Assembly (NCBI GenBank): GCA_017999615.1
Contig: JAGNLM010000005.1
Location: 1 to 64,000 of the forward strand
DNA: 64,000 nucleotides
Source: Gammaproteobacteria bacterium
GTDB lineage: Bacteria > Pseudomonadota > Gammaproteobacteria > JAABTG01
Direction of reading: 5' to 3'
The notes under the pieces were generated by a model, which did not search any database, was not told where the DNA came from, and worked only from the letters and a program-made list of their open reading frames with translations. This document shows, piece after piece, positions 1 through 64,000 of the stretch. The translations under genes were made by a program, and so were the position numbers. Position 1 is the stretch's first letter. The number at the start of each line of letters is the position of its first letter.

Positions 1-169
1 CGTAGACCTCGATCAGCTCCTCGACCTGGAGCTTGGTCTGGAGCCTCTGGGACAGGTGGAGCAGCCACCCCTTGTCGAAGGCGTCGCGGGAGGCGACGCC
101 CGCGCGTCCGGGGCGGGGGCGTGGGGTCAGGGACACTCGCGGAACCTCGGAAGGCAGGCGGAGCGGCAT
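1..169 (-). CDS. Probable GAF-type sensor/signalling protein, N-terminal fragment
   Basis: Partial gene running off the left edge; about 56 N-terminal residues are visible. The stretch WLLHLSQRLQTKLQVEELIEV resembles the first helix of GAF-type sensor modules in diguanylate cyclases and histidine kinases, where a phrase like 'LQTTLDLEELL' is common. The ATG at 169 has no clear Shine-Dalgarno; an in-frame GTG 11 codons later is preceded by GAGG about 8 bases upstream and may be the true start. The domain is inferred from a short helix only, so the function is open. It is transcribed in the same direction as ubiG, which lies upstream of it. Confidence 0.45.
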   Translation of the reverse strand, partial: MPLRLPSEVPRVSLTPRPRPGRAGVASRDAFDKGWLLHLSQRLQTKLQVEELIEVY

Positions 170-434
170 AAGGAATCGGTCACCACTGGGCTCTCGACTT
201 CCGGGATGCCATAAGCGTGCCAGGTCCAGGGATCCGGGGGTGCCCCGGTGGTCGCCCATAAATTTCATGGAGTTGCGTGCAGGGCGGGAGGGCTGCGGGA
301 GGAGGGGTCAATTCCTTGACGCAGCGATTCGGCCGCCGGGCGGCAAGGGGCGGCGGCTTCCCGGCAGGCGGCGGCGAGGCGGTCCCAGGGGGGTGCGCCA
401 GGGGGGCACCGGCGCGGGGTGGCCACGAGGGGGC

Positions 435-1154
435 CTAGGCCGGGTCCTCAGGCCTTCTCGCCTGCGCCAGGTAGTTGACGTCGAGACTGCGTGTGAAGTT
501 CGCCGTGCGGGTGAAGGGGTTGTAGCGCACGCCGGTGAGGGCCAGGGGCTCCAGTCCTGCCGCGCGCATCCAGCGGGTCAGCTCGGCGGGGCGCACGAAG
601 CGGGAGTAGTCGTGGGTGCCCCGGGGCAGGAGTCCCAGCACGTACTCGGCGCCGAGGACCGCGAACAGGTAGGCGGCGGGGCTGCGGTTCAGGGTCGCCA
701 GGAACAGCTGGCCCCCGGGGCGCAGCAGCGAGGCGCAGGAGCGGACCATCGCCGCCGGGTCCGGGACGTGCTCCAGGAGCTCCATGCAGGTGACCGCATC
801 GAAGGAGCCCGGTTCTTCCCGCGCCAGGGCCTCCGCGGAGAGGAGCCGGTAGTCGAGGGACACCCCGGCCTCCTCCGCGTGCCGCCGGGCGACCTCCAGG
901 GGACCCGCCGAGAGGTCGATGCCGACCACGTGGGCGCCGCGCCGAGCCATGGCCTCGGCCAGGATCCCCCCGCCGCAGCCCACGTCCGCGATCCGTTTCC
1001 CGGCCAGCCCCAGCCGCTCCTCGACCCAGGCGAGGCGCAGGGGATTCAGGTCGTGGAGCGCCCGCAGCTCCCCGTTCGAGTCCCACCAGTGGTGGGCCAT
1101 CGCCTCGAACCGGGCGAGCTCGAGGGGGTCGGCGTTGGGTGCGGTCGCGGTCAT
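435..1154 (-). CDS. ubiG: Ubiquinone biosynthesis O-methyltransferase UbiG
   Basis: SAM-dependent O-methyltransferase that performs both O-methylations of the ubiquinone ring (2-polyprenyl-6-hydroxyphenol and 3-demethylubiquinol). About 239 residues, the usual family length. The N-terminal phrase LARFEAMAHHWWDSNGE matches the UbiG signature (E. coli has KFEAVASRWWD), and motif I, ADVGCGGGILAEAMA, is the SAM-binding glycine loop. The start at 1154 (MTATAPNADP) is chosen because upstream residues are not family-like and would overlap the MTA deaminase gene. It follows mtaD on the same strand with a 19-base gap, as in Pseudomonas where ubiG and the TRZ/ATZ hydrolase are adjacent to mtnA-gyrA. 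Confidence 0.95.
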   Translation of the reverse strand: MTATAPNADPLELARFEAMAHHWWDSNGELRALHDLNPLRLAWVEERLGLAGKRIADVGCGGGILAEAMARRGAHVVGIDLSAGPLEVARRHAEEAGVSLDYRLLSAEALAREEPGSFDAVTCMELLEHVPDPAAMVRSCASLLRPGGQLFLATLNRSPAAYLFAVLGAEYVLGLLPRGTHDYSRFVRPAELTRWMRAAGLEPLALTGVRYNPFTRTANFTRSLDVNYLAQARRPEDPA

Positions 1155-1173
1155 GGGAGGTCGTTTCCCGGGC

Positions 1174-2589
1174 TCATTCGCGCTCTCCAGGGGGCACGGC
1201 ACCGGAGAGCGGGCCGCGCGCGGTGTCCGGACGGGTGTCCCGGTGTCGGGCGCCGGCGGCGATGCGGGCTCCCCAGCCCCGCGTCCGCTGGCGCAGCTCG
1301 GCCTCGTCGAAGGTGGTGGGAAGCCGGCCCTTCAGGAGGTGCCGGCCCGCGACCCACACGTCGGTGACCTGGTGGCGGCTGGCCGCGTACACGAGCTGAG
1401 AGACGGGGTGGTGGACCGGCTCGGTCTCCAGGTGGGAGAGATCGATTGCGGCGAGGTCGGCCGCCTTGCCGGGGACGATCGAGCCGACCTCCTCCTCGAT
1501 CCCGAGCGCCCGGGCCCCGTGCAGGGTGGCCATGGTGAGGGCCGTCCAGGCGCTCACCGCCGCGGCGTCGCCGGCGACGGCCTTGCCGACGAGGGCGGCC
1601 GTGCGCGCCTCGCCGAGCAGGTCGAGGTCGTTGTTGCTGGCCGCACCGTCGGTGCCCAGGGCCACCGGGACGCCGGCGTCGAGCAACCGCTGCACCGGAC
1701 AGAACCCGCTCGCGAGCTTCAGGTTGGACTCCGGGCAGTGCACCACGCAGAGGCCGTGCTCGGCCGCGCTCTCGATCTCGGCGGGCTCGAGCTGGGTCAT
1801 GTGCACGGCGGCCAGCCGGTACGTCAGCAGGCCGAGGCGCTCCAGGCGCGCGAGGGGGCGCACGCCGTGGCGCTCGACTCCCTGACGCACCTCGTCCGCC
1901 GTCTCGTGCACGTGCATGTGCACGGGCACGTCCAGCTCCTCGGCGAGGGTGGCGACGCGGGCGAGGGCCGCGTCGGAGACGGTGTAGGGGGCGTGGGGGG
2001 CGAAGGCCGTGCGCACCAGGGGGTCGCCGCGAAAGCGGTCGTGGGTTTCAATGGCCCTGGCGAGGTACTCGTCGGTGTCCCGGGCCCACACCGAGGGAAC
2101 GTCGATCACGAGCAGTCCCACCACCGCGCGGATCCCCATGGAGGAGGCGACGCGGGCGGTGTCCGCGGGGAAGAAGTACATGTCGTTGAAGCAGGTGGTG
2201 CCGCCCCGGAGCATCTCCGCCACGGCGAGCCGGGTCCCGTCCTGCACGAACTCCTCGCTGACCCAGCGGCCCTCGGCGGGCCAGACGTGCTCCTGGAGCC
2301 AGCGCATCAGCGGCAGGTCGTCGGCGAGGCCCCGGAAGAGGGACATCGCGGCGTGGGTGTGGGCGTTCACCAGACCGGGGATGAGCGCATGGTCGCCGAG
2401 CCGGTGCTCGACCCGGGGCTCGAAGCGCGCCTTCGCCTCGGTGCTGGGCAGCACCCCCACGATCCGTCCCCCGTGGACGGCTACCGCGTGGTGCTCGAGG
2501 ACGACGCCCGGGGGTTCGACGGGGATCACCCAGCGGGCGTGGATCAGGGTGTCGATGGGCGTCACGGGGCTGGCTTCGGGTGGTCGCAT
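1174..2589 (-). CDS. mtaD: TRZ/ATZ-family 5-methylthioadenosine (MTA) deaminase
   Basis: Amidohydrolase of the MTA/S-adenosylhomocysteine deaminase family, about 471 residues. The metal-binding HxH lies in VNAHTHAAMSLFRG; later ligands appear in HMHVHETADE (His) and VALGTDGAASNNDLD (Asp). It should deaminate methylthioadenosine, a polyamine and homoserine-lactone by-product, to methylthioinosine. It is divergent from mtnA, the next dedicated enzyme of methylthioribose salvage, which supports MTA as substrate. The ATG at 2589 starts MRPPEASPVTPIDTL; a GTG a few codons later (before TPIDTL) is an alternative. It is probably cotranscribed with ubiG. Confidence 0.9.
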   Translation of the reverse strand: MRPPEASPVTPIDTLIHARWVIPVEPPGVVLEHHAVAVHGGRIVGVLPSTEAKARFEPRVEHRLGDHALIPGLVNAHTHAAMSLFRGLADDLPLMRWLQEHVWPAEGRWVSEEFVQDGTRLAVAEMLRGGTTCFNDMYFFPADTARVASSMGIRAVVGLLVIDVPSVWARDTDEYLARAIETHDRFRGDPLVRTAFAPHAPYTVSDAALARVATLAEELDVPVHMHVHETADEVRQGVERHGVRPLARLERLGLLTYRLAAVHMTQLEPAEIESAAEHGLCVVHCPESNLKLASGFCPVQRLLDAGVPVALGTDGAASNNDLDLLGEARTAALVGKAVAGDAAAVSAWTALTMATLHGARALGIEEEVGSIVPGKAADLAAIDLSHLETEPVHHPVSQLVYAASRHQVTDVWVAGRHLLKGRLPTTFDEAELRQRTRGWGARIAAGARHRDTRPDTARGPLSGAVPPGERE

Positions 2590-2743
2590 CCGGGGCTGAG
2601 TATGCTCTACCGGCCAGAGCGCGAAAATGGGCGGGCGCACCGGTCCGGGCCCTGCAGAGGGGACCTGGGCAGTGGGTTTGCCTGGCGCCGGCGGCTCGCC
2701 CAGAATCGCTCGGCCCAACCCCGGGTCACGCACCGCCGCCGCC

Positions 2744-3787
2744 ATGCCCCACGACCGCCACGACACCGTCCGTGCCCTCCTCTGGGAAGGCGGGGCCCTG
2801 CGTCTGCTGGACCAGCGCCGCCTGCCCTCCGAGGAGGCCTGGCTCACGGCGAGCGACGCCCCCGGCGTCGCGGCCGCCATCCGGGACATGGTGGTGCGCG
2901 GGGCTCCCGCGATCGGCATCGCCGCAGCCTATGGCGTGGTCCTGGCGGCCCGTGACGCCTGGGCCAGGGACCCCGGGGCCTGGCGTGCGCTCGCCCAGGA
3001 GGACCTCGCTCGCCTTGCCGCCGCCCGCCCGACGGCGGTCAACCTCTTCTGGGCGCTCGCGCGGATGCGCCTCGCGATGGCTGGGGTCGCCGGCGACCCC
3101 GTGCCCCCGCTGCTCGCCGAGGCAGACGCCATCCTGGCCGAGGACGTCGCGGCCAACCGCCGCATGGGCGGGCTCGGCGCCGCCCTGATCGACCGCGCCG
3201 GCGCCGTGCTGACCCACTGCAACACGGGCTCTCTCGCGACGGGGGGCTACGGCACGGCCCTCGGCGTCGTGCGCAGCGCCGCCGCCGCCGGCCGGGTGAC
3301 CCGGGTGTACGCGGACGAGACGCGGCCGTGGCTGCAGGGCGCCCGGCTCACCGCCTGGGAGCTCGTGCGCGACGGCATCCCCGTGGACCTCCTGGTCGAA
3401 GGCGCCGCGGCCTCCCTGCTGCGCCGGGGCGAGGTTTCCTGGGTTCTCGTGGGCGCCGACCGCGTCGCCGCCAACGGCGACTTCGCGAACAAGATCGGCA
3501 CCTACGGTCTTGCGGTCCTGGCGCGCCACCACGGCGTGCCCTTCATGGTCGTCGCCCCGAGCTCCACCGTGGACCTGGAGACGGCGGACGGGGGGGCGAT
3601 CCCCATCGAGGACCGGTCCCCCGAGGAGGTCCTCGCCTGCGGCGGGCGCCCGGTCGCCGCCCCGGGGGCCGGGGCCTGGAACCCGGCCTTCGACGTCACC
3701 CCCGCCGGGCTGGTGGACGCCCTGGTCACGGAGCGCGGCGTGGTGCTGTGCCCGGACCGGGAGAAGATCGCCGCCCTGATGGCCTGA
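2744..3787 (+). CDS. mtnA: S-methyl-5-thioribose-1-phosphate isomerase
   Basis: Isomerises methylthioribose-1-phosphate to methylthioribulose-1-phosphate in methionine salvage. 347 residues, normal for MtnA. Visible family motifs are [13 protein letters not shown] near residue 50, the catalytic cysteine in [17 protein letters not shown], and the catalytic aspartate in [11 protein letters not shown]. The ATG at 2744 (MPHDRHD) gives the family length; longer upstream reading frames are not conserved-looking. It diverges from mtaD, and the stop codon lies inside a fourfold CCTGATGG repeat. gyrA follows about 150 bases downstream. Confidence 0.95.
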
Positions 3788-3806
3788 TGGCCTGATGGCC
3801 TGATGG
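3775..3806 (+). repeat. Four tandem copies of CCTGATGG over the mtnA stop codon
   Basis: Four exact contiguous copies of the octamer CCTGATGG. The mtnA TGA lies in the second copy. Because 8 is not a multiple of 3, copy-number changes would move the reading frame and change the last residues of MtnA (now ending AALMA). This is a slippage-prone microsatellite. Confidence 0.95.
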
Positions 3807-3862
3807 CGTTGGGCGCCGGCTGCCGTGGAAAACAGTTTTGCGGGTCGCCGGCGGCTCCGGCG

Positions 3863-3891
3863 ACCTGCCGGTGCGGTGGGGATGGTACAAT
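3863..3891 (+). promoter_or_regulatory. Possible gyrA promoter (TACAAT -10)
   Basis: TACAAT at 3886-3891 is a good sigma-70 -10 hexamer about 48 bases upstream of the gyrA ATG, in the only AT-containing part of the mtnA-gyrA gap. The -35 position (ACCTGC) is weak, so the call rests on the -10 and the position. Confidence 0.4.
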
Positions 3892-3938
3892 CTGCCCCCT
3901 GACAGGAGCTTACCCGCGCCGAGCCGCCCCGCAACCCC

Positions 3939-6494
3939 ATGCCTGATTTCGCCAGGGAAGTCCTCCCGGTCAACATCGAGGAGGAGCTGAAGCAGTCGTA
4001 TCTCGACTACGCGATGAGCGTGATCGTCGGGCGAGCGCTGCCCGACGTGCGCGACGGGCTCAAGCCCGTCCACCGCCGGGTGCTCTTCGCCATGAGCGAG
4101 CTCGGCAACGACTGGAACCGCGCGTACAAGAAGTCAGCCCGCGTGGTCGGCGACGTGATCGGCAAGTACCACCCGCACGGCGACGTGGCGGTCTACGACA
4201 CCATCGTGCGCATGGCGCAGCCGTTCTCCATGCGCTACGTGCTGGTGGACGGCCAGGGCAACTTCGGATCGGTGGACGGCGACGCCCCCGCGGCGATGCG
4301 CTACACCGAGGTGCGCATGGCGCGCATCACCCAGGAGTTGCTGGCGGACCTCGACAAGGAAACGGTCGATTTCGCGCCGAACTACGACAACTCGGAGCGC
4401 GAGCCGACAGTCCTGCCGGCGCGCCTGCCGAACCTCCTGGTGAACGGGTCGGCGGGGATCGCCGTGGGGATGGCGACCAATATCCCGCCCCACAACCTCA
4501 CCGAGGTGGTGAACGCCTGCCTCGCGTACATCGAAGACCCCGCCATCCGGGTGGCGGAGCTGATCCGCCACCTTCCCGGGCCGGACTTCCCCACCGGGGC
4601 CTACATCAACGGCGCAGCCGGTATCCGCGAGGCCTACGAGACGGGGCGCGGGCGCATCTTCGTGCGCGCCAAGAGCCACGTCGAGACCGACGAGTCGAAC
4701 GGCAAGCCGCGCATCGTCGTCACCGAGCTCCCCTACCAGGTCAACAAGGCGAAGCTGCTGGAGCGGATCGCCGAGCTGGTGCGCGAGCGCAAGCTCGAAG
4801 GCATCACCGAGCTGCGCGACGAGTCCGACAAGGACGGCATGCGCATGGTGGTGGAGCTGCGCCGGGGCGAGGTGGCGGAGGTGGTGCTGAATAACCTCTA
4901 CCAGCACACCCAGCTGCAGACGGTGTTCGGCATCAACATGGTGGCCCTCGCGGACGGGCAGCCGAAGCTCTTCAACCTCAAGCAGCTCATCGAGGCCTTC
5001 GTGCGCCACCGCCGCGAGGTGGTGACCCGGCGCACGGTCTACGACCTCGGCAAGGCGCGCGACCGCGCGCACGTGCTCGAGGGTCTGGCGGTGGCGCTCG
5101 CCAACATCGACCCGGTCATCGAGGCCATCAAGACCTCGCCGAGCCCGGAGGAGGCCAAGGCGAGGCTGCTCCGGCGGGCGTGGCCCCCGGGCGCTGTCGT
5201 GGGCATGGTGGAGCGCGCGGGCGCCGACGCCGCGCGGCCCGAGGGGCTCGCGCCGGGCCTCGGGCTGGGCCCCGAGGGGTACCGGCTCTCGGAGACCCAG
5301 GCCCAGGCCATCCTCGAGCTGCGCCTGCAGCGCCTGACCGGCCTCGAGCAGGACCGGATCACGGCGGAGTACCGCGAGCTGCTGGCGCGGATCGCCGAGC
5401 TGCTGGCGATCCTGGAGGACCCCGACCGGCTGATGGCCGTCATTCGCGGAGAGCTCGAGGCGTTGCGCGAGCAGTTCGGGGACCGGCGCAAGACCGAGAT
5501 CCTGGACCAGCACCAGGCCCTCGGGCTCGAGGACCTGATCAGCCCGGAGGACGTGGTCGTCACCCTGTCCCACGCCGGCTACGCGAAGAGCCAGCCGCTC
5601 GACCTCTACCGGGCGCAGAGGCGCGGCGGGAAGGGCCGCTCGGCGACGGCGATGAAGGAAGAGGACTTCATCGACAACCTGTTCGTCGCCAACACCCACG
5701 ACTGGGTGCTCTGCTTCTCGAGCCGTGGGCGCGTGTACTGGCTCAAGGTCTACGAGCTGCCCCAGGCCGGTCCCTCGGCGCGGGGCAAGCCCATCGTGAA
5801 CCTCCTGCCCCTCGAGGAGGGCGAGCGCATCAACGCCGTTCTCCCCGTCAAGGACTTCACCCGCGGCGGCTTCGTGCTGATGGCAACGGCCCGCGGAGTC
5901 GTGAAGAAGACTCCGCTCGACGATTTCTCCCGCCCGCGCACGAGCGGCATCATCGCGGTGGACCTCGCCGAGGACGACCAGCTGGTCGGCGTCGACCTGA
6001 CGGACGGGGAACGCGACGTGATGCTCTTCGCGAGCGACGGCAAGATGATCCGGTTCGCCGAGCGGCAGGTGCGCCCCATGGGCCGCTCCGCGCGCGGCGT
6101 GCGGGGTGTGCACCTCGCCGAGGGGGCCGGGGTGATCGCGCTCATCGTGCCCACGCCCGACAGGACGGTGCTGCTCGCGACCCAGAACGGCTACGGCAAG
6201 CGGACGACGGTCGAGGACTTCCGGCCCCAGGGGCGCGGCGGACAGGGGCTCATCGCGATCCAGACGAGCGCCCGCAACGGGCCGCTCGTGGGCGCGGTGC
6301 TGGTGCGCGAGGAAGACGAGATCATGCTGATCACGGACGGCGCCACGCTGGTGCGCACCCGGGTGCACGAGGTCCCGGTGCTGAGCCGCAATACCCAGGG
6401 CGTGAAGCTCATCAGCCTGGCCGAGGAGGAGCGGCTGGTGGGGTTGGCGCCGGTGGTGGAGGAGAACGAACCGGAGGCCGCTGCGCAGGAGTAG
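3939..6494 (+). CDS. gyrA: DNA gyrase subunit A
   Basis: Breakage-reunion subunit of DNA gyrase, 851 residues (E. coli 875). The N-terminus aligns without gaps to E. coli GyrA. Catalytic tyrosine is Y122 (AAMRYTEV), and the GyrA box RRGGKG opens the C-terminal beta-pinwheel needed for negative supercoiling. The quinolone-determining segment reads [10 protein letters not shown]: residue 83, usually Ser or Thr in gammaproteobacteria, is Val, while D87 is intact. No strong Shine-Dalgarno immediately precedes ATG 3939, but the start is fixed by the conserved [18 protein letters not shown]. It heads the run of plus-strand genes into serC. Confidence 0.98.
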
Positions 6495-6538
6495 GGCGGG
6501 GCGGCCCGGAAAGGTCCACGGGCCCGCGAGGGTCCGAC

Positions 6539-6562
6539 GGTTACGGTTACGGTTACGGTCAC
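6539..6562 (+). repeat. GGTTAC hexamer tandem repeat
   Basis: Three exact copies of GGTTAC and a fourth with one change (GGTCAC) lie in the 174-base gyrA-serC spacer. This is a short microsatellite with no coding role; it might shape the leader of serC. Confidence 0.9.
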
Positions 6563-6668
6563 GGTGGCGGGGCGAGCGGGTTCGCGCCCCGCGCAGGGTG
6601 GCGCAGAGGGGTGCGCGCACGGGTCTGCCCGTGCGGCGGACCCACACGTGGAAGAGGGAGATCGATCG

Positions 6669-7751
6669 ATGGCACGGGTTTACAACTTCAGTGCGGGTCC
6701 GGCGGTGCTGCCGGAAGAGGTGCTCACGCGGGCGCGCGAGGAGATGCTCGACTGGCGCGGCTCGGGCATGTCGGTCATGGAGATGAGCCACCGCGGAAAG
6801 GACTTCCTCTCCATCGCCCAGAAGGCCGAGGCGGACCTGCGCGAGCTCCTCGGGATCCCCTCCAACTACAAGGTGCTGTTCCTGCAGGGCGGCGCGAGCC
6901 AGCAGTTCGCCATGGTGCCCCTGAACCTGATGGGCGAGAAGGGCAAGGCCGACTACGTCCACACGGGCGAGTGGTCGAAGAAGGCCATCGGCGAGGGCAA
7001 GCGCCAGGGCCAAGTCAACGTCGTGGCGGACGCGGCGGCGTCGAAGTACACGACGATCCCGCCCCGCGCGGAGTGGAAGCTCGACCCGGACGCGGCCTAC
7101 GTGCACTACACCCCCAACGAGACCATCGGCGGCGTGGAGTTCCACTGGGTGCCGGAGACGGGCGGCGTCCCGCTCGTGGCCGACATGTCCTCGACCCTTC
7201 TCTCGCGGCCGATCGACGTTTCCCGCTTCGGTCTCATCTACGCCGGGGCGCAGAAGAACATCGGGCCGGCGGGGCTCGTCATCGTGATCATCCGCGAGGA
7301 CCTGATCGGGCGCGCGGGGGCGGCTGTCCCGGCGATGCTCAACTACAAGACCCACGCCGATGCCGAGTCGATGTACAACACGCCGGCGACCTACTCGTGG
7401 TACATCGCGGGCCTCGTGTTCGAGTGGCTCCTGCAGAAGGGTGGGCTCTCCGCGATGGCGGAGGTCAACCGCCGCAAGGCGGAGAAGCTCTACGGGGCCA
7501 TCGACGCGAGCGGCTTCTACCGCAACCCGGTGGCGAAGGATTGCCGGTCGTGGATGAACGTGCCGTTCACGCTCGGTGACTCGGCGCTCGACGAGCCGTT
7601 CCTGAAGGAGGCGAAGGCGGCCGGACTCGTGACGTTGAAGGGCCACCGCTCGGTCGGAGGGATGCGCGCGAGCATCTACAACGCGATGCCGGAATCCGGC
7701 GTCGACGCGCTCGTGGCATTCATGCGCGATTTCCAGCAGCGCAAGGGCTGA
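6669..7751 (+). CDS. serC: Phosphoserine aminotransferase
   Basis: PLP enzyme converting 3-phosphohydroxypyruvate to phosphoserine; in gammaproteobacteria also used for the pyridoxal precursor 4-phosphohydroxy-threonine. 360 residues. NFSAGPAVLPEEVL at the N-terminus is the SerC signature, and the PLP lysine lies in AGAQKNIGPAG. ATG 6669 is preceded by GAGGGAG at a good distance. It follows gyrA as in the Pseudomonas supraoperon and is only 7 bases ahead of serA. pdxA is elsewhere in the window (47.4 kb). Confidence 0.97.
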   Translation: MARVYNFSAGPAVLPEEVLTRAREEMLDWRGSGMSVMEMSHRGKDFLSIAQKAEADLRELLGIPSNYKVLFLQGGASQQFAMVPLNLMGEKGKADYVHTGEWSKKAIGEGKRQGQVNVVADAAASKYTTIPPRAEWKLDPDAAYVHYTPNETIGGVEFHWVPETGGVPLVADMSSTLLSRPIDVSRFGLIYAGAQKNIGPAGLVIVIIREDLIGRAGAAVPAMLNYKTHADAESMYNTPATYSWYIAGLVFEWLLQKGGLSAMAEVNRRKAEKLYGAIDASGFYRNPVAKDCRSWMNVPFTLGDSALDEPFLKEAKAAGLVTLKGHRSVGGMRASIYNAMPESGVDALVAFMRDFQQRKG

Positions 7752-7758
7752 AGCGGCC

Positions 7759-8925
7759 ATGTTCAAGATCCTGACGCTCAACAACATCTCCGTTTCCGGC
7801 CTGCGCCGGCTGCCGCGCGAGCGTTACGAGGTTGCCTCGGAGATCCAGCATCCCGACGCGGTCCTCGTGCGCTCCTTCAACATGCACGAGATGGAAATCC
7901 CCTCGACCCTGAAGGCGGTGGGTCGCGCAGGGGCCGGAGTGAACAACATCCCCGTCGACAAGATGAGCGCGCGCGGGATCGTGGTGTTCAACGCGCCCGG
8001 CGCGAATTCCAACGCGGTGAAGGAGCTCGTCATCGCGGGAATGCTGATCGCGGCCCGCAACATCGTGCAGGCGTGGGACTTCGCCCGCGGTCTCGAGGGC
8101 ACCGACGTGGAGATCCGCAAGGCGGCGGAGTCCGGCAAGAAGCAGTTCGTCGGCTTCGAGCTCCCCGGGCGCACGCTCGGCGTGGTCGGTCTGGGGGCCA
8201 TCGGGGTCCGCGTGGCCAACGCCGCCATTGCGCTTGGCATGAAGGTGGTCGGCTACGACCCGGACATCACCGTGGCCCGGGCCTGGGAGCTCTCCTCCCA
8301 GGTGCAGCAGGCGCTCAGCCTCGACGACCTGCTCGCGCGGTCGGAGTTCGTGACGCTGCACGTGCCGCTCTCGAACAAGACCCGGGCGATGATCGACGCG
8401 AAGCGCCTCGGTTCCATGCGCGACGGGGTCGTGCTGCTCAACTTCGCGCGTGAGGAGATCGTCGACGAGCACGCGGTGGCGAGCGCGCTCGCCCACGGCA
8501 AGGTCCGGGCCTACGTGTGCGATTTCCCGGGCAACACCCTGCGCGGGAACCCCCGCGTCGTCATGCTGCCGCACATCGGCGCGTCCACTGCCGAGGCGGA
8601 GGAGAACTGTGCCGTGATGGTGGCGGACCAGGTGCGGGCCTACCTGGAGGACGGGACCATCCACAACTCGGTGAATTTCCCCGAAGTGGAGATGGCGCGC
8701 AGCAGCGGGAGCCACCGGCTCGCGGTGGTGAACGCGAACGTCCCGAACATGCTGGGCCAGATCTCGACGAAGCTCGCGGGCGCCGGCCTGAACATCGTGG
8801 ACATGCTGAACAAGTCCCGCGGGGAACTGGCGTACACGCTGGCCGACGTGGAGTCCCAGGTGCCTCAGGAGGTGATCGCCGACATCGCCTCGACCCAGGG
8901 CGTGCTCGCCGTCCGGTCGCTGTAG
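7759..8925 (+). CDS. serA: D-3-phosphoglycerate dehydrogenase, short ACT type
   Basis: First enzyme of serine synthesis, oxidising 3-phosphoglycerate with NAD. 388 residues: N-terminal substrate domain, Rossmann fold with GLGAIGVRVANAA near residue 140, and a C-terminal ACT domain (ANVPNMLGQISTKLAGAGLN) that probably senses serine. Placed 7 bases after serC, so the two consecutive steps of the pathway are coupled. In the classical Pseudomonas cluster serC is directly followed by pheA, so serA is an insertion into that order here. Confidence 0.93.
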   Translation: MFKILTLNNISVSGLRRLPRERYEVASEIQHPDAVLVRSFNMHEMEIPSTLKAVGRAGAGVNNIPVDKMSARGIVVFNAPGANSNAVKELVIAGMLIAARNIVQAWDFARGLEGTDVEIRKAAESGKKQFVGFELPGRTLGVVGLGAIGVRVANAAIALGMKVVGYDPDITVARAWELSSQVQQALSLDDLLARSEFVTLHVPLSNKTRAMIDAKRLGSMRDGVVLLNFAREEIVDEHAVASALAHGKVRAYVCDFPGNTLRGNPRVVMLPHIGASTAEAEENCAVMVADQVRAYLEDGTIHNSVNFPEVEMARSSGSHRLAVVNANVPNMLGQISTKLAGAGLNIVDMLNKSRGELAYTLADVESQVPQEVIADIASTQGVLAVRSL

Positions 8926-8934
8926 GGTGCAGCC

Positions 8935-10062
8935 GTGAGCGCGGGCGGAGACGGCGTTCCCCCCTCGGGCGGCGGCCTCCCGCCGCCCGTGGGGCTCGAC
9001 GAGCTGCGCTCGCGCATCGACGAGGCCGACCGCGAGATCCAGGCGGTCATCGCCCGGCGGGCGGCGCTCGCCCTCGAGGTGGCGCGCGCCAAGCGCGACG
9101 CGGGCGCCGAGGAGGACTTCTATCGCCCCGAGCGGGAGGCGGAGATCCTGCGGCGCGTCGTGGAGCGCAACGCGGGGCCGCTCGACGACGGCACTCTCGT
9201 GCAGTTGTTCCGGGAGATCATCTCCGCCTGCCTTGCCCTGCAGAAGCCGCCGCACGTCGCGTTCCTGGGCCCCGCCGGGACGTTCACCCAGGAGGCGGCG
9301 CTGAAGCACTTCGGGCACTCCGCCCGGACGCTGCCCTTCGACACGATCGAGGGCGTGTTCCGGGAAGTGACCTCGGGAGCGGCGCACTACGGGGTCGTGC
9401 CGGTGGAGAATTCGACCGAGGGGGTGGTGAGCCACACCCTCGACATGTTCATGCAGTCGTCGCTTCAGATCTGCGGCGAGATCGGGCTGCCGATCCACCA
9501 CTTCCTGCTCTCCCGCGAGGGCAGCCTCGAGCGCGTGCGCCGCGTCTACTCCCACTACCAGTCGCTCGCCCAGTGCCGGAAGTGGCTCGACGAGCACCTG
9601 CCACGGCCCGAGCGGGTGGGCGTGGCGAGCAACGCGGAGGCCGCCCGCCTCGCCTCGGTGGAGCCCGGCACCGCGGCCATCGCCGGTGAGGTCGCGGCGC
9701 ACCTCTACGGCCTCGGGACCCTCGCCGCAAAGATCGAGGACGAGCCCGAGAACACGACACGGTTCCTCGTGGTCGGGCAGCGCGCCGTGCCGCCGACCGG
9801 GTCGGACAAGACCTCCCTCATGCTGGCCGCCCGCAACCAGCCCGGCGCGCTCTACGAGCTGCTCGAGCCGTTCTCGCGCTACGGCATCAACATGACGCGG
9901 ATCGAGTCGCGGCCTTCGCGCCGCGGAAAGTGGGACTACGTCTTCTTCGTCGACGTGGACGGCCACGTCCAGGACCCGAATCTCGCGGGCGCGCTGCGCG
10001 AGGTGAGCGAGCGCTCCGCGATCTTCAAGGTGCTGGGCTCCTACCCGAGGATGATCCTGTGA
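8935..10062 (+). CDS. pheA: Bifunctional chorismate mutase/prephenate dehydratase (P-protein)
   Basis: Converts chorismate to prephenate and then phenylpyruvate for phenylalanine. 375 residues. AroQ-type chorismate mutase at about residues 20-95, prephenate dehydratase from GPAGTFTQEAALKHF (about 105) through VPVENSTEGVV, and an ACT domain at the end containing the ESRP phenylalanine-binding motif. GTG start at 8935, 9 bases after serA. The last codons overlap the GTG of hisC. Feedback inhibition by phenylalanine is expected from the ACT domain. Confidence 0.96.
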   Translation: MSAGGDGVPPSGGGLPPPVGLDELRSRIDEADREIQAVIARRAALALEVARAKRDAGAEEDFYRPEREAEILRRVVERNAGPLDDGTLVQLFREIISACLALQKPPHVAFLGPAGTFTQEAALKHFGHSARTLPFDTIEGVFREVTSGAAHYGVVPVENSTEGVVSHTLDMFMQSSLQICGEIGLPIHHFLLSREGSLERVRRVYSHYQSLAQCRKWLDEHLPRPERVGVASNAEAARLASVEPGTAAIAGEVAAHLYGLGTLAAKIEDEPENTTRFLVVGQRAVPPTGSDKTSLMLAARNQPGALYELLEPFSRYGINMTRIESRPSRRGKWDYVFFVDVDGHVQDPNLAGALREVSERSAIFKVLGSYPRMIL

Positions 10063-11189
10063 TTTCGAGACGACGGTCTGCCGGAACCAACCCGATGCTG
10101 CCGCTCGCCGCGCCCGGCGTGCGCGGGCTCACGCCCTACCGGCCGGGGAAGCCGATCTCCGAGCTCGAGCGCGAGCTCGGGATCTCGAACGCCATCAAGA
10201 TGGCCTCGAACGAGAACCCCCTCGGCCCCAGCCCCCACGCCCTCAAGGCCGCCGAGGCCGCGCTCGCCGAGCTGGCGCGTTACCCCGACGGCAATGGCTT
10301 CGCCCTCAAGCAGGCGCTCTCGCGCCGGCTCGGGGTCAGCGTGGATCAGATCACGCTCGGCAACGGTTCCAACGACGTCCTCGAGCTGCTCGCCCGGGCC
10401 TTCGCCACGCCGCGCGACGAGGTCGTGTTCTCGGAGCAGGCCTTTGCCGTCTACCCTCTCGTCGCCCGGGCCGTGGGCGCGAAGGCGGTGGCCATTCCCT
10501 CGCGCGAGTGGGGGCACGACCTCGAGGCGATGCGCCGGGCCGTGGGGCCGCGCACTCGTCTCGTCTTCATCGCCAACCCGAACAACCCGACCGGCACCTG
10601 GAACGACGCCGCCTCGCTCGCGGCGTTCCTCGACGCCATGCCGGCGCACGTCGTCACGGTGATCGACCAGGCCTACATCGAGTACGTGGAGGAGCCGTCG
10701 CTCCCCGACTGCGTGCCGTGGGTCGCCCGTTACCCGAACCTGGTCGTGGCGCGCACCTTCTCGAAGATCTACGCGCTCGCGGCACTGCGCGTCGGCTACT
10801 CGGTGTCGCACCCCGCCGTCGCGGACCTGCTGAATCGCGTGCGCCAGCCGTTCAACGTCAACAGCGTCGGCTTGGCGGCGGCCGAGGCGGCCCTGGAGGA
10901 CGAGGAGCACGCGGCGCGGGGCATCCGGATGAACCGCCAGGGCATGCGTCAGCTCACCGAGGCCTTCGGGCGGATGGGCCTCGACTACATCCCGTCGCTC
11001 GGAAACTTCGTCTGCGTCCACGTGGGCGGCCCGGCCGGGCCGGTCTACGACGGGCTCCTGCGCGAGGGGGTCATCGTCCGTCCGGTCGAGAACTACGGCA
11101 TGCCCGAGCACCTGCGGGTGACCGTGGGCCTCGAAGAGGAGAACCGGCGCTTCCTCGCCGCACTGGAGAAGGTCCTGGCGAAGCGGTGA
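10059..11189 (+). CDS. hisC: Histidinol-phosphate/aromatic aminotransferase HisC
   Basis: PLP aminotransferase of the HisC family (hisHb subgroup of the supraoperon), which in this context probably also transaminates phenylpyruvate and 4-hydroxyphenylpyruvate. About 376 residues. Conserved SNENPLGPSP and the PLP lysine region FSKIYALAALRVGY are visible. The GTG at 10059 overlaps the pheA stop in GTGA, indicating coupling; an ATG at 10095 (MLPLAAPGVRGLTPY) is closer to the usual family start and cannot be excluded. Flanked by pheA and tyrA, which supply its aromatic substrates. Confidence 0.94.
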   Translation: MISRRRSAGTNPMLPLAAPGVRGLTPYRPGKPISELERELGISNAIKMASNENPLGPSPHALKAAEAALAELARYPDGNGFALKQALSRRLGVSVDQITLGNGSNDVLELLARAFATPRDEVVFSEQAFAVYPLVARAVGAKAVAIPSREWGHDLEAMRRAVGPRTRLVFIANPNNPTGTWNDAASLAAFLDAMPAHVVTVIDQAYIEYVEEPSLPDCVPWVARYPNLVVARTFSKIYALAALRVGYSVSHPAVADLLNRVRQPFNVNSVGLAAAEAALEDEEHAARGIRMNRQGMRQLTEAFGRMGLDYIPSLGNFVCVHVGGPAGPVYDGLLREGVIVRPVENYGMPEHLRVTVGLEEENRRFLAALEKVLAKR

Positions 11190-12064
11190 TCGAGCGCCTC
11201 TGCGTCGTCGGCGTCGGCCTGATCGGCGGGTCGCTCGCTCGCGCCCTGCGCGCGGCCGGCGCGGTCCGCGAGGTCGTCGGCTGTGGGCGCGAGCGGGCGA
11301 ACCTGGAGCGCGCGGTGGCCCTCGGCGTCGTGGACCGCTTCACCCAGGACGTCGGCGAGGCGGTGTCCGGGGCCGACCTGGTGTTCCTCGCGGTCCCCCT
11401 GGGCGCTATGCGCCCGGCGCTCGAGGCCCTGCGGGGCCGGCTGGCCCCGGGGGCGGTGATCACCGACGGGGGCAGCGCGAAGGCGAGCGTGGTGGCGGAC
11501 GCCCGGGCCGTCTTCGGGGCGGTTCCGCCCTTCTTCGTGCCCGGCCACCCGATCGCCGGGACCGAGAAGAACGGGGTGGAGGCGTCCTTCGCGACGCTCT
11601 ACCGCAGCCGCCGGGTCATCCTGACCCCTCTGCACGAGACGGACCCCGGCGCGGTCGCCCGGGTCGAGGAGATGTGGCGCGCGTGCGGGGCGGAGGTGAG
11701 CTACATGACGGTGGGGCACCACGACGAGGTGCTCGCCGCCACCAGCCATCTGCCCCACATGCTCGCCTACGCACTGGTGGACTCCCTGGCCCGGCTCGAT
11801 GAGCACGACGAGGTCTTCCGCTACGCGGCCGGGGGATTTCGGGACTTCACCCGGATTGCCTCGTCCAACCCCGTCATGTGGCGGGACATCTGCATCGCCA
11901 ATCGCGAGGCCCTGGCGCGAATGCTCGCCCGCTTCTCGGGGGAGCTCGCCGAGCTGACCGCCGCGGTGGAACGGGGCGACGGGGAGGGACTGCTCGAGAT
12001 CTTCGCCCGCGCCAAGCGGGCGCGGGACCGTTTCGTCGACGGCGGCGCCTCGAGTCCGGAGTGA
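11186..12064 (+). CDS. tyrA: Prephenate/arogenate dehydrogenase
   Basis: NAD(P)-dependent oxidative decarboxylation of prephenate (or arogenate) towards tyrosine. 292 residues. Rossmann motif GVGLIGGSLARAL right at the N-terminus, and the TyrA motif HPIAGTEKNG near residue 122. GTG start overlaps the hisC stop by 4 bases. In Pseudomonas tyrA is fused to aroA (aroF); here the genes are separate, with an 85-base spacer. No regulatory ACT domain is present. Confidence 0.95.
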   Translation: MIERLCVVGVGLIGGSLARALRAAGAVREVVGCGRERANLERAVALGVVDRFTQDVGEAVSGADLVFLAVPLGAMRPALEALRGRLAPGAVITDGGSAKASVVADARAVFGAVPPFFVPGHPIAGTEKNGVEASFATLYRSRRVILTPLHETDPGAVARVEEMWRACGAEVSYMTVGHHDEVLAATSHLPHMLAYALVDSLARLDEHDEVFRYAAGGFRDFTRIASSNPVMWRDICIANREALARMLARFSGELAELTAAVERGDGEGLLEIFARAKRARDRFVDGGASSPE

Positions 12065-12149
12065 GGGCGCAGCCCCGGCCGGTCCCATTTGCGGCGGTGG
12101 ACCCGGGCCGCTATCCTTCCGGGCCGTTTTCGTCTCCCGGCCTCGCCCC

Positions 12150-13481
12150 ATGACTGTCTCCTCCCAGATGCGTTTCGCGGTCCGGCACGGTGGCCGCCTC
12201 CGGGGGCGTCTGCGCGTTCCGGGGGACAAATCGATCTCCCACCGCGCGGTCATGCTGGGGTCGGTTGCCGAGGGCGTCACGCGGGTGGAAGGTTTTCTGC
12301 AGGGCGAGGACAGCCTGGCCACCCTCGAGGCCTTCCGGCGCCTGGGGGTGCGCATCGAGGGCCCGGACGCGGGCCGGGTCGTCGTCCACGGGGTGGGTCT
12401 CCAGGGCCTGCGCCCGCCCGACGGGCCGTTGGACCTCGGCAACTCCGGCACCTCCATGCGGCTCCTGGCGGGCCTGCTCGCCGGGCAACCCTTCGCTGTC
12501 ACGCTGGTCGGGGACGCCTCCCTCACCCGGCGCCCCATGCGCCGGGTCACCGAGCCGCTGGCGGCGATGGGCGCGCGGGTCGAGACGAGCGCAGGTGGCA
12601 CGCCGCCCCTCGTGATCCACCCGGTGCCCGGGCTGCGGGGGATCGACTACGCGATGCCGGTGGCGAGCGCACAGGTGAAGTCCTGCCTGCTGTTGGCCGG
12701 TCTCTACGCCCGGGGCGAGACCTGCGTGCGGGAGCCTGCGCCGAGCCGGGACCACACCGAGCGCATGCTCGAGGGCTTCGGCTACGCTCTGCGGAGGTCG
12801 CCCGGGCGGGTGTGCCTCACGGGCGGGGGGCGGCTCGCGGCGTGCGAGGTGCGGGTCCCCGCCGACATCTCTTCCGCCGCCTTCTTCCTGGTCGGTGCGA
12901 GCATCGCCCCGGGCTCCGACGTGGTGCTGGAGCAGGTGGGCATGAACCCCACGCGGACTGGCGTGATCGACGCCCTGCGCCTGCTCGGGGCCGACATCAC
13001 GGTGGAGAACGAGCGGGTGTCCAGCCACGAGCCGGTCGCCGATCTGCGGGTGCGCAGCGCCCGCCTGCGGGGGGCGGTCATCCCGCCGGAGCTGGTGCCG
13101 CTCGCCATCGACGAATTCCCCGCGTTGTTCGTGGCGGCCGCCTGCGCGGAGGGCGAGACGGTGGTCAGCGGCGCCGCCGAGCTGCGGGTCAAGGAGAGCG
13201 ACCGGATCGAGGTGATGGCCGAGGGCCTGCGGGCGCTCGGCGTCGACGCCCGGCCGACGCCCGACGGCATGGTCGTCCGGGGCGGGCCCATCGCGGGGGG
13301 GCGGGTCGACAGCCGGGGCGACCACCGGGTCGCGATGGCCTTCGCGATGGCGGCCCTGGCCGCCGAGGGCGACGTCCTCGTCGAGGACTGCGCCAACGTC
13401 CAGACCTCCTTCCCCGGCTTCCCCGAGCTCTCCCGGGGCGCGGGTCTCGACATCGAAGTCCTGACGGGCGAGCCGGGGTGA
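12150..13481 (+). CDS. aroA: 3-phosphoshikimate 1-carboxyvinyltransferase (EPSP synthase), class II-like motifs
   Basis: Adds enolpyruvate to shikimate-3-phosphate in the shikimate pathway. 443 residues. The motifs used to define class II EPSPS are all present: GDKS (in [11 protein letters not shown]), SAQVK, RDHTE and NPTR. The phosphoenolpyruvate-site segment reads [13 protein letters not shown], so the glycine equivalent to E. coli G96 is kept, unlike CP4 which has alanine there. Starts at ATG 12150 and ends in a GTGA overlap with cmk. Confidence 0.96.
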
Positions 13482-14191
13482 GCGGGGGCGGGGGCAGGAG
13501 CGGGGAGATCCCGGTCCTCACCGTGGATGGGCCGAGCGGGTCCGGAAAGGGCACCGTGAGCCGTCTGGTGGCTGCACGCTTCGGGTGGCACTTCCTGGAC
13601 AGCGGGGCGCTCTACCGGGTGCTCGCGCTCGCCGCGCGATCCAGCGGCGTCGCGCTGGGGGACGAAGCGGCGCTGGCGCGGCTCGCCCTGGGACTGGACG
13701 TGCGCTTCACGGGCGGCGAGGACGGCGAGGAGCCGCAGGTCTGGCTCGAGGGGCGCGACGTGTCGCTCGAGTTGCGCACGGAGGAGGCGGGCGCGGACGC
13801 GTCGCGGGTCGCGGCCCTCCCGTCTGTGCGCGGGGCGCTGCTCGAGCGGCAAAGGGAATTCCGCCAGGCCCCGGGTCTGGTCGCGGACGGCCGCGACATG
13901 GGAACCGTGGTGTTCCCGGGCGCCCGGGCCAAGGTCTTCCTCGACGCGAGCGTCGAGGAACGGGCCCTGAGACGTTATAACCAGTTGAAGAGAAAAGGGT
14001 TGCGTGCTAGCCTTCCGGATCTCGAGAGGGAGGTGGCGGAACGCGACGCCCGGGATCGCGGGCGGAGCGTGTCGCCGTTGCGCGCGCCTGACGACGCGGT
14101 GGTCGTGGACACCACGTCGATGGCGTTGGACGCGGTGGTCGAGCGTGTGCTGGAAGTGGCGCGCACGGCCTTCCCCGAGGTGAAGGGTTAG
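13478..14191 (+). CDS. cmk: Cytidylate kinase
   Basis: Phosphorylates CMP and dCMP with ATP. 237 residues; P-loop [11 protein letters not shown] near residue 18, and the CMP-binding/lid phrases [13 protein letters not shown] and RYNQLKRKG are family hallmarks. GTG at 13478 overlaps the aroA stop by 4 bases. The first dozen residues are Gly/Ser-rich and probably disordered. cmk immediately before rpsA is conserved across gammaproteobacteria. Confidence 0.96.
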
Positions 14192-14321
14192 CAGGGAGAC
14201 CTGCTGAAGGGTCCTCGCGCCGAACGGTGGCGAGGTGGGTGTTCAGGGTGAGGTGCGGGCAGTCCTCGGCCCGCTCAACGGACGGTGTCGCGGCGGAATT
14301 CGCGGCCAGGGTAAGGGTGTA
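14192..14321 (+). promoter_or_regulatory. rpsA leader region with GNRA hairpin
   Basis: The 130-base cmk-rpsA spacer contains a perfect 6-bp hairpin, AGCAGG-GAGA-CCTGCT (14190-14205), with a GNRA-type tetraloop overlapping the cmk stop codon. A GC-rich segment near 14289-14312 may also fold. rpsA mRNA leaders in Enterobacteria and Pseudomonas are structured and bound by S1 for autoregulation; a similar role here is inference. Confidence 0.35.
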
Positions 14322-15992
<1,671 letters not shown>

Positions 15993-16037
15993 AGCGGCGG
16001 CATCGGCGGCCGGGCGGAGGCTAGCGGGGGAAGGGCT

Positions 16038-16415
16038 ATGGCGTTGTCAGAGGGCGGCAACAAGGGGACTGTCACCAAGTCGGAGCTGATCGAGCGGATC
16101 GCCGAGCGACAGACCCTGCTGGGCTACAAGGACGTGGAGCTTGCCGTCAAGAGCATCCTCGAGCTCATGGCCCAGACCCTCGCCAGCGGAGAGCGGATCG
16201 AGATCCGCGGCTTCGGCAGTTTCTCCCTGCACCACCGGCCGTCGCGAGTCGGCCGTAACCCGAAGACCGGCGAGCCGGTGTCGTTGCCGGAGAAGTTCGT
16301 GCCGCACTTCAAGCCCGGCAAGGAGCTGCGGGATCGCGTGGATGCCGCGGCGGCTGCGGCAGAGGCGGCGGCCCTGGCGGCCGCCGTCGCTTCGGGACGC
16401 CGTGTGACTCGCTAG
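16038..16415 (+). CDS. ihfB: Integration host factor subunit beta, with Ala-rich tail
   Basis: DNA-bending nucleoid protein that pairs with IHF-alpha. 125 residues against about 95-100 in most species. The core is typical: [27 protein letters not shown], and the minor-groove arm [12 protein letters not shown] with the intercalating proline. The extra length comes from about 11 residues before TKSEL and an alanine-rich tail of about 25 residues with basic end (ASGRRVTR). Shine-Dalgarno GGGGGAAGGG precedes ATG 16038. It follows rpsA, as in most gammaproteobacteria. Confidence 0.95.
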
Positions 16416-16507
16416 ACGGGGCCGTGCGTCCGCGCGGGCCCCGCAGAGCAGGGGTGCCCGCCCGGGCGGGGGCCTTCGGGCATCCCGGTCGGGATCGGGG
16501 GTAGCGC

Positions 16508-17677
16508 ATGTACGAGCTGCTCTGGCTCCTGCTCCCCGTGGCAGCAGCCTCGGGATGGCTTGCGGCGACGCGCGGTGCGCGCGGTGCGGCGGCGCCTCCC
16601 GGTCCACCTTCGCTGCGCTCGGATTACTTCCGCGGTCTCAATTACCTCCTCGACGAGCAGCCCGACAAGGCCATCGAGCTCTTCGTCAAGGTCCTGGAGG
16701 TTGACAGCGAGACCGTCGAGACCCACCTCGCCCTCGGCAACCTCTTCCGCCGTCGCGGTGAGGTGGATCGAGCGATCCGGATCCACCAGAACCTGATCGC
16801 GCGTCCCGCGCTCGGGCAGGGCGAGCGGGGCGAGGCGTTGCTCGAGCTCGGCCAGGACTACATGCGCGCGGGCCTCCTCGACCGGGCTGAGGGTCTGTTC
16901 CAGGAGCTGGTCCGCAGCGAGCCGTTCGGGGCGCGCGCCCTCCAGCACTTGGTGGACATCTATCAGCAGGAAAAGGACTGGGACCGCGCGGCCCAGGCGG
17001 CCCGCCAGCTCGAGGGTCTCTCGGGCCGTCCCTACGGGGGCGTCATCGCGCACTACTATTGCGAGCAGGCGGAGGAGCGGGGCCGGGGAGGGGACCTGGA
17101 GGGCGCGCTGGGCCGCGTCCAGCGTGCGCTCGACGCGAGCAGCCAGTGCGTGCGGGCCAGCATGATCGAGGGTGCCCTGCTGGAGCGGGGCGGGGACCAC
17201 CGGGGGGCGATCCGGGCGCTGAAGCGGGTCGAGCAACAGGACCCCGCCTATCTGCCTGAGGTGATCGAGCCGTTGGGGCGCTGCCACGAGGCCATCGGTC
17301 GGTCCCGGGAGATGGAGGACTATCTCGGCTATCTGCTGGAACGTTACGGCGGTGTCTCGCCCGCGCTGGCGCTGGCGGACCTTCGCGCCCGGCGCGAGGG
17401 AGGGGAGGCGGCGGTCCGGTTCCTGACCGAACAGCTGCGCCTGCGCCCGTCGGCGCGCGGGCTCGACCGCCTGATCGAGCTCTCCCTCGCCCGCGCCGAC
17501 GGCGCGGCCCGGGAGAATCTGCTGAGCCTGAAGGACCTCACCCGCAAGCTGCTCGAGGGCCGCTCCGTGTACCGGTGCGGGCATTGCGGGTTCAATGGCC
17601 ACGTGCTGCACTGGCAGTGCCCCAGCTGCAAGCTGTGGGGTACCGTGAAACCGATCGTGGGGGTGGAAGGTGAGTGA
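16508..17677 (+). CDS. lapB: Lipopolysaccharide assembly protein LapB (YciM)
   Basis: Inner-membrane-anchored TPR protein that in E. coli directs FtsH to degrade LpxC and so controls LPS synthesis. 389 residues. One N-terminal transmembrane helix ([17 protein letters not shown]), then TPR repeats ([20 protein letters not shown] onward), and a C-terminal rubredoxin-like metal knuckle with CGHC and CPSC pairs. Normally a lapA gene lies between ihfB and lapB; only 92 bases separate them here and no lapA is present. Its last codons overlap the GTG of pyrF by 8 bases. Confidence 0.93.
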
Positions 17678-18374
17678 TCCGAGGGTGATCGTGGCCCTGG
17701 ATTATCCCGAGCCGGCTCCGGCCCTGGCCCTGGCGAGGCGCCTGGACCCTGCCAGGGTGCGGGTGAAGGTGGGCAAGGAGCTCTTCACGGCGGCCGGGCC
17801 GCGGGTCGTGCAGGACCTGTCCGCCCTTGGCTTCGAGGTCTTCCTCGACCTGAAGTACCACGACATCCCCAACACCGTGGCCGGGGCTTGCCGGGCTGCG
17901 GCCGAGCTCGGCGTCTGGATGGTGAATGTCCATGCCCTCGGCGGGCGGCGCATGCTCGAGGCGGCCCGGGAGGCCGTGGCTGCCTCCCGCCGGCCGCCCC
18001 GGTTGATCGCCGTGACCGTGCTCACCAGTCTCGACGCCGGGGATCTTCGGGACCTCGGATTCTCCGAAGGGCCCGAGGCCCTCGTGCTGCGCCTGGCAAA
18101 GCTGACCGCCGACTGCGGCCTGGACGGGGTGGTGTGCTCGCCCCGAGAGATCGCGCCCCTGCGCGCGGCGCTGCCCTCGGGGCTCGCGCTCGTCACCCCG
18201 GGGATCCGGCCCGGTGGCGGGTCTACCGGGGACCAGAAGCGGGTGCTGGGGCCGCGCGAAGCGCTGGCGCTGGGCGCGAGCTACCTCGTGATCGGGCGGC
18301 CGATCACGGCCGCTGCCGACCCCATGGAGGCGCTCGCCGCCATCGAGGCCGAGATCAGGCCCGAAGCCACTTGA
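17670..18374 (+). CDS. pyrF: Orotidine 5'-phosphate decarboxylase
   Basis: Last step of UMP synthesis. 234 residues, TIM-barrel. The catalytic motif [16 protein letters not shown] (Asp-Lys-x-x-Asp) and [12 protein letters not shown] are visible. GTG at 17670 overlaps the end of lapB, a conserved lapB-pyrF linkage. Its last 20 bases overlap the 3' end of the convergent argA. Confidence 0.96.
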
Positions 18375-19689
18375 CCAGGATCTTGGAGCCGCGCTGGAAG
18401 TTGTAGGTAGTCTTGCGCTCCACGGGCAGGTCGTCGAGGGAGCCGGGCTCGAAACCGCGCTCCCGGAACCAGTGGGAGGTGCGGGTCGTCAGCACGAAGA
18501 GCCCCCGTGCGCCGAGGGCGAGCGCGTCGCGCTCGGTGTTCTCCAGGAGGCGCGCCCCCAGCCCGAGATTGCGGTAGGCGGGGTCGACCGCGAGGCACGC
18601 CAGCTCCGCGAGCACCTGTCCCGGGTAGGGGTACAGGGCGGCGCAGGCGATGATGGCCCCGTCCCTTTCCACCACCGTGAACTGCTCGATCTCGCGCTCG
18701 AGCTTCTCCCGCGGCCGGCGCACCAGGATCCCCTCTTCCTCCAGCGGCCGGATGAGCTCCAGCAGGCCGCCCACGTCCTCGATGTTGGCGCGGCGCAGGT
18801 GCTCGTAGGGCGAGGCGCTCACGAGCGTGCCGACGCCGTCCCGGGTGAACAGCTCCAGCAGCAACGCCCCGTCCACACGCCGGTCGAGCAGGTGGGCGCG
18901 CCGGACCCCGTTCTGGCACGCGTAGACGGCGCTCTCCAGGTGCCTCACCCGCTCACTCTCGCGGCCCTCGCCAGCGGCCTGCAGGCCGGCGAGGTGGGCG
19001 TGGGCCTCGTCCAGCGTGAACTGGCGGACCGGAGTGCCGTCGGTCCTCCCGAGGCACCCGCGCTCCCCGAGGAGAAGCAGCTTGTCGGCCCGCAGCTCCA
19101 CGGCGATCGCGGTGGCGACCTCCTCGTTGCTCAGGTTGAAGGCCTCGCCGGTCGGGGAATAGCCGATGGGAGAGACGAGCACCACGTTTCCCTGGGCGAT
19201 CTGGTGCTCGAGCCCGGACCGGTCGATGCGGCGCACCTCGCCCGTGTGGCCGAAGTCCACCCCCTCGCGCACGCCCACGGGGCGGGCGGTGACGAAGTTT
19301 CCCGAGGCGACGCGGATGCGGGCGCCCGCCATCGGCGAGTTGGCGAGCCCCATGGAGAGCAGCGACTCGATTTCCACTCGAGCGGCCCCCGCGGCCTCCT
19401 TCGCGGCCGTGAGGACGGGGTCGTCCGTTACCCGCAACCCCAGGTGAAAGCGCCCGGGAATGCCGCGGGCGGCGAGCCGCGTGTCGATCTGCGGCCGGAC
19501 CCCGTGCACCAGCACCAGGCGGATGCCGAGGCTCGAGAGGAGGGCCAGGTCCTGGACCAGGTTGTTGAAGTGCGGGTCCTCCACGGCCTCGCCCCCGAAC
19601 TGCACCACGAAGGTGCGTCCCCGGTGGGCGTGGATGTAGGGGGAGGCGGCGCGAAAGAAGGCGACGAAGGATTCCGGGCTGGAGCTCAC
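18355..19689 (-). CDS. argA: Amino-acid N-acetyltransferase (N-acetylglutamate synthase) ArgA
   Basis: First committed step of arginine synthesis. About 444 residues: N-terminal amino-acid-kinase-like fold (about 1-290; arginine-sensing in relatives) and a C-terminal GNAT acetyltransferase with [20 protein letters not shown] as the acetyl-CoA loop. N-terminus [19 protein letters not shown] aligns with E. coli 'SVPYINTHRGKTFVI'. GTG at 19689 (VSSSPESF) fits the family start; a GTG at 19722 would add 11 residues. Convergent with pyrF, overlapping it by 20 bases. Confidence 0.94.
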
Positions 19690-19857
19690 GGCGGTCTCGA
19701 TGTGCGGCGGTCCCCGCGGCACCCGTGCCGGGCTCGGACCCCGAACCCCGATTGTCCCCGGCGGCGGGGCAGGCCGGCAAGCGCTCCGTCCCGGCAGACC
19801 CCGTCCAAAGCAGGGGGCAGCGGGCAGGGGGCCGGAGCCCGGTTCTCCCTCCGGTCC

Positions 19858-20061
19858 TCAGGTGTCCTCGTGTCCGCCGGGGTCCAGTCTCGGTGCCGCC
19901 ATGTTCAGGCCGAGCCGGATTCCCCTGCGCCGCACCACGGGCCGCTTCACCGGCGGGCTCGAGACGGCGCCGCGCCTCGCTGCCCCCTTGCGCCGCGGTT
20001 CGGGCGGCAGGACGTCTCGGTCGAGGGTGGTAGCGTGTTTCGACAGCTTGTGAGTCGCCAT
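19858..20061 (-). CDS. Small basic hypothetical protein
   Basis: Possible 67-residue protein, rich in Arg, Lys and Pro (KRPVVRRRG), with no membrane segment or recognised domain. GAGAAGG lies just ahead of the ATG, though with only 2 bases spacing. It is divergent from the RRM protein gene and fills the gap before argA. No homologue recognised; it could be a chance frame in GC-rich DNA. Confidence 0.35.
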   Translation of the reverse strand: MATHKLSKHATTLDRDVLPPEPRRKGAARRGAVSSPPVKRPVVRRRGIRLGLNMAAPRLDPGGHEDT

Positions 20062-20393
20062 GGCCTTCTCACTCTCAGGGGCGAAGCTCGTCCGGGCGAA
20101 GGGTTACGCCCTTGACCTCCCATCGATACACCGGTTAGCGACCGAACTCCATGATGCCTTGAGGTTTTTCGGAAGGGCTCTGTCTGCCCGCGGGCCAGTA
20201 ACCGTCGCGAGCCTTTCCCCCGGATAAAAAAAGCTATACTGCCGGTTGCCACGCCTGCGGCGGCCCACCCTATGGGGGATGCCTTCGGCGTTGGCCCTGG
20301 CGCACGCTGGCCACTTCGGGTGCCGTTCCCGGTCACTAAGCGCGTCGCCCTCACGCAGTATTGGATTCAGGAACGACTCGAGGAGTCTGCACC
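20062..20393 (+). promoter_or_regulatory. Promoter and long leader of the RRM protein gene
   Basis: 332-base gap without a supported gene. TATACT at 20235-20240 is a strong -10 hexamer inside an AT-rich patch (GGATAAAAAAAGC) that stands out from the GC-rich surroundings; the -35 is weak. Initiation near 20247 would leave a leader of about 145 bases before the ATG at 20394, a layout typical of cold-shock genes. The other half carries the upstream region of the small minus-strand gene. Confidence 0.45.
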
Positions 20394-20774
20394 ATGGCCA
20401 TGAAGCTTTACGTCGGCAACCTCTCGTACGATATGACCGACGCCGAACTGACCGAGCTCTTTTCCCCGTTTGGCACCGTCGAGAGCGCTCGGGTCGTCAC
20501 TGACCGCTTTACGGGGCAGTCGAAGGGATTCGGGTTCGTCGAAATGTCGAACCGCAGCGAGGGCGAGAAGGCCATTCGCGAACTGAATGGGAAGGAGAGC
20601 CACAAGCGCGCCCTGACCGTGAACGAGGCGCGTCCCCAGGCGCCGCGCACCGGTGGCCCCGGTGGTGGCGGCGGTGGTGGCGGTGGCGCCGGGCGTGGCC
20701 CGGGTGGCGGGGGCCGTGGCCCCGGTGGTGGCCGTGGTCCGGGGGGCGGTGGCTTCCGCGGCGGCCGTTTCTGA
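20394..20774 (+). CDS. RRM-type RNA-binding protein with glycine-rich tail
   Basis: 126 residues. One RRM domain: RNP2 LYVGNL at residues 5-10 and RNP1 KGFGFVEM at 44-51, both with their aromatic RNA-contacting residues. From about residue 85 the tail is almost pure Gly/Arg/Pro (GRGPGGGGRGPGGG), like glycine-rich RNA-binding proteins of cyanobacteria and plants. Likely an RNA chaperone, possibly cold-induced. AGGAG is 8 bases before ATG 20394. Monocistronic: it has its own promoter candidate and a strong hairpin follows. Confidence 0.9.
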   Translation: MAMKLYVGNLSYDMTDAELTELFSPFGTVESARVVTDRFTGQSKGFGFVEMSNRSEGEKAIRELNGKESHKRALTVNEARPQAPRTGGPGGGGGGGGGAGRGPGGGGRGPGGGRGPGGGGFRGGRF

Positions 20775-20782
20775 TCCGAAGA

Positions 20783-20814
20783 CCCGGGTGCGGCCCGTCC
20801 GGGCCGCACCCGGG
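20783..20814 (+). terminator. Perfect 14-bp hairpin after the RRM gene
   Basis: CCCGGGTGCGGCCC pairs without mismatch with GGGCCGCACCCGGG around a GTCC loop, starting 8 bases after the stop codon. There is no U-tract, so it may act as a GC-driven terminator or as a 3'-end stabiliser. Confidence 0.7.
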
Positions 20815-20846
20815 GAGTCCTGAGGGGCTCTGCGCAGGGAGACCGC

Positions 20847-22775
20847 ATGGTTCCTCCCCCTCCCTCCTCGTGGGCCGGGACATCGGCGGCCACCCTGGCC
20901 CCGGTCCTGGAGTTCCTCGCCAAGCACGCCCCCTTCTCCCACATGTCGCAGGCCGACCTGGAATTTCTGGCGGCCCGGCTGACCCTCGCCTTCTACCCCC
21001 GGGGCCGCACCGTCCTGAGTCCCGAGGACGGACCCGCCTCGCGGCTCTTCATCATCAAGCAGGGCCGTGTCCGGGGGGAGGCCGCCCCCGGTACCCCGGG
21101 CTCCGAGGACGGCGCCTGGGAGCTCCTCGCCGGAGAGTCCTTCCCCATCGGTGCCCTGCTGGGCAAACGGCCGGCGCGCATGACCCAGCGGGCGGTCGAG
21201 GACACGTTCTGCTACGAGCTCGCGCTCGAAGACTTCGACGCCCTTCGCGCCCGCAGCCCGGAGTTCCAGGACTTCTGTGCCCGGCGCCTGGCGAGCCTGC
21301 TCGATCAGGCCCTGCGGGGGATGCAGGCCAGCGTGGCGAACCGCTTCGCCGCCGACAGCACGTTCAACACCCCCCTGATGGCGCTGGTCCGGCGCGAGCC
21401 CGTGACTTGCGCCCCCGGCACGCCCCTGCGCCGGGCCCTCGAGACGCTGGAGCGCGAACGCGTCGGCAGCGTGGTCGTCACCGGCGGCAACCGCTGTCCC
21501 CTCGGCATCTTCACGCTGCACGACCTGCTCTCCCGGGTGGCCCTGCGCGAGATGCCCCTGGACACCCCGATCGATGCCGTGATGACCCCCGAGCCGGCGT
21601 CCCTGGGGTCTCGGAGCCTCGCGCTCGAGGCCGCGCTCCTGATGGCGAGCCACGGCTTTCGGCACGTCTGCGTAGTGGACGACTGCCGCCTGGTGGGGGT
21701 GGTCTCCGAGCGCGACCTCTTCTCCCTGCAGAGGGTCGGGATCGCCAATCTGTCGAGGACCATCGGCCGGGCACCCGACCTGCACGCCCTGATGGGGGTG
21801 GGTCCCCAGACGCAGACGCTGATCTGCCAGATGCTGGCCCAGGGGGTGTCGGTCGAGCAGCTCGCGCAGATCGTCACCTTGCTGAACGACCAGACGGCGA
21901 GGAGGGCGATCGAGCTGGTGCGGGCGTCCCACGAGGACGGTCTGCCCCGCTTCGCCTGGCTCGCCTTCGCCAGCGAGGGACGGGGTGAGCAGACCCTCCG
22001 GACCGGCCAGGACAACGGGATCCTCTTCTCTCTCCCGCCAGGAGAAGACCTGGAGGCGGCGCGGGGCCGCCTGCTGGCGTTCGCCCGGGAGGTCAACCAG
22101 GCGCTGTCGGACCTCGCGTATCCCCTCGGCCGGCGCCAGGTCCTGGCGAGCCACCCGGACTTCTGCCTGACCACCGAGGAGTGGGAGCACCGGTTTGCCA
22201 CCTGGGTGGACCAGGGGAACCCGGAGCAGCTCGCGGAGGTGGGTATCTTCTTCGACCTGCGCGCGGTCTACGGGGATTCGGGGGCCGTGGAGCGCCTGCG
22301 ACGAGGCGTGCTGGAACGGGCCGCGGGTCACCCCGGGTTCCTCCGCGCCATGGCCGCCAGTGCCCTGCGCAACCGTCCGCCCCTGGGCCTCGTGAGCGAG
22401 TCCGGCGGGTCCGAGGGGGGAGAGCACCCCGATGCCCTGGACCTGAAGGGGCAGGGAGCCGCGGTGTTCGTGGACGGTGCGCGGCTGTTGGCTCTGGGCG
22501 CGAGAGTCCCCGAGACCAGCACGCTCGCCCGCCTGCGCGCGGTCGCCGCGAAGGGCGGGGTCGGGAAGGACGAGGCCGGGGCGTTCTGCGACGCCTACGC
22601 CTTCATCGAGCTCCTGCGCATGCGCCACCGCCAGACCCGGGAGCGGGCGGGTCTGGCCCTCGACGACCGCGTAGACCCGCACACGCTGAACGAGTTGGAC
22701 CGGCGCATCCTGCGCGAGGCGTTCCGCCAGGCCAGGAAGCTGCAGGCCCGGATCGCGCGCGACTACGGCCCGTGA
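20847..22775 (+). CDS. CNMP-CBS-DUF294 nucleotidyltransferase-like signalling protein
   Basis: 642 residues. Order: cyclic-nucleotide-binding-like domain (about 25-130), paired CBS domains (about 165-290, e.g. VGVVSERDLFSLQRVG), then a DUF294 nucleotidyltransferase with LAFASEGRGEQTLRTGQD (about 372-390) and a C-terminal DUF294 helical domain. The NTase motif resembles GlnD's GSxGRGE motif, though the Asp-x-Asp pair reads GQDNG. Substrate unknown; relatives sit beside acetate-uptake genes and DnaQ-like exonucleases. GGGAG precedes ATG 20847. Coupled to the next gene by a GTGA overlap. Confidence 0.88.
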   Translation: MVPPPPSSWAGTSAATLAPVLEFLAKHAPFSHMSQADLEFLAARLTLAFYPRGRTVLSPEDGPASRLFIIKQGRVRGEAAPGTPGSEDGAWELLAGESFPIGALLGKRPARMTQRAVEDTFCYELALEDFDALRARSPEFQDFCARRLASLLDQALRGMQASVANRFAADSTFNTPLMALVRREPVTCAPGTPLRRALETLERERVGSVVVTGGNRCPLGIFTLHDLLSRVALREMPLDTPIDAVMTPEPASLGSRSLALEAALLMASHGFRHVCVVDDCRLVGVVSERDLFSLQRVGIANLSRTIGRAPDLHALMGVGPQTQTLICQMLAQGVSVEQLAQIVTLLNDQTARRAIELVRASHEDGLPRFAWLAFASEGRGEQTLRTGQDNGILFSLPPGEDLEAARGRLLAFAREVNQALSDLAYPLGRRQVLASHPDFCLTTEEWEHRFATWVDQGNPEQLAEVGIFFDLRAVYGDSGAVERLRRGVLERAAGHPGFLRAMAASALRNRPPLGLVSESGGSEGGEHPDALDLKGQGAAVFVDGARLLALGARVPETSTLARLRAVAAKGGVGKDEAGAFCDAYAFIELLRMRHRQTRERAGLALDDRVDPHTLNELDRRILREAFRQARKLQARIARDYGP

Positions 22776-23494
22776 GGCTCTTCTCAAGCCTGTACCGCCG
22801 CCCGCCCCCCCTCGCCCCGGAGTTGGCCGGCCGCCTGCGCTCCTGGCAGGCACTGGGCGCCGAGGACGACCGCGCACCCATCGAAGAGACCCGATTCGTC
22901 CTGGTCGACGTGGAGACCAGTGGCCTCGACCCCCGCCGCGACCGGCTCATCGCCATCGGGGCGGTGGCGCTGCGCCGGGGGCGTCTGGACGTGGGCCGCG
23001 GGTTCGAGGTGGTCCTGCGCGAGGAGGGGGCCTCAGCCGACGAGGCCGTATTGATTCACGGCATCGCGCCCGGGGAGCGGGAGCGGGGGGAGCCTGCCCC
23101 CGAAGCCCTGCTGTCGTTCCTGGAGTACGCGGGCCGCTGCGCGCTCGTGGCGTTCCACGCGCCCTTCGACCGCGCTGTCCTCGAGCGCGCGGTGCGCCAG
23201 AGCCTGGGTGTGCGCCTCCCGAACCCCTGGCTCGACGTGGCCTGGCTCGCCCCGGCGTTGAACCCTCGTCTCGGCCTGGAGCGAACGGGCCTCGACCACT
23301 GGCTGGAGCACTTCGGTCTGAGGGCCCACGCCCGCCATCGGGCCCTGGCGGACGCTCTGGTCACCGGCGAGCTGTTCCTGGTGCTCCTCGCCCAGGCCAG
23401 TGCGGCGGGTGTCCGGGACCTGGCTGGCCTCGCGCGGGTCGCTCGGCTGCGGGAGCGGGCGGCGCAGGAAGGGGGGGGCGTCTCCGGGGCGTGA
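22772..23494 (+). CDS. DnaQ-like 3'-5' exonuclease
   Basis: 240 residues, exonuclease domain of the DNA polymerase III epsilon family. ExoI motif VDVETSGLDP (Asp-x-Glu), ExoII FHAPFDRAVLE, ExoIII HRALADA (His-x4-Asp), so all four metal-binding acids and the catalytic histidine are present. It lacks the polymerase-binding tail of DnaQ proper and is probably an accessory DNA or RNA nuclease. GTG start overlaps the DUF294 gene stop by 4 bases, a linkage seen in many proteobacteria. Confidence 0.9.
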   Translation: MRLFSSLYRRPPPLAPELAGRLRSWQALGAEDDRAPIEETRFVLVDVETSGLDPRRDRLIAIGAVALRRGRLDVGRGFEVVLREEGASADEAVLIHGIAPGERERGEPAPEALLSFLEYAGRCALVAFHAPFDRAVLERAVRQSLGVRLPNPWLDVAWLAPALNPRLGLERTGLDHWLEHFGLRAHARHRALADALVTGELFLVLLAQASAAGVRDLAGLARVARLRERAAQEGGGVSGA

Positions 23495-23571
23495 AAGGCG
23501 GCCCGACCCCTGACACGGGACGACGGACCGGCTGCGCGGCTGCGAGCGGGGAGCCGGGGTCGGTCCGGGGA

Positions 23572-23605
23572 GCCGGAGGGGTGATCAGGCCGGAGGGGTG
23601 ATCAG
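23572..23605. repeat. 17-bp exact tandem duplication at the tonB 3' end
   Basis: GCCGGAGGGGTGATCAG occurs twice in direct succession. The second copy contains the stop codon (TGA on the minus strand, 23602-23604) of the TonB gene, so the duplication adds a spare stop beyond it. Confidence 0.95.
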
Positions 23606-24627
23606 GAGGAGAGGGAGAAGCGCACCGTCTGGCGCGCCCGGCGGCTGACGGCCTGCCCGTCCTCGACTCGCGGGGCGAAGCGCCACTGCACGATCGCCCG
23701 CAGCACCGAGAGATCGAAGACCCCCGGCGCCGAGGCCTGCAAGACCCTCGGGTCCGACACGCTCCCGTCGGGGAGGACCGTGAACTCCACCAGTACCGTT
23801 CCTTCCGTCCGGCTGGAGCGCGCCGCCAGGGGATAGGTCGGGGGCACCCGCACGGTGGGCGCGGCCTCGGCGTCGATACCGGCCGCCGCCGCGCCGGTCC
23901 CGGAACGGCCCTTCGCCGGGGTGGGTGCCGGCCCGGCCGGGGCCGCGCTGGCCTCGCCGGTACTGGAGCGAGCCAGCGAGTCTGTCGCCGGCTCGCGAGC
24001 CGCAGGGGGCGTGGCAGGCTGCCGGGCCGCTTCCGCAGTGGCTCGCGCGGTCCGGGCGCGCGGGCGCCGGTCGGCGGGCAACGGGGAGCGCGGTTTCGCC
24101 GGGGTGGCCTCGGGCGGCGGCTGGGCGTCCAGAATCGCCACCAGTGCGGGCTCGGCCGGTGCGGGGGCATCCAGAATCGTTGCTGGCGCGGGCTCGGCCG
24201 GTGGCACGGGCGCCGCGGCCGGCGGTGGGATCTCAGGGAGGGACTCCGGCCCGTTCGCGGGGAGGGGCTTCGCAGGGGCGGGTTCCCCGCCGCCCGGGGC
24301 CCGGTGCGAGGCAGGGGCCGCCAGCACCACCTCGATCCGGTCGACCCTCGCGGGACCCTGCGCGCCGGGCAGGCCCCTCGGGTCGGCGAGCAGGAGGGCG
24401 GCGGCGTGCACCACCGCGGCCAGGGCGAGGGCCAGGGCAATCCGCCCGTCGAGGCCCGGGAGCCGGACCAGCGCCTCGGGGGCCGCCTCGGGGCGCAGGG
24501 GCGTCACCCGCGCCGTCGGAGCGGCCACGGCGCGCGGGCGCGCGCCGTGGGGTAGGCTCGCCCCCGGGGGACGGGGACGACCCGGTGGTGCCGGGGGGTG
24601 GAGGATGGACGCCCGAGCGCTCGTCAT
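23602..24627 (-). CDS. tonB: TonB-family energy transducer
   Basis: 341 residues. One N-terminal membrane anchor (ALALALAAVVHAAALLLA at about 64-81), a long Pro/Ala-rich periplasmic spacer, and a C-terminal TonB domain (VPPTYPLAARSSRTEGTVLV ... VLRAIVQWRFAP). It should transmit proton-motive force to an outer-membrane receptor; no exbB/exbD is in the window. About 60 residues precede the anchor, longer than usual. It is the last gene of the metal-uptake module, 13 bases after the binding-protein gene, so a dedicated partner of the receptor at 27674-29596 is likely. Confidence 0.88.
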   Translation of the reverse strand: MTSARASILHPPAPPGRPRPPGASLPHGARPRAVAAPTARVTPLRPEAAPEALVRLPGLDGRIALALALAAVVHAAALLLADPRGLPGAQGPARVDRIEVVLAAPASHRAPGGGEPAPAKPLPANGPESLPEIPPPAAAPVPPAEPAPATILDAPAPAEPALVAILDAQPPPEATPAKPRSPLPADRRPRARTARATAEAARQPATPPAAREPATDSLARSSTGEASAAPAGPAPTPAKGRSGTGAAAAGIDAEAAPTVRVPPTYPLAARSSRTEGTVLVEFTVLPDGSVSDPRVLQASAPGVFDLSVLRAIVQWRFAPRVEDGQAVSRRARQTVRFSLSS

Positions 24628-24650
24628 ACGCAATAGGATATTACGGATGG
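24628..24650 (-). promoter_or_regulatory. Possible shared regulatory motif before tonB
   Basis: The segment contains GTAATATCC on the minus strand (24636-24644), overlapping the stop codon of the binding-protein gene. The same nonamer occurs in the operator-like region upstream of the receptor gene (29681-29689). It may be a second site of the same metal regulator; the evidence is only this shared word. Confidence 0.25.
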
Positions 24651-25585
24651 CAGGCCAGTAACACTGCTCTGGCGCAAGGGACCCGCACTTCGTGCCCCCC
24701 CTCGGCCGGCGATGCGCGGGAAACGGCCGCCGCCCCCCAGGGTTTCGGTGTCTTCCCTTCCCCGAGCGCCTCGCGGAAGCGCCGCGCGTTCTCCCGGACC
24801 AGCCCGGCGAGGTCCAGGTCCAAGCCCGGGAAATTGACGAGCACGACCCGCGGGACCCCGGCGGTCTCGGCCAGCTCTGCGCCGCCGGGGGCGTGGGCGT
24901 TGTCGAGGACCATCTGGGGGCGTCGCTCCAGCAGCCGCAGCAGGTCGGAGGGGCGCGCTGGCCCCATCGCGAAGGTGGCAACGACGTCGAGTCCGGCGAG
25001 GCGCGCCCAGGCCTCGAGGAATCGATGGACGAGGGCCCGGGGTCGGGCCCCCTGGCCCAGGATTTCGGCAACCGTGCCGGTGAAGCGCTCGCGCTCCCGT
25101 TGCAGCGCGGAGAGGTTCCGCTCGGCCTCCGCGGGGTCCCCGAGGAGCGCGGCGAGCCGGCGCACCTCCTGGTCGGTCACCTCCGGGTCGTGGTCGAGGC
25201 GGACCTGCACGACCTGACCGCGCGAGCCCACGGCCTCCCGCAGACGCTGGGCGAAGCGCTCGAAGCCCCCGAGGACCAGGAAGTCGGCCTCGGCCACGGC
25301 CAGCAGGTCCGAGGGCCGCGGCTCGTACTCCGGAGGGTGCTGCAGGGTCGGCGGACTCAGGACCCGCACCTCTCTCGCCCCCGCCGCCCGGGCGACCGCC
25401 CCGGCCCACGCGGTGGACGCGACGACCCGCGGCTCCCTGTCGGCCGCCGGGGCCGCCCTGGTCGCCCCGGCCGCCGGGCCCGGGGCTGCCTCGGCTGCCG
25501 GGGCCGCCGGCTCCCAGGCGAGCGCGAAGACCAGGGCCAGGGCTGCTGCCCAGCCCGGTCGACGGCTGGCGCCGGTGCTCCTCAC
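24641..25585 (-). CDS. Metal ABC transporter substrate-binding protein, atypical ZnuA/TroA-like
   Basis: 314 residues with an N-terminal signal peptide (WAAALALVFALAWEPAAPA). The fold markers of cluster A-I metal receptors are visible: YEPRPSDLLAVAEADFLVLG, RLDHDPEVTDQEVRRLA, and a C-lobe VVLVNFPG. The first ligand histidine of the usual DPHxYEP motif is displaced (here HPPEYEP), other ligands are unclear, and there is no His-rich loop, so it may bind a metal complex rather than free Zn or Mn. GTG at 25585 overlaps the permease stop by 4 bases. Located in the periplasm. Confidence 0.85.
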   Translation of the reverse strand: MRSTGASRRPGWAAALALVFALAWEPAAPAAEAAPGPAAGATRAAPAADREPRVVASTAWAGAVARAAGAREVRVLSPPTLQHPPEYEPRPSDLLAVAEADFLVLGGFERFAQRLREAVGSRGQVVQVRLDHDPEVTDQEVRRLAALLGDPAEAERNLSALQRERERFTGTVAEILGQGARPRALVHRFLEAWARLAGLDVVATFAMGPARPSDLLRLLERRPQMVLDNAHAPGGAELAETAGVPRVVLVNFPGLDLDLAGLVRENARRFREALGEGKTPKPWGAAAVSRASPAEGGHEVRVPCARAVLLACHP

Positions 25586-26406
25586 GCGGGGCCCCCGCGG
25601 GCGCGCCGCAGCAGGAAGGTCCCGAAGGTGATGGTCCCCGCCGTCAGCACCAGCACGGGTCCCACGGGCTGGTCGAGGGCGAGGGCGATTCCGAAGCCGA
25701 GCAGGTTTCCCACCAGTCCGAACGCCACCGCGAGCCCCACGGTAGTGCCGAGGGACGCCCCGAGGTTCCGGGCCGCGAGGGCCGGCAGCAGGGTCACCGC
25801 GTCCACCAGCAGGGCCCCGGTCACCGGCATCACGGCGCCGATGGCCAGCGCCACGAGGACCAGGGTGACCACGAGCACCCGGTCCACCGCCACGCCCGAG
25901 GCAAGCGCGACCTCGCGGTCGAAGAAGACCAGGGCCAGGGGCCGCCGCAGGACGAGGTACGCGGCGGCCACCGCGGCATTCAGCGCCGCGAGGAGCGCGA
26001 GGTCCGCGGGGCGGGTCGCCAGGACCGAGCCCCAGAGGAGCTCCATCGCCGCCGAGGCGGGAAGCCCCGCGGCGGCGAGCAGCAGGAACGCGATGGCGAT
26101 GGACACCGTCATCACGAAGCCCATGGCGCCGGAGGTCCCGCTGGGGCGTCGGCTGAGCGGCACGAGCGCCGCGCCGGTCGCGGCACAGGCCGTGAGCGCG
26201 CCGGCGAGGGGATTCACCCCGGCCACGAGCGCGAGCGCCGCGCCGAGCAGGGCGGTGTGCATGAGCGCGAAGCGCGCCGTCAGGATGTCGAGCCCCACGA
26301 TGAAGACGCCCACGATGGGCATCCCCACGCCCGACACGAGGATGGCCGCCAGCCCCCGCTGCACGGGGGCGAGCGAGAGCAGGTCCAGGAGGTCGGCGCC
26401 GTTCAC
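25582..26406 (-). CDS. Metal ABC transporter permease (ABC-3/ZnuB family)
   Basis: 274 residues, about eight hydrophobic helices, of the ABC-3 family that moves Zn, Mn or Fe. Typical segments: IVGLDILTARFALMHTALLG and VMPVTGALLVDAVTLLPALA. GTG at 26406 overlaps the ATPase stop in GTGA. Works with the ATPase and binding protein encoded on either side. Family members do not by themselves tell which metal is carried. Confidence 0.9.
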   Translation of the reverse strand: MNGADLLDLLSLAPVQRGLAAILVSGVGMPIVGVFIVGLDILTARFALMHTALLGAALALVAGVNPLAGALTACAATGAALVPLSRRPSGTSGAMGFVMTVSIAIAFLLLAAAGLPASAAMELLWGSVLATRPADLALLAALNAAVAAAYLVLRRPLALVFFDREVALASGVAVDRVLVVTLVLVALAIGAVMPVTGALLVDAVTLLPALAARNLGASLGTTVGLAVAFGLVGNLLGFGIALALDQPVGPVLVLTAGTITFGTFLLRRARGGPA

Positions 26407-27038
26407 GCGGCGTCCAGGAGCCGGCCCGCAGCGAGCGACAGGCAGCGGTCGCAACGCCGGGCGAGCGGCTCGTCGTGGGTCACGATCAGAGCGGCGGCGT
26501 CCAGGCCCACGAGGAGATCGGCGACCTCGGCCTGGCCGGCGAAGTCGAGGGCGGCCGTGGGCTCGTCGACCACCAGCAGTGGCGCCCGGCCGGGGGCGGC
26601 GAGCGACCCCAGGGCCCGGGCGAGGAAGACCCGTTGCAGCTGCCCGCCGGAGAGCTCGGCTACGGGCCGCGCGACGAGGCCGCTCACGCCGAGCCGGCCC
26701 GCGGACTCGAGGGCGGCGGCCCGGTTGCCGCTGCTGGCGAGGAGCTCGTCGACCCGGAAGGGGAAACGCCCCAGGGGCAGGCGCTGGGGCATCCAGCCCA
26801 CCTGCCGCAGCACTCCCGGCGAGCCGGGTGCCTGGGCCTTGCCCTGCAGGTACACGCGCCCCGCCCGGGAGCGATCCAGGCCCAGGACCGCGCGCAGCAG
26901 CGTGGATTTGCCCGAGCCGTTCTCACCGGTCAGGGCCACGTGCTCGCCCGGCTGCAGCGCGAAGCTCGCGTCCTCCACCACGACCTGGCGTCCCCGCACG
27001 CAACGCAGGCCCACGACCTCGAGGGTCGGGCGCGTCAC
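26403..27038 (-). CDS. Metal ABC transporter ATP-binding protein
   Basis: 211 residues. Walker A GENGSGKST, signature LSGGQLQR, Walker B LLVVDEPTAALD and switch histidine IVTHDEP are all intact. ZnuC/MntB type. GTG start overlaps the methyltransferase stop by 4 bases and its own stop overlaps the permease start, so ATPase, permease and binding protein are translated as a coupled set. Confidence 0.92.
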   Translation of the reverse strand: MTRPTLEVVGLRCVRGRQVVVEDASFALQPGEHVALTGENGSGKSTLLRAVLGLDRSRAGRVYLQGKAQAPGSPGVLRQVGWMPQRLPLGRFPFRVDELLASSGNRAAALESAGRLGVSGLVARPVAELSGGQLQRVFLARALGSLAAPGRAPLLVVDEPTAALDFAGQAEVADLLVGLDAAALIVTHDEPLARRCDRCLSLAAGRLLDAA

Positions 27039-27649
27039 GGGGCGGCGGGGGTCTGCCTGCGCCCCCGGGCGAGATAGCGCCCGGGGCGGTCCACGGTCTC
27101 CGGCACGCCGAGGCCCGCGGACTCGAACAGCCCGCGCATGGACGGCTCGTCGGGCAGGCGGTCGCTCTGCACGGCGTGGTAGCGGCCGTGGTGCGCGGAC
27201 AACTCCTCCCGGCTGAGCAGGTGGGCAACCACCACCTCACCGCCCGGGCGCGCCACCCGGGCCATCTCGGCGAGGGCCCGGCGGGGGTCGGGGAAATGGG
27301 GGAAGGCCGCGAAGCACAGCACGACGTCGAAATACCGGTCGGGGAAGGGGAGCCCCAGGGCGCTGGCCTGGACCAGGAGGTCCCGGGAGCCGAGCGGTTT
27401 GCCCCGCGCGACTCGGAGCATGGCGTGGGAGAGGTCCAGCGCCACGATGGTCCCCGCGGGCCCCAGGGCGGCCCGCAGGTAGGGGTGGAGGACGGCGGTC
27501 CCCGCCCCCAGGTCGAGCACGGCCGCGTCCCGGGGGAGGGCGAGGTCACCCACCAGCTCCGCGAGTCGCGCGAGCGTCTCCGGCGGGTAGGAACGTGCCT
27601 CCCAGCCTTCCGCCCGCTCGTCGAAGAAGACCTGCTGAGGGTCGCGCAC
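27035..27649 (-). CDS. Class I SAM-dependent methyltransferase in the metal-uptake module
   Basis: 204 residues, UbiE/Methyltransf_11-like. SAM motif I VLDLGAGTAVLHPYL, then VALDLSHAMLRVARG and CFAAFPHFPDP; no DNA- or RNA-binding extension. It sits between the TonB-dependent receptor and the ABC transporter and overlaps the ATPase gene by 4 bases, so it is likely tied to transport, for example modifying or releasing a metal chelator. That role is inference; the substrate cannot be told from sequence. Confidence 0.85.
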   Translation of the reverse strand: MRDPQQVFFDERAEGWEARSYPPETLARLAELVGDLALPRDAAVLDLGAGTAVLHPYLRAALGPAGTIVALDLSHAMLRVARGKPLGSRDLLVQASALGLPFPDRYFDVVLCFAAFPHFPDPRRALAEMARVARPGGEVVVAHLLSREELSAHHGRYHAVQSDRLPDEPSMRGLFESAGLGVPETVDRPGRYLARGRRQTPAAP

Positions 27650-27673
27650 GGGGCTCCTGTCCGGTCAGGCGCT

Positions 27674-29596
27674 CTAGAGGGTGAGGACGACGCCCACCAT
27701 AGCGCCGATGCCCGGCATCGGGTAGCCCGGCCGGTACTCGTAGTCCTCGTCGGTGATGTTGTCGAGCGCGAGGAAGACCTCGCTGCCCGGGCCGTGGCGC
27801 CGGTCGGTCAACTGGTAGGCGACGCGCGCGTTCAGCAGGACGTGTCCGTCGACCTCGTCGGTGTTCTCGGCGTTCAGGCGCCGTCCCTGGGAGAGGACCT
27901 GCATCTTCCCCACGTACTCGGCGTCGGCGCTCACCCGCAACCGCGGCAGGGCCTGCCAGTTGGTGCCCATCGAGACGGAGGTGCGCGGTGCGTAGGGCAG
28001 GTCGCTCGGCCGGGTGTCCTGCAGGGTCAGCCCAGCGAAGACCGACACGTCCTGGCTCGGCGCCGCGGTGACGGTCAGCTCGGCGCCGCGGATCCGGAAG
28101 GTCTCGATGTTGGCGTAACGGGGCGGGGGTGGCGGTGCGGGCACCACGAGGTAACGGTCGTGGCCCTTGTCGTAGAAAAGGCTCAGGCCCGCCTGCAGCC
28201 AGGAGGTGAGCGCGTGGTCGACGCCCACCTCGAAGTGGTTCAGGGTCTCCGGCTCGAGGTCCTCCCAGGAGTGGCCGAGCTTGGGAATGATGTAATCGGA
28301 GAAGACGACGACCTCGAGGCCCGGATAGTTGACGCCGCGGGCGTAGGACCCGTGGAAGGTGGTCTCGCCGTTGCGAACCACCACGCCTGCCTGGGGCGCC
28401 CACTCGTTCTGGAACTCGTTGTGGCGGTAGAAGCGCACGCCCCCCGAGGGGGTGATCGACCACCCGTCCCCGAGCCCCCACTCGTGGCTCACGACGGCGA
28501 GGGGCGAGTCGACCCGGAAGGCCGAGGCTTGCCAGTGGGTCAGGACCCCGTTCTGCTTGATGAAGTCCACGTCACCGTCTACCCGGTCGCTGTCGAAGCC
28601 GAGCTCGATCCGGCCGCCTTCCCAGGGCTGCAGGGACTCCCGCACCCGCAGGCCCGTCTGCTCCCAGTCCATGAGGGTGTCGCGGTCGGTGCCGGTCTGT
28701 CCGGTCCACTCCGACCTGCCGTCGTTGGAGTAGACCTTGACCTCCCCGGCCACCCGGTCGTAGTCGTGGGCCAGGGTCAGGGTCCAGAGGGAGTCCCGGG
28801 TCCGGTACTTGCCCTGGCGCGTGGCGGGCTTGCCGACCTCCCCGGGGTCCATCGCGTAGTTGTTGGAGTGCAGGCCCATGACCGAGGCCTTCCACTCCGG
28901 CGAGACCTGGTAGCCGATGCGGCCGTAGACGTTGGAGGTCCGCCCGTCCGCGTGGTCGCGGTACCCGTCGGAGCGCCGCCAGCCCTGGGCCGCGTAGGCG
29001 TCGAAGGGGCCCTCACGCACGCCCACGTCGAGGGTCTCGGCCCAGGTGTCGAAGCTCCCGCCCTGCGCCGAGAGCCGCGCGAGGTGCCCCTCCTGCGTGA
29101 GGGCCTTGGGCTGCAGGTTGATGGCGCTGAAGGTGTTGCCGAAGCGGTGGGGCTGGGCCCCCTTCACCACCTCGATGGAGCCGGCCGCGTCCACGGGCAG
29201 GAGGTCCATGAGCGGGTGGTTGTAGACCCCCATCATCAGGGGGACGCTGTCCACGTAGGTCTTCATCTCGCCGCCCGGGCGGCTCGAGCCCATGCCGCGC
29301 ACGAAGATCCCGCCGCCTTCCGCCCCCCCGAAGGAGCCCACCGGGTTGTAGCGGGAGATGGTGACGCCGGGGGTGCGGCGCAGGGCCGAGGGGAGATCCT
29401 GGGCGTTCAGGTCCCGGACCTGGTCCTCGCCGACCACCGTGGACACACCGGCGAACGGGTCGATCCGGTTCGCCTCGATGATCGGGGTCGAGACCACGTC
29501 CAGGGTCGGCAGGGCGACCGGGGCCTCGGCATGCACGGTGAGCGGTGCGACCAGCAGACTCGCCAGCGCCAGGCGCCCGCAGGGGATCTCCTTCAT
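27674..29596 (-). CDS. TonB-dependent outer-membrane receptor
   Basis: 640 residues. Signal peptide (LALASLLVAPLTVHAEA), TonB box-like TLDVVST, plug domain (DLPSALRRTPGVTISR ... GIFVRGMGSSRPG), and a 22-strand barrel ending in the outer-membrane signature VGVVLTL. MKEIPCGRL starts at ATG 29596 with AGAGGA about 9 bases ahead. First gene of the minus-strand module with methyltransferase, ABC importer and TonB, so it should bind the metal or metal-chelate that the ABC system later takes up. Substrate unknown. Confidence 0.92.
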   Translation of the reverse strand: MKEIPCGRLALASLLVAPLTVHAEAPVALPTLDVVSTPIIEANRIDPFAGVSTVVGEDQVRDLNAQDLPSALRRTPGVTISRYNPVGSFGGAEGGGIFVRGMGSSRPGGEMKTYVDSVPLMMGVYNHPLMDLLPVDAAGSIEVVKGAQPHRFGNTFSAINLQPKALTQEGHLARLSAQGGSFDTWAETLDVGVREGPFDAYAAQGWRRSDGYRDHADGRTSNVYGRIGYQVSPEWKASVMGLHSNNYAMDPGEVGKPATRQGKYRTRDSLWTLTLAHDYDRVAGEVKVYSNDGRSEWTGQTGTDRDTLMDWEQTGLRVRESLQPWEGGRIELGFDSDRVDGDVDFIKQNGVLTHWQASAFRVDSPLAVVSHEWGLGDGWSITPSGGVRFYRHNEFQNEWAPQAGVVVRNGETTFHGSYARGVNYPGLEVVVFSDYIIPKLGHSWEDLEPETLNHFEVGVDHALTSWLQAGLSLFYDKGHDRYLVVPAPPPPPRYANIETFRIRGAELTVTAAPSQDVSVFAGLTLQDTRPSDLPYAPRTSVSMGTNWQALPRLRVSADAEYVGKMQVLSQGRRLNAENTDEVDGHVLLNARVAYQLTDRRHGPGSEVFLALDNITDEDYEYRPGYPMPGIGAMVGVVLTL

Positions 29597-29680
29597 GGGG
29601 TCATTCCTCTCGCTGCAGAACCACAGACCCGGGCAACCGGCGTTCCCTGCCGGTCCCCGGACCCCTTCGCGACAGCGGAG

Positions 29681-29712
29681 GGATATTACCATTATCCGTA
29701 ATCGTATTACCA
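29681..29712 (-). promoter_or_regulatory. Fur/Zur-like operator upstream of the receptor gene
   Basis: An AT-rich island in GC-rich DNA about 90 bases upstream of the receptor ATG. On the minus strand it reads GGTAATACGATTACGG followed by GATAATGGTAATATCC. GATAATGGTAAT matches 11 of the first 12 bases of the Fur box GATAATGATAAT, and GGTAAT recurs. GATAAT can also serve as a -10. A metal-responsive repressor (Fur, Zur or similar) is therefore likely, but which one cannot be told. Confidence 0.5.
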
Positions 29713-29731
29713 GGGGCGTCACGCGCCCGTG

Positions 29732-30934
29732 TCACGCGCCCGCGGCGGGTCCCTCGTCCCCGACCGGCTGCGGGGCCGGGCGGCCCGACTCGCGGACTTC
29801 GAGGACGGCGATGAGCAGCGTCAGGGCCAGCACGACGGTCCCGGCTCCCACGACGGCCGGCCAGCCGCCGTGCCGGTAGGCGTAGCCGCTCACCGTGATC
29901 CCGACGCTGCCGCCCGCGTAGTAGAAGAGCACGTAGAGCGCGTTGCCCCGCCCCCGGCTGCTGGTGAGCCGGCGATTGAGCGCGCCCGCAGCTGCGGCGT
30001 GGGTGGTGAAGAACCCCGCGCAGGTGAGCATCAGACCGGCCAGCACCGCGACGAGGGACGGGATGAGGGTCAGGGCGAGGGCGAAGGCGAAGACCGTGGT
30101 GCCGAGCGCGAGCGTGGGGCCGCTCCCGATGCGGTTGGCGAGCCGCCCGGCCAGGGGGCCCGTCACCGCGCCGATGAGGTACACGACGTAGAGGAGGGTG
30201 ATGAGCCCGGTGGACGCCTCGAAGGGCGGCGCGCTCAGGTAGAAGGGCAGGTAGTTGAAGGTGACCGAGAACACCCAGAAGGCGCCGAAGGCCACCGCGT
30301 AGGTCCGCAGCACGGGCCAGGAGGTGAGGAGCTGGCGGTAGCCGACCTCGGAGCCGTGGCGCGGCGGGGTCTCCGCCGCCCCGGGGAGCCATCGGGCGGC
30401 GGCGAGGGCCGCGGCGAGCACGAGGGCGGCCGCGCTGACGAAGGCGTAGCGCCAGTGCAGGGGGGGGTGGATCCACCCTCCCAGCAGGCGCCCGCCAAGG
30501 CCCCCGACCACGGTGGCGGAGACGTAGGCCCCCATGACCACGTTCAGGCGGGCGACCGGCAGCCGGTTCGCCAGGTAGGCCGCGAGGCAGGTGGTCAGGG
30601 CCGGCAGGAACAGGCCCTGGGCCAGGCGGGCCGTCACCAGCAGCCCGAACTGGGTGGTCAGGGCGCAGAGCAGGCCCGCCCCCCCGACCACCAGCCCCCC
30701 GGAGAGGATGATGGGGCGCATGGGATAGCGGTCCACGAGCTTGCCGAAGGGCAGGGTGGCGAGGGCGATCCCCAGGATGGCGGCGGAGATGGACAGGGAC
30801 GCCCCGGCCTCGTCGACCCCGAATTCCTCGGCGAGCACCGGCAGCACCGGCTGGGTCAGGTAGATGTTGGTGAAGGCGGCGGCGACGAGGGCGAAGACGA
30901 GCCCCTGCAGACGGCGTGACTCGATGTCGCTCAC
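29732..30934 (-). CDS. MFS transporter, YnfM/AraJ-like
   Basis: 400 residues with about 12 transmembrane segments. The loop 2-3 motif (LPFGKLVDRYPMRPIIL) is the MFS signature. Relatives export small molecules such as arabinose-type sugars or drugs. GTG start at 30934. It lies upstream of the metal-uptake module on the same strand, with the operator region between, so it could be a separate unit or a companion efflux pump; substrate unknown. It diverges from feoA. Confidence 0.85.
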   Translation of the reverse strand: MSDIESRRLQGLVFALVAAAFTNIYLTQPVLPVLAEEFGVDEAGASLSISAAILGIALATLPFGKLVDRYPMRPIILSGGLVVGGAGLLCALTTQFGLLVTARLAQGLFLPALTTCLAAYLANRLPVARLNVVMGAYVSATVVGGLGGRLLGGWIHPPLHWRYAFVSAAALVLAAALAAARWLPGAAETPPRHGSEVGYRQLLTSWPVLRTYAVAFGAFWVFSVTFNYLPFYLSAPPFEASTGLITLLYVVYLIGAVTGPLAGRLANRIGSGPTLALGTTVFAFALALTLIPSLVAVLAGLMLTCAGFFTTHAAAAGALNRRLTSSRGRGNALYVLFYYAGGSVGITVSGYAYRHGGWPAVVGAGTVVLALTLLIAVLEVRESGRPAPQPVGDEGPAAGA

Positions 30935-31109
30935 GATTCGCTCGGCTCCCGGTGTCGCATGTGCGCAGGCGCGGATTCAACCGCCCTTTCGGCCGCGAGT
31001 CCACCACCGGGCCGGGTCTCTGCGGTGCACCGGCGCCGTCAGGCACCGGCATTTACTCACCCCGGGATGTTGGTGGATGATTGTGCGCACACGCACAGCG
31101 CGCCTCCCG

Positions 31110-31340
31110 ATGACCCTCGACACCCTCCCGTTGCTCGAGCCCGCCACCATCGACGAAGTGGAGCCGTCCGGCCCGCTGACGTCGCGCATGCGGGCCATGG
31201 GTCTGCGCGCCGGGCGCGAGGTGGTCGTGGTGCGCCGCTCGCGGTTGGGGGGGACCATGCAGGTCCGGGTGGGCGGCACCGACCTCATCATCCGTCCCCG
31301 CGAGGCGCGCCTGGTCCGCGTGCGGACCCCGTCCGCGTGA
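31110..31340 (+). CDS. feoA: Ferrous iron transport protein A
   Basis: 76 residues, SH3-like FeoA domain (AMGLRAGREVVVVRRSRLGG, MQVRVGGTDLIIRPREA). Cytoplasmic partner needed for FeoB function. ATG 31110 matches the family start; an in-frame ATG at 31077 (MIVRTRT) would add 11 residues and has a slightly better purine run before it. Stop overlaps the feoB GTG by 4 bases. No Fur-like box was recognised directly upstream. Confidence 0.92.
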   Translation: MTLDTLPLLEPATIDEVEPSGPLTSRMRAMGLRAGREVVVVRRSRLGGTMQVRVGGTDLIIRPREARLVRVRTPSA

Positions 31341-33187
31341 GCGCGGGCAGCGCCGCCGGCCGCAGAGGGACGGCGGATCCTCGGGGGGGCGCCGCAGGGA
31401 CGCCTCGGCGGATCGCCATCGTAGGGATGCCCAACACGGGCAAGTCCACCTTCTTCAATCTTCTCACCGGCGCCCGCGCGCGCATCGGCAACTGGCCCGG
31501 GATCACCGTCGAGCTCCTCTCCGCCAGGATCACGCTGGGCACGGGGGTCGTGGAGGTGGTGGACCTCCCTGGCGTCTATGACCTGCACGGCTACGCGGAG
31601 GACGAGCGGGTCGTGCGCCACTTCCTGGAGCACAACGAGGTCAACGTGGTCGCCGTGCTGGTGAGCGCGACCCAGCTGGACCGTCAGCTGGTCCTGCCCC
31701 TCCAGTTGAAGGAGCTCGGGCTCCCGCTCGTACTCCTGGTGAACATGCAGGACGAGGCCCAGAACCTCGGGATCCAGGTGGACGTGGGCGCGTTGGCCCA
31801 CGAGCTGGGGATCCCCGTGGTCGCGATGAGCGCCAAGTACGGGCTGGGATTCGCGAACGCCAGCCGGGCGCTCGAGCACGCGCTGTACAACAGCGAATTG
31901 CGTCGCGCCAACGCCGAGTCCCTGGCCGCGGACGACTCCCTGGAGGCGCGGCTGGACACCCTGGTGGAGCGGGCAGTCCACGTGCCGGTGCAGCTGCCCC
32001 AGGGGCTCACGGCCCGGCTCGACAAGGTCTTCCTGCACCCCTGGCTCGGTCTGCCGGTGTTCTTCGCCATCCTGTGGCTCGTGTTCGAGGCCGTTTACAC
32101 CCTGGGCACGCCCCTGCAGGACGGGGTGGCCTGGGTGCTCGAGCACGTGAAGACGGCCGCCCTGGTGCCCGCCATGGACGGAGCCCCGGCGGTGCTGCGC
32201 AGCTTCCTCCTCGAGGGCCTGTACGACGGCGTGGGCACGGTCGCCTCGTTCCTGCCGATCCTGCTGCTCTTCTTCCTCTTCATGGGCTTCGTCGAGGACA
32301 GCGGGTACCTCGCCCGGGCGGCCTTCCTGATGGACGCCTTCATGTCCCGGATCGGCCTGGACGGGCGCTCCTTCGTGATGCAACTGATGGGGTTCGGCTG
32401 CAACGTGCCCGCGCTCATGGGCACGCGCGTGATGCGCTCGCGCGGCCTGCGCCTGCTGACGATGCTGACCATTCCCTTCTCGCTCTGCTCGGCGCGCCTG
32501 CAGGTCTTCGTCTTCCTCACCACCGCGGTCTTCACGCCGGCCGTCGCGCCGCTGGCGCTCTTCAGCCTCTACCTCCTCAGCTTCGCCGCGGCCTTTCTCA
32601 CCGCGCTGCTCTATCGCCGGCGGCTGGTGAACGACGAGCCGCTGCTGCTCGAGCTCCCGCCGTTCCGCGCCCCGACCCTCGGGCAGATGGCGCAGCGCGC
32701 CTGGGAGGAGGTGAGCCACTTCCTGCGTGGGGCGACGGTCTTCATCGTGCTGGGAGTGGTGCTGGTCTGGTTCCTCACCCATTACCCCTTCGGTAGCGTG
32801 CCCGCGGGCCCCGAGACCCTGGCCGGCCGTCTCGCGGAGTGGACCCAACCCGTGTTCGCACCCCTCGGCTTCGACAGCCTGCTCAGCGTCAGCCTCATCT
32901 TCGGGTTCGTCGCCAAGGAGATCGTGCTCGGCGCGATGGCGGTGATCTACGGGGTCGGGGAGAACGGCCTCGCCGGGGTGGTCGCGAGCCGGCTGGACGC
33001 GGTCCAGGCCTACAGCTTCATGCTCTTCGTCCTCCTCTACACCCCCTGCCTGTCGGCGGTCGCGACGCTTCGGCAGGAGTCCCGGAGCTGGGGTTTCACC
33101 GTGCTCGCCGTGGTCTGGCCCCTGCTCCTCGCCTGGCTCTCGAGCTTCCTCTTCTACCAGCTGGCGCGGGCGCTGACGGCGGCCTGA
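31337..33187 (+). CDS. feoB: Ferrous iron transporter FeoB, short form
   Basis: 616 residues, shorter than E. coli FeoB (773). N-terminal G domain: G1 GMPNTGKST, G3 DLPGVYDL, G4 NMQD, G5 SAK; then the helical GDI region and membrane core with gate motifs (EDSGYLARAAFLMD, MGFGCNVPALMGTR, PFSLCSARLQVF). Fe2+ import across the inner membrane. GTG start overlaps feoA. About 30 residues precede the G domain. No feoC follows; a hairpin comes about 30 bases after the stop. Confidence 0.95.
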   Translation: MSAGSAAGRRGTADPRGGAAGTPRRIAIVGMPNTGKSTFFNLLTGARARIGNWPGITVELLSARITLGTGVVEVVDLPGVYDLHGYAEDERVVRHFLEHNEVNVVAVLVSATQLDRQLVLPLQLKELGLPLVLLVNMQDEAQNLGIQVDVGALAHELGIPVVAMSAKYGLGFANASRALEHALYNSELRRANAESLAADDSLEARLDTLVERAVHVPVQLPQGLTARLDKVFLHPWLGLPVFFAILWLVFEAVYTLGTPLQDGVAWVLEHVKTAALVPAMDGAPAVLRSFLLEGLYDGVGTVASFLPILLLFFLFMGFVEDSGYLARAAFLMDAFMSRIGLDGRSFVMQLMGFGCNVPALMGTRVMRSRGLRLLTMLTIPFSLCSARLQVFVFLTTAVFTPAVAPLALFSLYLLSFAAAFLTALLYRRRLVNDEPLLLELPPFRAPTLGQMAQRAWEEVSHFLRGATVFIVLGVVLVWFLTHYPFGSVPAGPETLAGRLAEWTQPVFAPLGFDSLLSVSLIFGFVAKEIVLGAMAVIYGVGENGLAGVVASRLDAVQAYSFMLFVLLYTPCLSAVATLRQESRSWGFTVLAVVWPLLLAWLSSFLFYQLARALTAA

Positions 33188-33218
33188 TCGGCGGGGCGCC
33201 TGCCGGCGTCAAGGGCCG

Positions 33219-33240
33219 GCTTGCCCGGAACGGGGCAGGC
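33219..33240 (+). terminator. Possible feoB terminator hairpin
   Basis: GCTTGCCC pairs with GGGCAGGC (one G-U) around a 6-base loop, 31 bases after the feoB stop. There is no T-tract, so termination strength is uncertain. Confidence 0.35.
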
Positions 33241-33321
33241 GAGGGTAAGATGCTAGCCGGCGTTTACCCTTCGAACCGGTGACCCCGTCGAGCGGCGAAG
33301 ACCCGCGTGGAGCAGAGAGCG

Positions 33322-33771
33322 ATGACCATCCGCGAGCGTTTCGTAGAGTCCCTGGCCCTTTGTGGCGTTCTCGTGACCGGAGCCGCGTGGGCCGCGGACT
33401 CCGAAGAGGTGATCAAGTACCGGCAGGCGGCGATGAAGGCCCTCGGGGGCCACACGACCGCGATGGCCCAGATCGTCCGCGGGAAGGTACCCTTCGGCGG
33501 ACAGCTCGACGGCCATGCCCAGGCCGCGGCGTCCCTCACGAAGGACATCCCGGCGATGTTCCCCGCCGGCTCGGACTTCGGCGAGAGCGATGCCAGGCCG
33601 GAGGTGTGGAAGAAGCGGCCCGAGTTCGAGAAGGCCGCCGGGGATTCGGGCAAGGCCGCAGAGGCCCTCGCGGCGGCGGTCCGCTCCGGTGACTCCGCTG
33701 CGGGGGGCAGGGCCTTCGACGGCTTTGCCCAGACCTGCAAGGGTTGCCACCAGAATTTCAGGGCGAAATAG
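33322..33771 (+). CDS. Cytochrome c' (class II c-type cytochrome)
   Basis: 149 residues with a signal peptide (LALCGVLVTGAAWAA). The haem site CKGCH is close to the C-terminus (FAQTCKGCHQNFRAK), the class II pattern, and EEVIKYRQAAMKALGGH is the typical first helix. Periplasmic four-helix haem protein, known in relatives to bind NO or to serve electron transfer. ATG 33322 has GGAG and AGAG purine runs upstream. Followed after about 13 bases by a dihaem cytochrome, probably in one operon. Confidence 0.92.
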   Translation: MTIRERFVESLALCGVLVTGAAWAADSEEVIKYRQAAMKALGGHTTAMAQIVRGKVPFGGQLDGHAQAAASLTKDIPAMFPAGSDFGESDARPEVWKKRPEFEKAAGDSGKAAEALAAAVRSGDSAAGGRAFDGFAQTCKGCHQNFRAK

Positions 33772-33784
33772 GCGGGGCCGCGCC

Positions 33785-34702
33785 GTGGGACGCGGATGGC
33801 CCCGATGGGCGGCGGCGTGCCTGGTGCTCGCCGCCGGTTCCTCGTCGGCAGCGGATGCCGACGTCCTGACCCGAGGTGCCTACGTCTATCGCGCCTCGGG
33901 CTGTCTCGCCTGCCACACCGAGGACCGGGCGGGGGGTGCGCCGCTTGCCGGTGGGCGCGCGCTCGCGACCCCACTCGGGACCTTCCTCGCCCCCAACGTC
34001 ACCCCCGACCCGGAGCACGGCATCGGGCGGTGGATCGAGTCCGACTTCGCCCGGGCCCTGACGCGGGGCGTCGCGCCGGACGGGTCCCCGTATTACCCGA
34101 GCTTCCCGTACACGAGCTACACGCGGATGCGTCCGGAGGACGTCTCCGTGCTGTGGGCGTACCTGCGTACCGTCGAGCCCGTGGCGGCACCCGACCGGCC
34201 CCACGAGCTGCCGCTGGTTCTGCGCGCCCGGTGGGTCAACTGGTTCTGGCGGGCGCTCTATTTCACCCCTGGCGCCTTCGCCGACGACCCCTCGCGCACC
34301 GCCGAGTGGAACCGGGGCGCCTACCTCGCGGAGGCGATGGCGCACTGCGGAGAGTGCCACACCCCACGCAACGCCCTGGGCGGGACGGACGACACGCGGC
34401 GTTACGCGGGTGCCGTGCAGGGAGCCGAGGGTGGGGCCGTTCCGAACATCACGCCCGACCGGGCCACCGGCATCGGGCGGTGGCGCCCCGGTGACCTCGC
34501 GGAGTACCTCGCGAGCGGCGCGACTCCCTCGGGGGACTACGCGGGCGGCGGGATGGCCGAGGTGATCGAGAACGGCACCCGCCACCTGACCGCCGCCGAC
34601 CGTGCGGCCATCGCGGCCTACGTGCTCTCCCTGCCCGCGGTCGAGAACGCGGGGGGGCGCAAGGAGCGCGGCGCAACGAAGCCCCGGGGAGAGTTCGATT
34701 GA
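33785..34702 (+). CDS. Dihaem cytochrome c
   Basis: 305 residues. Signal peptide (RWAAACLVLAAGSSSAADA), then two cytochrome c domains with CLACH (about residue 39) and CGECH (about residue 197); distal region TRMRPEDVSVLWAYLRT resembles the cytochrome subunits of membrane-bound alcohol/aldehyde dehydrogenases and gluconate 2-dehydrogenases. No dehydrogenase subunit is nearby, so its partner is unknown; with cytochrome c' it forms a small periplasmic redox pair. GTG start at 33785 is chosen because it gives a complete signal peptide. Confidence 0.88.
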   Translation: MGRGWPRWAAACLVLAAGSSSAADADVLTRGAYVYRASGCLACHTEDRAGGAPLAGGRALATPLGTFLAPNVTPDPEHGIGRWIESDFARALTRGVAPDGSPYYPSFPYTSYTRMRPEDVSVLWAYLRTVEPVAAPDRPHELPLVLRARWVNWFWRALYFTPGAFADDPSRTAEWNRGAYLAEAMAHCGECHTPRNALGGTDDTRRYAGAVQGAEGGAVPNITPDRATGIGRWRPGDLAEYLASGATPSGDYAGGGMAEVIENGTRHLTAADRAAIAAYVLSLPAVENAGGRKERGATKPRGEFD

Positions 34703-34881
34703 GCCGGGGGAGACGCATCACAGGGGCCCGGCGCCGGGTGGTGTGGGCCGGCGCGACCCTGCCAATGGGGGTGCTCCCAGGGGTATCCTAAACGCTTTGT
34801 AACCACTGACACGAACCGCCCGCACGCGTTCGTCGCCGGCCGAGACCGGCACCTGCCCGGGACCAGGGAAGCGAGGAGATC

Positions 34882-36933
34882 ATGCCCAGCTACACGACGC
34901 AGGACATCCGCAACATCGCGTTGGTTGGCGCCGGTGGCGCCGGTAAGACCACCCTCCTGGAGGCGCTGCTGCACGCGGCCGGCGCAATCTCGGAGCCCGG
35001 TCGCGTGGACAAGGGGACCACGGTCAGCGACTTCGACGCCCTGGAGAAGGACCTGCTGCACTCGCTGGAGTCGGCGGTCGCGAGCTTCGAGTTCCGCGGC
35101 CGGCACCTGAACGTGATCGACACGCCGGGGCTACCCGACTTCCTCGGCCGCTCCGTGTCGGTACTCCCTGCCGTGGAGACGGTGGCGGTGGTGATGGACC
35201 CCCACGCGGGTGTCGAGATGACCACCCAGCGCCTGCTCGAGCGCGCCGCGGAGCGCGGGCTCTGCCGGGTCATCGTCATCAACAAGATCGACGCCGAGGG
35301 CGTCGACCTGCCAGCACTGCTGCAGCAGGCGCGCGAGGCCTTCGGCAAGGAGGTGCTGCCGATCAACCTCCCGGCGCGGGGCGGAAAGGGCGTCGTGGAT
35401 TGCTTCTTCCAGGCCTCCGAGGAGCCCGCCGACTTCTCCTCCGTGGCCGACGCGCACACGCAGATCATCGACCAGGTGGTGGAGGTCGACGAGGCACTGA
35501 TGGAGCTCTATCTGGAGCAGGGAGCCGACCTCCAGCCCGAGCAGCTCCACGAGCCGTTCGAGAAGGCGTTGCGCGACGGGCATCTCATCCCCGTCTGCTT
35601 CGTCTCCGCCCAGACCGGCGCCGGCGTGAAGGAGCTCCTGGACGTGTTCTCGCGTCTGATGCCGAGCCCGCTGGAGGGCAACGTGCCGCCGTTCCTCAAG
35701 GGGGAGGGTGCCGAGGCGCAGCGGGCGACGATCGTGCCCGACCCGACCCAGCACGTGGTGGCCCACGTGTTCAAGGTGACCTTCGACCCCTACCTGGGCA
35801 AGCTCGCCGCATTCCGGGTCCACCAGGGCACGGTCACGCCGAGCTCTCAGCTCTTCGTGGGCGAGGCACGCAAGCCCTTCAAGGTCTCGCACCTGTTCCA
35901 GCTGATGGGACGCGACCGCCGGGAGATCGACGCGGCCATCCCGGGTGACATCTGCGGCGTGGCGAAGGTCGAGGAGGTGCGCTTCGGCGACGTTCTCCAC
36001 GACTCCCACGAGGCGGACCACTTCCACCTGCGCTCGGTGCGCTGCCCCTCGCCGATGTTCGGGCTTGCCATCGAGGTCAAGCGCCGGGGCGACGAGAAGA
36101 AGCTCTCGGACGCCCTGCGCAAGATCGCGGAAGAAGACCCCTGCCTGGTCGTGGAGCAGAACGCGTCGACCAACGAGACGGTGATTCGCGGGCTCGGGGA
36201 GATGCACCTGCGCGTCGTGCTCCAGCGCATGCAATCCGCCTACAACGTGGAGGTGGAGACGCGCCCCCCCCGCATCCCGTACCGCGAGACGATCACCACG
36301 AACGCCGAGGGTCACCATCGCCACAAGAAGCAGACGGGCGGTGCCGGGCAGTTCGGCGAGGTCTATCTGCGCATCGAGCCGCTGCCGCGGGGCACGGGCT
36401 TCGAGTTCGTCGACGCCGTGGTGGGCGGGGCGATCCCGAATCAGTTCATCCCCGCCGTGGAGAAGGGGGTGCGCCAGGTCCTGGAGGGCGGCGCCATCGC
36501 GGGCTATCCCCTCTCCGACGTGCGCGTGACCCTGTACGACGGCAAGTACCACGCGGTCGATTCGAAGGAAATCGCGTTCGTCACCGCCGGGAAGAAGGCC
36601 TTCGTCGATGCCGTCGCGAAGGCCAAGCCGGTCATCCTGGAGCCCGTGGTGACGATCCAGGTGAAGACGCCCGCGAGCGCCGTCGGTGACATTACCGGGG
36701 ACCTCTCCTCGATGCGGGGCCGGGTGAACGGCACCGACATGCTTGCGGGCGGGCGTGTGCTGATCGAGGGTCTGGTGCCCCTCGCCGAGGTGGGCAACTA
36801 CCAGTCGAAGCTGAAGTCGGTCACCGGGGGCGAGGGGAGCTACACGATCGAGTTCAGCCACTACGACCCGGTTCCGCCAAAGGTGCAGCAGGAGCTCGTG
36901 GCGGCGTTCAAGCCGCGCGAGGAAGAGGACTAG
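34882..36933 (+). CDS. fusA2: Elongation factor G-like protein (EF-G type 2)
   Basis: 683 residues with full EF-G domain order: G domain (G1 GAGGAGKTT, G3 DTPGLPDF, G4 NKID), domain II, and domains III-V (RHKKQTGGAGQFGEVYLR, SAVGDITGDLSSMRGRV). Switch I is shorter and divergent compared with the canonical factor, and there is no str operon around it, so this is the second, non-essential paralogue type. It may act in ribosome recycling or translation under stress. GCGAGGAG precedes ATG 34882; TATCCT near 34784 may be part of its promoter. Ends 4 bases inside the convergent pap gene. Confidence 0.92.
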   Translation: MPSYTTQDIRNIALVGAGGAGKTTLLEALLHAAGAISEPGRVDKGTTVSDFDALEKDLLHSLESAVASFEFRGRHLNVIDTPGLPDFLGRSVSVLPAVETVAVVMDPHAGVEMTTQRLLERAAERGLCRVIVINKIDAEGVDLPALLQQAREAFGKEVLPINLPARGGKGVVDCFFQASEEPADFSSVADAHTQIIDQVVEVDEALMELYLEQGADLQPEQLHEPFEKALRDGHLIPVCFVSAQTGAGVKELLDVFSRLMPSPLEGNVPPFLKGEGAEAQRATIVPDPTQHVVAHVFKVTFDPYLGKLAAFRVHQGTVTPSSQLFVGEARKPFKVSHLFQLMGRDRREIDAAIPGDICGVAKVEEVRFGDVLHDSHEADHFHLRSVRCPSPMFGLAIEVKRRGDEKKLSDALRKIAEEDPCLVVEQNASTNETVIRGLGEMHLRVVLQRMQSAYNVEVETRPPRIPYRETITTNAEGHHRHKKQTGGAGQFGEVYLRIEPLPRGTGFEFVDAVVGGAIPNQFIPAVEKGVRQVLEGGAIAGYPLSDVRVTLYDGKYHAVDSKEIAFVTAGKKAFVDAVAKAKPVILEPVVTIQVKTPASAVGDITGDLSSMRGRVNGTDMLAGGRVLIEGLVPLAEVGNYQSKLKSVTGGEGSYTIEFSHYDPVPPKVQQELVAAFKPREEED

Positions 36934-38480
36934 GGAGGCGTTCGCGCGAGCGCCTGCTCCAGGCGCTCGCAGAGCACCTTCAGCACCTTGATCCGCGCGT
37001 ATCGTTTGTCGTTCGCCTCCACCAGGGTCCAGGGCGCCAGGCGCGTGCTGGTGCGCGCGATCATGTCGTTCACCGCGAGCTCGTACTGGTCCCACTTCTC
37101 GCGGTTGCGCCAATCCTCCTCGCAGAGCTTCCAGCGCTTCCACGGCACTTCGACGCGCTGGTTGAAGCGGGCGAGCTGTTCGTCCTTGGTGATGTGCAGC
37201 CAGTACTTCACCAGGACGATCCTGTGCTCCACGAGCTGCTCCTCGAAGTCGTTGATCTCCGCGTAGGCCCGCATCCACTCCTTCTCCCTGGCGAAGCCCT
37301 CCACGCGCTCCACCAGCACCCGCCCGTACCAGCTCCGGTCGAAGAAGGTGACGCGCCCGGCGCGCCCCAGATGCCGCCAGAAACGCCAGAGGTAGTGGTG
37401 CCCGCGCTCCTCGTCCGTCGGCGCGGCAAACGGGATGACCTCGAAGTGCCTCGCGTCGAGCGCGCCGGTGCAGCGGCGGATCGACCCGCCCTTGCCTGCC
37501 GCGTCCCAGCCCTCGAAGACCACCAGCGTGGAGACGCCGTTCTTCAACGCCTCCCGGTGCAGCAGGTTGAGCTCGCCCTGGTACTTGTTGATCTGCTGTT
37601 CGTAGGCCTGCTTGCCGAGGACCAGCTTCATGTCGAGCGCCGAGAGCACCGTGGGCATCTTGCCGAGGGTGGGGGGGGGCGAGGCCCCGTCGGGGAGCTC
37701 CCGCCCCTCGGTCGGTGGGGGGGGCACGTGCAGGGCCTGCAACTCGGCGGTGACCCGGCGCTCGGCCTCCAGGTGGGCCATATGCTGGCGGATCGAGTCA
37801 CGGAGGATGGTTCCCACCGTGAGACCCCGGTAGCGCTCGTCGAACCCTTCGACGATGTGCCAGGGGGCGTGTCCCGTGCTCGTGCGCATGACCGTGCGCT
37901 CGGCGGCGCTGATGAAGGCGTCGTACATGTTCCAGTGGCGCCAGTCGCTCTCGGTGACCCGCCAGCTGAGCGCCGGGTCCTTCTCGAGGGCCTTCAGGCG
38001 CTTCTTCTGGGCCGCCTTGCCCAGGTGCATCCAGAATTTGACGAGGAGCGCGCCGTCGTCGGCGAGCGCCTTCTCGAACGAGACCACGCGGTCCAGACGG
38101 TCGTCAAACTCCGCGGGTGTGATGTGGCCGTGGGCGAGGTCGAGGACGGGCCTGGAGTACCAGGCGCGCAGGAAGAACCCGATCCGCCCCCGAGGGGGAA
38201 GGTCGCGCCAGTAGCGCCAGTACTCGGGACGCTCGGCCTCCTCCTGGGAGGGGTCGTCGTAGGCCCGCGTGATGAGCCAGCGGGGGTCCATCCACTCGTT
38301 GAGCAGATTGACGGTCTCCCCCTTGCCGGCCCCGTCCACGCCGGCGAAGACCACGATGACGGGGAAGCCGGCGCCGCGCAGCGTCTGCTGAAGCTCCAGC
38401 AGGTCCTGGCGCAGCTCCGTCGCCTGTTCGTTGTAGAGCTCTCGTGTGACCTTTCGCCCCAGCTCGGCAGTCCTGAACAC
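36930..38480 (-). CDS. pap: Polyphosphate:AMP phosphotransferase (two-domain PPK2)
   Basis: 516 residues made of two PPK2 domains. The first (about 1-240) has GVDGAGKGE and [15 protein letters not shown]; the second (about 270-516) has [19 protein letters not shown] and [17 protein letters not shown]. This is the arrangement of the Pseudomonas and Acinetobacter PAP that makes ADP from AMP and polyphosphate. GTG 38480 (VFRTAELG) aligns with the PAP N-terminus; longer upstream frames are not family-like. Its 3' end overlaps fusA2 by 4 bases. Confidence 0.92.
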
Positions 38481-38515
38481 GTGTGGTCGGTCTCCTCGGC
38501 TGTGTCTGCTCCCGG

Positions 38516-38722
38516 CTAACCTCTCTTCCTGGCGGCGCGGGAGCCCTTTTCTTGCGGGGCGTGGCGGCCCCGGTAGACCATGCCCACGGGGATGAGGACG
38601 GCGCCCCCGATGAGCGCGACCCAAGCGGCCCACGCGGGCCAGGCAGGCTTCGGCGTGACCAGGGCGACGGCGCCGATTACCATGAGCCAGATGGACGCTT
38701 TGAGCAGGAGTCCGGTCTTCAT
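38516..38722 (-). CDS. Small two-helix membrane protein
   Basis: 68 residues. Two transmembrane segments ([19 protein letters not shown] and [18 protein letters not shown]) and a basic C-terminus (SRAARKRG). GGGG lies 7 bases upstream of the ATG. No function recognised. It is encoded 35 bases upstream of pap on the same strand and may be cotranscribed; it is divergent from thyA. Confidence 0.7.
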
Positions 38723-38788
38723 ACGGGTACCCCGCGGCCCGGCACGGGCCGTATGGTGTTTGCGGTTGCGGTCCGACGGTTCACGCTC

Positions 38789-39583
38789 ATGAAACCCTAT
38801 CTTGAACTGCTGCGCCACGTGAGGGAACACGGGGTGCCCAAATCCGACCGGACCGGCACGGGGACGCTCAGCACCTTCGGCTGGCAGATGCGCTTCGACC
38901 TCGAGGCGGGCTTCCCGCTCCTCACGACGAAGCGTCTGCACCTGCGCTCGATCATCCACGAGCTCCTGTGGTTCCTGCGCGGCGAGACCAACGTACGCTA
39001 TCTGCGCGAGAACCGCGTGACCATCTGGGACGAGTGGGCGGGGGAGGGCGGGGAGCTCGGGCCGATCTACGGCTTCCAGTGGCGCTCCTGGCCCACCTGC
39101 GACGGCGGACACGTGGACCAGATCGCGGAGGTCATCGAGCGCATCCGCCGCGACCCCGACTCCCGGCGGCTCATCGTCTCGGCCTGGAACGTGGCCGACC
39201 TGCCGCGGATGGCCCTCCCGCCCTGCCACCTGTTGTTCCAGTTCTACGTGGCCGATGGCCGTCTGTCCTGCCAGCTCTACCAGCGCAGCGCCGACGTCTT
39301 CCTGGGTGTGCCCTTCAACATCGCCTCCTACGCCCTCCTCACCCAGATGGTCGCCCAGGTGACGGGCCTGAGGGCCGGGGAATTCGTGCACACGCTGGGC
39401 GACGCGCACCTCTACTCCAACCACCTGCAGCAGGCGGACCTGCAACTCTCCCGGGAGCCGCGCGCGCTTGCGCGCATGCGCCTCGCGCCCGAGGTGCGGG
39501 ACATCTTCGCCTTCCGTTTCGAGGACTTCGAGCTGCAGGAGTACGACCCGCACCCGCACATCCCCGCACCCGTGGCGGTGTAG
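38789..39583 (+). CDS. thyA: Thymidylate synthase
   Basis: Methylates dUMP to dTMP using methylene-tetrahydrofolate. 264 residues, identical in length to E. coli ThyA. Catalytic cysteine in [11 protein letters not shown]; nucleotide site [23 protein letters not shown] 38789 gives the family start [11 protein letters not shown]. Followed 3 bases later by folA, which recycles the dihydrofolate it produces. Confidence 0.97.
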
Positions 39584-39586
39584 GCG

Positions 39587-40090
39587 ATGCTCCTGTCGCT
39601 CGTCGCCGCGATGGACCGCAACCTCGTCATCGGCGTGGACGGCCGCCTGCCCTGGCACCTGCCCGCGGACCTCGCGCACTTCAAGCGGATCACCCTCGGG
39701 AAGCCGGTGCTGATGGGGCGGGGGACGTTCGAGTCCATCGGCCGGCCCCTGCCCGGGCGTCACAACATCGTGATCACCCGTGACCCGGGGTTCCAGGCCG
39801 AGGGGTGCACCGTGGTGCATTCGGTCGAAGCCGGCATCGCCGCGGCCGGGGCGGCGCCGGAGTTGATGGTCATCGGCGGTGCCTCGGTCTACGCCCACTG
39901 CCTGCCCCGGGCCGGTCGGATGTACCTGACCCGGATCGAGGCTGATTTCGCGGGTGACGCCCGTTTCCCGGCCTGGAATCCCGAGGAATGGCGGGAGGTC
40001 GAGCGCCGGCAGTTCGCGCCCGACGAGCGCAACCCCTATCCCTACCGCTTCGAGGTGCTGGAGAGGGCGAGGCCGGTGCCGGTCCGCTAA
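39587..40090 (+). CDS. folA: Dihydrofolate reductase
   Basis: NADPH-dependent reduction of dihydrofolate. 167 residues. Family motifs: GVDGRLPWHLPADLAHFKRI (with the active-site acid), VLMGRGTFESIGRPLPGR, and VIGGASVYAHCLP. Three bases after thyA, so the two enzymes of thymidylate synthesis are coupled. Convergent with apaH, overlapping it by 4 bases. Confidence 0.96.
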   Translation: MLLSLVAAMDRNLVIGVDGRLPWHLPADLAHFKRITLGKPVLMGRGTFESIGRPLPGRHNIVITRDPGFQAEGCTVVHSVEAGIAAAGAAPELMVIGGASVYAHCLPRAGRMYLTRIEADFAGDARFPAWNPEEWREVERRQFAPDERNPYPYRFEVLERARPVPVR

Positions 40091-40923
40091 CCGGCGCCGC
40101 CCTGGGGGCAGGGGACGCTGAAGGTGCGCTCGTCGTCCAGGCGCAGGGCCGTCAGGGCGCCGCCCCACACGCAGCCGCTGTCCAGCGGGTAGACCCGGTG
40201 GCGAGGCGGCACGCGGGCGTGCAGTTGCAGCGTCGACCAGTGGCCGAAGACGATTCGGGTCCCCGCGCTGCGCCGGTCCGGCACCTCGAACCAGGCCACG
40301 AGCCCCTTCGCCTGCGTGCCCGGCGGTCCCTTCGACTTCAGCTCCAGCCCTCCGTCGCGCCCGACGTAACGGATACGGGTGAAGCAGTTGGTGAGGAACC
40401 TCAGCCTCTCCCAGCCCTCGAGGTCCTCGGACCAGCGCCGGGGCGTGTCGCCGTACATGGCGGCGAAGTAGGACCGGTGCTCCGGCCCCCGCAGCACGCG
40501 CTCCACCTCGGCGGCCCTGGCCAGGGCCTCGCTGACGTCCCACTGGGGGGGGAGCCCCGCGTGCACCAGGGTGAAGCCGAGCGAATCGTCGTGGTGGGCG
40601 AGGGGCCGGTGCCGGAGCCACGTGAGGAGGGATTCCCGGTCGGGGGCGCCGAGGACGTCGTCGAGGGTGTCCCGGGCACGCAGGGTCTCGCCCACGTCGG
40701 CGGCGACCGCGAGCAGATGGAGGTCGTGGTTACCGAGCACGCAGACGGCGCGGTCCCCCAGGGAGTGGAAGAGGCGCAGGACCTCCAGGGAGGCCGGACC
40801 CCGGTTGACGAGGTCGCCGACGCACCACAGACGGTCACGCGAGGGGTCGAAAGCGACCTCTTCCAGCAACCGCTGGAGGGGCTCGAAGCAGCCCTGGGGA
40901 TCGCCGACCGCGTAGGTGGCCAC
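40087..40923 (-). CDS. apaH: Diadenosine tetraphosphatase, symmetrical
   Basis: Hydrolyses Ap4A to two ADP and removes Np4-type caps from RNA in E. coli. 278 residues of the calcineurin-like phosphatase fold: GDPQGCFEPL, GDLVNRGPASLEVL and LGNHDLHLLAVA supply the two-metal centre. Lies 21 bases after apaG on the same strand; the apaG-apaH pair and its proximity to folA are conserved in gammaproteobacteria. Confidence 0.96.
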   Translation of the reverse strand: MATYAVGDPQGCFEPLQRLLEEVAFDPSRDRLWCVGDLVNRGPASLEVLRLFHSLGDRAVCVLGNHDLHLLAVAADVGETLRARDTLDDVLGAPDRESLLTWLRHRPLAHHDDSLGFTLVHAGLPPQWDVSEALARAAEVERVLRGPEHRSYFAAMYGDTPRRWSEDLEGWERLRFLTNCFTRIRYVGRDGGLELKSKGPPGTQAKGLVAWFEVPDRRSAGTRIVFGHWSTLQLHARVPPRHRVYPLDSGCVWGGALTALRLDDERTFSVPCPQGGAG

Positions 40924-40944
40924 CGGCGCCCAGCGCCCCGGCGG

Positions 40945-41331
40945 TCAGTGGAAGACGACGGGGACCGAGAGCCGGAAGGCCTGGATCTCCGCGTCGAACC
41001 GAACCCCGTCGTCCGCCAGCATCCGGTAGCTGCCGTGCATGGTGCCCACGGGGGTGGCGATCATCGCCGCGCTCGTGTAGCGGAAGCCCTCTCCCGGCTC
41101 CAGGTGGGGTTGCTCTCCGACCACGCCGTCGCCAACGACCTCCTGCACGTTTCCGTCGGCATTGGTGATGTACCAGTGCCGGCCGAGCAGCTTGGCCGGG
41201 ACCGAGCCGGTGTTGCGGATCGTAATCGTATAGGCGAAGACGTAGCGGGACTCTTCCGGCGAGGACTGTTCCTCGACGTAGGAGGTCTCGGCGTTCACCT
41301 CGATCCGGTAGGGGCTCGGGTTCTTGCGCAT
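40945..41331 (-). CDS. apaG: ApaG protein (DUF525)
   Basis: 128 residues, all-beta ApaG fold: [31 protein letters not shown] and [14 protein letters not shown] are the conserved signatures. Role unclear; in E. coli it is cotranscribed with apaH and has been tied to cobalt and magnesium tolerance. Starts 9 bases after the comM stop, so comM, apaG and apaH may share a message. Confidence 0.95.
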
Positions 41332-41340
41332 GACCGCATT

Positions 41341-42864
41341 TCACCCGAATCGGGTGCCCCCTGCAAGGCGGCGGTCGAGCGAGCGGTAGCCGAGGGCCTC
41401 GGCCAGGTGCGGGGCCTCGATGCGGGTCGCGCCCGCCAGGTCCGCGACCGTGCGCGCGACCTTCATGACCCGGTGCCAGGCGCGCGCGGAGAGGCCCATG
41501 CGCTCGACCGCCGTCTCCAGCAAGCGCCGCTCGGGGGCTGCGAGGGCGCAGTCGCGGGCGACCTCCGGCACGCTGAGGGTGCCGTTCGGTCTTCCGGCCC
41601 GGGCGAGCTGGCGTTCCCGTGCTGCCATGACCCGCGCCCGGACCTCGCGGCTGGTCTCCGGGGGCGGGCCCGCGCCGGCGAACAGGTGGTCCCGGGGTAC
41701 CCGGGGCACCTCCACCTGGAGGTCGAAACGGTCCACGAGCGGTGCGGACAGCCTGGAGAGGTAGCGGCGGGCCTCGGCGGGTGGGCAGTCCTCTTCGCCC
41801 GCGTCGAGTCCCGCCCCCCGGCAGGGGTTCATGGCGGCGACGAGCTGGAAGCGCGCCGGGAACTCCGCCTGGTGGGCGGAGCGGGAGATCACGATGGAGC
41901 CCGACTCGAGGGGCTCGCGGAGCACCTCGAGGACCCGGCGGTCGAACTCGGGCAGCTCGTCCAGGAACAGCACGCCGTGGTGGGCGAGGGAGACCTCGCC
42001 CGGCCGGGGGATGTTGCCGCCGCCGACCAGGGCCACGCCGGAGGCGGTGTGGTGAGGGGCCCGGAAGGGCCTCGCGCCCCAGAGGTCCGGGTCGAACCCG
42101 CGCGCGCTGACCGACTGGATCGCGGCCGACTCCATGGCCTCTTCCTCGGTCATCGGCGGGAGGATCCCCGGCAGGCGGGTGGCCAGCATGGTCTTGCCGG
42201 TGCCTGGGGGCCCTACGAAAAGGAGGTGATGGTGTCCGGCCGCGGTGACCTCGAGCGCCCGCTTCGCGTGGAACTGACCCAGGACGTCGGCGAGGTCGCC
42301 CCCGGGGGCCGGCCGCTCGGGGCGTGGCGCGTGCCGGGCCGGAGGCAGTCGCGCCGAGCCGTTCAGGTGGGCGCACACCTCCAGGATGTGACTGGCCCCG
42401 TGGACGACGGCGCCCTCGGCCAGGCTGGCCTCGGCCGCGTTGGCCCGGGGGACGACGAGGCTGTGCCCGGCGCGGCGGGTCTGCAGCGCGGCCGGAAGCA
42501 CGCCCCGCACCGGCCGCAGCTCACCCGAGAGGGCGAGCTCTCCGATGAGCTCGCACCCGGCCAGGGCTGCGGCGGGGACCTGTCCGGAGGCGGCGAGGAT
42601 GCCGAGCGCGATGGGCAGGTCGAACCGTCCGCCCTCCTTGGGGAGGTCGGCGGGGGCGAGATTGATGGTGACGCGCCGCAGCGGATACTCGTACTGGGCA
42701 TTGAGCAGCGCGCTGCGCACGCGGTCCTTGCTCTCCCGGACCGCCGCCTCGGGCAGGCCGACGATGGCGAGGCCGGGCAGCCCGTTGGTGAGGTGCACCT
42801 CCACGGTCACCGGGGGTGCTTCCACGCCGACCTGGGCGCGCGTCCTGACGATGGCGAGGCTCAC
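41341..42864 (-). CDS. comM: ComM/YifB family AAA+ ATPase (Mg-chelatase-like)
   Basis: 507 residues. N-terminal Lon-protease-like fold (GLPGLAIVGLPEAAVRESKDRV), then an AAA+ module with Walker A GPPGTGKTMLATRLP, Walker B VLFLDELPEF, and a Mg-chelatase C-terminal domain. ComM is a hexameric DNA helicase that promotes branch migration of incoming DNA during natural transformation, but is also present in non-competent species. Start MSLAIVRTRAQVGVEA is the family start. Confidence 0.96.
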   Translation of the reverse strand: MSLAIVRTRAQVGVEAPPVTVEVHLTNGLPGLAIVGLPEAAVRESKDRVRSALLNAQYEYPLRRVTINLAPADLPKEGGRFDLPIALGILAASGQVPAAALAGCELIGELALSGELRPVRGVLPAALQTRRAGHSLVVPRANAAEASLAEGAVVHGASHILEVCAHLNGSARLPPARHAPRPERPAPGGDLADVLGQFHAKRALEVTAAGHHHLLFVGPPGTGKTMLATRLPGILPPMTEEEAMESAAIQSVSARGFDPDLWGARPFRAPHHTASGVALVGGGNIPRPGEVSLAHHGVLFLDELPEFDRRVLEVLREPLESGSIVISRSAHQAEFPARFQLVAAMNPCRGAGLDAGEEDCPPAEARRYLSRLSAPLVDRFDLQVEVPRVPRDHLFAGAGPPPETSREVRARVMAARERQLARAGRPNGTLSVPEVARDCALAAPERRLLETAVERMGLSARAWHRVMKVARTVADLAGATRIEAPHLAEALGYRSLDRRLAGGTRFG

Positions 42865-43204
42865 GGGGTCCCTCCCTGAGCGGCAAAGGCCCGGCTACGG
42901 TAGCCCCGACTTCCTGCCCTCCGCAAGGTCGGGCGGGGGGTCGCCCGCCTGCGCGCACCAGGATGGAGCACCCGGCCCCCGCCCGGTGCTCCCCTGGTGC
43001 GGAGCGCGGGCCCGAACGGGGTCCCCGAGGTCGCCGGCGCCCGGCGCCGTGCCCGCCGCGCCGCGTGGTTCCGCCCATCCAGAGGGTTTGGCACGGACCT
43101 TGTAGAGGCCCTCCCCGCGAGCCGCGAGCGGTCGCCTTCGCAAGGCGCCTCGAGCACGCGGCGTAACCCGGGACACATCTCGACCCCATCGGGAGGGAAA
43201 GGGC
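42865..43204 (+). promoter_or_regulatory. Intergenic control region of the glnK-amtB locus
   Basis: 340 bases with no gene, between comM and the porin remnant. It holds a sigma-54 promoter at 43089-43104 and, about 100 bases upstream of it, a perfect 8-bp inverted repeat GGAGCACC/GGTGCTCC (42965-42972 and 42985-42992) whose spacing does not fit the standard NtrC site but whose position fits an enhancer. Confidence 0.4.
43089..43104 (+). promoter_or_regulatory. Sigma-54 promoter of the glnK-amtB locus
   Basis: TGGCACGGACCTTGTA matches TGGCACG-N4-TTGCW with one change (GC to GT at -12) and has exact GG-N10-G spacing. It lies 101 bases upstream of the porin-remnant ATG in front of glnK-amtB. 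NtrC-activated sigma-54 control of glnK-amtB is well known in proteobacteria. Confidence 0.8.
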
Positions 43205-43968
<764 letters not shown>

Positions 43969-43974
43969 GTAGGG

Positions 43975-45342
43975 ATGACGGTGATGAGAGCTCCATCGAT
44001 GAGAGGTGCAGTCCGGACGGGTACGGCGGCGCTGGCGTCGCTCGCCGCGCTGGTGGTGGGGCAGGGGGCCGCGCTGGCGGCGGAGGCCGCGGCGCCTGCC
44101 GTCGACTCCGGAGACACCGCGTGGATGCTCACGGCGACGGCGCTGGTGCTGTTCATGACCATCCCGGGACTCTCGCTCTTCTACGCGGGAATGGTTCGGT
44201 CCAAGAACGTGCTCTCGGTTCTGATGCAGTGCTTCGCGATCACCTCGCTGATGACGGTGATCTGGGCCCTGGTGGGCTACACCCTGGCGTTTGGCAACTC
44301 GGGTATGGAGAAGGGGGTCGTGAACCTTCACTCCTTCGTCGGCTCGCTCGAGAAGGCCTTCCTCGGGGGCGTCACGCGGGACAGCGTCACGCTCGCCATT
44401 CCGGAAACGGTGTTCATGGTCTTCCAGATGACCTTCGCCATCATCACGCCGGCCCTCATCGTCGGGGCCTTCGCCGAGCGCATGAAGTTTTCGGCGATGC
44501 TCTGGTTCATGGGGATCTGGTCGGTCGTCGTCTACGCACCGATCGCTCACATGGTGTGGGGTGGCGATGGCGGGTTGATGTGGGACCTCGGTGTGCTGGA
44601 CTTTGCCGGCGGCACGGTCGTGCACATCAACGCGGGCGTCGCGGCCCTGGTGGCGGCGCTCGTGCTCGGAAGGCGCCGCGGCTACCCGACGACCGCCATG
44701 CCCCCGCACAACCTGACCCTGACCGTGGTGGGCGCGGGCATGCTGTGGGTTGGCTGGTTCGGCTTCAATGCGGGCAGCGCGGTGGCGGCGGACGGTAGCG
44801 CGGGGATGGCGATGGCGGTGACGCAGTTGGCGACCGCCGCGGCGGCCCTGGCCTGGATGTTCGCGGAGTGGGTGTCCCACGGAAAGCCGAGCGTCCTCGG
44901 GATCGCATCGGGTGCCGTGGCGGGTCTGGTGGCGATCACCCCGGCCTCCGGCACGGCCGGCCCGATGGGCGCGATGGCCATCGGCGTGGTCTCGGGCGTC
45001 GTGTGCTTCCTCAGCGCGACCCGGATGAAGAGGGCGCTCGGCTACGACGACGCGCTCGATGCCTTCGGGGTTCACGCGGTGGGTGGCATTGTCGGGGCCG
45101 TGCTGACCGGGGTGTTCGCCGACGCGGCGTTCGGGGGCAAGGGGCTGGCCGAGGGGATGACCCTGGCCGGGCAGGTCTGGGCTCAGGTCCAGGGGGTCCT
45201 GCTCACCGCGGCGTACACGGCGGTCGCCAGCTACGTCATCCTGAAGGGGATCGACCTCGTCATGGGGCTCCGCGTGGACGAGGAATCGGAGGCGCTGGGC
45301 CTCGACCTCTCCGAGCACGACGAGCGCGGCTACGTCCTCTGA
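43975..45342 (+). CDS. amtB: Ammonium transporter AmtB
   Basis: 455 residues with a cleavable signal segment (ALAAEAAAP) and 11 transmembrane helices. The conserved pore histidine pair lies in YAPIAHMVWGGDG and DAFGVHAVGGIVGA; DTAWMLTATALVLFMTIPGL is the typical first helix. Imports ammonium/ammonia and is gated by GlnK, encoded just upstream. The C-terminal cytoplasmic tail (GLDLSEHDERGY) contacts PII in relatives. Confidence 0.96.
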   Translation: MTVMRAPSMRGAVRTGTAALASLAALVVGQGAALAAEAAAPAVDSGDTAWMLTATALVLFMTIPGLSLFYAGMVRSKNVLSVLMQCFAITSLMTVIWALVGYTLAFGNSGMEKGVVNLHSFVGSLEKAFLGGVTRDSVTLAIPETVFMVFQMTFAIITPALIVGAFAERMKFSAMLWFMGIWSVVVYAPIAHMVWGGDGGLMWDLGVLDFAGGTVVHINAGVAALVAALVLGRRRGYPTTAMPPHNLTLTVVGAGMLWVGWFGFNAGSAVAADGSAGMAMAVTQLATAAAALAWMFAEWVSHGKPSVLGIASGAVAGLVAITPASGTAGPMGAMAIGVVSGVVCFLSATRMKRALGYDDALDAFGVHAVGGIVGAVLTGVFADAAFGGKGLAEGMTLAGQVWAQVQGVLLTAAYTAVASYVILKGIDLVMGLRVDEESEALGLDLSEHDERGYVL

Positions 45343-45512
45343 GCCCCTGCTGGGGGCGGGCCCGGGGAGCGCACCGCGGGGCCGCCCCCCGCGCTCACCT
45401 CTCCCGGCCCCTGCCCGTTTGCGACCCCGTTCTCGGACCCGTCGAGCGTTCTTTACAGTCCGCGACGCCTGCCGGCTGGGGGGTGTCAAACGGCTCAACG
45501 GGTTACCTGACT

Positions 45513-45528
45513 TGGCCTGGGTCTTGCT
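45513..45528 (+). promoter_or_regulatory. Second sigma-54 promoter, before a small gene
   Basis: TGGCCTGGGTCTTGCT fits the sigma-54 pattern with intact -24 GG, -12 GC and 10-base spacing. It lies 45 bases upstream of the ATG of the small protein at 45574, in the 231-base gap after amtB. Confidence 0.65.
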
Positions 45529-45573
45529 GTAGAGGACTCCAGTGAGTCCCTCGAGCCCCGGATGAGAGGAACG

Positions 45574-45774
45574 ATGACGGACGACCCACTTGAAGACCCC
45601 GGGCACCGGTCGGTGCGGAGGGTCGCCCGCTCGAAGCCCAACCGGGCGCCGGCGGAGCGCCGGCCGACCGAGCAACTGATCCAGTGGCTGTGGGACCGTT
45701 ACCTGGCCGAGCACCGGCTCTCGGCACCGAGGAGCGGCCGCCGCGTGCCCGGTAGGCCGAAGTCGGCGCCTTAG
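45574..45774 (+). CDS. Small basic hypothetical protein under a sigma-54 promoter
   Basis: 66 residues, Arg- and Pro-rich, with a short amphipathic stretch (TEQLIQWLWDRYLAEH) in the middle and disordered-looking ends. AGAGGA is 5 bases before ATG 45574; an ATG 12 bases upstream is in frame. No domain recognised. Position after amtB and its own sigma-54 promoter suggest nitrogen-linked or other sigma-54-dependent expression. It could be a regulatory peptide; this is unproven. Confidence 0.6.
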   Translation: MTDDPLEDPGHRSVRRVARSKPNRAPAERRPTEQLIQWLWDRYLAEHRLSAPRSGRRVPGRPKSAP

Positions 45775-45846
45775 ACGGAGGCAGTCCCCCGGGGCGTCGA
45801 GGGACCGACCGCCAGGACCGTGAGTCCACCGAGTCGAGGAGAGGGG

Positions 45847-45877
45847 GGCGCGCGGCGCCGTAGAAGCGCCGCGCGCC
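45847..45877. terminator. Perfect 11-bp GC hairpin between convergent genes
   Basis: GGCGCGCGGCG pairs fully with CGCCGCGCGCC around a 9-base loop, between the small plus-strand gene and the minus-strand PilZ gene. Its position suits a two-way terminator, although no T-tract is present. Confidence 0.6.
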
Positions 45878-45879
45878 GT

Positions 45880-46194
45880 TCATGCTGCCTGGGGCTGTCG
45901 GTGGAGCGCCGAGAGCCGTTCAAGCGCGGCGTAGGGGTGGCTGAACATCACCCCGACCCCGTCCGGGTGGTGGTGAACCACGAGCGCCGCGACGTCGTTC
46001 CACCCGCCTTCCGCGTCGGGGTCCGGGAGGTCCACCCAGAGCACCCCTTCGCAGGACAGGTCCACCCGGCCCGTCTCGATGAACGCACCGCTGCGGCTGA
46101 TGTCCCGCGTCGGAGAGAAGAAAACCCGGCCCGACCGGTCACGCACCCGGACACCGACGCGCAGTGGGTGTCGTTGCTCCAAGCGCCGCTCCAT
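45880..46194 (-). CDS. PilZ-domain protein
   Basis: 104 residues, essentially one PilZ domain: an Arg-rich start (MERRLEQRHPLRVGVRV) and the DISRSGAFIET motif (D/NxSxxG), both used for cyclic-di-GMP binding. Single-domain PilZ proteins act as c-di-GMP adaptors for motility, pili or exopolysaccharide. Start at the second Met is chosen since the first two are adjacent. It stands alone, with no motility genes nearby. Confidence 0.88.
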   Translation of the reverse strand: MERRLEQRHPLRVGVRVRDRSGRVFFSPTRDISRSGAFIETGRVDLSCEGVLWVDLPDPDAEGGWNDVAALVVHHHPDGVGVMFSHPYAALERLSALHRQPQAA

Positions 46195-46341
46195 CATCTC
46201 TGCCGCCCTCTCATCCGGGCGTCCGCGGTCGGCCCCAGGGCCGTCCTCCCGGCACGCCGTCCACGGATCCGTCGGCCGGAATCGGGACTCCTTTAGCGGC
46301 CGCTGCGGAAACTGTGCGCGATTCGAGCGGGCGGCCTTTCC

Positions 46342-47265
46342 TCAGCCCCCGAGCAGGTCCTTCAGGGCTGTCTCGAGGTCGGGGAAACGGAACCGGAAAC
46401 CCGCCTCAAGAAGCCGGCTGGGCTCGGCGCGCTGTCCGCTGAGGACGAGGTCGGCGACCTCTCCCAGCAGGGCCCGCAGGGCGAACGCCGGCGCAGGCAC
46501 CCAGGACGGGCGACCCAGGATCCGCCCCACGGTCCGCCCCATCTCGGCGTTGGTCACCGCGCCCGGGGCGGTCAGGTTGAAGGGCCCGCGCGCCTGCGGG
46601 CTCTCGATGAGGAAACGGATGGCCGCGACCTCGTCGGCGAGGTGGATCCAGGGCACCCACTGCTGCCCGCTGCCGAGGGGCCCGCCCGCGAACAGCCGAT
46701 AGGGGAGTACGAGCCGCGGCAGGGCCCCGCCCGCCATGGTCAGCACCACCCCGGTCCGGGCAATCGCGCGCCGCACACCGAGCGCTTCCACCGGCGCCGT
46801 GGACGCCTCCCAGTCGACCGCGAGGCGGGCGAGGAAGTCACTGCCGGCCGGCGTCTGCTCGTTCGCCACCGTCTCGTCCAGGGATCCGTAGAAGCCCACG
46901 CCCGATGCCTGCACCAGCACCGAGGGTCGCTTGCGCGCCGCGCGAAACGCCTCCACCACCGCGCCCCCGGCGAGGATCCGGCTGTCCCGGATGCGCTGTC
47001 TGCGCTCTTGCGTCCAGCGTGCGGGCAGGGGGCCGGTGCCGGCCAGGTTCTCCCCCGCGAGATTCACGAAGGCGTCGGCGCCCTCCAGCAGGTCCACCCA
47101 CCCCTCGGCAGAGCGGGCGTCCCAGCGCCGGACCTCGACGCCGGGCAGGGGCTTGGCCCGGGCCGGGTCCCGCCCCAACCACGTGACCCGGTGACCGCCC
47201 TCCAGCAGCGAGCGGCTCAGCGCGCCGCCGATGAGGCCCGTACCCCCAGAGATGACGATGTGCAT
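46342..47265 (-). CDS. TIGR01777-family NAD(P)-dependent epimerase (YfcH-like)
   Basis: 307 residues, SDR-type Rossmann fold: SGGTGLIGGALSRSLLEGGH at the N-terminus, LVQASGVGFYG in the middle, and a conserved DUF1731 C-terminal part (GRPSWVPAPAFALRALLGE). E. coli YfcH and relatives have no firmly known substrate; plant homologues affect chloroplast division. Divergent from pdxA with 155 bases between. Confidence 0.92.
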   Translation of the reverse strand: MHIVISGGTGLIGGALSRSLLEGGHRVTWLGRDPARAKPLPGVEVRRWDARSAEGWVDLLEGADAFVNLAGENLAGTGPLPARWTQERRQRIRDSRILAGGAVVEAFRAARKRPSVLVQASGVGFYGSLDETVANEQTPAGSDFLARLAVDWEASTAPVEALGVRRAIARTGVVLTMAGGALPRLVLPYRLFAGGPLGSGQQWVPWIHLADEVAAIRFLIESPQARGPFNLTAPGAVTNAEMGRTVGRILGRPSWVPAPAFALRALLGEVADLVLSGQRAEPSRLLEAGFRFRFPDLETALKDLLGG

Positions 47266-47420
47266 GGTGGACCCTCCTTGCAGTTCCGCCCGCGGCGCCG
47301 CCGGTGCGCTCGAGCCCGATGCCTTCGCGGCCCGACGGGGAACGAGGTTTCACTATACGCTTGGCGCAGACCGGAGCCGCAGTGCAAGCTTCGAGCTCCG
47401 GGGGAGCGCAAGGAGTCGAC

Positions 47421-48452
47421 ATGTCCAAGCCAGTGCTCGCCGTCACGCTCGGCGACGTCGCGGGGATCGGCCCCGAGATCACCGCCAGGGCGCTCCTTCG
47501 CCACCCGCGCCTTCGCGAGCGTTGCGTGCCCGTCGTCATCGGCGACGAAGCGGCCCTGCGCTCAGGGGCGCGGGTCGCGGGCCTCGAGCCGGGTGCGGTC
47601 CGGGTGATCCGGGAGCCGTCGGAGGCGAGGAACGACCCGGCGACCCTCGAGGTGATCCAGACCGGGCCCTCGCTGGCGCACGTCCCGCCCGGCGAAATCC
47701 ACCCGGACGCGGGTGCGGGCGCGTACCGTTTCGTCGTGGCCGCGTGCGACCTCGCCAGGGCCGGTGCGGTGGACGGCATCGTCACCGCGCCGCTCAACAA
47801 GGCCGCACTGCACGCGGCGGGGCATGACTACCCGGGTCACACCGAGCTCCTGGCCGAACGGTTCGGGGTCGAGGAGTACTCCCTGGTGCTCTCGGCCGGC
47901 GACCTGTACTTCTTCCACCTCACCACCCACCTGCCGATGCGCCGCGCCATCGAGCTGATCACCCGGGCGCGGACCACCTCCGTGATCGACCTCGCGGCGG
48001 CCTTCTGCCGGGCGCTGGGGAGACCCGGGGAGCCGATTGCGGTGGCGGGGCTCAACCCGCACGCGGGCGAGAACCGGCTCTTCGGGGACGAAGAGGCGGA
48101 CATTCTCGCCCCCGCCATCGAGGCGGCCCGGGCGCGGGGCGTCCCCGTCACCGGCCCGCTGCCGGGGGACGTGGTGGTCCCCCAGGCGGTGCGCGGCAAG
48201 TGGAACGTCGTCATCTGCTGCTACCACGACCAGGGCCACGCGCCCTTCAAGGCCGTTTACGGGGAGGAGGGCGTCAACATCACCGTCGGCCTGCCCGTGG
48301 TGCGGGTTTCGGTGGACCACGGGACCGCATTCGACATCGCCGGCCGGGGCACTGCCCGCGAAGCGAGCCTGGTGCTCGCGATGGAGCGGGCGGCGGCCCT
48401 CTCGCCGGGCTGGCACGAGGTCTGGAACACTGCGAGGGAGGGTCTCACGTGA
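47421..48452 (+). CDS. pdxA: 4-hydroxythreonine-4-phosphate dehydrogenase PdxA (or PdxA2-like)
   Basis: 343 residues. Metal-binding histidines are in YPGHTELLAE, NPHAGENRLFGDEE and CYHDQGHAPFKA, as in PdxA. Acts in pyridoxal 5'-phosphate synthesis after SerC; PdxA2 paralogues oxidise four-carbon sugar-acid phosphates instead. Usually PdxA is linked to ksgA/apaH or surA; here apaH is 7 kb away and the neighbour is a flavin reductase, so the PdxA2 option stays open. AAGGAG lies 5 bases ahead of ATG 47421. Confidence 0.88.
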   Translation: MSKPVLAVTLGDVAGIGPEITARALLRHPRLRERCVPVVIGDEAALRSGARVAGLEPGAVRVIREPSEARNDPATLEVIQTGPSLAHVPPGEIHPDAGAGAYRFVVAACDLARAGAVDGIVTAPLNKAALHAAGHDYPGHTELLAERFGVEEYSLVLSAGDLYFFHLTTHLPMRRAIELITRARTTSVIDLAAAFCRALGRPGEPIAVAGLNPHAGENRLFGDEEADILAPAIEAARARGVPVTGPLPGDVVVPQAVRGKWNVVICCYHDQGHAPFKAVYGEEGVNITVGLPVVRVSVDHGTAFDIAGRGTAREASLVLAMERAAALSPGWHEVWNTAREGLT

Positions 48453-48982
48453 TGCGCACGCTGCCGCTGAATCGCGTCTACCAACTCATCGAGCCGGGGC
48501 CCGTGGTGCTGCTGACCACCCGCCACCGGGACCGGGCCAACGTCATGGCCATGTCCTGGCATATGATGGTGGACTTCGAGCCGCCGCAGTTGGCCTGCAT
48601 CGTCAGCGACGCGAACGAGTCCTTCGTCCCCCTGCGCAAGACCGGGGAGTGCGTCATCGCCATCCCGCCGGCCGGGCTCGCACGCACCGTCGTGGACATC
48701 GGCAACTGCTCGGGTCGTGACGTGGACAAATTCGCGCGCTTCGGCCTCGACACGAAGCCCGCCCGCCGGGTCGCGGCGCCGCTCCTTCCCGCCTGCATCG
48801 CGAACCTGGAGTGCCGGGTCATCGAGACCCGGCTGGTGAACGCCTTCTGCCTGTTCGTCCTGGAGGTCCTGCAGGCCTGGGTCGAGCCCCGGTTGCGGGG
48901 CGAGAAGACCCTGCACCACCAGGGCCATGGCCGTTTCGTGCTGGACGGGGACATCGTCCGGGTCCCCTCCCGCAAGCCCTGA
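48452..48982 (+). CDS. Flavin reductase family protein (FMN-binding split barrel)
   Basis: 176 residues of the flavin-reductase-like split-barrel family (VVLLTTRHRDRANVMAMSWHM, CIVSDANESFVPLRKTGECVIA). Binds FMN and either reduces free flavin for a partner or acts as a flavin carrier. ATG at 48452 overlaps the pdxA stop by one base, with GGAGGG about 9 bases upstream; GTG 48449 is an alternative. The antisense SulP frame runs 164 bases into this gene. Confidence 0.88.
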   Translation: MRTLPLNRVYQLIEPGPVVLLTTRHRDRANVMAMSWHMMVDFEPPQLACIVSDANESFVPLRKTGECVIAIPPAGLARTVVDIGNCSGRDVDKFARFGLDTKPARRVAAPLLPACIANLECRVIETRLVNAFCLFVLEVLQAWVEPRLRGEKTLHHQGHGRFVLDGDIVRVPSRKP

Positions 48983-50804
48983 CCCCGGGGCGTTGCGCGC
49001 ACTCGCGGAAGATCCGCACCCGGCAGCGGCGGCAGACCTCGGGGTCCAGCCTCGGCACGATGCTCGCGATCGCTTCGGTCTTGCCTCCGAAGAGGTTCCC
49101 GCTCCCGATCTCCTCCAGGTAGCCGCCACGCGCGAGGAGGTCCCGGACGCCGGGCTTGGGGCGGATCAGGTACAGGCCGCCCCCCCGGGCCCTGCGGCGC
49201 TCGGCCTCCGCGGACAGGAACTCGGCGCCCGCGACGTCGACGAAGTTGATGCCGGTGGCGACGACCGCCAGGTGCTTGCAGGAGGGCGGGTCCGCCTCGA
49301 TGCGGCGGAACGTCTCGGCCACGTGGCTGACCGCTCCGAAGAAGATCGAGCCGTCGAGCCGGACGATCCCCAGTTGCGGGCACTCGGGCAGCGACGGGTC
49401 GGTCACGAAGTGCCGGTCGGGGCTGCGCGGGTCCGGGACCCGGGGCAGGATGGTGGGGCGGGAGGTCCGGCTAAGGTACAGCACCAGGGAAAGCAGCACG
49501 CCGGCGAGGATCGCGAACTCGAGGTCCAGCACCAGGGTCGCCCCGAACGTGACCCCCATCACCGCCGTCTCCTGGCGGCTGGTCCGCACGACCCGGCGGA
49601 TGTGGTGGAAGTCGAGAAGGCCCCAGGCCACGAGGAAGAGCAGGCCGGCCATCGCCGCGTGGGGAAGGTAGGTGCCGAGCGGGGCGACGGCCCAGAGTAC
49701 GACCACCAGAGAGACCCCCGCGAACACGGCCGCCAGGGGGGTGCGCGCGCCGGCCTCGAAGTTGACGGCGCTGCGATTGAAGGAACCGGTGGCGACGTAG
49801 CCGGAGAAGAGGCTGCCGGCGAGGTTCGAGAGCCCCTGGCCGATGAACTCCTGGCTGCCGTCGATGTGCTGGTGCGTGCGCAAGGCGAGTGCGCGGGCGA
49901 TGGAAACGGCCTCCGTGAGGGCGAACAGGGTGGTCGCGAGCGCGGCCGGCGCGAGCGCCCGGATGGTCTCGAGGGAGAGGTCCGGAAGCGAGAGCGGCGG
50001 CAGGCCGCTTGGCAGGGCGCTGAGGGTCCCGATGCCGGTGTGCGCCGGGCCGAAGACGGCGTTCAGCAGCAGGGCCGAGAGACTGCCCGCGAGCATGGCG
50101 ACCACGAGGTGGGAAACGCGTCGCCACCAGTGGCGTGCGAGGAGACCGCTCACGAGGGTCAGGACGGCGACCGCGGTTACGAAGGGATTCACCTCCCGCG
50201 CTCGCGACAGGAGCGTCCCCAGCACCCCGTGGACCGGCAGGCCCCGGGGCACGTCGACCCCGAAGAAGGTTCCGGCCTGTTGGGCGGCGATGAGGAGCGC
50301 CGCACCCGCGGTGAAGCCCAGCACCACCGGGTGTGAAATGAAGTTGGTGAGCGCCCCCAGCCGTGCGAGGCCCATGGCCAGCTCGATCGCCCCCACCAGG
50401 AGGGTCAGCGTGAGCGCGAGGCGGACGTAGTCGGCGCTGCCCGGCTCGGCGAGGCCGCTCAGGCTGGAGAAGACGACGAGCGAGGCTGTCGTGGTCGGCC
50501 CGGACACCAGGTGCCAGGACGAGCCCCAGAGCGCCGCCACGATGGCCGGCACCATCCCGGCGTAGAGCCCGTACTCCGGGGGCATGCCGGCAATGGTGGC
50601 GAGGGCGACCCCCTGGGGGAGCACGACGACGGCGCCGGTGAGGCCGGCCGCCAGGTCGGAGCGCAGGGTTCCGGCGTCGATCCGATCACGCCAGGCGAGA
50701 AAGGGGAACAGCCGCGCGAGCCAGCGCCGCCCGTGCCGATGGGGGACCGCGCTGGGGCGGGGTGGCGGGACGGGCGCCTGCACCTCGGGGGGAGAATGGG
50801 ACAT
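48819..50804 (-). CDS. SulP-family anion transporter with STAS domain
   Basis: 661 residues. SulP core with about 12-14 helices (LPQGVALATIAGMPPEYGLYAGM is the family signature; LVSGPTTTASLVVFSSL), then a cytoplasmic STAS domain (LGIVRLDGSIFFGAVSHVAE ... GINFVDVAGAEFLS). Carries sulfate, bicarbonate or similar anions. GGAGAG lies 5 bases ahead of ATG 50804. The last 55 or so residues (after RIFRECAQRPG) are Gly/Pro/Arg-rich and read antisense to the flavin reductase gene, so they look like readthrough after loss of an earlier stop. Divergent from the sulfur oxygenase reductase gene, which suggests sulfate as a possible substrate. Confidence 0.9.
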   Translation of the reverse strand: MSHSPPEVQAPVPPPRPSAVPHRHGRRWLARLFPFLAWRDRIDAGTLRSDLAAGLTGAVVVLPQGVALATIAGMPPEYGLYAGMVPAIVAALWGSSWHLVSGPTTTASLVVFSSLSGLAEPGSADYVRLALTLTLLVGAIELAMGLARLGALTNFISHPVVLGFTAGAALLIAAQQAGTFFGVDVPRGLPVHGVLGTLLSRAREVNPFVTAVAVLTLVSGLLARHWWRRVSHLVVAMLAGSLSALLLNAVFGPAHTGIGTLSALPSGLPPLSLPDLSLETIRALAPAALATTLFALTEAVSIARALALRTHQHIDGSQEFIGQGLSNLAGSLFSGYVATGSFNRSAVNFEAGARTPLAAVFAGVSLVVVLWAVAPLGTYLPHAAMAGLLFLVAWGLLDFHHIRRVVRTSRQETAVMGVTFGATLVLDLEFAILAGVLLSLVLYLSRTSRPTILPRVPDPRSPDRHFVTDPSLPECPQLGIVRLDGSIFFGAVSHVAETFRRIEADPPSCKHLAVVATGINFVDVAGAEFLSAEAERRRARGGGLYLIRPKPGVRDLLARGGYLEEIGSGNLFGGKTEAIASIVPRLDPEVCRRCRVRIFRECAQRPGVRACGRGPGRCPRPARNGHGPGGAGSSRPATGARPRPAGPPGRTGRRRSPAGSR

Positions 50805-51105
50805 GGGTACTCTCCGGTCTTCCTCGAGAGCGCCTGCGCGCGGGCCTGCGCTCCCGGGCACCTCGGGAAACGATTCTGACCGATTTCCCGAAGTCTAGCC
50901 CCGCAGGCCGAAGCGGCGCGTCGCGATTGCCTCGCGGCGGGTGTCCCTATAGCCTTGGCCCCACGAGCCTTCGAACGGTCCGCGCGGTGTGCGGGGCATC
51001 CCCCGGCGGTGCGGCTCGTCATGGCCCGCCGCAACCGCGTGCAGGGTGGTGCCGGTCCCGCCGGGGCCGGTCGTGTGGGTTTACCCCTGGAGGGAGGAGA
51101 GTCGG
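50805..51105. promoter_or_regulatory. Divergent control region, SulP transporter / sulfur oxygenase reductase
   Basis: 301 bases without a supported gene. A weak promoter candidate towards SOR is TTGCCT (50927-50932) with TATAGC (50948-50953), spacing 15. A very strong Shine-Dalgarno, AGGGAGGAGA, lies at 51091-51100. No clear operator repeats were seen. Confidence 0.35.
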
Positions 51106-52146
51106 ATGACACACAAGAGCAGCGACCTGGAGCGCAGGAAATTTCTCAAGATGACTGCGATGGCGGCCGGCGGTGCGACGATGATGGGTGTGAGCGGGCG
51201 GGGCATGGCGGCCCCGCAGGCGCCGGACGAGCCCGACAGCCCCATCTATCTGGCCCTGAACATCTCGCGGGTGCTCAACAACGAAGAGAGTTTCCGGCTG
51301 ATGCGCGAGGTGGGGCCCAAGGTGTGCATCACCACGGCCAGCCACCCCGGTTTCCTCGGCTTCCAGGCCAACGTGCAGACCGGCGCCATGTCCATCGCCG
51401 GCCGCTACGGCGGGGCCAGGGTCGACATGGACAAGGAGCTCAACCCCATCGGGAATTACCAGTACACCATGTGGAAGACGTGGCAGGACCACGACGACTT
51501 CCACAGCCGCCAGTTCAAGCGGGTCTTCGAGCTCTGCACGGCGTGCCTGCCCACCGTGGTCGAGGGACCGTGGGAGCCCGTGTACCGGGTCGTCAAGGCG
51601 AGGATCCCCCAGGTCCGCTCCATGGGCGAGATCACGAAGCTCGCCCAGGACCTCCAGCAGGGCAAGGATTTCGTGCGCTTCGCCACCCCTGGGCGCTGCG
51701 TCACGCTGGCTCCCCACACCGTCAAGCCCGGGACGGAGGCTGCCTTCGAGAAGGGCGTGGTGGAGACCCTGGAGGCCCTCTCGGACTCCACGGGGTTCCT
51801 GGGCTACATGGTGCTCAAGCAGATGGGCGTCTGCGCCCTCGGCAGTTTGATGCTGGACCCCGAGTCCATGGCCCAGGCTCTGATGACGCTCGGCGCCAAC
51901 CCGCCGGACAACCCCAGGCCGGCCTTTGCCACTCCCGAGGCCCGGCCCACCCCGCCCGAGTACCTGGTACACACCGAGTGGGATTCGCCCGAGCTGGCCA
52001 AGCTCGGTTTCGCCAAGGTGCTGGTCAACCACCGGATCCGGAAGATCCACGACGACGGGGTCATGGCCCACCTCATCAAGGGCCCTTACATCAAGTTCTT
52101 CCGTCCCATGATGGAAGAGCCCGGCTGGCGCGACCATCTGCGCTGA
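51106..52146 (+). CDS. sor: Sulfur oxygenase reductase with predicted Tat signal peptide
   Basis: 346 residues. SOR disproportionates elemental sulfur with O2 to sulfite, thiosulfate and sulfide at a mononuclear iron site. From PIYLALNISRV on, the sequence follows the archaeal enzyme; C74 (GPKVC), H129, H133, E157, C144 and C147 correspond to Acidianus C31, H86, H90, E114, C101 and C104, all shifted by exactly 43. The extra N-terminus reads LERRKFLKMTAMAAGG, a twin-arginine motif (R10-R11) plus hydrophobic run and a possible cleavage site near GMAAPQA. The start at 51106 has the best Shine-Dalgarno of the region; an internal ATG at 51205 would give a cytoplasmic form of usual length. Divergent from SulP; a small basic protein follows. 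Confidence 0.93.
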   Translation: MTHKSSDLERRKFLKMTAMAAGGATMMGVSGRGMAAPQAPDEPDSPIYLALNISRVLNNEESFRLMREVGPKVCITTASHPGFLGFQANVQTGAMSIAGRYGGARVDMDKELNPIGNYQYTMWKTWQDHDDFHSRQFKRVFELCTACLPTVVEGPWEPVYRVVKARIPQVRSMGEITKLAQDLQQGKDFVRFATPGRCVTLAPHTVKPGTEAAFEKGVVETLEALSDSTGFLGYMVLKQMGVCALGSLMLDPESMAQALMTLGANPPDNPRPAFATPEARPTPPEYLVHTEWDSPELAKLGFAKVLVNHRIRKIHDDGVMAHLIKGPYIKFFRPMMEEPGWRDHLR

Positions 52147-52166
52147 AACCCAAAGGAGAGCCGCCC

Positions 52167-52370
52167 ATGGCAACCCGCAAGCCCAATTACGCATTCGAGC
52201 GCAACCAACGCACCAAGGCCAAGGCCGCCAAACGCCAGGCCAAACAACAGGCGAAAACCGAGGCGAGGCGCCGCGAGACTCCGGGCGAGGCGTCGGGTGC
52301 CCCGTCCGCGGAGCACGAGTCCGGCGGCGACTCGGCCGAGGACGAGGGTGGGGAGTCCGGGGGCGGGTAG
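52167..52370 (+). CDS. Small charged protein downstream of SOR
   Basis: 67 residues: a Lys/Arg-rich helix (RNQRTKAKAAKRQAKQQAK) followed by an acidic Gly/Ser/Glu tail. AAAGGAG lies about 8 bases ahead of ATG 52167, and the gene starts 20 bases after sor, so the two are probably cotranscribed. The start 'MATRKPNYAFERNQR' resembles a small conserved family of unknown function widespread in proteobacteria. It may bind RNA or ribosomes; no firm role. Confidence 0.8.
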   Translation: MATRKPNYAFERNQRTKAKAAKRQAKQQAKTEARRRETPGEASGAPSAEHESGGDSAEDEGGESGGG

Positions 52371-52419
52371 GGGCTCGGGGTGGTCTCATCGCGGCGGGCA
52401 GGCCGGACACGGAGGGGGA

Positions 52420-52448
52420 TTGACGCAGCACGACTATTCTAGGATTTT
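52420..52448 (+). promoter_or_regulatory. Possible promoter of the arsenic cluster
   Basis: TTGACG (52420-52425), 17 bases, GATTTT (52443-52448), in the only AT-rich patch of the gap, 31 bases before the arsC ATG. The -35 is good and the -10 moderate. No ArsR gene or obvious ArsR-type palindrome was found. Confidence 0.4.
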
Positions 52449-52478
52449 AAAAGTAAGGAGTGCGACACGAGACCGAGG

Positions 52479-52985
52479 ATGACCCGCCCTTTCAACGTGC
52501 TGTTCCTGTGCACCGGGAACTCGGCCCGCTCCATCATGGCCGAGGCCATCCTGAAAGCCCTTGGGGCGGGCAGGTTTCACGCCTTCAGTGCGGGCAGTTA
52601 CCCGACCGGCAAGGTCAACCCGCTCGCCCTGGAGCAGACCCGTGAGCGTCTCGGGGCGCCGACCGATGGGTACCGCAGCAAGAGCTGGGACGAATTGGCC
52701 GCGCCCGGGGGACCTGCGCTCGACTTCGTGTTCACCGTCTGCGACGACGCGGCGAACGAGGTCTGCCCGGTCTGGCCGGGCCATCCCGTGACGGCCCACT
52801 GGGGCGTGCCGGACCCTGCGGCGGTGGAGGGCTCCGACGAGGAGAAGCGTCTCGCGTTTGCCCGGGCGTATCAGCAATTGTACGAGCGGATCCAGGGCTT
52901 CGTGGCCCTCCCGGTGGACGAGCTGGACCCCCTCGCGCTCAAGCGTGAGTTGAGCGCCATCGGCCGGCGCCGGGGCTCACCATGA
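52479..52985 (+). CDS. arsC: Arsenate reductase ArsC, LMW-phosphatase/thioredoxin type
   Basis: 168 residues. P-loop CTGNSARS near the N-terminus (catalytic Cys, CX5R), and a second redox pair in VCDDAANEVCP with the 7-residue spacing of the Cys82/Cys89 pair of thioredoxin-coupled ArsC. Reduces arsenate to arsenite. ATG 52479 follows a GAGG-type purine run. Overlaps arsP by 4 bases; a small thioredoxin-like protein two genes on could be its reductant. Confidence 0.92.
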   Translation: MTRPFNVLFLCTGNSARSIMAEAILKALGAGRFHAFSAGSYPTGKVNPLALEQTRERLGAPTDGYRSKSWDELAAPGGPALDFVFTVCDDAANEVCPVWPGHPVTAHWGVPDPAAVEGSDEEKRLAFARAYQQLYERIQGFVALPVDELDPLALKRELSAIGRRRGSP

Positions 52986-54043
52986 CCTGGCAGGGTGAGG
53001 GCACCGCCCGCCTGCGTGACCTGCCCCGGCGGCCGGCCTGGCTCCTGGGGCTGCCGCTCGCCGGTGCGCTCTGGTGGCTCGCCTACGTCCACCTCACGGA
53101 CTTTGCGGACGCCACCGTCGCCCTGCTCGGCCTCTCCCGCGCCACCCGCTTCGGCGAGGCCGTGCACTTCTTCCTCTACGACGCGCCGAAGGTGTTGCTC
53201 CTGCTGGTCGGGGTCGTCTTCGTCATGGGCGTGGTGCAGACGTTCTTTGCCCCGGAGCGCACCCGCGCTCTGCTGGCGGGCCGCAGGCTCGGGGTCGGCA
53301 ATTCCCTGGCGGCGCTGCTCGGCATCGTCACCCCGTTCTGTTCCTGCTCGGCGGTCCCGCTCTTCATCGGCTTCCTCTCCGCCGGGGTTCCCCTGGGGGT
53401 CACCTTCTCGTTCCTGATCTCCGCGCCGATGGTCAACGAGGTCGCGCTCGCGCTGCTGCTGGGACTCTTCGGCTGGAAGGTGGCAGCGCTCTACCTGGGG
53501 CTGGGGCTGACGGTCGCTGTCCTCGCCGGGCTCGTGATCGGTCGCCTGCGCATGGAGCGCCACCTGGAAGACTGGGTGCGCGCGATCCACCTGGGTGAGG
53601 CCGCGGCCCCTCAGGGAGCCGCCCACACGTGGGTCGAGCGCTTCGAGGCCGGTGGCCGACACCTGCGCGAGATCGTGGGCCGCGTGTGGCCCTACGTCCT
53701 GGTGGGCATCGGGCTTGGCGCCGGGATCCACGGCTACGTGCCCGAGGACTTCCTCGCCTCGTTCATGGGCGCGGACGTGTGGTGGGCGGTGCCGGCGGCG
53801 GTGTTGCTCGGGGTGCCCATGTACACCAACGCCGCCGGCATCATCCCGGTGGTGGAGGCGCTGATCGGCAAGGGCGCGGCGCTCGGCACGACGCTCGCCT
53901 TCATGATGAGCGTGATCGCGCTCTCGGCGCCGGAGATCCTGATTCTGCGCAAGGTGCTGCGCTGGCCGCTGATTGCCGCGTTCGTCGGGGTGGTGGCCTT
54001 CGGGGTGCTGGTCGTGGGCTACGTGTTCAACGCGGTGCTGTGA
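52982..54043 (+). CDS. arsP: Permease ArsP/DUF318 family
   Basis: 353 residues, eight or more transmembrane helices. The signature TPFCSCSAVPLFIGFLSAG with two cysteines is the DUF318/ArsP motif, repeated in weaker form in the second half (GVPMYTNAAGIIPVVEAL). Family members export trivalent organoarsenicals or arsenite. ATG 52982 overlaps the arsC stop by 4 bases. No acr3 or arsB is present, so this permease is probably the exit route of the cluster. Confidence 0.88.
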   Translation: MTWQGEGTARLRDLPRRPAWLLGLPLAGALWWLAYVHLTDFADATVALLGLSRATRFGEAVHFFLYDAPKVLLLLVGVVFVMGVVQTFFAPERTRALLAGRRLGVGNSLAALLGIVTPFCSCSAVPLFIGFLSAGVPLGVTFSFLISAPMVNEVALALLLGLFGWKVAALYLGLGLTVAVLAGLVIGRLRMERHLEDWVRAIHLGEAAAPQGAAHTWVERFEAGGRHLREIVGRVWPYVLVGIGLGAGIHGYVPEDFLASFMGADVWWAVPAAVLLGVPMYTNAAGIIPVVEALIGKGAALGTTLAFMMSVIALSAPEILILRKVLRWPLIAAFVGVVAFGVLVVGYVFNAVL

Positions 54044-54056
54044 AGGAGAAACGACA

Positions 54057-54293
54057 GTGAAGCGCATCGAGGTGCTGGGAGCGGGGTGCCGCAACTGCGA
54101 GATTACCCACAATGTGATCCGCGAGGCGGCCCGTCAGGCGGGGGTGGAGGTCCAGTTGGAGAAGGTGACGGACCTCGCCCGGATCGTGAGCTACGGCATC
54201 CTGCAGACCCCGGGTGTGGCGATTGACGGCAAGGTGGTGCACTCGGGGGGGATCCCGGGTCCCGACACGGTGCGGGGCTGGCTGACCGACTGA
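54057..54293 (+). CDS. Small thioredoxin-like redox protein
   Basis: 78 residues, MTH895-type mini-thioredoxin: beta-alpha-beta start KRIEVLGAGCRNCE with a CxxC pair, cis-proline region LQTPGVAIDGKVVHSG. AAGGAG lies 9 bases ahead of GTG 54057. Families of this kind are encoded next to DUF318 permeases and may supply electrons to ArsC or hand thiol-bound arsenic to the permease. Last gene of the arsenic cluster and of the ordered core before the decayed island. Confidence 0.88.
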   Translation: MKRIEVLGAGCRNCEITHNVIREAARQAGVEVQLEKVTDLARIVSYGILQTPGVAIDGKVVHSGGIPGPDTVRGWLTD

Positions 54294-54574
54294 ATGGTGA
54301 TTCGCCACGCCCGGCTACTCCCTACACCTCGGTCTGCTCCGAGATCTTGAGCGCATCCCCTGCCGCTCCCTCGCCTCGGCCTCGAAACTGAGTCTCGGCT
54401 CCGGTGAACCTCAGGTCCCACCGGGTGATCTCAGAGCTGGCATGGCTGCGCGCCCCTCGAGACGCTGGTACCCGCTCTCCTGCTGGCCGACAATCCTCGA
54501 AACAACAAGCGCGGGCTACCTCAGCGCGACGGAAGCCCGGCGCATTCGCACCGGCGCTCCGCTGGGGGCGCGTT

Positions 54575-55782
54575 CCCGGGAGGGGTCAGCGGCAAGACCT
54601 ACGCCCTGATCGCGCTCTCCCACGTCGCCCGCCGCGCCGCCCGCGTGCCGAACGTGAGGGAGTTCGTCGACCCCGGCCTGCTGCCCACCGGGGCGGTGCG
54701 CATCGCGGCCTTCGACGGCGAGAACGCCGATCCCTCCAACGGTCGTCCCCTCGGCGAAGGGGTGCGCGCCTACACCCCCTGGGGCGAGCTGGCCTACGCG
54801 CTCGCGGGGCGCGCGGGCTACGAGCGGGTGCGCCGCAGCGACGAGGAGGGCGGCGCTCGTCTACACGCTCGCGATAGGCAAGGGCGGGGCCGCCATCGAC
54901 GCCTACAGCGCCGAGAACCGCTTCATCGCTGACTGCATGGCCGAGGCCGAGAGCGTGTCGGCCCGCAAAGCGGCGCTGCTCGATCCGACCGAGGAGGACG
55001 AGACCGTCAAGGTGCTGCGTCGCCGGCTCTTCGTCGAGGTGGACGACGCCCGCGCCGCCGAAGTGATCGCCCCCTACCAGCACCTCTGGGAGAGCCACCG
55101 CGAGCACCTGGCGGTCTACGGCGCCACCGACAAGCGCCTCGATCTCTTCCGCAGCGGCTTTCCGCTCCACCCGGAGCTGATCGACACCCTGCGCGAGAAG
55201 ACCTCGACCCTGGACAACTTCCAGCGGGTGCGAGGGATGCTGCGGCTCCTCGCCCGCACCGTGGCGCGGATGTGGGCCGAGCGCCCGCAGGACGCCTACG
55301 CCATCCACCTGCACCACGTCGACCCGGGCTACGAGCCCATCCGCCAGGAGATCGTGACGCGCCTCGGCCAGCGCGCCCTGGCGCCCGCCATCAAGGCGGA
55401 CGTGGCGGCGGTCGCGGGTGACCAGCCGGCGCTCGCCCAAGAGCTGGACGCCCAGCACTACGCCGGGATGCCGCCCTACGGGTCCTACGTGGCGAGGGTG
55501 ATCCTGTTCCAAACGCTGGCCTACAACGAGCCCCTGAAGGGTGCCGCCCGCGAGGAGGTGCGCTACGCCATCCTCTCCCCGGGCGTGGACCCGAGCTTCA
55601 TCGACGACGCCATCCGCCGCCTGGTCGAGACCTCGGCCTACCTGGACGACCGCCCGAACGTCCCGCTGCGCTTCCTGACCGAAGCCAACCTGACCCAGAT
55701 GGTCCGGCGCCAGGAGCAGACGGTGGACCGGGGCGAGGTGCGGGTTCAGCTGAACGACCGCATCTCGGTAGCCTCGAAGTAG
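54575..55782 (+). pseudogene. Broken DUF499-family ATPase gene
   Basis: Two pieces of one large AAA-type ATPase in different frames. 54575-54855 reads SGKTYALIALSHVAR ... AAFDGENADPSNGRPLGEG ... RAYTPWGELAYALAGRAGYE, the P-loop region of DUF499 proteins. At about 54857 an internal segment is gone and the frame changes: ALVYTLAIGKGGAAIDAY leads into MAEAESVSARKAALLDPTEE and on to QEQTVDRGEVRVQLNDR, ending at 55782. The Walker A glycines are altered (FPGGVSGKT), and the normal N-terminus and C-terminal part are missing. Intact members (about 1000 residues) are encoded with DUF1156 methylases and helicases in putative phage-defence loci. The longest surviving frame is 54937-55782. Confidence 0.8.
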
Positions 55783-55795
55783 GACTGGCTCTGTC

Positions 55796-56191
55796 GTGGT
55801 CGTCTGCGGTCAGGGTCACCCGGTCGCGTGGTCGGTGGACCGCCTGGGGCGCAGCCTGCAGGACCTGGTGGGGTTCCTGAACGAGGTCCACGCCTTTGGC
55901 ATCGACCTCTCCCTGCACCAGCAGGGCGTCGATACCACCACCCCCTCCGGCAAGGCTCTGTTCCAGATGCTCGGGGTGTTCGCGGAGTTCGAGCGGGCGC
56001 TCATCCAGGAGCGGTTGAAGGCCGGGCTGCAGCGGGCGAGGATGGAGGGTAAGCGGCTCGGGCGGCCCAGGGTGTCGGCCAAGGTCGAGGAGCAGATCCG
56101 GGAGGCGCGGGCGAAGGGCGCCGGCATCGGCAAGATCGCCCGCACGCTGGGTGTCGGGGTGTCGGTGGTGCAGCGGGTGCTGGCGGCGTGA
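55796..56191 (+). pseudogene. Serine recombinase remnant (N-terminus missing)
   Basis: 131-residue frame. From WSVDRLGRSLQDLVGFLNEV through GKALFQMLGVFAEFERALIQERLKAG and GKRLGRPRV to the C-terminal helix-turn-helix (GIGKIARTLGVGVSVVQRVL) it is a resolvase/invertase. The first 60 or so residues, including the catalytic serine in the YxRVSTxxQ motif, are absent; the frame starts with unrelated MVVCGQGHP. It cannot catalyse recombination. Directly follows the DUF499 remnant. Confidence 0.85.
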
Positions 56192-56562
56192 TGACCGGAC
56201 AGCCGTCGACAGCCCGATGCCCTCGCCTCTGGGGCCCCAGTCATTCGCCGGTGTCGGCCAGCTTTACACTCCGGCGGCGGCTGGACCCGGCCAGGGAAGG
56301 GCGGGTCCCGACGCACTGCGGCCATGGGCGGCTCCGCCTCGAAGGACCCCTCTGGATCAACAAGCTGCCGTTCCCCCTGACAGGCCCGGTTGCGGGACCG
56401 GTCGCCAGCGACGGTGCTTATGCCGCCAGACCGCCGCATAACGCTCTAAGAAGAAGCTCGGACGGCGACGCTAAGCCATTGACCAGCGGAACAACCTGTG
56501 CTCCAGGGCCTACACGAAGCCCGCCTATGCGGACGGTTCGTCCATCGAAATCTGGTGAGGCG
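56192..56562. other. Intergenic remnant DNA in the island
   Basis: 371 bases with no supported gene, rRNA, tRNA or clear repeat. Base composition drops from GC-rich to about average near 56430, marking the change from resolvase-type DNA to the lower-GC regulator gene. Probably debris of an integrated element. Confidence 0.5.
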
Positions 56563-57609
56563 TCACATGCCATGGTCTGCGCCGAGCGTCAGCGCCCTAG
56601 AAATCATCCGCTTGACCTCGGACGACGCGCGTACCGGGACAACCTCAACCTCTGGGTGCTTTAAGCTGAACACGCGGAAGACTTCATCGGCGAACGCTTG
56701 ACCAACGGATGCGACACCAGAGAAGTCAAGGACGACCACCTTGAATCGATCAAACCGAGCCAAGAGCCGCTTCGCCTGTGACCGGGAGACAAGGTTGTCG
56801 TCGCCGTAGCGCATGAGCTTGACAGGCACAACAGTCTTGGTGAAGCCGTAGTCTTCGTCAGACGTGAACTTGTCGAAGACCTTTTTCACTGTCCGCGCGG
56901 TATGGTTGTGAAGGACCATACGTACGAGCGTTCCACCCTGGGCAGAGCTGGCCTGGAGGATCCAGTCCTCCTTCTCTTCAAAGTGGTGCGAGAAGTAGAC
57001 CTCCGCAGAGGCAATGACGAAGCGATCGAACATTCGCGAGGCGAAGAAGATGCCTTCGCCTGAATGGTTAGCCGGATCCGTTGTGAACTTGCCCTTCGCG
57101 AGCTCCAGAACAGCGTGCCGCTCGTCCTCAAGCGCCAATGCCGCCTGGATCTTCTTAAAGATGCCGACCCCGTCGTCGTAGATGTCCACAGTCGTCGCCG
57201 CGGCGGTCTTCGAGAGGGAGAGGAATACATGGCGCGCGCCGGAGTGATCAATCACGTTGTTGAACATCTCCGTAAAGCCATAGTGCCAGATGCTCAGCAC
57301 GTTTTCTGGCAGCTTTCCAAGCAGGGGGGCGATCTCGCCGCGCCATACTGCGTCCTCTGCCAGTGATGGGCCTACGGCGTAGTGCTTGTCCCACCTCTCC
57401 AACGGTGCAAGCGCGTAGCGCTTGTTTCGCGTTTGCCCGCTCTCGACCACTGCGCCTTCGGCGATGAGGCGCTGCAAGTGTTTGTGCACGGCCTGCCGCG
57501 AGCACCCGAACTTTTCTGCGGTCAGGCGCACAATGTCAGCGGGGTGGTCCTCGACGTTCTCAATCAAGAACCTCCTGACCGGCTCTCCGCCCGAACGGAC
57601 CTTGCTCAT
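56563..57609 (-). CDS. Winged-helix / GHKL ATPase / DUF4325 (STAS-like) protein
   Basis: 348 residues, three modules. Residues about 10-60: winged helix (LTAEKFGCSRQAVHKHLQRL). About 100-220: GHKL-type ATPase with N-box NNVIDHS, G1 DIYDDGVGIF and G2-like NHSGEGIFFASRMF; no phospho-acceptor histidine domain. About 265-345: DUF4325 STAS-like domain (VVVLDFSGVASVGQAFADEVF). The layout recalls anti-sigma kinase plus antagonist fused to a DNA-binding domain. GC content is visibly lower than in neighbours. Upstream are three phased TTGTCAAC repeats. It lies between the resolvase remnant and tRNA-Thr, so it probably arrived with the island. Confidence 0.85.
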   Translation of the reverse strand: MSKVRSGGEPVRRFLIENVEDHPADIVRLTAEKFGCSRQAVHKHLQRLIAEGAVVESGQTRNKRYALAPLERWDKHYAVGPSLAEDAVWRGEIAPLLGKLPENVLSIWHYGFTEMFNNVIDHSGARHVFLSLSKTAAATTVDIYDDGVGIFKKIQAALALEDERHAVLELAKGKFTTDPANHSGEGIFFASRMFDRFVIASAEVYFSHHFEEKEDWILQASSAQGGTLVRMVLHNHTARTVKKVFDKFTSDEDYGFTKTVVPVKLMRYGDDNLVSRSQAKRLLARFDRFKVVVLDFSGVASVGQAFADEVFRVFSLKHPEVEVVPVRASSEVKRMISRALTLGADHGM

Positions 57610-57611
57610 GC

Positions 57612-57663
57612 TTTGTCAACGTTCATGAGTCATATTGTCAACCTTTCTCACCACTTTGTCAAC
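57612..57663 (-). promoter_or_regulatory. Three phased TTGTCAAC repeats and embedded promoter
   Basis: (A/T)TTGTCAAC occurs at 57612, 57634 and 57655, that is, with 22- and 21-base periods, about two helical turns, so a protein could bind all from one face. Read on the minus strand each is GTTGACAA(A/T). The distal copy gives TTGACA, 17 bases, GACAAT, a good sigma-70 promoter for the winged-helix gene. Likely autoregulatory operators. Confidence 0.7.
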
Positions 57664-57822
57664 CTCGGTGATGCCTAACCCCTCGGTCGAGGCGAGCCGC
57701 AACGGCATGGGCCCCGAGGGCCCGCGGGGTGCCGACGGGCGGATAATGGAGAGCACTCATGAGCACCGGTACCGGAGAGGAGGCCGGGCACGAGTGCTGG
57801 GTCGATGGCTACGGGAGGGGGG

Positions 57823-57898
57823 TGGTGCCGGTTGAGGGAGTCGAACCCCCGGCCTGCCGCTTACAAGGCGGCTGCTCTACCAGCTGAGCTAAACCGGC
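57823..57898 (-). tRNA. tRNA-Thr (anticodon UGU)
   Basis: 76 nt including an encoded CCA. Acceptor GCCGGTT pairs with AACCGGC; D arm AGCTCAGCTGGTAGAGC; anticodon stem GCCGC/GCGGC holds loop CTTGTAA with anticodon TGT; T loop GTTCGACTC. All arms pair. Its 3' end faces the decayed island at 54.3-57.8 kb, the classical layout for insertion at a tRNA 3' end. Confidence 0.97.
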
Positions 57899-57959
57899 GT
57901 CCCGGCGGATTCTAGGTGTCGGAACGCGGCGGGCGCAACGCGGGACAGGGTCTGATCCC

Positions 57960-58262
57960 TCAAGCGGCGGGCTCGGCGAGCTCCTCGACCCAGTCGAAGC
58001 CGATCTCCCAGGCGTGGCCCTCCTGGTCGGCCCAGGTCTGGAACGACTCCCGGGCCTCGAGCAGTACGTGCCGTCCCGGCGTGTGCCACTCCGGTTCCGG
58101 GACGTCGTCGTCGCAGGTGAACCCGACGGGCAGGCGTTGCGCGGTGACCGCCAGCGTCAACGCCTCCTCGCGGCTCGGCGCTTCGAGCAGCGCGTGATAG
58201 GTCTCCGCCAGGCCCCGGCCTTCCACGTCGCGGTAACTCGCCCAGATGCTCCAGCGTCTCAT
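57960..58262 (-). CDS. Hypothetical protein
   Basis: 100 residues starting MRRWSIWASYRDVEGRGLAE; an upstream ATG at 58304 would add 14 residues. Acidic, no membrane segment or signal peptide. The order of a short beta strand (RRWSIWASY), helix (SREEALTLAVTAQRL) and acidic loops suggests a small alpha-beta fold. Codon use is like that of the core genes. No family recognised. Confidence 0.55.
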   Translation of the reverse strand: MRRWSIWASYRDVEGRGLAETYHALLEAPSREEALTLAVTAQRLPVGFTCDDDVPEPEWHTPGRHVLLEARESFQTWADQEGHAWEIGFDWVEELAEPAA

Positions 58263-58705
58263 GTCGGTGCGCTCGAATGGATGCCGACTCTCGTGATGCA
58301 ACAAGCGTGCAAGGGGTTCCGAAAGCCCGCAATCACAAGGGGATGAGCCGTTCTTCCCTACCCTTTGTCGGCTCGCCCGTCAACTGTCTCGACAGCGCGT
58401 GCGCCCTGACCGTTCCAATCTGTGATGGTCCTCACGGAGATCGCGGCATTCCCGGGCACTCATCGGAAAACTTGACACGCGCTTGACACTTTTTCAACCT
58501 GTCGGAGCCTTTAAAGTCAATTGGTTTTGGAGGATATCTCAGATAGATTCTTGTTCGCCGGCGACGGAGCGGGCGGTTGGGCCGGGGGGGTCGTCACGCT
58601 TTCTCCTCCTCGCTGTGGCTCGCGGGGGCCACCGTCGAGGGCCGTCACGAGAACGACGGCAGATGGATTACCATGGTTCCGGTGCACGTGACGGAGGGTG
58701 CGAGG
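58263..58705. other. Intergenic region before the Nudix gene
   Basis: 443 bases without a supported gene. It contains a doubled CTTGACAC (58471-58478 and 58482-58489), of which either copy could be a -35, but no good -10 follows at normal spacing. Around 58498-58560 it is AT-rich, unlike the flanks, which fits a promoter region or old insertion junction. Confidence 0.4.
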
Positions 58706-59128
58706 ATGGGTGAGGGCGTTTCCCGTTTTTCCGCCGGGGTGGTCGTCCTGCGCCGGCAGGGGGAGACCTGCCGCTTCCTGCTCCTGCGTGCCTTCCGCTA
58801 CTGGGACTTCCCGAAGGGCCAGGTGGAGCCGGGGGAGGAGCCCATCGACGCCGCCCGTCGCGAGGTGATGGAGGAGACGGGCATCACGGACCTGGATTTT
58901 CGCTGGGGGTTCGACTACAGGGATACCCCACCCTACGGGCGCGGCAAGGTCGCCCGGTACTACGTGGCGGAGACCGCCGAGCACCAGGTGACGCTCTCGG
59001 TGAACCCGGCGCTCGGGCGTGCCGAGCACGAGGAGTTCCGGTGGGTGAACCGGGCCGCCGCGCGCGACCTGGTGGTGCCGCGGGTCGCGGTCATCCTGGA
59101 CTGGGCGGCGTCCGTCGCCGGGTGCTAA
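58706..59128 (+). CDS. Nudix hydrolase
   Basis: 140 residues, essentially one Nudix domain. The Nudix box is complete: G-x5-E-x7-REVMEETG with KGQVEPGEEPIDAARREVME. The residues before it (RFLLLRAFRYWDFPKG) resemble bis(5'-nucleosyl)-tetraphosphatases of the Ap4A type, so a dinucleoside polyphosphate substrate is possible. GGAGG lies 8 bases ahead of ATG 58706; an in-frame ATG at 58673 is less well placed. Convergent with the dynamin-like gene. Confidence 0.88.
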   Translation: MGEGVSRFSAGVVVLRRQGETCRFLLLRAFRYWDFPKGQVEPGEEPIDAARREVMEETGITDLDFRWGFDYRDTPPYGRGKVARYYVAETAEHQVTLSVNPALGRAEHEEFRWVNRAAARDLVVPRVAVILDWAASVAGC

Positions 59129-59255
59129 CCGGACTCCGGGGTTGTGGGCCGCTGGTTGTGGGCTCGCTGGTTGAGGGCTCGCTCGCACCGGCGCCACCCG
59201 GCAGGTGACCCGCCGGACGGCGCTTCGATGTCCTGACGCCCCCGATTGAGACGGG

Positions 59256-60812
59256 CTAGACCGCCCCGGCTCTTGCCGCGGGCGATTCCGGCGCCGTTGC
59301 CGGTCCGGGGGCCGCGGCGGGCTTGGAGGCCGCCGCCACCTCGGCCGCTGTCACCCCGGGCGCCTTCAGCCCCGACGGATTGGTGAAGCGGTCGTTCAGG
59401 CTCTGTACGTAACGGTCGGCCTCGGCGAGAACCGCGGCGAGTCTCCGGCGCGCGCGCTTGCCCCAGCCGGCCGGGCGGGTGAAGAAGATCGAGCGCCAGG
59501 GGGCGGTGTTGCGCGCGAACGCCTTGCGCAGGGACTCCCGGGTGAGCAGGTGCGGGATGTCGGCGCCAAGCTGTTGGCCGATGCGCCGGGCGTGCACGCG
59601 CCGGGCGGTGAAGTGGGCGTAGAGCGCCAAGGTCAGCAAGGCCAGCACCCCGACCGAGGCCCCGATGATCCAGGCGAGGGACGTCTCGCCCTTGCGCCAG
59701 GCCTCGAGCGAGAAGTCCTGCCAGAGGCCGGTGTACAGGGCCAGGGCCAGCCCCAGGACCAGCACGACACCGGCGATCGCGGCGTCGGTCCAGAGTACCC
59801 GGCGCTTCCAGGCCTCCTTGGCCTGGCGCAGCCGCGGCACCCAGTCCCCCTCGATGTTCTTCGCGGTCTTCTCCAGCACGCCGACGAGCCGGTAGGCGCG
59901 TTCCACCTCGACCTGCTGCATGCGACCGTGGATCTCGGCCAGGTCCTGGTCGCGCTTGGCCTCGAAGCGCTGGCGCTTGACCGGGTCCTCGATGGGCACG
60001 GCGGCCTCCGGGCTGTAGATCCGGTAGAAGCGGCCGGCGGTGAGGCCGCGCTGGCCGAGGGCCCGCTGCCAGGCAGCGAACACCTCCTCGGGGTTGTCCT
60101 CGCGCGCTGCGGTGTCGATCTGGTTCAGGACGTAGAGGAACTTGTTGGAATCGGGCCGGTGGAAGGTGTTGGTGACCAGGTGCTCGAGGGTGTCCTGCAT
60201 CGCCCCGGGCTCGGGGTGCCGGGCGTCGAAGAAGACCAGCACCAGGTCCGAGAGGTCCATGATGTGGTCGGTGATCCGCAGCGTCGACGTGCGCTGGGCG
60301 TCGGCGTCGAAGCCCGGGGAGTCGATCAGAATCTTGCCCCTCAGTTTCTCGCTCGGGCAGGTCTTCAGCTGGAGATAGGCGTCGACCCGCCGGCCCTCGC
60401 CGGTCGCGACGGCCTCGATGTCGGCGCTCACCTGATAGAAGGGGAACCGCGGGTCGGCGTCGAGCGAGAGCCCGGGCAGGACGCGGCTCGTGCCGTCGTT
60501 GCTGTAGGTGATCACGGTGAACTTGTCGTCCACCGCCTGATTGCCCGTCGACTGCAGGCGGACCCCGAGGTAGTTGTTGAGGAAGGTCGACTTGCCCGAG
60601 GAGAAGGTGCCCAGGATGGAGATGAGTGGCCACCAGGAGACGCGGGTGGCATAGGACTCGTCGCGACCGAGCAGTCCGAGGCGGTAGGCTACGGCGTCCA
60701 GCTCGCGGAAGCTGCGCACCGACTCGAGCAGGATCGGGTTCTCCCGCTCCAGGTGGTGCTCCAGGCTGCGGATGCGCTGCTCGATCTGACGGGGTTCGAC
60801 GGCGTGGCTCAT
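59256..60812 (-). CDS. Dynamin-family GTPase, membrane-anchored
   Basis: 518 residues. G domain: P-loop GTFSSGKSTFLNN, G3 DSPGFDAD, G4 NQID. Two transmembrane helices follow at about 350-372 and 385-405 (AIAGVVLVLGLALALYTGLW, AWIIGASVGVLALLTLALYA), then a basic C-terminal part and an Ala/Pro-rich tail. Bacterial dynamin-like proteins remodel or protect membranes, some against phage. Only one such gene is present, without the tandem partner often seen. AGGAG lies about 7 bases ahead of ATG 60812. Confidence 0.85.
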   Translation of the reverse strand: MSHAVEPRQIEQRIRSLEHHLERENPILLESVRSFRELDAVAYRLGLLGRDESYATRVSWWPLISILGTFSSGKSTFLNNYLGVRLQSTGNQAVDDKFTVITYSNDGTSRVLPGLSLDADPRFPFYQVSADIEAVATGEGRRVDAYLQLKTCPSEKLRGKILIDSPGFDADAQRTSTLRITDHIMDLSDLVLVFFDARHPEPGAMQDTLEHLVTNTFHRPDSNKFLYVLNQIDTAAREDNPEEVFAAWQRALGQRGLTAGRFYRIYSPEAAVPIEDPVKRQRFEAKRDQDLAEIHGRMQQVEVERAYRLVGVLEKTAKNIEGDWVPRLRQAKEAWKRRVLWTDAAIAGVVLVLGLALALYTGLWQDFSLEAWRKGETSLAWIIGASVGVLALLTLALYAHFTARRVHARRIGQQLGADIPHLLTRESLRKAFARNTAPWRSIFFTRPAGWGKRARRRLAAVLAEADRYVQSLNDRFTNPSGLKAPGVTAAEVAAASKPAAAPGPATAPESPAARAGAV

Positions 60813-61076
60813 GGTTGCGCTCCTGTGGCCGGCGCCAGGGCATCGGCGGCTGCGGTGGGCGTGGGTTTCTGGGAGAACCACCCGTGCACCCGCTCGGGGC
60901 GTGGGGAGGTTTCCGGCACGGTCTGGCACTGCAAGGCCGCGGGGCCAGTATACCCCAGGGGTGGCCCCGGCCGGCGGCCGGGGCAAGGGGTCGGGGTCCG
61001 GGGCCCGCGGCCGCGGGCCGCCCGGTTTCGGAGAGGGCGCGCGGGCGGGGGGTGCGGCCCCCGGGGAGTGAGACCG

Positions 61077-61790
61077 ATGCAGTTCTCCTCGGCGCTGACC
61101 GGGGGCCGCCTGGCGCGGCGCTACCAGCGCTTCTTCGTGGACGTGGACCTGCCGGACGGCCGACGGGTGACCGCCCACTGCCCGAACACGGGCTCGCTCA
61201 TGGGCTGCGCGGACCCGGGACTCCGGGTTTGGCTGAGCGACGTGTCCGGGGCGGGCCGCAAGTTGGCCCTGCGCTGGGACCTCGTGGAGGTGGGGGGCGG
61301 CGCCCTCGTCGGTGTCAACACGCTCTTCGCCAACCGGCTGGTGCGCGAGGCGATTCGCGCGGGTGTGGTCCCGGAGCTCGGAGGCTACGGGGAGGTGCGC
61401 GGGGAGGTCCGGTTCGGCAGTGAGGGGAGCCGGGTGGACCTGCTGCTGTCCCGGCCGGAGGGTGGGGCGCGCTGCTTCCTCGAGGTGAAGAATGTCACGG
61501 CGGCCGTGCAGGGGGGTGTCGCGCTCTTTCCCGACGCGGTGAGCCGGCGGGCGAGCAAGCACCTGCGCGAACTGATGGCCGTGGTGGCGGCGGGCGAGCG
61601 GGCAGCCCTGCTCTTCTGCGTTCAGCGCGCCGACGTGAGCGAGGTCCGCCCCGCGGACGCCATCGACCCGGTCTACGGGCGCACGCTTCGGGAGGCGGTG
61701 GCCGCAGGGGTGGAGGTCCTGGCCTACCGCGCCCGCGTGAGCCTCGCGGGCATCGAGCTCACCGACCGGGTTCCCGTGGTCTGCGAGTGA
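61077..61790 (+). CDS. sfsA: DNA/RNA nuclease SfsA
   Basis: 237 residues. SfsA family: N-terminal OB-like part (VTAHCPNTGSLMGC) and C-terminal nuclease-like fold (RVDLLLS ... CFLEVKNVTA, a PD-(D/E)xK-type core; FPDAVSRRASKHLREL). First noted as a sugar fermentation stimulation protein in E. coli, later described as a nucleic-acid-binding nuclease. GGGGAG precedes ATG 61077. Divergent from the dynamin-like gene. Confidence 0.95.
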   Translation: MQFSSALTGGRLARRYQRFFVDVDLPDGRRVTAHCPNTGSLMGCADPGLRVWLSDVSGAGRKLALRWDLVEVGGGALVGVNTLFANRLVREAIRAGVVPELGGYGEVRGEVRFGSEGSRVDLLLSRPEGGARCFLEVKNVTAAVQGGVALFPDAVSRRASKHLRELMAVVAAGERAALLFCVQRADVSEVRPADAIDPVYGRTLREAVAAGVEVLAYRARVSLAGIELTDRVPVVCE

Positions 61791-61821
61791 GCGAGCCGGG
61801 AGCGGCCTCGCCCGGGGGCGG

Positions 61822-62319
61822 TCAGGGGGTCTCGGCCGGTGGCCGCCGCCAGGTGCCCGACTTGCCCCCCGATTTCTCCAGCAGGCGGATGTCGGTCAGG
61901 GTCATCCCCCGGTCGACGGCCTTGCACATGTCGTATACGGTGAGCAGGGCCACCTGCACCGCGGTGAGGGCCTCCATCTCCACGCCGGTGGGGCCGACCG
62001 TCTCGGCCCGGGCCCGGCAGTGGACCGATGGCGGGTCGTCGTGGGGCTCGAGGTCGAGCTCGACCCGGGTGAGGGCGATGGGGTGGCAGAGTGGGACGAG
62101 GTCGGCGGTCCGCTTGGAGGCCATGATCCCCGCCACCCGGGCCACGCCGAGCACGTCGCCCTTCTTGTGGCCGCCCTCGACGATGAGGCGCAGGGTGGCG
62201 GGAGCCATCCGGATGGTGCCCTCGGCGACGGCGACTCGGTGGGTCGCAGGCTTGGGGCCGACGTCGACCATGTGGGCCTCGCCCGCGTCGTTGAAATGGG
62301 TCAGCTCGCGCATACTCAT
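61822..62319 (-). CDS. moaC: Cyclic pyranopterin monophosphate synthase MoaC
   Basis: Second step of molybdenum-cofactor synthesis, forming cPMP from the MoaA product. 165 residues. Signature phrases: [35 protein letters not shown], and [12 protein letters not shown] with the catalytic lysine. The start MSMRELTHF at 62319 is chosen; ATGs at 62313 and 62340 are alternatives. Divergent from moaD-moaE with a 69-base gap, so the two moa units may share a control region. Confidence 0.95.
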
Positions 62320-62388
62320 GTGCCTTGCGGTGCGGGGCATACTGGACACCCCGGGGGGCAGCCCTCGGCGGGGCGGGAGGAGGTGAGG

Positions 62389-62619
62389 GTGGCGATCACG
62401 GTACGGTACTTTGCCAGCCTGAAGGAACGGATGGGAAGGGCCGGGGACTCCCTCGGGCCGGGGACCGTCGGCACGGTGCGGGAGGTCTGGGAGCAGGTCG
62501 GCGGCGGGCCCCTGCCGCCCCACACGCTCGTGGCGGTCAACCTGGAGTACGTCGACCTCTCGCACCCGGTGCGCGACGGCGACGAGGTGGCCTTCTTCCC
62601 GCCCGTCACGGGGGGCTGA
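62389..62619 (+). CDS. moaD: Molybdopterin synthase small subunit MoaD
   Basis: 76 residues, ubiquitin-like sulfur carrier ending in the required Gly-Gly (FPPVTGG), which is thiocarboxylated and delivers sulfur to cPMP. GTG 62389 has AGGAG 7 bases ahead; GTG 62383 is in frame and possible. Four bases before moaE, its complex partner. Confidence 0.95.
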
Positions 62620-62623
62620 GGCC

Positions 62624-63064
62624 ATGCGGGTAGAGATTCGACCCACGCCCTTCGACCCCTGGGCCGAGCTCGCGGCCTGGACCTCGCCGGCCGGGGAGGG
62701 AGGCGCGGGCAATTCCGGCGCCACGGCGGTGTTCATGGGCACCACCCGCGATTTCAACGGTCCCCATGCCGTGCGGGAGATGACGCTCGAACACTACCCG
62801 GGGATGACCGAGCGCTACCTCGAGCGCATCGCGGGGGAGGCCACGGAGCGCTGGGGGCTTCTCGACGTGCTCGTCGTGCACCGGGTGGGACACCTGCTGC
62901 CCGGGGACCCCATCGTCCTCGTGGCCGCGCGGTCGGCCCACCGGGGGCCCGCCCTGGATGCCTGCCGCTACCTCATCGAGGAGCTGAAGCATCGGGCGCC
63001 CCTGTGGAAAAAGGAGGTGACCCCCGGGGGCGAACGCTGGGTGGAGAGCAACACGCCCGGGTGA
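62624..63064 (+). CDS. moaE: Molybdopterin synthase large subunit MoaE
   Basis: 146 residues. Catalytic lysines lie in [24 protein letters not shown] and [16 protein letters not shown] are family phrases. Forms the molybdopterin synthase heterotetramer with MoaD. Directly follows moaD. No moaA or moaB is seen in the window. Confidence 0.96.
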
Positions 63065-63124
63065 CCGGAGGGGCCGCTGGGGCCCGGGTGGCCCGGGGCG
63101 TCGCCCCGCCGCGGGGCGTGGGGC

Positions 63125-64000
63125 TCAGTCCGCCAGCGCCCTTAGAACGTGGTCCCCCAGGCGCGCGCGCGCCGGCGCCGCGAGGGGCTTGCCGTTCCCG
63201 TCCGTGACGTAGAAGAGGTCCTCGACCCGTTCCCCGAAGGTCGCGATACGGGCGCTGTGCAGGCTCACGCCGCTCTCGCTCAGGGCGACGGCGATCCGCG
63301 CCAGCACGCCCGGCCGGTCGGTGGCCGTCACCTCGACGACGGTGCGTCCGGCGACGTCGTCCCGGTACCGGACCTCGGTGGCCACCGGGAAGTGCCGCAG
63401 GCGGCGGTGCGCCCTGCGGCTCACCGGAGCCGGCGGGCCGGAGATGGCGGCGAGCTCCCGGCGCAGGGTCTCCGAGACCTCGCGCAGGCGCTCCGGGTCC
63501 GTGAGGGGCCCGCCGTTCTCGTCGAGCACGATGAAGGTGTCCAGCACCGTGCCGTTGCGGGAGGTGGCGATCCGGGCGTCCTGGATGTCGAGGCCGAGCC
63601 GGTCCATCACCGTGGTCGCGGTCGCGAAGAGATAGTCCCGGTCGCGGGTGAGGACGAAGACTTCGGTGCCGCCGCGCCGGCTGCGGGGGCTGACCTCGAC
63701 CAGGGGAAAGTCCTCGGGCGAGCTGTAGAGCACCGCTCGCGTGTGGCGCGCGATCTCCTCCGGCGAGTGGCGCAGGAAATAGTCCTCCGGCAGCCCGCCC
63801 CAGAAACGCGCGACGCGCACGTCGGTGCGCCGGAGCTCGGTCAGCCGTCCCCACGCCTCGTCCCTCGCCTCGGCGACGAGCTCGGCCTTGTCCACCGGGT
63901 TTTCGAGCCCACGGCGCAGGGCGCGCAGCGTGGCCTCGTAGAGCTCGAGGAGCAGCGCTGCCTTCCAGCCGTTCCAGACCCTGGGGCTGGTGCCGCGGAT
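63125..64000 (-). CDS. glnD: PII uridylyltransferase GlnD, C-terminal fragment
   Basis: Runs off the right edge; the last 291 residues are visible. The segment TSPRVWNGWKAALLLELYEAT is the GlnD region after the HD domain, followed by two C-terminal ACT domains (FVLTRDRDYLFATATTVMDR and VEVTATDRPGVLARIAVALS) that sense glutamine. GlnD uridylylates Tyr51 of PII, present in the glnK of this window. The catalytic nucleotidyltransferase and HD domains are outside the window. Convergent with moaE. Confidence 0.95.
   Translation of the reverse strand: MRGTSPRVWNGWKAALLLELYEATLRALRRGLENPVDKAELVAEARDEAWGRLTELRRTDVRVARFWGGLPEDYFLRHSPEEIARHTRAVLYSSPEDFPLVEVSPRSRRGGTEVFVLTRDRDYLFATATTVMDRLGLDIQDARIATSRNGTVLDTFIVLDENGGPLTDPERLREVSETLRRELAAISGPPAPVSRRAHRRLRHFPVATEVRYRDDVAGRTVVEVTATDRPGVLARIAVALSESGVSLHSARIATFGERVEDLFYVTDGNGKPLAAPARARLGDHVLRALAD

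What the first reader, a model, noticed from the sequence alone, without database searches (positions are those of the whole stretch)
51106..52146. Sulfur oxygenase reductase with a twin-arginine signal: a predicted exported SOR
All six characteristic SOR residues (C31, H86, H90, C101, C104, E114 in Acidianus numbering) are found at a constant +43 offset, so the enzyme core is intact. The 43 extra N-terminal residues contain LERRKFLKM and a hydrophobic stretch, as in Tat substrates. Described SORs are cytoplasmic; a folded iron enzyme is exactly the sort of cargo Tat exports. If true, sulfur disproportionation would take place in the periplasm, next to sulfur stores and c-type cytochromes. The very strong Shine-Dalgarno (51091-51100) supports the long start. 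An internal ATG at 51205 could give a second, cytoplasmic form.
Basis: partly seen in the sequence, partly recalled or inferred. Interest (0 to 1): 0.85.

Follow-up and report, generated by a model that had tools for sequence, protein, structure and literature searches.

The report
Tat-exported sulfur oxygenase reductase
This gene encodes a sulfur-splitting iron enzyme known as a cytoplasmic protein, but here and in at least seven relatives, most of them from a different group of bacteria, it carries a conserved export tag, so a whole branch of the family probably works outside the cytoplasm, where sulfur accumulates.

Summary
ORF 51106-52146 (+) encodes a 346-residue sulfur oxygenase reductase (SOR; PF07682, 446 bits) with every catalytic residue at the stated +43 offset. 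The N-terminal extension is a credible Tat signal: it passes NCBI's TAT_signal_seq cutoff and it is conserved. Seven other SORs share it (43-47 aa), with RR at residues 10-11 in all eight, a hydrophobic stretch nearly free of acidic residues, and AxA-like sites shortly before the enzyme core. Close non-Tat relatives and all other gammaproteobacterial SORs sampled have short starts with their own ribosome-binding sites. The Tat forms group together with Desulfobacterota-type SORs, so this gammaproteobacterium probably acquired the gene by transfer. Its genome has TatC and SoxB, no DsrB match, and its only YeeE/YedE-type transporter is a selenium YedE. Most likely the SOR folds with iron inside the cell, is exported by Tat as a subunit or small oligomer, and works in the periplasm upstream of Sox. 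Export itself is unproven: no SignalP run, no cell data, and one Tat-SOR MAG lacks a TatC match. No paper in the searched library reports an exported SOR. The proposed second form from ATG 51205 is not supported.

The parts
51106..52146 (+). Gene of a Tat-type sulfur oxygenase reductase, 346 aa
   Evidence: PF07682 445.9 bits; fold matches H. neapolitanus and Acidianus SOR structures; only SOR in the genome
51089..51099 (+). Shine-Dalgarno-like GGAGGGAGGAG in front of the long start
   Evidence: Sequence; equivalent sites precede the long starts of the other Tat-SORs
51106..51210 (+). Predicted Tat signal peptide, residues 1-35, RR at residues 10-11, hydrophobic stretch from about residue 16, likely cleavage GMA-A after residue 35
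   Evidence: TIGR01409 over its cutoff; RR at 10-11 in all eight Tat-SORs; cleavage site judged by eye, not by a predictor
51211..51240 (+). Linker of about ten residues (APQAPDEPDS) before the SOR core
   Evidence: Alignment
51241..52143 (+). SOR catalytic core with C74, H129, H133, C144, C147, E157
48819..50861 (-). Divergently transcribed SulP-family anion transporter with STAS domain (ORF limits; true start may be shorter). Neighbour, kept in the sister species; functional link to SOR not shown
   Evidence: PF00916 303.1 bits; same arrangement in G003, L065 7041-8903

Best explanation
The gene encodes a genuine SOR of a Desulfobacterota-type branch that carries a Tat signal peptide. The subunit is made with a signal of about 35 residues and folds and binds iron in the cytoplasm, as Tat cargo does. 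It crosses the membrane through the Tat translocase as a monomer or small oligomer, because the 15.5-nm 24-mer of known SORs should be too large, and is cleaved near A35. It then assembles and works in the periplasm, where with O2 it disproportionates sulfur to sulfite, thiosulfate and sulfide. In this organism the thiosulfate could be used by the periplasmic Sox system. Shown: the gene, intact catalytic residues, conserved Tat-type signal, TatC and SoxB genes, no DsrB match. Inferred: export, cleavage, assembly after export, substrate and fate of the products.
For: PF07682 match and all catalytic residues; fold matches SOR structures. TAT_signal_seq over cutoff here and in L020, L003 and L015, just below in L004, lower in L002, and no hit in three non-Tat relatives. 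RR at residues 10-11 in all eight extended SORs, extension 43-47 aa, no acidic residue in the 20 positions after RR in seven of eight. SD-like sites just before the long start in Tat forms and before the short start in non-Tat forms. Same gene beside the same SulP gene in a second species. TatC present in this genome and in 6 of the 7 other Tat-SOR genomes. SoxB, with its own RR signal, present and DsrB not found. Only YeeE/YedE-type transporter is seleno_YedE.
Against: No signal-peptide predictor and no experiment. Pfam's Tat model is below cutoff and L002's TIGR01409 score is below cutoff. G008, a Tat-SOR MAG, has no TatC match; it may be incomplete. The cleavage site in this protein is not the best AxA type. 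L005 falls in the same group without a signal. Export of a subunit that must build a 24-mer afterwards is not known for this family.
Confidence: 0.78

Rival explanations
1. Exported, but not for energy metabolism: in largely anaerobic Desulfobacterota the enzyme may protect the periplasm by consuming O2 together with excess polysulfide, and the gammaproteobacterium inherited the exported form by gene transfer.
For: Most other Tat-SOR genomes carry DsrB (G006, G007, G017, G288, G246) and none outside this genus has SoxB over the cutoff. SOR needs O2 and is not thought to conserve energy itself (PMC12345210).
Against: This organism has SoxB and no DsrB match, which suits a sulfur oxidiser. No oxidative-stress neighbourhood is conserved beside the Tat-SORs.
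Confidence: 0.3
2. Exported but not cleaved: the N-terminal segment stays in the membrane as an anchor and holds the SOR on the periplasmic face.
For: The candidate cleavage site here (GMA-A, with Pro next) is weaker than the AxA sites in L002, L004 and L039 (sequences).
Against: Relatives have good AxA-like sites at a matching distance from the core; the sister species has TVA-A. Twenty-four anchors on a sphere would be hard to place in one membrane (inference).
Confidence: 0.12
3. The extension is translated but not used for export: an ordinary cytoplasmic SOR with a vestigial or fortuitous RR-containing leader.
For: No experiment shows export; Pfam's Tat model is below cutoff; one Tat-SOR MAG has no TatC match. 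Extension has proportionally more amino-acid changes than the core between the two species (4 of 45 codons against 6 of about 300).
Against: RR position, length, hydrophobic stretch and linker are kept in eight sequences down to 67-69% identity. A leader with no function would not be expected to keep RR.F[LMI][KR] while its other residues change.
Confidence: 0.12
4. Wrong start: translation begins downstream, at or after Met34, so the signal is never made.
For: An in-frame ATG is at 51205 and all non-Tat SORs start in this region.
Against: A strong SD precedes the long start; the internal ATG is GTG in the sister species and most other Tat-SORs have no start codon there; the long start is kept nine residues before RR in all eight.
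Confidence: 0.05

Closest known systems
Sulfur oxygenase reductase of Halothiobacillus neapolitanus (PDB 6qpa) and Acidianus ambivalens (PDB 2cb2)
   Same: Same family and fold, same iron ligands and three cysteines.
   Different: They lack the Tat extension and are treated as cytoplasmic; H. neapolitanus type is a separate branch.
Non-Tat SORs of Desulfobacterota (L005-L011)
   Same: Closest relatives without a signal, 66-71% identical.
   Different: Start directly before the core with their own SD-like site; two complete ones (L008, L009) and two truncated ones (L013, L014) have Sulf_transp genes next door.
SoxB, periplasmic thiosulfohydrolase with an RR signal
   Same: RR-type signal (MSLTRRDFVRLVGFAGAAGML...) and a sulfur substrate; encoded in the same genome.
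   Different: Unrelated fold and chemistry; acts on SoxYZ-bound sulfur.
Chlorite dismutase / ABM-type alpha-beta barrel proteins
   Same: Weak structural similarity of the barrel.
   Different: Heme or cofactor-free enzymes; no SOR iron site.

Membership tests
Sulfur oxygenase reductase (PF07682) | Family model match over the curated cutoff | tested here: met
   445.9 bits, cutoff 25
Sulfur oxygenase reductase (PF07682) | Iron ligands H86, H90, E114 | tested here: met
   H129, H133, E157, invariant in the alignment
Sulfur oxygenase reductase (PF07682) | Essential Cys31 and accessory Cys101, Cys104 | tested here: met
   C74, C144, C147; roles from PMC7398979
Sulfur oxygenase reductase (PF07682) | Hydrophobic chimney residues M130, F133, F141 | tested here: inconclusive
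   Read by hand from the alignment: M173, I176, L183; hydrophobic but the two Phe are replaced
Sulfur oxygenase reductase (PF07682) | 24-subunit hollow cage | not testable with these tools
   Monomer model only
Sulfur oxygenase reductase (PF07682) | O2-dependent disproportionation of sulfur | not testable with these tools
   Needs enzyme assay
NCBIfam NF047630 (SulOxRed equivalog) | Score at least 400 bits | tested here: not met
   309.1 bits. The solved H. neapolitanus SOR scores 291, so this cutoff does not cover bacterial SORs; I claim PF07682 membership, not this equivalog
Tat substrate | RR motif with the S/T-RRxFLK pattern near the N-terminus | tested here: met
   ERRKFLK at 9-15; TIGR01409 18.9 bits, cutoff 16.7
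Tat substrate | Moderately hydrophobic stretch and signal-peptidase site | tested here: inconclusive
   Best 15-residue mean hydropathy 1.04 from residue 16, the lowest of the eight; candidate site GMA-A by eye
Tat substrate | Tat translocase in the genome | tested here: met
   TatC at G000 C7:89672-90301, 233 bits; TatA/TatB not searched
Tat substrate | TatC- and RR-dependent export | not testable with these tools
   Needs a reporter fusion or fractionation

The most novel reading that the evidence does not exclude
A branch of SORs moved O2-dependent sulfur disproportionation to the periplasm: instead of importing polysulfide for a cytoplasmic enzyme, the cell exports iron-loaded subunits, which build the self-compartmentalising cage outside the inner membrane and feed Sox directly.
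Probability: 0.45. Interest if true: 0.75.

Novelty: new variant of a known kind. Interest (0 to 1): 0.6.

Why it matters
Models of sulfur oxidation put SOR in the cytoplasm and therefore need sulfur to be carried inside. An exported SOR changes where O2-dependent sulfur disproportionation happens and which enzymes use its products, and it means localisation cannot be assumed from the family name when SOR genes are counted in metagenomes. It also poses a testable question: how a 24-subunit cage is built after Tat transport. The signal is short and SORs can be made in E. coli, so the claim can be tested directly.

Tried and rejected
A second cytoplasmic form from ATG 51205: the codon is GTG/Val in the sister species and is not conserved in most other Tat-SORs. 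An upstream GTG start at 50989: homologues start nine residues before RR, with SD-like sites there. Contamination or assembly artefact: the same gene and SulP neighbour are in a second species, and the window's genome is 98.98% complete and 0.38% contaminated. A conserved operon for Tat-SORs: none found beyond SulP within the genus. A strict rule that Tat-SOR genomes lack YeeE/YedE-type transporters: false, since G006, G007, G017, G288 and G246 all have PF04143 matches; only gene adjacency differs (no Tat locus against four non-Tat loci), with small numbers and unequal flank lengths. Literature searches for a Tat or signal-peptide SOR found no report.

Full report
Observation. The ORF at 51106-52146 is open and gives 346 residues. 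It matches Pfam SOR over nearly the whole model at 445.9 bits, and its best solved relative is the Halothiobacillus neapolitanus SOR, 6qpa. The six catalytic residues sit at the stated +43 offset. It is the only SOR in this 2.47-Mb, 98.98% complete genome.

The extension. Residues 1-45 precede the first strand of the SOR core and read MTHKSSDLE-RR-KFLKMTAMAAGGATMMGVSGRGMAAPQAPDEPDS. NCBI's TAT_signal_seq model passes its cutoff (18.9 against 16.7); Pfam's model does not (15.7 against 22.7). In shuffles of the same residues a loose Tat motif appears in about 0.1%. AlphaFold gives most of this part low confidence, with a helix at 6-20, and higher confidence from about residue 41.

Homologues. 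A scan of genome contigs and searches of about 1000 genomes gave the sequences of a 23-row alignment plus fragments. Eight, counting this one, carry the extension: G000, G003 (same genus, 97% identical), L002, L003, L035, L004, L015 and the fragment L039. In all eight RR is at residues 10-11 and the extension is 43-47 residues. The motif reads [E/A/N/D]RR.F[L/M/I][K/R]. Seven of eight have no acidic residue in the 20 positions after RR, and the eighth has one. AxA-like sites leave roughly 7-12 residues before the core (read by eye). SD-like sites lie just before the long start in these genes and just before the short start in the non-Tat genes, so both sets of starts are credible. TAT_signal_seq passes in L020, L003 and L015, is just below in L004 and lower in L002; it is absent in the three non-Tat proteins scanned.

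History. On trees made from the core alone, this protein belongs with the Desulfobacterota-type SORs and not with the H. neapolitanus type found in other gammaproteobacteria, including another genus of its own family. Presence of the signal needs one or two changes on the tree, and a single Tat clade is not rejected (p-AU 0.354). L005 lies in the same group without a signal but keeps the EPDSPIYLALN linker, which fits a secondary loss; this is inference. The simplest reading is one gain in a Desulfobacterota-like lineage and horizontal transfer into this genus; support for the deeper forks is modest.

Change within the genus. Between G000 and G003 the RR motif is unchanged. The extension has 4 nonsynonymous and 6 synonymous codon changes in 45 codons; the core has 6 and 39. 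Signal peptides usually evolve faster than the enzyme they carry, so this is expected, but on its own it would not show constraint.

Genome context. TatC is present. SoxB is present and begins with an RR signal, and no DsrB match was found. The genome's one Sulf_transp protein is seleno_YedE, beside a TusA/YedF-like protein and a cysteine-desulfurase-family protein, so it is not a polysulfide or thiosulfate importer of that family; importers of other families were not searched. Four non-Tat loci (L008, L009, L013, L014) have Sulf_transp genes beside SOR and no Tat locus does. That suggests two solutions to one problem, importing the sulfur or exporting the enzyme, but the numbers are small and other Tat-SOR genomes do have such transporters elsewhere. 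SulP lies divergently upstream in both species of the genus; I found nothing else conserved near the gene across Tat-SORs.

Mechanism. Shown by sequence: an intact SOR, a conserved Tat-type signal, a translocase gene, a periplasmic Sox enzyme gene. From established knowledge: Tat moves folded, cofactor-loaded proteins; SORs form 24-mers of 15.5 nm (PMC7398979), more than Tat is thought to pass (own knowledge). So export should come before final assembly. Inferred: iron loading inside, export as a small unit, cleavage near A35, cage assembly outside, and use of thiosulfate by Sox. In Desulfobacterota with Dsr and no Sox the role may differ, possibly removal of O2 or polysulfide.

Novelty. Papers describe SOR as cytoplasmic (PMC12345210; PMC11323534; PMC7398979). 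Eight text searches found no report of an exported SOR; I read only passages of the most relevant hits, and the library lacks many subscription papers, so an earlier report cannot be excluded. SORs in Desulfobacterota are already known (33 of 39 SOR-bearing MAGs in PMC12345210), so the new element is the export signal, not the enzyme.

Limits. No signal-peptide neural network and no experiment. The named Tat-SOR genomes are MAGs and the rest are unnamed, so no cultured strain is at hand. G008 has no TatC match.

Noticed in passing
window 52169-52370: A 67-residue, lysine- and alanine-rich ORF directly after SOR with a good ribosome-binding site; no Pfam or NCBIfam match.
   Followed up: partly
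L013 3543-4010; L014 701-1147: SOR genes with only the C-terminal half (core residues 147-297 and 166-297); no N-terminal half elsewhere in either locus, and both sit beside Sulf_transp genes.
   Followed up: partly
L046-L049: A divergent group of SOR-like proteins in gammaproteobacteria, about 33% identical to this one, close to the solved structure 9rdn (533 bits).
   Followed up: partly
window 52479-56191: Arsenate-reductase-like protein, ArsP-type permease, thioredoxin, DUF499 fragment and a resolvase piece lie downstream of SOR, where the sister species has a cation-efflux gene (L065 10647-11585); looks like an insertion or replacement.
   Followed up: partly
L008, L009 upstream of SOR: PF04143/DUF6691 transporter pairs directly upstream of non-Tat SORs, suggesting a link between SOR and sulfur import.
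   Followed up: partly
G008 (L004's genome): Single-record MAG with a Tat-SOR but no TatC, Sulf_transp or full DsrB match.
   Followed up: no
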